IMG/VR virus record: IMGVR_UViG_3300018481_000073
Span: 1 to 24,782 of that record
Length of the DNA stretch: 24,782 bases
Origin: a virus
Strand: one strand, 5' to 3'
Shown here: piece after piece, positions 1-24,782 of the stretch
How positions within the stretch are numbered: the stretch's first letter is position 1
Layout of the letters: every line of letters starts with the position of its first letter
Notes under the pieces: model-generated
The model's database searches: none
What the model was told of the DNA's origin: nothing
The model's input: the letters and a program-made list of their open reading frames with translations, nothing else
Position numbers and translations under genes: made by a program

Positions 1-40
1 CGGGCACCAGCGCGGTGACCTTGACGATCAGCCTCGCCAT
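1..40 (-). CDS. Start of a further late gene (partial, cut by window edge)
   Basis: An ATG at 40-38 lies 2 nt after the TAA stop of the upstream endolysin gene and opens a frame that stays open to the window edge. Only 13 residues are visible (MARLIVKVTALVP), hydrophobic with two basic residues near the start. The position directly after an endolysin and the apolar start would fit a holin or another small membrane protein, but 13 residues cannot establish this. The tight spacing is the same as elsewhere in the operon, which is the main reason to call a gene. Confidence 0.5.
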   Translation of the reverse strand, partial: MARLIVKVTALVP

Positions 41-42
41 GA

Positions 43-768
43 TTATGCGTCGTCGCCCGCGACGTTGACCGTGATCGCGTTGCGCGGCTTGATCTGATCC
101 AGAGTGCCCTTGAGCGCCTTGATCCAGGACTCCGTCACGTTCGCGTAGGAGCCGGTGTCCAGGGTCGCCGCGATGGCGTTGCTGTTGCCACCGACGACTG
201 ATCCCGACAGGTATTCCATCCACCAGCCGGAACTGGGGTTGAACACGATGTAGACGGTCGCGCCGTCCGAGACCCGCTTGTAGTAGGCCCCACTGTTCTT
301 TGCCACGTCTTCGTCCTCCTCATCATCGTCGGGTGGTGGTGTAGGGATGCTCACGTCGCCGACGTACAACGCGAAGTCTATGGTGGGGGCGCTCCACGCC
401 TCTTGCGCCCACAAGGTCTGGTGATCGTGGGGACCGTAGTACCAGTCGTCCCCGAAGCCGCTGGCCCCCGAGAGGCCGAGCGCCTGGCCGCGCGTCACGC
501 GCTGGCCGACGTTGACCCGGACCTCGGCCATGTGCAGGGAGCGGGTGGTGCGGCCATCAAGCAGCCGGTACTCGACGAACCTGCCCATCGCGCCACTGTT
601 GGAGCGCTTGACGTCGGTGATGACCCCGGCCTCGACGGCGCGGAGGATGGACCCGTAGTGGCAGCCGTAGTCCGTGCCCGCCTCGGTGGAGGGTGGCCGA
701 CGGTCCCGGTGGCATTGCCAGGAGCAGCTGACGTAGCTGGTGCTGGTGGGAAGTGCGTATCCGGCCAT
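43..768 (-). CDS. M23-family peptidase, probable endolysin with extra C-terminal domain
   Basis: Predicted 241-aa peptidoglycan endopeptidase of the M23 (lysostaphin/LytM) zinc metallopeptidase family, which cuts peptide cross-links in the cell wall. Probable zinc ligands are H20, D33 (in GTDYG) and the second His of H114-D-H116. H79 in the SLHMAEV strand is the usual extra active-site His. The core 'VNVGQRVTRGQALG' and 'SGASGFG' segments are typical of M23 beta-sheet cores. A Pro/Asp/Glu-rich linker (about 142-155) leads to a separate C-terminal domain of about 85 residues rich in aromatic residues and Gly, probably for wall binding (inference). The ATG at 768 is chosen over an in-frame upstream codon at 792 because GAGGAG lies about 7 nt before it. 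It sits after the tail genes and before a possible holin, so lysis is likelier than a tail-tip lysin, though the latter is not excluded. No signal peptide is seen. Confidence 0.85.
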   Translation of the reverse strand: MAGYALPTSTSYVSCSWQCHRDRRPPSTEAGTDYGCHYGSILRAVEAGVITDVKRSNSGAMGRFVEYRLLDGRTTRSLHMAEVRVNVGQRVTRGQALGLSGASGFGDDWYYGPHDHQTLWAQEAWSAPTIDFALYVGDVSIPTPPPDDDEEDEDVAKNSGAYYKRVSDGATVYIVFNPSSGWWMEYLSGSVVGGNSNAIAATLDTGSYANVTESWIKALKGTLDQIKPRNAITVNVAGDDA

Positions 769-778
769 ATGGGTCTCC

Positions 779-1573
779 TCAGAAAGTCGCAAGGGCGATG
801 CGCCGCCAGCTGTTCGCGGTGACGCAGACGTAGAAGTAGGTGCTGTCCCAGGCGATCTGGCCCTGAGCCCCTACAGCGGATGAGGATGCGGGAGGATACG
901 ACGCCATCTGCACCCTCCCCGGAATCACGACCGTCTCAGATGACGTGCCGAGCTTGATCTGGTTGTCGGCTGACGTGAACGCATAGGTTCCGATTGCCAC
1001 GCTGGCGTCATGGTCCGCGACCGCAGACCGGCCGAGCGCGACCGACCGGAGCCCATATGCAGCCGACAGGTAGCCGATCGACATCGACTCCTCACCCGCG
1101 GCATCCGAGCTATACCCGATGGCGATGGCGCCGTCTTCCTCCGCTTCCGACACCCTGCCGATCGCGATCCCATCCGACAGAGACGCCGTCGCATAGTTGC
1201 CAATCGCGATCGCGTAGTAGTCGTTCGCGACCGCGGTGTCGCCGAGGGCGATAGCAGCGTCTCCTACCGCCTCCGTGTCGACACCGAGAGCGATGGAGTT
1301 CTCCCCGGTGCCCGGGTGCAGGCTGTCCCCGCCACCGCCACCCCCGGTGGCGGTGATGGTGACGGTGTTGCCGGCGTCGTTGACGCTGATGGTGACGTTC
1401 GATCCGGCGACCAGCGTCGCGCCGATGATGTCCCGGACCTCTTCGATGGTCAGCCCACCCGGAGGCCCCACCGCACCAGGCTTCGACCGCCTGCGCTCGA
1501 GCGCGACGAGCCGACGCTGTGTGCCGCTGATGAAGGAGGCCAGGTCGCGGGGGACATCCCCCACGCCGGTCAC
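779..1573 (-). CDS. Tail fibre/minor tail protein with YadA-head-like beta-roll
   Basis: Predicted 264-aa virion fibre. The N-terminal part (1-35) has an Arg-rich helix (QRRLVALERRR) like the coiled-coil anchors of minor tail proteins. A beta-rich linker ending in a run of six Gly follows. Residues about 93-206 carry eight repeats of the S/A-h-A-h-G type (SIALG, AIALG, AIAIG, SMSIG and so on) whose Gly recurs every 14 residues exactly. This is the signature of the YadA/Hia trimeric autotransporter head, a left-handed trimeric beta-roll. The C-terminus (GQIAWDSTYFYVCV) is a common end of phage fibres. The GTG at 1573 overlaps the upstream TGA (GTGA) and has GAAGG 7 nt before it, so I prefer it to the more distal GTG at 1606. 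A role as a trimeric receptor-binding fibre at the tail tip is inferred. Confidence 0.8.
   Translation of the reverse strand: MTGVGDVPRDLASFISGTQRRLVALERRRSKPGAVGPPGGLTIEEVRDIIGATLVAGSNVTISVNDAGNTVTITATGGGGGGDSLHPGTGENSIALGVDTEAVGDAAIALGDTAVANDYYAIAIGNYATASLSDGIAIGRVSEAEEDGAIAIGYSSDAAGEESMSIGYLSAAYGLRSVALGRSAVADHDASVAIGTYAFTSADNQIKLGTSSETVVIPGRVQMASYPPASSSAVGAQGQIAWDSTYFYVCVTANSWRRIALATF
956..1297 (-). repeat. Eight 14-residue (42-nt) YadA-head-type repeats
   Basis: Within the fibre gene, the motif hydrophobic-Ala-hydrophobic-Gly recurs with Gly at every 14th codon, eight times, without insertions. Each unit has the form x-I-A-I-G followed by about nine polar or small residues, usually with an Ala four to five positions after the Gly. 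The repetition is clear in protein but diverged in DNA, which suggests old duplication under structural constraint. Confidence 0.85.
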
Positions 1574-2001
1574 GCCAGCGCCTTCCCCACCAGTACGCCC
1601 GCCCACACGCCGCCAGCCTGGATCAGCGTGATCCAGTCGATGGAGGCAGCGGGTGTCGACAGCACTGGGCTGATGTTGCCCGGGAACTTCACGACCGCGG
1701 GCCAGGTGATGGTCCGGGATCCCGCGTCACCCTGCACGATAAGCAGGTCGATACGTGCCGTGTTCACCGGCAGGGTCACGGTGGTCGCGTTCGCTTCCAG
1801 GTTCACCAGCGCAGATGCGTAGCCGCCGAGCACCGACAGGTCGAGCGAGCCGACCGTGGTGTGCTCGATGATCGTCTGCGCGGGCGCGATCGAGATGGTG
1901 TACGGAGACGAGAGGTTGCCCGTCCCGCTGATGTCGAGGCCGTTGCCAGCCACGATTTGGCAGGAGCACGAAGACCCTGCACATGAGCACCTTCCGGGCA
2001 T
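1570..2001 (-). CDS. Small minor tail protein with N-terminal CxCx4CxC cluster
   Basis: Predicted 143-aa beta-rich virion protein. It opens with a compact Cys cluster, C5-S-C7-x4-C12-S-C14, then 'IVAGNGLDISGTGN', a segment often found near the start of actinophage fibre and minor tail proteins. The rest alternates hydrophobic and polar residues without helices or membrane segments, consistent with a beta-sandwich or fibre-base domain. The ATG at 2001 lies 3 nt after the hub gene stop and has GAGGAG 6-7 nt upstream. Its place between the hub-like protein and the YadA-like fibre suggests a tail-tip structural or fibre-attachment role (inference). The same Cys spacing recurs in the neck adaptor at 13922-14761. 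Confidence 0.65.
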   Translation of the reverse strand: MPGRCSCAGSSCSCQIVAGNGLDISGTGNLSSPYTISIAPAQTIIEHTTVGSLDLSVLGGYASALVNLEANATTVTLPVNTARIDLLIVQGDAGSRTITWPAVVKFPGNISPVLSTPAASIDWITLIQAGGVWAGVLVGKALA

Positions 2002-2004
2002 TTC

Positions 2005-3186
2005 CTACTCCTCTGGTTCGGGTTCTACGACGTCGCTGTCCGGCCGAGTGGCCGGCACCAGCGTCACCTGGATCGTCTCACCCTCGGTCGTCTCCGTCAC
2101 GGTGAGCAGATGCAGCTTCTGCATCTGGGCGACGTTCCGCGAGTTCAGCGTAGCGAGCAGCGGGATCTGCGTCCCGGGCACCAGGTGATCAATGGTCAGT
2201 CCCGGCGAAAGCCGGATGCCGCTGTTGTCGGGGACGCGCACCTCGATGGGCACCGGCGAGCGACCGTACAGATTGCGCAGCGCCTGGCTGTTGAGCTCGG
2301 CCTGCGTGGGCGAGTCGCTGTTCTCCTCGTCGTACACCGTGAAGATCTTCGTCCACGGCCCGTAGTAGCCGTTGCTCTCGCCGGCCCCGCCGTACGAGCC
2401 GTCGTCAGCGACGGTGAAGGCGACCGCTGCGAAGTCAGCGCCGTAGGCGGTGACGATCACCTCGCCGAAGAAGTCGGCCTCGGTCAGCATCCGGGTCTTG
2501 CCGATGTAGCGCGAGACATCCCAGATGTGGATGGCCCGGCCGACCACGGTGTAGTCGATCCCGCCGGTGCGCGCGTAGTTGTCAAGGTGCTCGCCGACCG
2601 ACATCTGGAACGGCTGCGTCCAGGCCGATGTCCTCGCCTCGTTCGGCTCGTGGTGCACCACGAGGAACGGCAGCACATTGATCGGCGGGTCGATGTCCTC
2701 CCACGCCGGGACGGTGATGACCGTGGTGTCGTCGGATGCCAGGTAGTCGAACGGGTTGGTGAGCTCGTAGTTGAAGATGTTCTGCATCCGGGTGGTGACC
2801 TCGATCGGGCCGTCGCCCTCGATCGAGTTGTCCCAGTCCTTGGTCAGCGGCCTGCCGAATGCGTAGTCGAGGACGTCCCTTGCAGCGACCTCCACGTAGT
2901 TCTGGTGCCAGCCCACCCGGCCGATCGGCCCCTCCCACACCCGCTCGTCGCCGCGGTAGATCACGAGCTCACTGCGCTTCGGCTCGATCTGCTCGAGCGT
3001 GCGCGCCTGGCGCGAGCACGCCGACGCCGAGATCAGCAGCGACGCCTCGCTCACCTCATCGCGCCGTCGATCCCACCTGACCTGCGACAGGTCGACGAGC
3101 TCGCCGACGCGGCGCTTGCCGCCGCGGTCGGTGATGAAGGCGTGGTGGAGCTCGATGCACTCGCCGCCGTAGAGGCCCTTCGCCAT
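2005..3186 (-). CDS. Minor tail protein, probable baseplate hub (Gp37-like)
   Basis: Predicted 393-aa protein resembling the siphovirus 'Gp37-like' hub proteins of actinophages, which occupy the tail-tip position of phage T4 gp27 or lambda gpL-type hubs. Visible features are an N-terminal beta domain with 'LVDLSQVRWDRRRDEVSEA', then 'VWEGPIGRVGW...VEVAARDVLDYAFGR', a pattern in which a strand-rich domain leads into 'ARDVLDY'. A C-terminal beta domain has 'LSPGLTIDHLVPGTQIPL' and ends in an acidic tail. The ATG at 3186 overlaps the preceding stop by one base (TGATG), with GGAGA upstream. It follows the FN3 minor tail gene and precedes small fibres, the usual place for a hub. Function is inferred from family resemblance and order. 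Confidence 0.75.
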   Translation of the reverse strand: MAKGLYGGECIELHHAFITDRGGKRRVGELVDLSQVRWDRRRDEVSEASLLISASACSRQARTLEQIEPKRSELVIYRGDERVWEGPIGRVGWHQNYVEVAARDVLDYAFGRPLTKDWDNSIEGDGPIEVTTRMQNIFNYELTNPFDYLASDDTTVITVPAWEDIDPPINVLPFLVVHHEPNEARTSAWTQPFQMSVGEHLDNYARTGGIDYTVVGRAIHIWDVSRYIGKTRMLTEADFFGEVIVTAYGADFAAVAFTVADDGSYGGAGESNGYYGPWTKIFTVYDEENSDSPTQAELNSQALRNLYGRSPVPIEVRVPDNSGIRLSPGLTIDHLVPGTQIPLLATLNSRNVAQMQKLHLLTVTETTEGETIQVTLVPATRPDSDVVEPEPEE

Positions 3187-5396
3187 CAGCTTCTCCGGGT
3201 GAGGTAGATGTTGGTGTCGAAATCGTCGATCGTGACGTCCAGATCCATGTCGAGCGAGATCATGTACTGGATCCCGCAGCTGAGTACCGGCCAGGTTGCC
3301 GGCGTCCCGCCAGTGCCGTAGAGCAGGTGGTCGGCGGCCAGGCCCTCACCGCCCGCGACCTCGGCGAACACGCGCTGCAGTGGCCCGTCGATGGTGAGCA
3401 CCGTATCCCTCGGCACGTACGTGATGATCTGCTCGGCGCAGTACGCGGTCGGCTCAACATCCAGCGCGTCGAACTCGAACGGGTTCGGGTAGTACCGGAT
3501 GCGCAGCTGCCGCAGGCTCACCAGTGGCTTCGTGGTCAGCACCAGCGTGGGCAGCACGGCGAGCCAGTCTGAGACCTCGGTCTTCGGGATCGGGATCCAG
3601 TACCGTCGCCAGACGCCGAGCTCGTCGATGCACTCGTCGATGATCGACGGCGGCCGCGGCGGCTGCGGCACCGGGTCGCAGAGCGGGTCGGCGAGCGGGT
3701 CGACCTCGTTGACATCCTTCGTCAGCCGGTACGACTCGGATGCGTGCGTGGCGCCCGCGAACCGGTAGTCGTACTGGGAGGTGTCCGGGGTGGAGCCATC
3801 GAAGTAGGTCAGCAGCTTCGTACCGAGGGACAGCATCGCGCCGTCCATCGTGATGACGTCGCCACCGCGATAGTTGGTGTGGCCGTCCCCGGCGACGTCG
3901 ATGATGCCCACCGCCGCGTAGGCGGCGCCGGCGGGACTCGTCCCCCACGTCGACAGCCGGGTGAGGGTGTTGGCGCGCACCAGCCGCGCCGAGCCCACAG
4001 TCTGGCTGATGAGCACGCCGGTCTCGTCCATCCAGGAGATGATCGCCGCCACCCGGTTCTGCCGGAGCAGCGTCATGTAGATCGAGCCGTTGTACTGCAC
4101 GCCGCTCGCGACCACAGCCCAACCGGGAGCCGCTCGTTGCGTGCCAGCGATGAAGCCGGGCTGGGTGGAGTCGCTGAAGAACGTCACCCGCGTCCCCATC
4201 GTGCCGGTGCGGGTGCCGAAGTTGGCAGTGACGCGGTGCACGACCCCGGTGGCGCCGGTCCAGGAGTAGAACGGCTCCCACCCGGTGGGGACGTGGCCGA
4301 CCGCGATCGACGTCGACGCATCTGCGGTACTCGACCAGCGGTAGTCCTCGTCGTCGGTGCTCGGTGTGCTGCCGTCGAAGTAGTCGCCGGGGTTGGTGGA
4401 CGGGTTCGGCTGGGTGACGTACTGGGTGCTAGAGACCGGCGCCTCGCCGACCGCGTTCTTCGCGGTGACCCGCCACGAGTACCGCTGCCCCGGCTTCAGC
4501 CCGCTGATTGTCGGCGTCGAGTCGGTGGTCTCAGTGGTGACCGCCAGCCCGTTCGCGGCGTTCGACGACGTGACCGGCTGGTGAACGATCTTGTAGCCGT
4601 TGGCCGAGGGGCTGGACGCCGGCGGGGTGATGAACAGGTTCGCGGTGCGACCGGCCGCACCCGGCACCACGAGGAACGTCGCCGCGGTCGAGGGCTTTGC
4701 GCCCAGGAACACCGAGCGGGTGACGCTCGCCACGCCGCCCTTCTTGCCGGCGCCGTTGGTGACGGCGTTCTTCGCCATCGCCCGCACGTAGTACGTCTTG
4801 CCCGGCGACAGTCCCGTCATGGTGGTGTCGCTGGCGGTGGTGATCTCCTTCGCGATCGACGCGAAGTTCGAGACGGTGGACGCCTGCACGGTGTAGCTGG
4901 TAACCGTGGCGCCGCCATTGTCGCTCGGCAGCGTGAGGTCGATCTTGATCGACGTGCCATCGGTGCCCGGAGTGGCCGCCAGCCCCGGCGCGGCGGGAGC
5001 CTGCTCCCAGTCCATGTGGCCGGGCTGCTCGCCGTTCGGCGACCAGTTCACCGCCTGCTCTGCCCCGGACACCCAGTAGGTGGTGTATTTCCCGGAGTGC
5101 AGTAGGCCCAGCTTGATGTCGCCGGACTCCTGCGTCACCCGGAACGCGAAGACGCCCCCGGAGTTGGCGAAGCTCCCGGACGGAAGCCACCCGGACGGGC
5201 CGTATGCGAACCGGAAGGCACGGTCGCCGGTGCCCGCGTCACCCACCACCCGGGTGACGTGGATCGGCCTGCTGCCGTCGTAGATGCGGCGAGCGGTGGG
5301 AAACGGCAGGTTCGGGGTGCGCCAGCCATCACCGACGTATCCAGTGTGAGTGCTCTTTGTGACGCCGCCGGCGCCCCAGGTACTAGTTGGCATCAT
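3186..5396 (-). CDS. Minor tail protein with two FN3 domains and carbohydrate-binding-like modules
   Basis: Predicted 736-aa tail-tip protein. Residues 1-130 form a beta-rich N-terminal domain. Residues about 133-227 and 232-328 are fibronectin type III-like domains: each has the 'SYTVQAST...TTMTGLSPGKTYYVRAMAKNAV' type of C-terminal half, and the second reads 'TISGLKPGQRYSWRVTAKNAVG'. Two copies of the YFDGSTP motif (near 339 and 544) flank a module of about 200 residues typical of carbohydrate-binding-like domains in actinophage minor tail proteins. A Pro-rich hinge (about 575-600) leads to a C-terminal beta domain. Start codons at 5396 and 5393 are adjacent, and GGGGG lies just upstream. 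It starts 7 nt after the distal tail gene stop. A likely role is host-surface polysaccharide binding at the tail tip. Confidence 0.75.
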   Translation of the reverse strand: MMPTSTWGAGGVTKSTHTGYVGDGWRTPNLPFPTARRIYDGSRPIHVTRVVGDAGTGDRAFRFAYGPSGWLPSGSFANSGGVFAFRVTQESGDIKLGLLHSGKYTTYWVSGAEQAVNWSPNGEQPGHMDWEQAPAAPGLAATPGTDGTSIKIDLTLPSDNGGATVTSYTVQASTVSNFASIAKEITTASDTTMTGLSPGKTYYVRAMAKNAVTNGAGKKGGVASVTRSVFLGAKPSTAATFLVVPGAAGRTANLFITPPASSPSANGYKIVHQPVTSSNAANGLAVTTETTDSTPTISGLKPGQRYSWRVTAKNAVGEAPVSSTQYVTQPNPSTNPGDYFDGSTPSTDDEDYRWSSTADASTSIAVGHVPTGWEPFYSWTGATGVVHRVTANFGTRTGTMGTRVTFFSDSTQPGFIAGTQRAAPGWAVVASGVQYNGSIYMTLLRQNRVAAIISWMDETGVLISQTVGSARLVRANTLTRLSTWGTSPAGAAYAAVGIIDVAGDGHTNYRGGDVITMDGAMLSLGTKLLTYFDGSTPDTSQYDYRFAGATHASESYRLTKDVNEVDPLADPLCDPVPQPPRPPSIIDECIDELGVWRRYWIPIPKTEVSDWLAVLPTLVLTTKPLVSLRQLRIRYYPNPFEFDALDVEPTAYCAEQIITYVPRDTVLTIDGPLQRVFAEVAGGEGLAADHLLYGTGGTPATWPVLSCGIQYMISLDMDLDVTIDDFDTNIYLTRRS

Positions 5397-5403
5397 GCAC
5401 CCC

Positions 5404-7260
5404 CTACGGGATCGTCAGTGCGACGGCGTCGATGTACAGTTCGATCGTCGCCCCTGCGTCCCAGCTGGTGACGCCCATGTCGACCTCGATCATCACTGAG
5501 TCTGCACCGGACGGCACGTCGATGGAGCTCATCGAGATCGGCCCACTGCCGCCGCCCCACTGGGTGCCGATGATGGTGATGCCGTTGTCGACGCCGCCGT
5601 TGCGCCAGGTCGCGGTGACCGTCTTGGTACCGGGCGTGTATGAGGCGGTGTCCACCCCGTACGCCCAGACGGTGATCGACATCCGGGTCTGCGCGGTGGC
5701 ATTGGGGAAGCTGACGGTGTAGCGCCCGGCGATCGCGCCGAGAGTGCCGCTGCTGCTGGGTGTCGCCACCACCCGATAGGATCTGGCACCTTCCGCCGCG
5801 ACCGATGTGGAGAAGGCGGCGCTGCCAGCGCCGAGGCCCGACGACGTGAAGAACGACCAGCCGGTGGTGTTGACCTCCACTGACGGGTTGGTGGCGTAGT
5901 TCGTCGCCACCGTGACCTCGGGCCCGACCACGCCGACCGAGGCGTACGGGATCAGGTTGTACGGCACGTCGGCGTAGACGGTGGAGATCGACGAGTCGAG
6001 CGGAATCTCCTTGGTCAGCGAATAGATATAGGGCGTCGCGGCGGCCACCGTGAACTCCACGACGTAGCCCCAGAACTCGTCGCGATGCAGTGTCTCCATC
6101 ACGATCGGGCCGCTGATCGTGACGACGCCGTGCATCACCCGGCGCAACCCGTCGATGGTCAGGTCGTAGAGCACGTCATCGGGGACGTCGACGAACTCGG
6201 CGATCTCGTGCACCGACGCCGAGTTGTTCTCCTCGCCCTTCCATGTGAAGCGCTCGTACTCGCTCGGCGTCGAGGTGCCGTCGAAGAACGGCGAGACCTC
6301 GTCACCGCGCTCGGCCATCACCCGGCGCACGTCGAGCGTCGCGCCCATCGGCTGGTCGCTGGCGAGCAGGATGTAGACGCCCGCCCACACCGCGCCGACC
6401 GGGGGTGTCGCGGTGACCGCGATCCTCGTCCAGTCGTGGCTCATCGTCGGGACGCCATCCTGCGTCCCGGAGGAGATGAAGGTGCCGTTGGCGGTCATCC
6501 AGAGCAGCCGCATCACCGCCGCTGCGGCGGTGATGCCCAGCCGGACTCCGGCCTGGAAGGTGAGCGCCTCGCCCGGGATGACGGGGATGCGCGTGGCGGG
6601 CGTGGTCAGGTTGAAGAACGCGAAGCCCGGAGCGTTGACCTCGCCGCGCACGTAGTCGCCCTCGAACGGATCGGTGACGAAGGTCTTCTCCATGCCGACC
6701 GCGTCCCAGAGCGCGGCCGTCCGGGGGGTGGGCTGCGGGAACAGGTTGGTGGTGACCGGCGCGAACACCAGATCCTTCACCGTGACGTCGTCGCGTGTCG
6801 GCGGGCAGGCCGTGAAGAAACAGGCGTCGACCTCGCCGCAGGTGCCGGCGTGCGTCGAGCACGCCTGCAGTTCCAGCGCGGCATCCAGCCAGTTCAGCCC
6901 GGCCTCGAGCGCGTCCTGCCCCTGCGCCATCAGCACAGCCCGAGCGCGGACCTGCTTCACCGAGCGCCGCACGCCCTGGATCACGCCGCCGTCGGCGATC
7001 CCCTCGGTGATCGACGCGGTGCGGGTGGAGTCGCTCAGCCCCTTGAGCTCGAGCGGGTACGCGCCGTAGAAGCGATGCGTGGCCTCGTCGTCCTCGTCGT
7101 ACCAGGGAGCGTCGGAGATCAGGCCGCCCTGGTAGGGCAGGTCACCGAGTGCCTCGTCGAGCCCCTGGCAGTCGCCGAGCTTGAACCAGCCAGCCGGACA
7201 GTCTGCAGCCTTGGCGTAGTGGAACGCCCGCTGCTGGTTCAGGATCTCCGTCCCGCCCAT
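5404..7260 (-). CDS. Distal tail protein-like minor tail protein with inserted carbohydrate-binding-like modules
   Basis: Predicted 618-aa protein directly downstream of the tape measure, the conserved place of the distal tail protein (Dit). The N-terminal region (1-165) and a segment near 351-450 look like the split Dit core. Between them (about 170-350) lies a beta-sandwich-like module ending 'FFDGTSTPSEYERFTW'. A second begins at 'NYATNPSVEVNTTGWS' (about 453) and runs to the C-terminus. Such modules are carbohydrate-binding-like (CBM4/9 type) in other phage tails. Cys residues cluster at 134-152. The ATG at 7260 is the first usable start after an in-frame TGA, but no strong ribosome binding site precedes it; a short ORF at 7285-7338 may couple its translation. 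Domain limits are read by eye. Confidence 0.75.
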   Translation of the reverse strand: MGGTEILNQQRAFHYAKAADCPAGWFKLGDCQGLDEALGDLPYQGGLISDAPWYDEDDEATHRFYGAYPLELKGLSDSTRTASITEGIADGGVIQGVRRSVKQVRARAVLMAQGQDALEAGLNWLDAALELQACSTHAGTCGEVDACFFTACPPTRDDVTVKDLVFAPVTTNLFPQPTPRTAALWDAVGMEKTFVTDPFEGDYVRGEVNAPGFAFFNLTTPATRIPVIPGEALTFQAGVRLGITAAAAVMRLLWMTANGTFISSGTQDGVPTMSHDWTRIAVTATPPVGAVWAGVYILLASDQPMGATLDVRRVMAERGDEVSPFFDGTSTPSEYERFTWKGEENNSASVHEIAEFVDVPDDVLYDLTIDGLRRVMHGVVTISGPIVMETLHRDEFWGYVVEFTVAAATPYIYSLTKEIPLDSSISTVYADVPYNLIPYASVGVVGPEVTVATNYATNPSVEVNTTGWSFFTSSGLGAGSAAFSTSVAAEGARSYRVVATPSSSGTLGAIAGRYTVSFPNATAQTRMSITVWAYGVDTASYTPGTKTVTATWRNGGVDNGITIIGTQWGGGSGPISMSSIDVPSGADSVMIEVDMGVTSWDAGATIELYIDAVALTIP

Positions 7261-7284
7261 CTCGAAGTAACCACTGAAGATGAG

Positions 7285-7338
7285 TCAGCCCACCTTCCTG
7301 CGAGCGAGGCTCGCCCTCGAAGACCAGACACTGAACAT
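7285..7338 (-). CDS. Possible 17-codon ORF between tape measure and distal tail genes
   Basis: An ATG overlapping the tape measure TGA by one base (TGATG) opens a 17-residue frame (MFSVWSSRASLARRKVG) ending in TGA 24 nt before the next gene's ATG. The TGATG junction is used by real genes in this operon. The peptide is basic and has no recognisable domain. It contains an AGGAAGG that is too far from the next start to act as its ribosome binding site, and a GCGAG/CTCGC hairpin at 7300-7314. It may be a coupling or leader ORF, or chance. Confidence 0.25.
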   Translation of the reverse strand: MFSVWSSRASLARRKVG

Positions 7339-10300
7339 CAGGCAGACACCTCCACGATGCGGTCCACGACTTCGATCGCCGTGCGACGCGGGTCGGGGCC
7401 GACAATCTGGAAGGCCCCGGCCTCGATCGTAACGACCTTGCTCGCCGTGCTTGTCGTGGTCGTCACCTCACCGGACGAACCGACGCTCGGCGAGAACGCT
7501 GCGATCGCGGCATCCGTCGATGAGATCGGCGGCGGCGCGAAGTCGGTGCCACCAGGGACGCCGAGCGACGCCATCGTCTCCGCGATCTCTCCCCAGGCCA
7601 CGCGGAATGTGGCGAGCATCCGAATCCAGGCGTCGGTCCAGTCGCTCTCGAGACTGCCGAAGGCGTTGTCGGTGACGCCCTCCTTCTCGATGATCTGGAC
7701 GGCCTCCTTCATCGCGCGGATCGCGACAGCCGGATCGAGGCCGTTCGCGAAGCCCGCCATCGTGTTCCCGGCGATGTCCTCGAACACCTTCGACGGCGAG
7801 TGGATGCCGAGCGCTTCCTTCACCCACTTCGCGAACTTCAGCGCGAAGTCCTCGGCCGCCTTCTTCAGTTCGGCGGTGTCGGCCTCGAGCCCCTTGACGA
7901 AGCCCTCCTGTGCGGCGATCGCGGTGTCGAACATGGCACCGCCGACGATCTCGCCAGCCGTCTTCGACCAGGCTTCGATCGCGCCCCACTCCTCGGCGAG
8001 CTCCCCGATCTGAGTGGCGCTGCCCTGCAGGATCGCCTTGGCGACCGCGGTGCCGTCGACGACGCCGAGACTGGCGACCTCCTGGATCAGCGAGGCGGGC
8101 ACGCCCGCCTTCGCCATGTCGGTGAGCAGTCCGGCGAAGGTCTTCAGCTTCGCCGCGAACCCGGAGACCTTGCTGAAGACGCTCTTGAAGGTCTTCGATC
8201 CCGCCAGGTTGAGCCCGCTCTGCAGGTTGTTCGAGACCGAGGAGACCAGTGACGCCCGGTCGTTGACCAGATCCTTGAGCTTGTCCTGCTCTTTCTTCAG
8301 CTTGTCGTTGGCCGCCTCGTACGACTCCCACAGCGCGACCAGCGCGCCCTGCTGCTGCCGGACGTGCTTCACCAGCGCGGAGGCCCTGCCGTGGCCGATC
8401 GCCTTGTCGGCAGCCTGGATGGTCTGCACCAGGTTGTCCATCGCAGTCTTGGCCTGGCTGGACCCGCTCTTGATCGCCTTCACGAGCGCGTTGTACGTCG
8501 CGACGGCCAGGCCATCGAACTTCTCGGCCGCCTTCTCCGCTTCCTTGCCGGCGTCTTTCGCCGCCTCGCCGGCCCCGGCCGCCCCGGCCGCAGGCCCGGA
8601 GCCAGAGGTGCCGATCGGGCCGCTGGAAAAAGCGGAGCCCATGCTGCCGAGGCTGTTCATGAAGGACTGTGCGCCCGAGGAGATGTCGTCCCACCAGCCG
8701 GAGATCTCCTGCGTGTCTTTCTTCAGCAGGTCGAACCGGCTCGCGCCACCTGCGCCGGTGCGAGCGCGCGCCGCGCCGGTCAGTGCCGCGATCGCCGCGA
8801 TGGCGTTCCCCACCAGGGTGATGAGCCCCTGCAACGGCGCGAACAGGGTCTGGATGGCGCCGCTGAGCGCAGCGGCCCACGGTGAGGCGGCGCGCTGGAT
8901 GTTGCCCAGGCCGGTGACGAAGCCCTCGAGTGCGGGGATCACGAAGTTCCAGAAGATGCTCCACAGCCCCTGTGCGATAGGCACCACGTACTTCACGATC
9001 CAGCCGGCGAACGTCAGCATCGCGGGCACCGCGACTTTGAGCAGGAACTGTGCGAAGGAGTCGATCGCCGGAATCAGCTGCTCATTGACGAAGCGCTCGA
9101 GCTCCTCCGGGCCAGGCAGCATCGCGATGAAGGCGTCGAACACCTCGCCGAGCGCGGTGATCAGTCCGGCCAGCACGGTGTCGACGGCATTCTGGATGGC
9201 CGCCCCGACTGACATGAAGACCTCTTGGAACGGCACCATCCAGTCCGTCAGCTTCTGGAACGCGAGACTCACGAACTCCAAGGCGAACTGCAACCCTGCG
9301 AGGAATGGGGTGACGATCTGCAGGGCGATGGTGACGCTGTTCATCAGCACCGTGGCGATGTTCTGCAGGAACGAGAAGATCGGGGCGAGCAGGTTGAGCA
9401 CCGGGAGCAGCGCGACACCCAGGGTGGCGAACGCCTGGGCGATCAGACCGAAGACGTCCAGCTGGCCGATGATCGCCGTGATCTGACCGAAGAACGTCGC
9501 GACGCCCTGCAGATTGGTCAGGAAGGTGAACATCATCTGCATGGCCTCGGGGGTGACCAGCTTGTTCAGCGCGGTGCCGAGCGCGCCGAGCAGATCGAAC
9601 AGCAGCCGGATCGTGGTGACGCCGTTGTCGAACCAGGTGGCGAGGGCGTTCTGTCCAGCGAGGGTGTCCATCCAGGCGTTGAACTGATCGACCAGGCTGA
9701 TGATGAGCTCGACGATCTCGTTGCCAGGGCCGACACCGGCGGTGAAGATCCGCGAGAACATCCCACCGAGCGACTCGACCAGCCCCAGGATCAGCGCGAG
9801 CGACGTGAACATCGTGTTGAGCGTCTCCCGCAGCGTGCCGTCGTCGGCGGCGGCGGAGATGCCGTTGGCCCACTTCGTCCAGAACTCCGCGATGTGGTCG
9901 GTGAGCGCCACGATCAGCGGAGACGCCACCGAGATGACGGTGAGGATGCCGGAGAAGATCTGCGCACCGGCGGCGCCGAGGTTCACCATCGCCGCGGGCA
10001 GGTTGACGTTCATCGCCTCCTCGAATCGGCGATAGGCGTCGGAGTTGAGGACGGCGGTGAACTGCTCGGTGATCGCGCCGAGCGCGCGCCCGGACATCTC
10101 CCCGAGCCGGTCGTTGGCCCACAGGTCAGCGAGCTTGTTCGTGAAGTCGGCGAGCGCCGGTCCCCACGCCGCGGCGAAGGCGCGCGAGTCGTTCTGCGCG
10201 GCCAGGGTGAGGGCGTCCATGCCCGCCTTGGCGGCTGGGAACTCCTCGGCCATGAAGTCGATGGCAGCAGTGGCGTGGGTGAGCATCCAGGCGAACGCCG

Positions 10301-12143
10301 CACCGATGCCGAGTACGGCCACGAGAAGGCCGCCGGCCGCGAACGCGGCCGACGACAGCAGCGCAGTCAGTCCGGCACCGAGCCCAGACGAGATGGCCGC
10401 AATCTGCTGGAATCCGGCGAGGATGAGGGACAGGTAGAACACGAACTGCTTCAGGTCACCGGCCACCGCACCCTTGGTGAGCGCAGACAGGAAGCCGTTC
10501 TTGCCGCCACCGCTGTCGGCTTTGCCGGCAGCGGTGAGCGAGGTGACCGCCTTCCCCGCAGCGGCGCTCAGCTTGTGGTAGCCCTCGACCAGGCCGTCCA
10601 GCGCGCGCAGTCGCTTGCCCTGGCTGCCGGTGTCCAGGCCAGCCTGACCGGCGTCGAAGATGTTCCGCCGTGACTCACGCACCGCCGCATCCAGGCTGCC
10701 GAGCGCCACGATCCGGGCTCGGAACGCTCGGGTGTCGCCCATTGTGCTGTCCAGCCGGAGGATCGCCTCGCGCAGTCGGCCCTTCGACTCTGCTGCCTGG
10801 TGGTCGAGGTCGATCTCGCGGGCCGCCGCCGCTTCGGTCTCGCGGAGCCGATCCGCCCGCGCCTCCTGGATCTGGTGATCGAGGTCGATCTCTCGTGCTG
10901 CCAGCCGCTCCCGTTCCTCCTGCGCCTCGGCCGCTGCTTCGGCGATCTGGTGGTCGAGGTCGATCTCGCGAGCGGCGAGCCGCTCGCTCTCGCGCATCCG
11001 CTCGCCGCGTGCCTCTTCAATCTGGTGGTCGAGGTCAATCTCCCTGGCGGCGAGACGCTCCTTCTCGCGGAGCATCTCACCCTTCGCCTCGGCACCCTGG
11101 TGGTCGAGGTCAATCTCCCGGGCGGCCAGCCGCTCCTTGTCCAGGATGATCTGAGCCTTGGCCTCTGCACCCTGGTGCTCGATGTCAATCTCGCGGGCAG
11201 CGAGCTTCTCCTTGTCGCGCTGGATCTGCGCCCGGGCCTCGGCGCCCTGGTGCTCCATGTCGATCTCTCGAGCCGCCAGCTTCTCCTTGTCGCGCTGGAT
11301 CTCGGCGAGCTCCTCGGCACGCTGGTGCTCCATGTGGATCGCCCGCGCCTGCACCAGCGCCGCGCGCTCCTCGGCCGCGACCCGGTCCTCGACCTTCGCC
11401 GCCGTCATCTCAAGGGCGTCGACCATCCGAGCCTGCTCGATCCGGTTCAGCTTCCCGGACTTGGTGAGCTCGTCGATGCGACCCTTCAGCTTGTTGTAGG
11501 TATCGGCCAGACCCTCGCCCTTGTCGGACGCGCCCTGCAGCGCATCGCTGTCCCGGATCACCCGGTTCAGCTGGTCGATCTCGATGCGCAGATCCTCGGC
11601 GGCTTTCTTCGACCGCCTCAGCGCGGACTCCGAGATCTTCAGCCCCTTGCCCCACTTGGCGATCTGCTTCTCTGCCTGCTCGAACTGACCCTCGTCGAAG
11701 AAGTCGCCGAGGATGTCCTCACCCTCCTCGTCGATCCCGATGACGATCTGCTCTTTGTTGAGCCGCTTGATGTTGGCGATCAATGCGTTGATGGCGTCGG
11801 TCGCCGTGGGGAACCCCGCGGCGAACCGCTTGAACGCCTTCTTGGTGGTGAGTGCCTGGGCCGTTTCGTCGGCGATCCGATTCATGTCGCGCTTGACGAC
11901 AGACTCGATGCGAGAGGTGAAGCTGCGCCCGAGCAGTCGGCCCTTCTCGGACAGCGTCCTCGCGGCAGAGTCACCGAAGGTGCTCAGTTCGGCGTCGAAG
12001 GAGTGCTCGAACTCTTTCGCGAACTCCTTGCCGGCGTCCCCCCCGGACGCAGCGATCTTCTCCCCGAGCACTCTTGCCTGGCGCGGAATGTTGTCGCCGT
12101 TGAGGTTGGCGATGAAGTCGACGCGGCCGATCGTCGTGGTCAT
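7338..12143 (-). CDS. Tape measure protein
   Basis: Predicted 1601-aa tail length ruler and scaffold inside the tube, thought to be ejected on infection. By far the largest gene, it directly follows the chaperone pair. Residues 1-480 are helical and charged, with eight 25-residue coiled-coil repeats at 264-463. A strongly hydrophobic stretch at about 565-630 and further apolar segments at about 880-970 and 1035-1078 resemble the membrane-active segments of other tape measures. Near 1444 is 'ALGIHSPSKVF', a hallmark near the C-terminus of many tape measures. At the usual 0.15 nm per residue, a tail of about 240 nm is expected (inference). The ATG at 12143 is taken; an in-frame GTG at 12149 is possible and closer to the chaperone stop (12156). 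Confidence 0.95.
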   Translation of the reverse strand: MTTTIGRVDFIANLNGDNIPRQARVLGEKIAASGGDAGKEFAKEFEHSFDAELSTFGDSAARTLSEKGRLLGRSFTSRIESVVKRDMNRIADETAQALTTKKAFKRFAAGFPTATDAINALIANIKRLNKEQIVIGIDEEGEDILGDFFDEGQFEQAEKQIAKWGKGLKISESALRRSKKAAEDLRIEIDQLNRVIRDSDALQGASDKGEGLADTYNKLKGRIDELTKSGKLNRIEQARMVDALEMTAAKVEDRVAAEERAALVQARAIHMEHQRAEELAEIQRDKEKLAAREIDMEHQGAEARAQIQRDKEKLAAREIDIEHQGAEAKAQIILDKERLAAREIDLDHQGAEAKGEMLREKERLAAREIDLDHQIEEARGERMRESERLAAREIDLDHQIAEAAAEAQEERERLAAREIDLDHQIQEARADRLRETEAAAAREIDLDHQAAESKGRLREAILRLDSTMGDTRAFRARIVALGSLDAAVRESRRNIFDAGQAGLDTGSQGKRLRALDGLVEGYHKLSAAAGKAVTSLTAAGKADSGGGKNGFLSALTKGAVAGDLKQFVFYLSLILAGFQQIAAISSGLGAGLTALLSSAAFAAGGLLVAVLGIGAAFAWMLTHATAAIDFMAEEFPAAKAGMDALTLAAQNDSRAFAAAWGPALADFTNKLADLWANDRLGEMSGRALGAITEQFTAVLNSDAYRRFEEAMNVNLPAAMVNLGAAGAQIFSGILTVISVASPLIVALTDHIAEFWTKWANGISAAADDGTLRETLNTMFTSLALILGLVESLGGMFSRIFTAGVGPGNEIVELIISLVDQFNAWMDTLAGQNALATWFDNGVTTIRLLFDLLGALGTALNKLVTPEAMQMMFTFLTNLQGVATFFGQITAIIGQLDVFGLIAQAFATLGVALLPVLNLLAPIFSFLQNIATVLMNSVTIALQIVTPFLAGLQFALEFVSLAFQKLTDWMVPFQEVFMSVGAAIQNAVDTVLAGLITALGEVFDAFIAMLPGPEELERFVNEQLIPAIDSFAQFLLKVAVPAMLTFAGWIVKYVVPIAQGLWSIFWNFVIPALEGFVTGLGNIQRAASPWAAALSGAIQTLFAPLQGLITLVGNAIAAIAALTGAARARTGAGGASRFDLLKKDTQEISGWWDDISSGAQSFMNSLGSMGSAFSSGPIGTSGSGPAAGAAGAGEAAKDAGKEAEKAAEKFDGLAVATYNALVKAIKSGSSQAKTAMDNLVQTIQAADKAIGHGRASALVKHVRQQQGALVALWESYEAANDKLKKEQDKLKDLVNDRASLVSSVSNNLQSGLNLAGSKTFKSVFSKVSGFAAKLKTFAGLLTDMAKAGVPASLIQEVASLGVVDGTAVAKAILQGSATQIGELAEEWGAIEAWSKTAGEIVGGAMFDTAIAAQEGFVKGLEADTAELKKAAEDFALKFAKWVKEALGIHSPSKVFEDIAGNTMAGFANGLDPAVAIRAMKEAVQIIEKEGVTDNAFGSLESDWTDAWIRMLATFRVAWGEIAETMASLGVPGGTDFAPPPISSTDAAIAAFSPSVGSSGEVTTTTSTASKVVTIEAGAFQIVGPDPRRTAIEVVDRIVEVSA
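10755..11354 (-). repeat. Eight tandem 75-bp repeats in the tape measure gene
   Basis: The DNA word CTGGTG (His-Gln on the coding strand) starts at 10797, 10872, 10947, 11022, 11097, 11172, 11247 and 11322, an exact 75-bp period. The encoded unit is 25 residues of the form LAAREID-L/M-D/E-HQ-x-A/E-EA followed by about ten charged residues. The first copy (VQARAIHMEHQ) and the last (AAAREIDLDHQ) are the most divergent at their ends. Twenty-five residues fit two heptads plus one hendecad, so the array probably forms one continuous coiled coil. The copies remain similar in DNA, so the copy number could change by recombination. Confidence 0.93.
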
Positions 12144-12155
12144 CGCCACCCCCGG

Positions 12156-12787
12156 TTATCTGAGGACTCCTTGGGCCTGACGGAACAGAGCCATCTCGTC
12201 GTCTACCTCGGCCTGGCTCACTTTATCGCTCGATCCTCGTCGAACGGGAGCATTCAGTTCTTCCAGCCACTGATCAGGGGTGTACTTGTCGGGATCGAGC
12301 CTCTCCACGCACCAGAAGTAGATCAGGTTCAGGAAGCGGGGGAGGGGGAGGCTGAACGGACTGATCCCTTCCCAGGCACTCTTCCCGTCGATCTCTGCCC
12401 ACCGGTCTTGCGCGATGGCAAGTAGTCGGTAGGCGGCTTGGTAGGGCGGTCGGATGACTTGTCGACGATCCAGTCCACGATGCCCTGTTCGTTCTCCTCG
12501 TCACCACCGATCAGGAGCTCGAGCGGCACGCGGCCCTGCGCGACCAGCTTGCGAAGACGGGAGAACCCGTCGTCCTGCAGCACGCCTTCCAGGAACCTCA
12601 TCACTGCCGCGATCATGGCGACGCCACCGTCTTCGGTGGCGGCCGCGATCAGCGCGACCTGTGAAGTGGTGGCTTTGTCGGCGACGAACTCCTCGTCAGC
12701 CAGGGTGAACTCGAGGACTTCGGCCTCGACCTCACCGTCCTCCTCGTCCTGCCGCACAGCGGCGGCGACGAAGTCTCTCTTTGCCAT
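12156..12787 (-). CDS. Tail assembly chaperone GT fusion made by -1 frameshift
   Basis: The second chaperone frame has no good start of its own but is open from 12500 to the TAA at 12156-12158, in the -1 frame relative to the first chaperone. It encodes 'YQAAYRLLAIAQDRWAEI', 'SLPLPRFLNLIYFWCVERLD' and 'KYTPDQWLEELNAP', typical of T-type chaperone extensions in actinophages. If the ribosome slips at the Pro codon CCT (12445-12443), moving back to CCC, the fusion is about 210 residues (115 from G, 95 from T) and reads ...SSDRP-YQAAYRLLA. By analogy with lambda G/GT, the fusion binds the tape measure and recruits tube subunits. The slip point is inferred; the frame relation is read directly. Confidence 0.8.
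12329..12787 (-). CDS. Tail assembly chaperone G
   Basis: Predicted 152-aa protein, the unshifted product of the chaperone pair. The N-terminal half is acidic (VRQDEEDGEVEAEVLEFTL), followed by a helical region (ATTSQVALIAAATEDGG to about residue 115). The C-terminal 37 residues past the probable slip site are Ser/Pro/Arg-rich and low in complexity, as in many G chaperones where only the part before the slip is conserved. It lies immediately before the tape measure, as in nearly all siphoviruses. A GGAAAG lies about 10 nt before the ATG. The 56 nt between it and the gp10-like gene show no clear promoter. Confidence 0.85.
   Translation of the reverse strand: MAKRDFVAAAVRQDEEDGEVEAEVLEFTLADEEFVADKATTSQVALIAAATEDGGVAMIAAVMRFLEGVLQDDGFSRLRKLVAQGRVPLELLIGGDEENEQGIVDWIVDKSSDRPTKPPTDYLPSRKTGGQRSTGRVPGKGSVRSASPSPAS
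12440..12500 (-). promoter_or_regulatory. Probable -1 programmed frameshift region of the chaperone genes
   Basis: The -1 frame is closed by TGA at 12503-12501, so slippage must occur after this point and before the G stop at 12329. The conserved start of the T part (AYRLLA) places it upstream of about 12435. I see no canonical X-XXY-YYZ heptamer. The best candidate is C-CCT-ACC at 12446-12440, where a proline tRNA can re-pair from CCT to CCC. I did not identify a clear stimulatory structure downstream. Confidence 0.55.
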
Positions 12788-12843
12788 CGGCTATTCACTT
12801 TCCGAGGCGAGTCGGACGCTCTACCTCGAGCTCATGGTAGCGC

Positions 12844-13377
12844 TCAGAAGCCTTCGCGCCAGAGGACTCTGTCCGCGGCGTCCCCCAGCCACGGGTTCCC
12901 GATCATGCCGTCGACCTCTTCGGCGTGCGCCCACGGGTCGAAGTCCGGCCCGGTGGTGACCTTGAACTTCGGGTTGCGGTTCTTGTACGTCCGGGTTCCC
13001 TTGCGCAGGTTCGTCCAGATCCAGGGGTTGAGCATCTGCTCCGGGGGGATGTGCATGTACTTCTTCATCTCGGTGTTCACCGGGACGATCGGCACCCCGC
13101 GAGGGCCGTAGATACCGGTGCCCTCGTGCACCCAGAGTGCGTGGTGCGCATTGTTGTAGACCACGACGCCGGTGGCGAATGCGCCACCGAAGCCCTGCGA
13201 ACTGGCGCGCGCCTGGTCGACGTGGTGTGAGGCAAAGAGCGTGCCGGTCTCCCCGCTAGGGCAGGTTGCCATCGCCTCGATCCTGATCTTCTCGCCGAGC
13301 TCGCGCGTGAACGCGCCGCCCTCCTCCTGGATCACGCCGATGATCCGGCGGGTGTAGATGGTGACGTTGGTGACCAT
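12844..13377 (-). CDS. HK97 gp10-like neck/tail completion protein
   Basis: Predicted 177-aa protein resembling the HK97 gp10-like family of head-tail joining proteins. Recognisable parts are an N-terminal helix with 'LGEKIRIEAMATCPSGETGTL', the family pattern in which a helix is followed by a Pro-x-x-Thr-Gly-x-Leu turn, and the core strand 'NAHHALWVHEGTGIYGPRG' followed by 'PIVPVN'. It lacks membrane segments. It lies between the terminator/closure-like gene and the chaperones, as expected. The ATG at 13377 has GAGGAG 5 nt upstream, just after a 26-bp palindrome. Whether it acts as stopper or at the tail end of the neck cannot be decided from sequence. Confidence 0.8.
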   Translation of the reverse strand: MVTNVTIYTRRIIGVIQEEGGAFTRELGEKIRIEAMATCPSGETGTLFASHHVDQARASSQGFGGAFATGVVVYNNAHHALWVHEGTGIYGPRGVPIVPVNTEMKKYMHIPPEQMLNPWIWTNLRKGTRTYKNRNPKFKVTTGPDFDPWAHAEEVDGMIGNPWLGDAADRVLWREGF

Positions 13378-13391
13378 TGCAACTCCTCGAA

Positions 13392-13417
13392 GACCGATTA
13401 ACCCGGGTTAATCGGTC
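13392..13417. repeat. Perfect 26-bp palindrome between neck genes
   Basis: The left half is GACCGATTAACCC and the right half is its exact reverse complement, with no spacer. The centre is CCCGGG (a SmaI/XmaI-type site), flanked on each side by an AT-rich TTAA core. It covers the last two bases of the upstream gene's stop codon on the coding side and ends about 14 nt before the next gene's start. As RNA it could form an 11-bp stem with a 4-nt loop. No U-run follows, so it is not a classic terminator. It could be a protein-binding operator or an mRNA processing or translation control element. Confidence 0.85.
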
Positions 13418-13922
13418 AGAACTCCTGCCGGATCAGCAGCCGCCAGGAGCCGCCGCCCAGCCCGCCCTGGGCGGGCAGCGGGTCGTAGCTCGCCAGCACG
13501 TAGTCGGTGTCCGGGTGCGCCTTGCCGAAGCAGCACAGGATCGCCCGCTTCATCGCCGCCATGTCGGCGAACTGCTCCTGCGTCCAGAACGAATACTCCT
13601 CGGCAGTGGGGCCGGAGCCGTCGTCGTGCCCGGCCGGCACACAGCGGTAGACGCTGACCAGCACCTCGGCGGCGAGCAGCGTGACGCACGTCCCCGCCTG
13701 ATCGGGCTGCGGGAAGTTCACCGAGGGGTACGCCCGCACCAGCCGCACCGTGGCCGCGCCGCACTCGCCGTCGCCGCACTCGCCCACCTCGATCGGGACG
13801 CCCTGCGCGGGCTCGAAGCCGCAGTAGCAGAGCGTCACCCCGTTGCTGGTGTACTCCTCGCAGAGACAGGCGAGCAGATCGGCGAGGATCGGGTAGAGCG
13901 TGGTGTCGTCGGGTACGGCCAT
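13416..13922 (-). CDS. Cys-rich neck protein, tail terminator/head closure-like
   Basis: Predicted 168-aa protein. N-terminal helix (PILADLLACLCEEY), then 'VTLCYCGFEPAQG', 'GECGDGECG', a central strand 'TCVTLLAAEVLVSVYRCVP', a helix 'MAAMKRAILCCF' and a C-terminal 'PAQGGLGGGSWRLLI'. This order resembles proteins annotated as tail terminator or head closure in actinophages, where the last strand after GG-x-W is common. It has at least ten Cys, some in pairs that could form disulfides or bind metal. The ATG at 13922 overlaps the adaptor stop by one base and has GGAG upstream, so it is preferred to in-frame codons further upstream within the adaptor gene. The exact neck role is uncertain. Confidence 0.65.
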   Translation of the reverse strand: MAVPDDTTLYPILADLLACLCEEYTSNGVTLCYCGFEPAQGVPIEVGECGDGECGAATVRLVRAYPSVNFPQPDQAGTCVTLLAAEVLVSVYRCVPAGHDDGSGPTAEEYSFWTQEQFADMAAMKRAILCCFGKAHPDTDYVLASYDPLPAQGGLGGGSWRLLIRQEF

Positions 13923-14761
13923 CAGCGACTCCACGTCGTCTGACGCGGACGGCGCGTCTGCGGCGTGACGATCACCGGGGCCATCTTCAGGTGCCACGGG
14001 TTCAGCCGGCGCACGTAGTCGTCGACCTCGCGGATGCCGGTGGTGCCGTCGTCGTCCTCGAACTTGATCTGGTACGTGACGCCCTGCCGCGCCACAGACT
14101 GCAGCCGGTTCGGCAGTCGGCACGACTTGTCGGACTTGCACGCCTTGAAGTATTCGACCGCGAGCAGGCCCGCGATCCAGCCAGAGAGCGGGTCGGGCGC
14201 GGCGCCCTGGTAGTAGGTCACCGAGAACGCCTCGTCGCCGTGCGCGTCCTGCGCCATGTTCTGGCAGGACGGCCAGCTGCCGCCATCGGTGCGCACCAGC
14301 CGGTTGCCGTTGTCCACCCGGTACGCCGAAGAGTCGAGCACCGCGCCGTCCAGCCAGACCTCTTCGATGCTGCCGACCGGGCCGGGCAGGATCGCCTCGC
14401 TCAGCGACGAGCAGGAGCAGTCGCCTGACGGGCACATGCAGGAGTTGACCCACGCGCCCTGGCCGTTCACGAACGGCGCGAAGCCCCAGCGGCCGGGCAG
14501 CACACCGGCGAAGTGGCCGCTGGTCGAGACCGGCGCGACCAGGTACGTGCCGGCCGCCGCGCACGCCTGGTTGCAGGGTCGCACCGTGATCGGGCAGGTG
14601 CCCAGCTGGTCGGCCGTCAGGTGCGCGAGCGACATCCAGGCGAGCGCCTCGGAGCGACGCATCTGGTTCGCGACGTGATGGTCATTCCACATCACGCCGA
14701 GCTCGTCCTCGGTGTACGCGCACGACCAGTCTGTGGTCGCGGGGTAACAGATCTCGGTCAT
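13922..14761 (-). CDS. Head-to-tail adaptor (connector) protein, Cys-rich
   Basis: Predicted 279-aa adaptor that docks under the portal and joins head to tail. The sequence matches the Cys-rich adaptor type of actinophages: 'DWSCAYTEDEL', a helix with 'RSEALAWMSLAHLTADQLG', then 'TCPITVRPC', a Cys cluster C108-x-C110-x4-C115-x-C117, 'VEYFKACKSDKSCRLPNRLQ' and 'SVARQGVTYQI'. About twelve Cys are present. Metal binding or disulfide cross-linking of the neck is an inference. The ATG at 14761 has GAGGAGG 7 nt upstream. The gene is separated by 31 nt from the preceding fibre gene, and the next gene overlaps its stop. In most related phages the adaptor would follow the capsid genes directly; here ten genes separate it from the capsid/head trio. 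Confidence 0.8.
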   Translation of the reverse strand: MTEICYPATTDWSCAYTEDELGVMWNDHHVANQMRRSEALAWMSLAHLTADQLGTCPITVRPCNQACAAAGTYLVAPVSTSGHFAGVLPGRWGFAPFVNGQGAWVNSCMCPSGDCSCSSLSEAILPGPVGSIEEVWLDGAVLDSSAYRVDNGNRLVRTDGGSWPSCQNMAQDAHGDEAFSVTYYQGAAPDPLSGWIAGLLAVEYFKACKSDKSCRLPNRLQSVARQGVTYQIKFEDDDGTTGIREVDDYVRRLNPWHLKMAPVIVTPQTRRPRQTTWSR

Positions 14762-14792
14762 GGCGACGCCTCCTCGTTGAAGTGTCCCACGG

Positions 14793-15461
14793 TCACGGCA
14801 CCGTGAACACGAGGTCGATGCCGTAGAAGTTCGGACCCTGGTTCAGCCCGCCGTTCAGGTTGTAGATGCCCTGGTAGAACCCGGACGCCTCGGCCAGCTT
14901 GGTGCCCGGGTTGGTCACCGAGTCGAAGTTCGCGCCGCCCAGCCCGAAGTCACCGGCGTAGTTGGACGCGGTGCCGGAGAACTGCACCGCGATGGTGAGC
15001 AGGTCGAGCGTCCCGGCCGCCCCGGAGATCGGATTCAGGTGGAACGGCGTGGGGAACATCACGGTGTTCCAGCCCGCGACATGCGTGGAGGTCTTGCCAG
15101 CGGTGGCGCGCACTGGACCGGCGAACGTAGTGGAGGCCAGGATCGCGCTGCTCTGCCAGTCATCCAGGTACGCCGTCCCAGTGACATCCAGTGTCAGCAC
15201 CGCACCGGAGGGCATCCAGATCCGGTACCCCAGCACCGTGATCCCGGTGGACTCGCTGGTGTAGAACCGATTGCCGACGATGATGGTGCCCGCACCCTCT
15301 GACTTCCAGACGCCGCCGTTGCCGGGGGTGGTGGCACCCCAGATCGTGAACGATGTCACCGGCGCCGTCCAGATCGTGGTGTTCGCGATCCGCAACTCGA
15401 GCGCATCGACGTTCGCCACCCGAAGCCCGGTGGCGCCCGTCATATCGAGGGTCTGCGTCAT
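14793..15461 (-). CDS. Beta-rich appendage protein, possibly DUF4082-like
   Basis: Predicted 222-aa virion protein. After a short N-terminal segment ('LRVANVDALELRIANTTIWTA'), the rest is a beta-sandwich with 'VGNRFYTSESTGITVLGYRIWMP', 'SSAILASTTFAGPV', 'GWNTVMFPTPFHLNP', and a Gly/Asn-rich end ('GIYNLNGGLNQGPN'). The order of a Phe/Tyr strand, 'GYRIW', 'A..TFAGPV' and 'GWNTV.FPTPF' resembles DUF4082-type domains found in secreted and phage appendage proteins. This is a tentative family call. The ATG at 15461 shares one base with the collagen-like fibre's TGA and has GAAGGTG upstream; a GTG one codon earlier is the alternative. It closes the fibre block and is probably an accessory fibre or cap. 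Confidence 0.55.
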   Translation of the reverse strand: MTQTLDMTGATGLRVANVDALELRIANTTIWTAPVTSFTIWGATTPGNGGVWKSEGAGTIIVGNRFYTSESTGITVLGYRIWMPSGAVLTLDVTGTAYLDDWQSSAILASTTFAGPVRATAGKTSTHVAGWNTVMFPTPFHLNPISGAAGTLDLLTIAVQFSGTASNYAGDFGLGGANFDSVTNPGTKLAEASGFYQGIYNLNGGLNQGPNFYGIDLVFTVP

Positions 15462-16849
15462 CACGGCACCTTCACGTACAGGTGCAGCGGGTTGGTGTCA
15501 CTCGCGGGCGGCCAGGATGCCGCGGGCACCAGCGTCACGGTGACACTCTCGCCGGCAGGACCGGTCGCACCGGTGGCGCCGGTGGCTCCGGTCGCACCGG
15601 TGGCACCCGCCGGACCCTGCGGCCCGACCGGGCCAGGCCGGGTGACGCGCATCGCCAGGATCTCGTTCAGCGTGAAGTTGGTACTGCCCTTGCCGGCCGA
15701 CCCGAGTAGCACGACCGGCACCGAGAAGTAGCCGGTCTGGGCGGTGGCAGGAGCGGTGACCCGCCATTCCTGCCAGTCGGCAGACGTGCCGAAGTCCTGG
15801 ATGTACAGCCTGTTGTCCGTAGTGAGCGCGGCGAGGCCGATCGACACGTCCAGGTTGTTGTTGTCGTAGATGTCGATGTCCAGGCGGGTCGAGGTGTTCT
15901 GCAGGGTCTGGTTCCAGCCGATGCGGCCGACGCCGGGGTCACCACTAGTGGCACCGGTGCGCGCCTTGAACTGGAAGATGGACGTCGATCCTCCGGCGAT
16001 GCCCTGGATGCCCTGAATACCCTGGATTCCTTGCGGCCCCTCCGGTCCTTCCGGCCCCTGGGGTCCGACCGGCCCAGTCGGGCCGTCTGCGCCGGTGTTT
16101 CCGGTGGTGCCCTTGTCGCCCTTGACGCCCTGGATTCCCTGGATGCCCTGGATGCCCTGCGCGCCGGTATCACCCTTCGCCCCGGCCGGTCCCACCGGGC
16201 CGGTGGCACCCTGCCCGCCGGTCGGCCCCTGCGCGCCCTCGAGACCCTGCGGCCCCGCCGGTCCCGGGATGCCCTGGATGCCCTGCTCGCCCTGCGGACC
16301 CTCGGGGCCGACTGGTCCCTCGGGGCCCTCTGGTCCCGGAGGCCCGCCCGGCGTGCCGGGCGTGCCCTGCGGACCCTCCGGTCCCGGAGCTCCCTGCGGT
16401 CCGGGGGGGCCCTGAATGATGACAGTGCCGTCGCCCGGCTCCGTCACCGGAGCCACCGTGGTCAGATCCACCGTCGACCCGGTGGGCAGCGCGAAGTTGA
16501 ACGGCTTCCGGTATACGCTCTTGCCACGGTGGGTGAGCGCGAAGTCCACATGCCACTGCCAGTTGAACGGGTTGCCCGAGGTGTCGTCGGTGGCCCACAG
16601 CGCGACATCGGTACTGCCGTTGCGCGCGAGTCGGCCGTTGGCGTCGAGCTCCACGCGCAGCGACTGCGGGAAGAACGAGGCAGGCGGCGCGGCGCTCGCG
16701 ACGGCGACCACCGTCGCCGTCGCAGAGAACGTCACCGATCCCTGCAGCGGCTCGACATCCGGCGGGGCGCCCGCGTCGGCGCTGTCGAGCACGCCAGCGA
16801 GGAACCGGCCGTGCACGGTTCCGTAGCCGATCTCCGGGAAATCAGTCAT
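15461..16849 (-). CDS. Collagen-like tail fibre
   Basis: Predicted 462-aa trimeric fibre. Residues 1-140 form an N-terminal beta domain that begins MTDFPEIG, resembling the start (MPNFPAIG) of the fibre protein at 18266-18715. Residues about 147-287 are continuous collagen Gly-x-y repeats, with blocks of GPxGP and GIQ triplets. Residues 288-403 are a beta domain ('[18 protein letters not shown]'). A second short Gly-x-y tract at 404-433 is rich in GAT triplets, and a beta end 'LHLYVKVP' follows. Collagen-like stems are common in phage fibres and form rigid triple helices. The ATG at 16849 has GAGAGGTG upstream and lies 10 nt after the lectin-type gene. It is likely a side or tip receptor-binding fibre. 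Confidence 0.85.
15989..16411 (-). repeat. Collagen Gly-x-y repeat tract
   Basis: About 47 consecutive Gly-x-y triplets are encoded here. The DNA is low in complexity, with near-identical 9-bp runs (GGATGCCCT on the plus strand) coding GIQ triplets in two clusters near 16010 and 16140. A second, shorter tract of ten triplets lies at 15551-15640. Such runs allow length change by slippage or unequal recombination. Confidence 0.9.
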
Positions 16850-16859
16850 GGTTCACCTC

Positions 16860-18269
16860 TCAGGCCAGTCCCGCCTTCTGAGCATGCACCAGGATGCGCG
16901 CAGCGGACAGTGGTGTGGGATACCAGGCGACCTCGTCGATAATGCCGTCGAAGCCGAAGAACCGCCCGGTCGAGCCCGCGACGGACGCACCAGCCATGAA
17001 CACGCGCGCAGGTCCGTACGGAGCGGACATGGGAGCTCCGCTGACTCCGTCCAGCGTGCCGTTGATATACAGCCGCACGTCGGAGGCATTCGCCACCATT
17101 GCTACATGATTACCGCTCGTCATGCTGAGAGCGTTCGTTGATGAGACGAGACCCGTTGCGGCGTTGAGGCAATGGAGCAGCCCATTCGACGTGTACAGGT
17201 TCCATCCACGGTTGAGTGAGTTTCCATCGCAGGTGACGATGGCGTGATAGCCGATGTTGTCATCGGGATTCACGATCGCTTCCACCGTGAATGTCATGTC
17301 GTCCATCCAGGACTCCCAGGGGCGCTCGACGCATGAGGCCAAGAAGTCGACAGCAGTATCGGCATCGCCCGCCACAAGCCCCGCCACGCTTGAGACCGTG
17401 CCCGAGTACAGATTGAACGATCCGGTGCGCCCGTTGCCGGATGCGTCCGCAGCTACCGTGAAGTTCGTGGGGGCAGCCTCGCCGAGCCGCCACCACAGTC
17501 CGGGGGCGTCGGCCATCACCTCTTCTGCGTAGCTGGTCACCGGCGGCGGGTCCGGCTCTGCGCCCAACTGCGGAGTGCGCACCCCGGTGCCGAGCACCGG
17601 GGTGACCGGCTTCGCGCCGAGCGCGAGCGACCAGTACGCGGCAGGTGGCGGGATGAGATCGAAAGCCGCCATGACATAGGACGAATCGGAAGCCGTCGCG
17701 CCGGTCCAGCTAGAGGTTGTCGCCTCCGTACCCGATCCTGTGTAGTTCCGACCCGTTGCGATCTGCCGGAAGAGGGTTCCTGTTGGGCGGGTCAAGTCTT
17801 CGAAGCCATTGGTGAACGACCTCGGCGCGCCTGTGCCACCTGTGCCGAACGTCTGCACGGCAAGATTCACGCCGTCGCCAGCCGGGGTCGTGGTGAGACT
17901 CATCGCCAGGCTGGTGATGCCCGACGCGGGCGTCCCTGTACCACTGCCCAGCTTCGTCGCAGACACGTAGCCGGAGAAGGCGAGCAGCACGACCTCGATA
18001 TAGGTCGGCGAGGAGATGGTGACGCTGTTGATCGAACCGTCGGCCTGCCGCGCCCAGATGTAGGAACGTGACCCACTGCTCACGGAGGACGCGGACGCTG
18101 CCAGTGTCCAGCCCGTCAATGTGTTGGGCACAGAGTTGCCGGAGAACAGCACAACGAGCAGGTGTGTGCTGTCCAGCGGTGTCGTCTCGTCGAAGGTGAC
18201 AGTGAGCGTGGTGGTAGACGGCGGCGGCATGATGCCACGCTTCACCCGCACCAGCCCCGCGATCGTCAT
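16860..18269 (-). CDS. Tail appendage protein with C-terminal LamG/concanavalin-like lectin domain
   Basis: Predicted 469-aa protein in two parts. Residues about 15-210 are a beta-sandwich of the kind seen in phage appendages ('LLVVLFSGNSVPNTLTGWTL', 'VVLLAFSGY', 'SYVMAAFDLIPP'). After a Pro-rich hinge (PDPPPV), residues about 245-469 read 'APGLWWRLGEAAP', 'ADASGNGRTGSF', 'TVEAIVNPDD', 'VRLYINGTLDG' and 'GFDGIIDEVAWYPTPLSAARI'. These are the classic strand motifs of LamG/concanavalin A-like lectin domains. A glycan-binding receptor role on the tail is inferred. Its ATG overlaps the upstream stop as ATGA, and no strong Shine-Dalgarno is seen, so translation is probably coupled. Confidence 0.8.
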   Translation of the reverse strand: MTIAGLVRVKRGIMPPPSTTTLTVTFDETTPLDSTHLLVVLFSGNSVPNTLTGWTLAASASSVSSGSRSYIWARQADGSINSVTISSPTYIEVVLLAFSGYVSATKLGSGTGTPASGITSLAMSLTTTPAGDGVNLAVQTFGTGGTGAPRSFTNGFEDLTRPTGTLFRQIATGRNYTGSGTEATTSSWTGATASDSSYVMAAFDLIPPPAAYWSLALGAKPVTPVLGTGVRTPQLGAEPDPPPVTSYAEEVMADAPGLWWRLGEAAPTNFTVAADASGNGRTGSFNLYSGTVSSVAGLVAGDADTAVDFLASCVERPWESWMDDMTFTVEAIVNPDDNIGYHAIVTCDGNSLNRGWNLYTSNGLLHCLNAATGLVSSTNALSMTSGNHVAMVANASDVRLYINGTLDGVSGAPMSAPYGPARVFMAGASVAGSTGRFFGFDGIIDEVAWYPTPLSAARILVHAQKAGLA

Positions 18270-18715
18270 AGCGTTTCGTCGATGATGTACAGCGTCGTCG
18301 CAACCTTGGGGGTCAGTGCGGTGTACGCGGTGCGGGTGATCGGCTCGAGCCGCTCCACACCGGGTCCGAAGATCTGCGCCAGGAACGCATCCAGCACCCC
18401 GGCGAGGGTGGCGGCGGTGATGGCACGAGTGCCGTCGAGGCCAGCCTCGGCCTCGACGGGGGTGGCGAGCTCGAGGATGCCCTTCTCTGTCTCTGAGGCA
18501 TCCGGCACCACGACCGGCCCACCGCCGAGCTCGAGCGCAGTCACCCGGCTGTCGAGGTCGGCCGTGGTCGCCTCGACGTCATCGGACCACAGGTAGAACG
18601 TCTCGTCCCACGGGTTCTGCCCAGGGAACGGCAGCGGGTGCGTGATCGCGGCAGGCTCGACGATCGCGATGAACGCCTCGTTGGTCTCGTGCCCGATGGC
18701 GGGGAAGTTCGGCAT
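18266..18715 (-). CDS. Tail fibre protein with Stf/T7-type fibre repeat
   Basis: Predicted 149-aa fibre. The N-terminus (MPNFPAIG...) contains 'PLPFPGQNPWDETFYLWS' at 27-44, shared with the protein at 21121-21627. A short coiled-coil-like stretch (VEATTADLDSRVTALEL) follows. Residues 72-111 ('ASETEKGILELATPVEAEAG', then 'TRAITAATLAGVLDAF') match the repeat of side-tail and T7-type fibres. The C-terminal 'YTALTPKVATTLYII' is a common fibre end. The ATG at 18715 lies 1 nt after the preceding stop with AGGAGA upstream, which rules out the longer in-frame reading starting at 18913. It is probably a trimeric fibre or a fibre base. Confidence 0.75.
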   Translation of the reverse strand: MPNFPAIGHETNEAFIAIVEPAAITHPLPFPGQNPWDETFYLWSDDVEATTADLDSRVTALELGGGPVVVPDASETEKGILELATPVEAEAGLDGTRAITAATLAGVLDAFLAQIFGPGVERLEPITRTAYTALTPKVATTLYIIDETL

Positions 18716-18716
18716 G

Positions 18717-18968
18717 TCAGTCTCCTGGGTTGAGCCAACTGGGCGGCCAGATGACACCCTCGGTGGGGAAGCCGGGGTAGGGCAGCACCTCTGACTGCTG
18801 GGTTCCGGCGATCGAGTAACCGGCTGCGACGCCCATGATGGCGGCACGTGGGTGCATGTACGCCACCACCGGCGATGCCACCGGCACCATGCCGGGTCGA
18901 TAGCTGCCCGCATCCACCGCCCACGCGGTGGCGCGGGGGTGGGTGTACGCGGTGCCGCGGTCGGCCAT
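18717..18968 (-). CDS. Small virion protein with internal duplication (paralogue of 19918-20184)
   Basis: Predicted 83-aa protein. Two segments repeat within it: 'AYTHPRATAWAVDAGSY' (about 7-23) and 'AYMHPRAAIMGVAAGYS' (about 37-53). The C-terminal part, 'YSIAGTQQ' followed by 'PTEGVIWPP', matches the C-terminal part of the 88-aa protein at 19918-20184 ('YALAGTVQ', 'LPVGVIWAP'). The ATG at 18968 shares one base with the TAA of the 317-aa gene (TAATG), so the two are probably translationally coupled. The next fibre gene begins 1 nt after its stop. I do not recognise a family. The pairing of a large and a small protein occurs twice in this block, which suggests partners in one appendage. Confidence 0.7.
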   Translation of the reverse strand: MADRGTAYTHPRATAWAVDAGSYRPGMVPVASPVVAYMHPRAAIMGVAAGYSIAGTQQSEVLPYPGFPTEGVIWPPSWLNPGD

Positions 18969-19921
18969 TATGCAGCCCGGAACGTCACGGCAAGGGGCCC
19001 GGGTGATGCGCTGTAGGTGGCCAGTACCCACGGGTTGCCATCAATTGTCATGGTGTCACCACGCACCACCGTGGCTTGGGCCGCGATGAACGCAATATCG
19101 TACAGCTGCCCCCAGGTGCCGAAATAGGGCGAAGTGGCGATGGGCACCAGCGTCACTGGTATTGCCTCAAACCGGCCAGTAATGGGGGTGGCACCGGCCG
19201 GCACCGCGCCGGTGCGCATTTCATCAAAGTTCAGGGAGCCGTTGAGGGTCAACACCATGTCGGACGTGCCACCGGTGGCGGATGAAATACGCGGGTAACG
19301 GGTCATTATTGCGGCCGCGGTGCCACCCGAGGTGCTTGAGTTTGCATCCGGGCCCACGGTGGCGATGATGAGCGGGAAGTTGGCTGCGCCGGCAAATGCG
19401 GCCGATGGTGCATAGGACTCGTACAGCCCCACATAGAACACACTCGAGGGAATGAGTGATGTCAGCGCGATGACCCGGTTCCGGGTGATCGAGATCCAGT
19501 ACCCGAACGATGTGGTGGCGGTGGTGATTTTGTTGAACCCGGTGTGCCCCGCCACGGGTGCCCAGTTGGTTTCGAGCGCATACCCCGTGGCACCGTAACG
19601 GGAAAACGTGGTGGCATCCAACGTGATGCTCGAAGTGACATAGCTGGGGCCGCGGTAGCCGAGGTCGGTGGCCGAGTCAAAGAACTCGAACGGGAGCAGC
19701 CAGATGTGGCCGGTGTTGCCGGTGGCAATAGCAACGTCCAGGTACCAGTCCAACCCGGCCACGTTGCCCGCCGCGGCCGACTTCCACACCCGGTGGGTGC
19801 GACCACCGATCACCACCGTGTCATGCAGCGTCCAGCCGGTGGCGGTGAGCTCGGCCGCGATGAGCGTATAGAGGTCACCGGCCGGTGTGGCGGTGGTGAG
19901 GGTGCCGGTGATGTAGCTCAT
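18968..19921 (-). CDS. Tail-associated virion protein, duplicated paralogue A
   Basis: Predicted 317-aa protein. It is clearly homologous to the 312-aa protein at 20186-21124 along most of its length. The starts are MSYITGTLTTATPAGDLYTL and MTYITGTVTNANPGVTLYNL. Matching cores are 'AAAGNVAGLDWYLDV' against 'AAAGNAIGKDWYLDV', 'FFDSATDLGYR' against 'FFDPATDLAYR', 'SFGYWISITRNRVIAL' against 'AFGYWITLTRDRVIVL', and 'TVVRGDT' against 'TVARGDT'. It is beta-rich and resembles a family of phage virion proteins with a 'GWTL..D' start, seen by eye only. The ATGA overlap with the small gene upstream and AGGAGA before the ATG fix the start. Role unknown; position suggests a fibre or baseplate appendage. 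Confidence 0.75.
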   Translation of the reverse strand: MSYITGTLTTATPAGDLYTLIAAELTATGWTLHDTVVIGGRTHRVWKSAAAGNVAGLDWYLDVAIATGNTGHIWLLPFEFFDSATDLGYRGPSYVTSSITLDATTFSRYGATGYALETNWAPVAGHTGFNKITTATTSFGYWISITRNRVIALTSLIPSSVFYVGLYESYAPSAAFAGAANFPLIIATVGPDANSSTSGGTAAAIMTRYPRISSATGGTSDMVLTLNGSLNFDEMRTGAVPAGATPITGRFEAIPVTLVPIATSPYFGTWGQLYDIAFIAAQATVVRGDTMTIDGNPWVLATYSASPGPLAVTFRAA

Positions 19922-20184
19922 GGTCTCTCCTGACCGAATCGGCCGCCGGGCGCCCAGATGACGCCGACGGGAAGCTCTGGGCAGTCCGGGCAGGGCGCTG
20001 GCTGCACGGTGCCGGCCAGCGCGTAGCTGCCGAGCTCGAACGGGGCCAACTCACCGACGTTAAAATCGAGGATGGTGAACGTGCCCCACTGCAGCGGCGC
20101 GTTGAAGGCGTACCCCGTCATCTCGAACGGGGCCAACTCGCCCGTGGTGATATCGAGGAGGGTGAACGTGCCGAGGGCTACCAC
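19918..20184 (-). CDS. Small virion protein with internal tandem duplication (paralogue of 18717-18968)
   Basis: Predicted 88-aa protein beginning at a GTG (20184) placed 1 nt after the TGA of the 312-aa gene. Upstream ATG-started readings would lie inside that gene and are not needed. Two near-identical segments are visible, 'GTFTLLDITTGELAPFEMTGY' shortened to its first 20 residues (GTFTLLDITTGELAPFEMTG, about 5-24) and 'GTFTILDFNVGELAPFELGS' (about 34-53). They are followed by 'CPDCPELPVGVIWAPGG'. The GVIW ending is shared with the protein at 18717-18968. The stop overlaps the next start as ATGA. Family unknown. The repeats may form a small two-lobed beta domain (inference). Confidence 0.7.
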   Translation of the reverse strand: MVALGTFTLLDITTGELAPFEMTGYAFNAPLQWGTFTILDFNVGELAPFELGSYALAGTVQPAPCPDCPELPVGVIWAPGGRFGQERP

Positions 20185-20185
20185 G

Positions 20186-21124
20186 TCACACCGCCTTGAA
20201 CAGCAGCAACCCGGATGTGGTACCGGTGGCGAACACCCAGGTGTTGGTGCCATCGGATGCGGTATCACCACGCGCCACGGTGGCGTCACCCGTCATCGTG
20301 GCAAGGTCACGGAACACACCCAGATATGCCCGCGGAAACACCGAGCCGCCCACGGTGCTCAGCGGTATTGCTGCGGCCAACCTCGGGCCGGCCACGGTGA
20401 CGTCGGCCGGAAAACCGGGCGGTTCAATCGTGGTGGAAACCCCCACGATGGCGGATGTGGCCTTGAGGTTCCATGCCACGGTGGATGCGGTGGTGAACTT
20501 GGGCAACCGGGTGATACCGACGGCGAGTGAACCCAACGGGCCGCTGTTATTGAACTTGCCCGCAAACAGCGGGTACACATCGGCACCGGCCGCGGCCGCA
20601 TGGCCGGCCGAGGGCGCATACGCGCCGGCATACAGCATGTGTGCCGGGTTGGAGGACAGCAGCACGATGACCCGGTCACGGGTCAGCGTGATCCAGTAGC
20701 CGAATGCCGACGACGGCAGATCAAGGTTGCCGTTTGAGTTGGAATGCGCGGCGGCCGTCGCGACATATCCCCATGTGCCCTCGAGCGCCAACCCGGTAGC
20801 ACCAAACGGTGAGTAATAGGTGGCATCCGATGAGCGAGAACCGGAATATGCAGCCCGGTATGCAAGGTCGGTGGCCGGGTCGAAGAACTCCATCACACCG
20901 AGGAACAGCGTGCCGGCCCCGGTGGTGGTGTACACCACGTCGAGGTACCAGTCCTTGCCGATCGCGTTGCCTGCAGCTGCGGACAGCCAGATCTTGTGGG
21001 TGCGAGTAGAGACCACCACGGTGTCGGTGAGGGTGAAGCCGAGCGCGGTGAGCTCGGTCGCCATCAGGTTGTACAGCGTGACACCCGGGTTGGCGTTGGT
21101 GACGGTGCCGGTGATGTAGGTCAT
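20186..21124 (-). CDS. Tail-associated virion protein, duplicated paralogue B
   Basis: Predicted 312-aa protein, the upstream member of a tandem pair with the gene at 18968-19921. Features shared by both: MTYITGT start, a 'ELTALGFTLTDTVV' strand-turn, 'WYLDVVYTT', 'FFDPATDLAYRA', 'GYWITLTRDRVIVLLSSNPA', and a C-terminal 'VARGDT...TNTWVFATG'. The centre and the loops differ, as expected for surface-exposed diverging paralogues. The ATG at 21124 overlaps the preceding TGA (ATGA) with GGAG 5 nt upstream; longer in-frame readings start inside the neighbouring gene and are rejected. The sequence is beta-rich, without signal peptide or membrane segment. Exact role unknown; a tail appendage component is inferred from neighbours. 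Confidence 0.75.
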   Translation of the reverse strand: MTYITGTVTNANPGVTLYNLMATELTALGFTLTDTVVVSTRTHKIWLSAAAGNAIGKDWYLDVVYTTTGAGTLFLGVMEFFDPATDLAYRAAYSGSRSSDATYYSPFGATGLALEGTWGYVATAAAHSNSNGNLDLPSSAFGYWITLTRDRVIVLLSSNPAHMLYAGAYAPSAGHAAAAGADVYPLFAGKFNNSGPLGSLAVGITRLPKFTTASTVAWNLKATSAIVGVSTTIEPPGFPADVTVAGPRLAAAIPLSTVGGSVFPRAYLGVFRDLATMTGDATVARGDTASDGTNTWVFATGTTSGLLLFKAV

Positions 21125-21627
21125 GGGGTCTCCAAGGGCAGGTAGGTGAAGGTGACCACGACCATGCCGAGCGCACCGGAGTGATTCGTGACGGCGATCG
21201 GGACCATGTTCCCACTGTTCACGAAGCCACGTCCGCTGGTGGTGACGGTGAAGGTGCCGGGGGTGGTGAACAGCGCTTCCAGGAAGCAGCCATGCTCCGG
21301 CCCGGTCGCGGTGGGCAGCGTACCCGGCGGCCGTGCAGCGTCGGCGTTGCGCTGCGCGGCCGTCCGGTACAACCGCACCCTGGCAGGAATGTCCACCGTG
21401 ACGTCGAAGATGTCGAACGACTTCGACATCGTGACGGTCGCGAGCTCGATGCCGCCGTGCGGCAGCGAGCCGGTGATGTGCGTTGCTGTGGTGCGCGCGA
21501 GGGTGGCGCCGCCCGGCTCCTCCGCTTCGAGTGCGTGGATCGAGGTCTCGACATCCCCAGACCAGCCGCGGAACGTCTCGTCCCACGGGTTCTGACCGGT
21601 GAACGGGAGCGGGTCGTTGACCGGCAT
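21121..21627 (-). CDS. Tail appendage protein with GQNPWDETF N-terminal module
   Basis: Predicted 168-aa protein. Residues 6-26 (PLPFTGQNPWDETFRGWSGD) share a module with the fibre at 18266-18715, which suggests that both attach to the same partner. After 'HALEAEEPGG' a beta domain follows with 'SKSFDIFDVTVDIPARVRLY', 'TAAQRNADAARPPGT', 'HGCFLEALF' and a C-terminal strand pair ending 'VVVTFTYLPLE'. The 'PARVRLY..AAQR.ADA.RP.GT' pattern is common in appendage proteins of actinophages and looks like a small receptor-binding or capping domain. The ATG at 21627 has AGGAG 7 nt upstream. It is the first gene after a 102-nt gap with strong hairpins. Confidence 0.7.
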   Translation of the reverse strand: MPVNDPLPFTGQNPWDETFRGWSGDVETSIHALEAEEPGGATLARTTATHITGSLPHGGIELATVTMSKSFDIFDVTVDIPARVRLYRTAAQRNADAARPPGTLPTATGPEHGCFLEALFTTPGTFTVTTSGRGFVNSGNMVPIAVTNHSGALGMVVVTFTYLPLETP

Positions 21628-21649
21628 GGGGGTGCTCCTCTCGCTGTTG

Positions 21650-21706
21650 CCCGATGAGGGTCCGGCTCATCGGGATGGCCCCCTATTGTCCGAAGGGGAC
21701 CATCCC
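21650..21706 (-). other. Two adjacent strong hairpins after the major tail protein gene
   Basis: In the 102-nt gap, coordinates 21672-21706 form a 13-position stem (GGGATGG-C-CCCCT with AGGGG-A-CCATCCC, one mismatch, 9-nt loop). Coordinates 21650-21674 form a perfect 9-bp stem (CCCGATGAG/CTCATCGGG, 7-nt loop). They share three bases (GGG), so they compete at that edge. No U-run follows on the coding strand. They could attenuate transcription, mark an RNA processing site or stabilise the 3' end of the highly expressed tube message. Confidence 0.7.
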
Positions 21707-21729
21707 GAATGGGCCGAAGCCGAACCCCG

Positions 21730-22662
21730 TCAGGGGCCCGTCACCGTGACGCTGGTCTGGACCCAGACCCCATCCTGCGACGCCTTGACGGTGTAGGTGC
21801 CGGCCGCCTCGTAGGTGTGCGAGGCGTCACCGGGGGCATCGACGATGTCCCAGCTGCCGTCGCCGAAGTCGTACCAGACCGGGCCGGTGGCGACCGGCGC
21901 GACGTCGAAGTCGACGGTCAGGCCGGTGGCGACGCCGGTGACCGACGTGAGCGACGGGAGCGAGGCATCCAGCAGCGGGCGTGCGCCACAGGCAGCCTCG
22001 GGCGGTGCGACATCCGTGAGGATGGTGCGCATCGCGACCGTGGTGCCGATGGGCTGAAGCATCGGGCCAGGCAGACCGCCGCCGCCGATCTGGATGTCGT
22101 TGTAGGGACCGACGCCCCACGAGTTGCCGTCGCGCGTGTTGGCGCCGGTGATCGTGAAGGTGACCGCGTCGTTCTCGACCGTGAAGTCGCCGACGATGCC
22201 GCCGCGCAGGAACGGGAGGAGCAGGTAGCCGAAGCTGCCCTGCGATCCCTCGGTGGCGCAGGCATCGCCTGCGGCGCTGCCCGCCCACAGTTCGAGCGCG
22301 AAGCCCGAGCCGGAGAGCGAGGTCGCCGTGTCGATGTCGAAGCCGATGACGTTGCCGAACGAGTCGGTGACGACGGGCTGGCCGGTGACGAGCGCGAAGA
22401 GGTCGGGGTCGACCTCACAGAACGCGATCTCGACGCCGTAGCCGGTGAGGCTGGTTTCCGACGGCTCGAACACGCACGTCTCGCCGGCGGCGTTCGTCAC
22501 GTTGATCTCGTCGGAGTCCGTGGTGTTCGCGGTGAACGCGACACTGATGAACCCCTTCGAGACGACGGACGATGCGTCGCCGTAGACCGGCCGACCGCAG
22601 CCGTCCAGCCGCGTGAGCCGGATACGCCGGCCCTTGACCAGCGAAAGGCACTTGGTGGGCAT
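21730..22662 (-). CDS. Major tail (tube) protein with C-terminal PKD/Ig-like domain
   Basis: Predicted 310-aa tube subunit. Residues 1-222 match the tube type known from actinophages: 'RLTRLDGCGRPVYGD', 'SKGFISVAFTANT', 'GYGVEIAFCEVDPDLFALVT', 'GSFGYLLLPFLRGGIVGDFT' and 'AVTFTITGANTRDGNSWGVG'. Residues about 233-308 form a PKD/Ig-like domain, shown by 'WYDFGDGSWD' and 'SHTYEAAGTYTVKAS'. Such domains sit on the outside of phage tubes and are thought to aid surface adsorption. The ATG at 22662 has AAGGAG 6 nt upstream. The position is odd: it comes before the fibre block and before the neck genes instead of between neck and chaperones. No other tube candidate exists in the window. Confidence 0.85.
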   Translation of the reverse strand: MPTKCLSLVKGRRIRLTRLDGCGRPVYGDASSVVSKGFISVAFTANTTDSDEINVTNAAGETCVFEPSETSLTGYGVEIAFCEVDPDLFALVTGQPVVTDSFGNVIGFDIDTATSLSGSGFALELWAGSAAGDACATEGSQGSFGYLLLPFLRGGIVGDFTVENDAVTFTITGANTRDGNSWGVGPYNDIQIGGGGLPGPMLQPIGTTVAMRTILTDVAPPEAACGARPLLDASLPSLTSVTGVATGLTVDFDVAPVATGPVWYDFGDGSWDIVDAPGDASHTYEAAGTYTVKASQDGVWVQTSVTVTGP

Positions 22663-22665
22663 GAC

Positions 22666-23004
22666 CTACTCCTTCTCGTTCGCCGACGCAATCGCGTCGA
22701 GCATGTCGGCCTTTTTGGTGGCACCACCGAGATCGACGCCGTGGTCTTCCGCCCAGGCTTCGATGTCGGCGTTCTTCCAGTCGGAAGTCGGGGTGTCGGC
22801 GTCGGGCTCGGCCGGCGCCTCCTTGTCCTTGCTCTTGCCGTGGAAGGCGTCGAGCACGGCGTCCGGGACCAGGTAGCCCTCGGGCACCGAGACCACGACG
22901 CCGGGGTCCACGCCCGCCTTCGCCGCGGCATCGAGTGCCGCCTGCGCGTTGCGACGGCTACGACCGGCGATGATGCCGTAGCCCTCGGGGATGCTCGTCG
23001 TCAT
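22666..23004 (-). CDS. Small head protein with HeH/LEM-like C-terminal motif
   Basis: Predicted 112-aa protein. The N-terminal half (IPEGYGIIAGRSRRNAQAAL...VSVPEGYLVPDAVLDAF) contains two similar 'PEGY' segments, a weak internal repeat. After an acidic, Pro-rich linker, the last 38 residues ('DWKNADIEAWAEDHGVDL', then 'TKKADMLDAIA') resemble the HeH/LEM-like helix-extended-helix motif found in several phage head and neck proteins. The ATG at 23004 overlaps the upstream stop as ATGA, with GGAAGGTGA before it, and is preferred to the in-frame ATG at 23031, which lies inside the upstream gene. Possibly a head completion or decoration protein; function not established. Confidence 0.7.
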   Translation of the reverse strand: MTTSIPEGYGIIAGRSRRNAQAALDAAAKAGVDPGVVVSVPEGYLVPDAVLDAFHGKSKDKEAPAEPDADTPTSDWKNADIEAWAEDHGVDLGGATKKADMLDAIASANEKE

Positions 23005-23753
23005 GGCAGTGTCACCTTCCAGATTCCGCACTCGATCGCGATCGAGTACAGCCGCTCGGCCAGCGCGCGGCCGGTGTTCAACGTGGGCTCCGGTGCCTCG
23101 GACCCCACGATCGGGCCGCGCCAGATCGTGGTCGGTCCCGCCGCGTATCCGGTCATCGCGACGGACGGCTCGCTGAGCACGACCACCGGAGTGCCGAGGT
23201 GCGTGTGGAGCAGGCCGGTGAGCTCATCGGACTTGATCGCCTTGGCCGCCGCCGCGAGCGTGGCCGCCACGGCACCGAGGTAGATGTAGCCCTGCGACGG
23301 AACCTGCGCGAGCAGGGTGGCGTCCAGGATGCCGATCGCCTGCGCGATGCTGGTCGCGGTCGCCGGGGTGGTGGCGTCGGCGCCGGTCGCGAGCAGCGCG
23401 GCGAGCGCACCGTCGACCACCCGGTACTCACCCGCCTTGAGCACGCGCTCGGCGATGCCGGAGAACGAGTCCAGTCCACCGGCCAGCCAGCACTCGATGC
23501 CCTGGTAGGCGCCGAAGTTGTTGGTGAGAACCTCGTCGCCGGAGTCCCCGAAGCTCTTGACGGTGCCCGCCGCGGGTCCGATCGTGACCCAGCAGTCCTG
23601 GGGCAGCGGGTTCGGGAACGCGCAGGGGTCGGGGATGAACTGGTAGCTCAGGTGATGCGACGTGGACACGTCGATCACCGGGAGCACCTGCAGCGACGTG
23701 TTCGTACGCGCAGTGCGAGGCGGTGCCTCGACGTATGTCATCGGTGTTGCCAC
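23001..23753 (-). CDS. Probable second capsid or head structural protein
   Basis: Predicted 250-aa protein directly after the major capsid gene. It has a Cys-containing N-terminal part ('DPCAFPNPLPQDCWVTIGP'), then 'NFGAYQGIECWLAGG', a helix 'SFSGIAERVLKAGEYRVVDG', and a C-terminal half with 'GYIYLGAVAATLAAAAKAI', 'HTHLGTPVVVLSEPSV' and 'IWRGPI'. This series of a long helix after a Cys segment and a later strand-rich part is seen in second head proteins next to the capsid gene in actinophages, and may be a capsid-fold relative. The GTG at 23753 is chosen because AGGAGG lies about 10 nt upstream; the GTG at 23762 abuts that site too closely. The role (minor capsid or decoration) is inferred. 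Confidence 0.6.
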   Translation of the reverse strand: MATPMTYVEAPPRTARTNTSLQVLPVIDVSTSHHLSYQFIPDPCAFPNPLPQDCWVTIGPAAGTVKSFGDSGDEVLTNNFGAYQGIECWLAGGLDSFSGIAERVLKAGEYRVVDGALAALLATGADATTPATATSIAQAIGILDATLLAQVPSQGYIYLGAVAATLAAAAKAIKSDELTGLLHTHLGTPVVVLSEPSVAMTGYAAGPTTIWRGPIVGSEAPEPTLNTGRALAERLYSIAIECGIWKVTLP

Positions 23754-23780
23754 TGTGCCCACCTCCTCTCAGGAGTGGTT

Positions 23781-23818
23781 CTTCGGGGGCCGCGTCGGGC
23801 GAACCACGACCCCCGAAG
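23781..23818 (-). other. Long-stem hairpin after the major capsid gene
   Basis: In the gap after the capsid stop (TGA at 23826-23824), CTTCGGGGG at 23781-23789 and CCCCCGAAG at 23810-23818 form a perfect 9-bp GC-rich stem with a 20-nt loop. A second, overlapping pairing (GTGGTTC with GAACCAC) uses part of the loop and the flank and is mutually exclusive with it. No U-run follows. It may stabilise the capsid message or reduce read-through into the next genes. Confidence 0.6.
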
Positions 23819-23823
23819 TTGAC

Positions 23824-24782
23824 TCACGGAGCGCAGGAGAGCTCGTTGGCCCCGGTGACGCCCTTCAGGCACGAGATGTCGATCGAGACCTTGCGGCCTG
23901 CGCCACAGCGGTTGATCAGCACCCCGGACTCCTCGAAGAACACGGCGGTGTACATATTCACCTCGAGGCCAGCGGAGTCGTACACGGTGTCGAGCGAGAT
24001 GACGTCGTTGTTGCCCCAGACGTACGTGCCGGCGGGGTAGACGAGCACCTCGAGCGTGGTCGGCCATGCCGTGCCGATCCCGGCCGCGACGTTCAGCGGC
24101 TGGTAGGCGTTGATCCACTGCGGCGCCAGGTTGCGGGCCGAGAACGCCTGCTGGATCTGCGCGTCGGTGTAGGCGAGCAGCGCCTGGCCGGAACGGCGGG
24201 CGAGGTCGGCGCGGAAGATCTCCTTGGCCCAGATCGGGAGCACCGTCTCGATGACCGCGGTCGGGCTGAGGAACTGCTGCTGCCGGATGACGGCCGCCTG
24301 CAGCGAGAGAGCGTCGAGGATGTCGGCAGAGGCGCCGCCGAGCTCCACGAAGTTCGTCGCTGCGCCCAGGTGAGCGGAGACCCGCTGCAGCTGGATCGCG
24401 GCCATCTTGTACTGCCAGCCGATCGTCGACAGGTTCAGGAACCTGCGGATGAGCTCGGGCCAGCCGGACGGGGATGCCGTCAGGATCGGCGCCTTGAAGC
24501 AGTAGCCGAAGGCGTCGAGGCGGTGGTCCGTGAAGTCCGGGCACTCGAACTCGAAGCAGACCTTGGGGGTGCCGGCCTCAGCCTGCGCCTCGGTCTGCAC
24601 GAAGCCGAAGTTCGGGTCGGCGAGCAGGTCTCCCAGCTGCGGGCCGACGGTGAAGTTCAGGCCACCGTGGGTGATCGTGATCTCGGGGAGCGTGAACAGC
24701 CCCTCCGCGGTCTCGTTCTCGCAGAAGTCGTAGAGCGTCTCGCTCGGCGCGCACCAGGCGCCGGACGCCATCAGCGTCTGCA
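23824..24782 (-). CDS. Major capsid protein (N-terminus beyond window edge)
   Basis: At least 318 residues of the major capsid protein, probably HK97-fold. The frame remains open to the window edge before the first visible Met (24771): the codons before it read Gln-Thr-Leu, and no Shine-Dalgarno precedes it. Homologous capsids read through a similar 'ASGxWCAPSETLYDFC' stretch internally, so the true start is upstream of this window. Other features are 'LPEITITHGGLNFTVGPQ', 'VCFEFECPDFTDHRLDAFGYCF', a helix 'EIFRADLARRSGQALLAYTD', and 'TYVWGNNDVISLDTVYDSAG' near the C-terminus. Seven or more Cys are present. It follows the capsid type of actinophages with a Cys-rich head. Assignment is by family resemblance and gene order. 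Confidence 0.85.
   Translation of the reverse strand, partial: QTLMASGAWCAPSETLYDFCENETAEGLFTLPEITITHGGLNFTVGPQLGDLLADPNFGFVQTEAQAEAGTPKVCFEFECPDFTDHRLDAFGYCFKAPILTASPSGWPELIRRFLNLSTIGWQYKMAAIQLQRVSAHLGAATNFVELGGASADILDALSLQAAVIRQQQFLSPTAVIETVLPIWAKEIFRADLARRSGQALLAYTDAQIQQAFSARNLAPQWINAYQPLNVAAGIGTAWPTTLEVLVYPAGTYVWGNNDVISLDTVYDSAGLEVNMYTAVFFEESGVLINRCGAGRKVSIDISCLKGVTGANELSCAP

Follow-up and report, generated by a model that had tools for sequence, protein, structure and literature searches.

The cassette and its genomic setting

The window analyzed here is the entire record of an uncultivated virus, 24,782 bases in length. The genes for its structural proteins are encoded on the minus strand; among them is the whole of a cassette in which two large genes, L312 and L317, each followed by a small gene, S88 and S83, are placed between two short fibre genes, F1 and F2 (Table 1). 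The cassette genes overlap or abut, with junctions of -4 to +2 nt. On this strand, the gene for the major capsid protein (phrog_777) is accompanied by genes for a phrog_779 protein, whose function is unknown, for a 121-aa protein and for the major tail protein, which belongs to phrog_792 and has a PKD domain. Then come the cassette, a LamG-domain protein, a collagen-like protein, presumed neck genes, a presumed tape-measure gene with a product of 1603 aa, tail genes and a lysin-like gene. The capsid protein shares 44% identity with the capsids of Microbacterium phages and is akin to those of many other actinophages, so that the host is probably an actinobacterium. A related contig, L005, has a capsid protein 83% identical to that of the window.

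Table 1. Features of the cassette, with positions in the window
Feature	Position	Strand	Description
F1	21121..21627	(-)	168-aa short fibre; N-terminal GQNPWDETF anchor and C-terminal beta domain
F1 anchor module GQNPWDETF	21571-21597	(-)	
F1 C-terminal beta domain			about 125 aa; phrog_9627 / phrog_15343; proposed socket
L312	20186..21124	(-)	312 aa; fold of the JBD30 gp47/gp48 type; proposed adhesin
S88	19918..20184	(-)	88 aa, GTG start; small partner of L312
S88 internal repeat	20095-20175 / 20008-20088		
S88 class I C-terminal tag GVIWAP	19948-19965		
L317	18968..19921	(-)	317-aa large protein; AlphaFold model matches 8rk3_K
S83	18717..18968	(-)	83 aa; small partner of L317, its internal repeat weak
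S83 class I C-terminal tag PTEGVIWPP	18741-18767		
F2	18266..18715	(-)	149-aa short fibre; without the F1-type domain
F2 N-terminal anchor	18596-18622		sole part common to F1
F2 C-terminal end			weak Phage_tail_C-like segment

The original prediction had described the large proteins as paralogues lying directly 5' of a small gene each, and the alignments agreed with this: L312 and L317 are approximately 43% identical over their full length (blastp E 4e-55), and the 5' ends of their genes share 73% DNA identity over a 197-nt stretch. The small proteins have the predicted C-terminal pattern in common, a best local score as high as theirs being reached by 1 of 2000 shuffles, and the stretch Y-[AS]-[LI]-AGT...GVIW-x-P is the only part they share. 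Of the internal duplications expected in each of them, that of S88 is strong (0/2000 shuffles) and that of S83 is weaker (17/2000). The GQNPWDETF module was likewise found in both flanking proteins, within a stretch of 33 residues with 58% identity (E 7e-12); comparison of F1 and F2 revealed no convincing similarity outside this anchor stretch. The C-terminal beta domain is present in F1 only and the two fibres are not equivalent, so that the idea of a repeated cassette with equivalent fibres on both sides was not supported. The tree likewise spoke against a recent tandem duplication of the large genes, which was rejected: in the phylogenetic tree, L312 groups with one of the L005 copies (support 100/99) while L317 branches separately, and the copies are thus old.

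Gene coupling and the fold of the large protein

Profile-guided scans of viral contigs and a later motif search yielded 36 distinct large proteins. In all 36, the large gene is accompanied by a small ORF, about 48-100 aa in size, located -3 to +7 nt from its stop codon, and no homologue without a small partner was found among them. As a background, such an ORF followed 31 of the 201 other genes considered, which came from the first set of loci (15%; binomial p 6e-30). The large and small genes are an obligate two-gene unit, in agreement with the two-component arrangement proposed earlier. Among the small genes, those of class II (see below) are the best sampled and show purifying selection, with pN/pS of 0.35 over 91 pairs. 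In L005, the pair resembling L312 and S88 is placed after F2 and not after F1, indicating that the pair travels as a unit. The interaction expected within each pair gained no support from an AlphaFold model of a fused chain, made by reading through the stop codon between the large and small genes of L005: the small protein was assigned no structure (pLDDT 26-39), the underlying alignment being shallow.

The window and L005 contain two copies of the large gene, and the other large-bearing loci examined contain one. The location of the genes varies as well: the cassette of the window lies between the major tail protein and the neck genes, while in other loci the large gene follows a fibre gene and usually precedes the lysis genes. 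As tblastn searches with six members of the family (L317, L312, L010, L007, L055 and L053) found no match in cultured phages and neither of two scans of genomes from bacteria and archaea yielded any, the family is seen here only in uncultivated viral contigs. No PHROG or Pfam family was found for L312, L317, S88 or S83.

We built an AlphaFold model of L317 from 26 homologues (pTM 0.85, mean pLDDT 79) and compared it with solved structures. Foldseek matched the model to chains K and G of the JBD30 baseplate (8rk3; E 1e-6 and 2.7e-6, prob 1.00), and a VIA comparison aligned residues 2-317 of the model with residues 2-318 of chain K (Z 17.1, rmsd 3.9, 246 residues), the next unrelated row having Z 5.4. 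With 317 and 305 residues, the two chains correspond in length to gp47 (318 aa) and gp48 (307 aa), two JBD30 proteins with similar folds (PMC11445458). At the sequence level, hhalign aligned the profile of the large family with an alignment of gp47 and gp48 over 266 columns, from residue 1 to about 300 (prob 97, E 7.6e-11), while shuffled and reversed controls were negative (prob 0.4 or less). A divergent member of the family, L056, matches phrog_687, the family of gp47 and gp48, directly (3e-6); neither L312 nor L317 gave a direct HMM match to phrog_687, and a PDB sequence search with the profile of the large family returned nothing. These results make the large protein a remote homologue of gp47 and gp48, the paired tail-fibre arm proteins of JBD30, and the match of the predicted fold supports the appendage role originally suggested for the cassette.

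JBD30 has three arms, each built from three gp47-gp48 heterodimers, that embrace the type IV pilus (PMC11445458; EMBO J 2024). The large proteins resemble gp47 and gp48 in their full-length fold, co-linear profile homology and length of approximately 310 aa. Two divergent paralogues, as in JBD30, are present in the window and in L005, but one copy in the other large-bearing loci examined. There are also differences. The single proteins of the window lack the match to phrog_687, most relatives carry a single copy and the host is probably an actinobacterium. In JBD30-like phages the gp47/gp48-type genes stand in tandem with no small gene between them, whereas each large gene of the window has its own partner; the small partner is therefore a feature of the window's family. 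In the proteobacterial relatives, the two genes are located right after the tape measure and before the gene for the distal tail protein; in the window and its relatives, the large genes adjoin collagen-type or F1 fibres rather than the tape-measure gene. By analogy with JBD30, the receptor may be a pilus or another filament.

The analogy might extend to the small proteins. In the JBD30 distal tail protein gp49, whose gene comes next after that of gp48, the first 74 residues are wrapped around the arms (PMC11445458). This domain I (residues 2-74) is similar to the small proteins in being encoded directly after gp48 and in its approximate length, but it belongs to a protein of 568 aa instead of being free-standing and is highly variable in sequence. 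The small proteins may be the equivalent of this domain in free-standing form.

Small-protein tags and the upstream fibre

The small proteins end in one of three classes of C-terminal tag, and which class is present can be predicted from the gene that precedes the large gene. Downstream of fibres with the F1-type beta domain, the tag was of class I, G-x-[IL]-W-P, in 11 of 11 cases, and downstream of fibres ending in ...GDEWISA (DEWISA-type) it was of class II, KRYLLxGxWVPIQ, in 19 of 19; fibres ending in LRVEKFA are associated with a third class (two loci). The DEWISA-type set is closely related and derived mostly from two metagenomes, and the independent events behind these counts are far fewer than 30. 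The classes were defined on the same loci as counted here, and only the motif-first search and the cyanophages described below are independent of the definition.

The sister large proteins L006 and L007 (support 100/94) have small partners with similar N-terminal parts but follow different fibres and carry different tags, and the tag is therefore not predicted by the large protein. The similarity of the small N-terminal parts tracks that of the large proteins (Mantel rho 0.31, p 0.001, with a dense clade pruned), and the S88 orthologue of L005, which comes after F2 instead of F1, is without a tag. Judged by these patterns, the small protein looks like an adaptor, with an N-terminal part that belongs to the large lineage and a C-terminal tag that belongs to the upstream fibre. 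The original prediction did not link the small-protein C terminus to the fibre rather than to the large protein. The tag, fibre and large genes are adjacent, so the correlation is partly one of linkage.

As an independent test, we screened 2.9 million viral contigs in all frames for DNA that encodes GQxWP[RS]G. When the motif was at the end of an ORF of at least 40 aa, 15 of 22 cases had an F1 domain at most 2.5 kb upstream, in comparison with 3 of 61 for the other motif matches (p 8e-9). Among the seven exceptions, three were at the edge of the fetched stretch and the F1 domain was present in the contig; the other four resemble chance ORFs. Between F1 and the tag, the intervening protein could often not be recognized as one of the large family, and the middle proteins of these other tag loci had no convincing match to the large or gp47/48 profiles. 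The tag can also be carried by a different kind of protein: at one locus (L092), a 217-aa protein following an F1 fibre itself ends in GQLWPRGNW, and at another (L079), a different, beta-rich protein following a DEWISA fibre ends in the class II tag.

Similar patterns are present in cultured cyanophages. In S-SCSM1 and Sf-CH1b, the F1 fibre is followed by a large protein and then by a small protein of 80 or 77 aa, the small proteins ending in GQMYPRFNK or GQLYPRGNQ. In S-CREM1, S-H38 and S-CAM1, the gene after the F1 fibre encodes a protease or a fibre with its own C terminus near G-H-I-F-P-R, G-V-V-Y-P-R or G-A-T-Y-P-R. All five share with the window the F1 domain (HMM E 1e-23 to 1e-29) and an ending in or near G-x-[ILMVT]-[WYF]-P-R on a small or large protein; they differ in being mostly myoviruses and in having as the middle protein a protease or another fibre type, not recognizably of the large family. 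A clear tag was absent from the neighbourhoods of the F1 fibres of Nodularia kac65v161, S-CRES2 and S-MbCM7. A PDB sequence search with the F1 profile found nothing, and we found no mention of the tag sequences among the open-access papers searched. The strongest evidence is the retention of F1 and the tag together across non-homologous middle genes in distant phages.

Candidate docking mechanism and its alternatives

The explanation that we favor, and consider probable, is a modular adhesin cassette. F1 would be fixed to the virion via its N-terminal GQNPWDETF anchor and its C-terminal beta domain would provide a socket at the fibre end, onto which the tag G-x-[IL]-W-P would dock as a plug. 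L312 and L317 would be exchangeable, host-binding tail-fibre adhesins and the small protein an adaptor with an N-terminal part fitted to the large protein that it accompanies; to an adhesin that has no tag of its own, the dedicated adaptor would supply one. Given two large/small pairs on one F1, we infer a stoichiometry in which two adhesins could decorate one fibre, making up a mixed arm like that of gp47 and gp48. The phage carrying the cassette would be a siphovirus with an actinophage-type capsid.

The small protein could also be an assembly chaperone of the large protein or of the fibre, comparable to Tfa and gp38-type proteins, and not a stable linker. A small gene directly downstream of a host-binding gene, in tight co-occurrence with it, is in the classic position of a fibre chaperone, and the lack of a stable fold for the small protein in the AlphaFold model is consistent with such a role. 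However, the tag also forms the permanent C terminus of unrelated large proteins, and the two-part structure of the small proteins, in which the tag depends on the fibre type and the N-terminal part on the large protein, distinguishes them from Tfa/gp38-type partners. Searches of the small proteins against Pfam (E up to 1) and PHROGs (E up to 10) gave chance matches only, with no Tfa/gp38-type family among them, and we consider a chaperone role unlikely.

The match between tag and fibre might also arise from co-inheritance of the tag, fibre and large gene, reflecting linkage or shared ancestry without contact between the proteins. The genes do adjoin each other and many of the loci are closely related and were recovered from the same metagenomes; against this, F1 and the class I tag stay associated in distant phages even where the genes between them are not homologous, and fibre and tag differ together between the sisters L006 and L007, making linkage without contact quite improbable. 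Even less credible to us is an arrangement in which the large protein is a scaffold and the small protein a host-contacting tip adhesin or loop: while the middle part of the small protein is strongly variable and contains internal repeats, as adhesin tips often do, the C-terminal tag is its most conserved part, is common to actinophage-type and cyanobacterial phages and matches the fibre, not the host.

If the modular cassette is correct, tag class would match fibre class by rule and phages could exchange adhesins while keeping their fibres. The small partner would then plug an exchangeable adhesin onto the fibre that its C terminus matches, and would do so in many phages that are unrelated to each other. 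In its general form, this would be a plug-and-socket code in which a short C-terminal tag (G-x-[IL]-[WY]-P-R and other classes), located on an adaptor or on the adhesin itself, mates with the matching C-terminal domain of a fibre, and which would be common to actinophage-type siphoviruses, cyanobacterial myoviruses and other marine phages; we give this generalization an even chance. The interpretation provides a function hypothesis for phrog_9627 and phrog_15343, both of unknown function, and for small ORFs that belong to no family, and the homology of the large proteins extends the pilus-binding arm fold of JBD30 to phages that probably infect actinobacteria. In the GenBank record of S-SCSM1, the F1 fibre and the adjoining protein are labelled as virion proteins; the virion proteome of this phage was determined by mass spectrometry (PMC9602691), from which the labels presumably come.

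An unrelated protein carrying the class II tag

In IMGVR_UViG_3300042923_000422 (L079; 2,700 bases), an unrelated beta-rich protein of ~285 aa stands in place of the large and small pair downstream of the usual DEWISA-type fibre, and its C-terminal end is the class II tag (VDPKRYLLTGAGWVPIQ), the proposed plug that goes with such fibres. This arrangement is a natural gene swap with the tag retained. On another contig, of 116 kb, two 76-aa ORFs follow in succession downstream of a divergent large protein (L055:6937-7407), and these ORFs are flanked by two collagen-type tail fibres.

F1 fibres and their neighbours in cultured phages

A candidate cultured example of the F1/large/small triple is gp189-gp191 of Nodularia phage vB_NspS-kac65v161 (L176:5767-7368), where an F1-domain protein is followed by a 264-aa and then a 61-aa protein. 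The 264-aa protein has the same length as A0A482MIJ2, a protein of this phage that matches the large protein (L) in structure, and the 61-aa protein is without the class I tag. In Synechococcus phages S-CREM1 (L178:6353-8032) and S-H38 (L177:6351-8003), a protease-like protein lies immediately downstream of the F1 fibre; because these proteins have tag-like C-terminal ends (GHIFPR or GVVYPR), the pattern suggests that the same docking is used by virion-mounted proteases.

Surroundings of the appendage genes

For fibre genes, the location of the window's appendage genes is unusual: they sit between the presumed neck genes and the major tail protein gene. In the related contig L005, the collagen-like protein is retained at 72% and the LamG-domain protein was not found. 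YadA-head repeats are present in relatives of the SIALG-repeat protein.

Neighbouring features in the window
Feature	Position	Remark
Lysin-like gene	43-792	next to 275-aa protein
275-aa protein, SIALG-type repeats	779-1606	adjoins lysin-like gene
Collagen-like fibre, 462 aa	15461-16849	adjoins LamG-domain protein
LamG-domain protein	16860-18269	adjoins collagen-like fibre
Major tail protein	21730-22662	PKD domain at C-terminus
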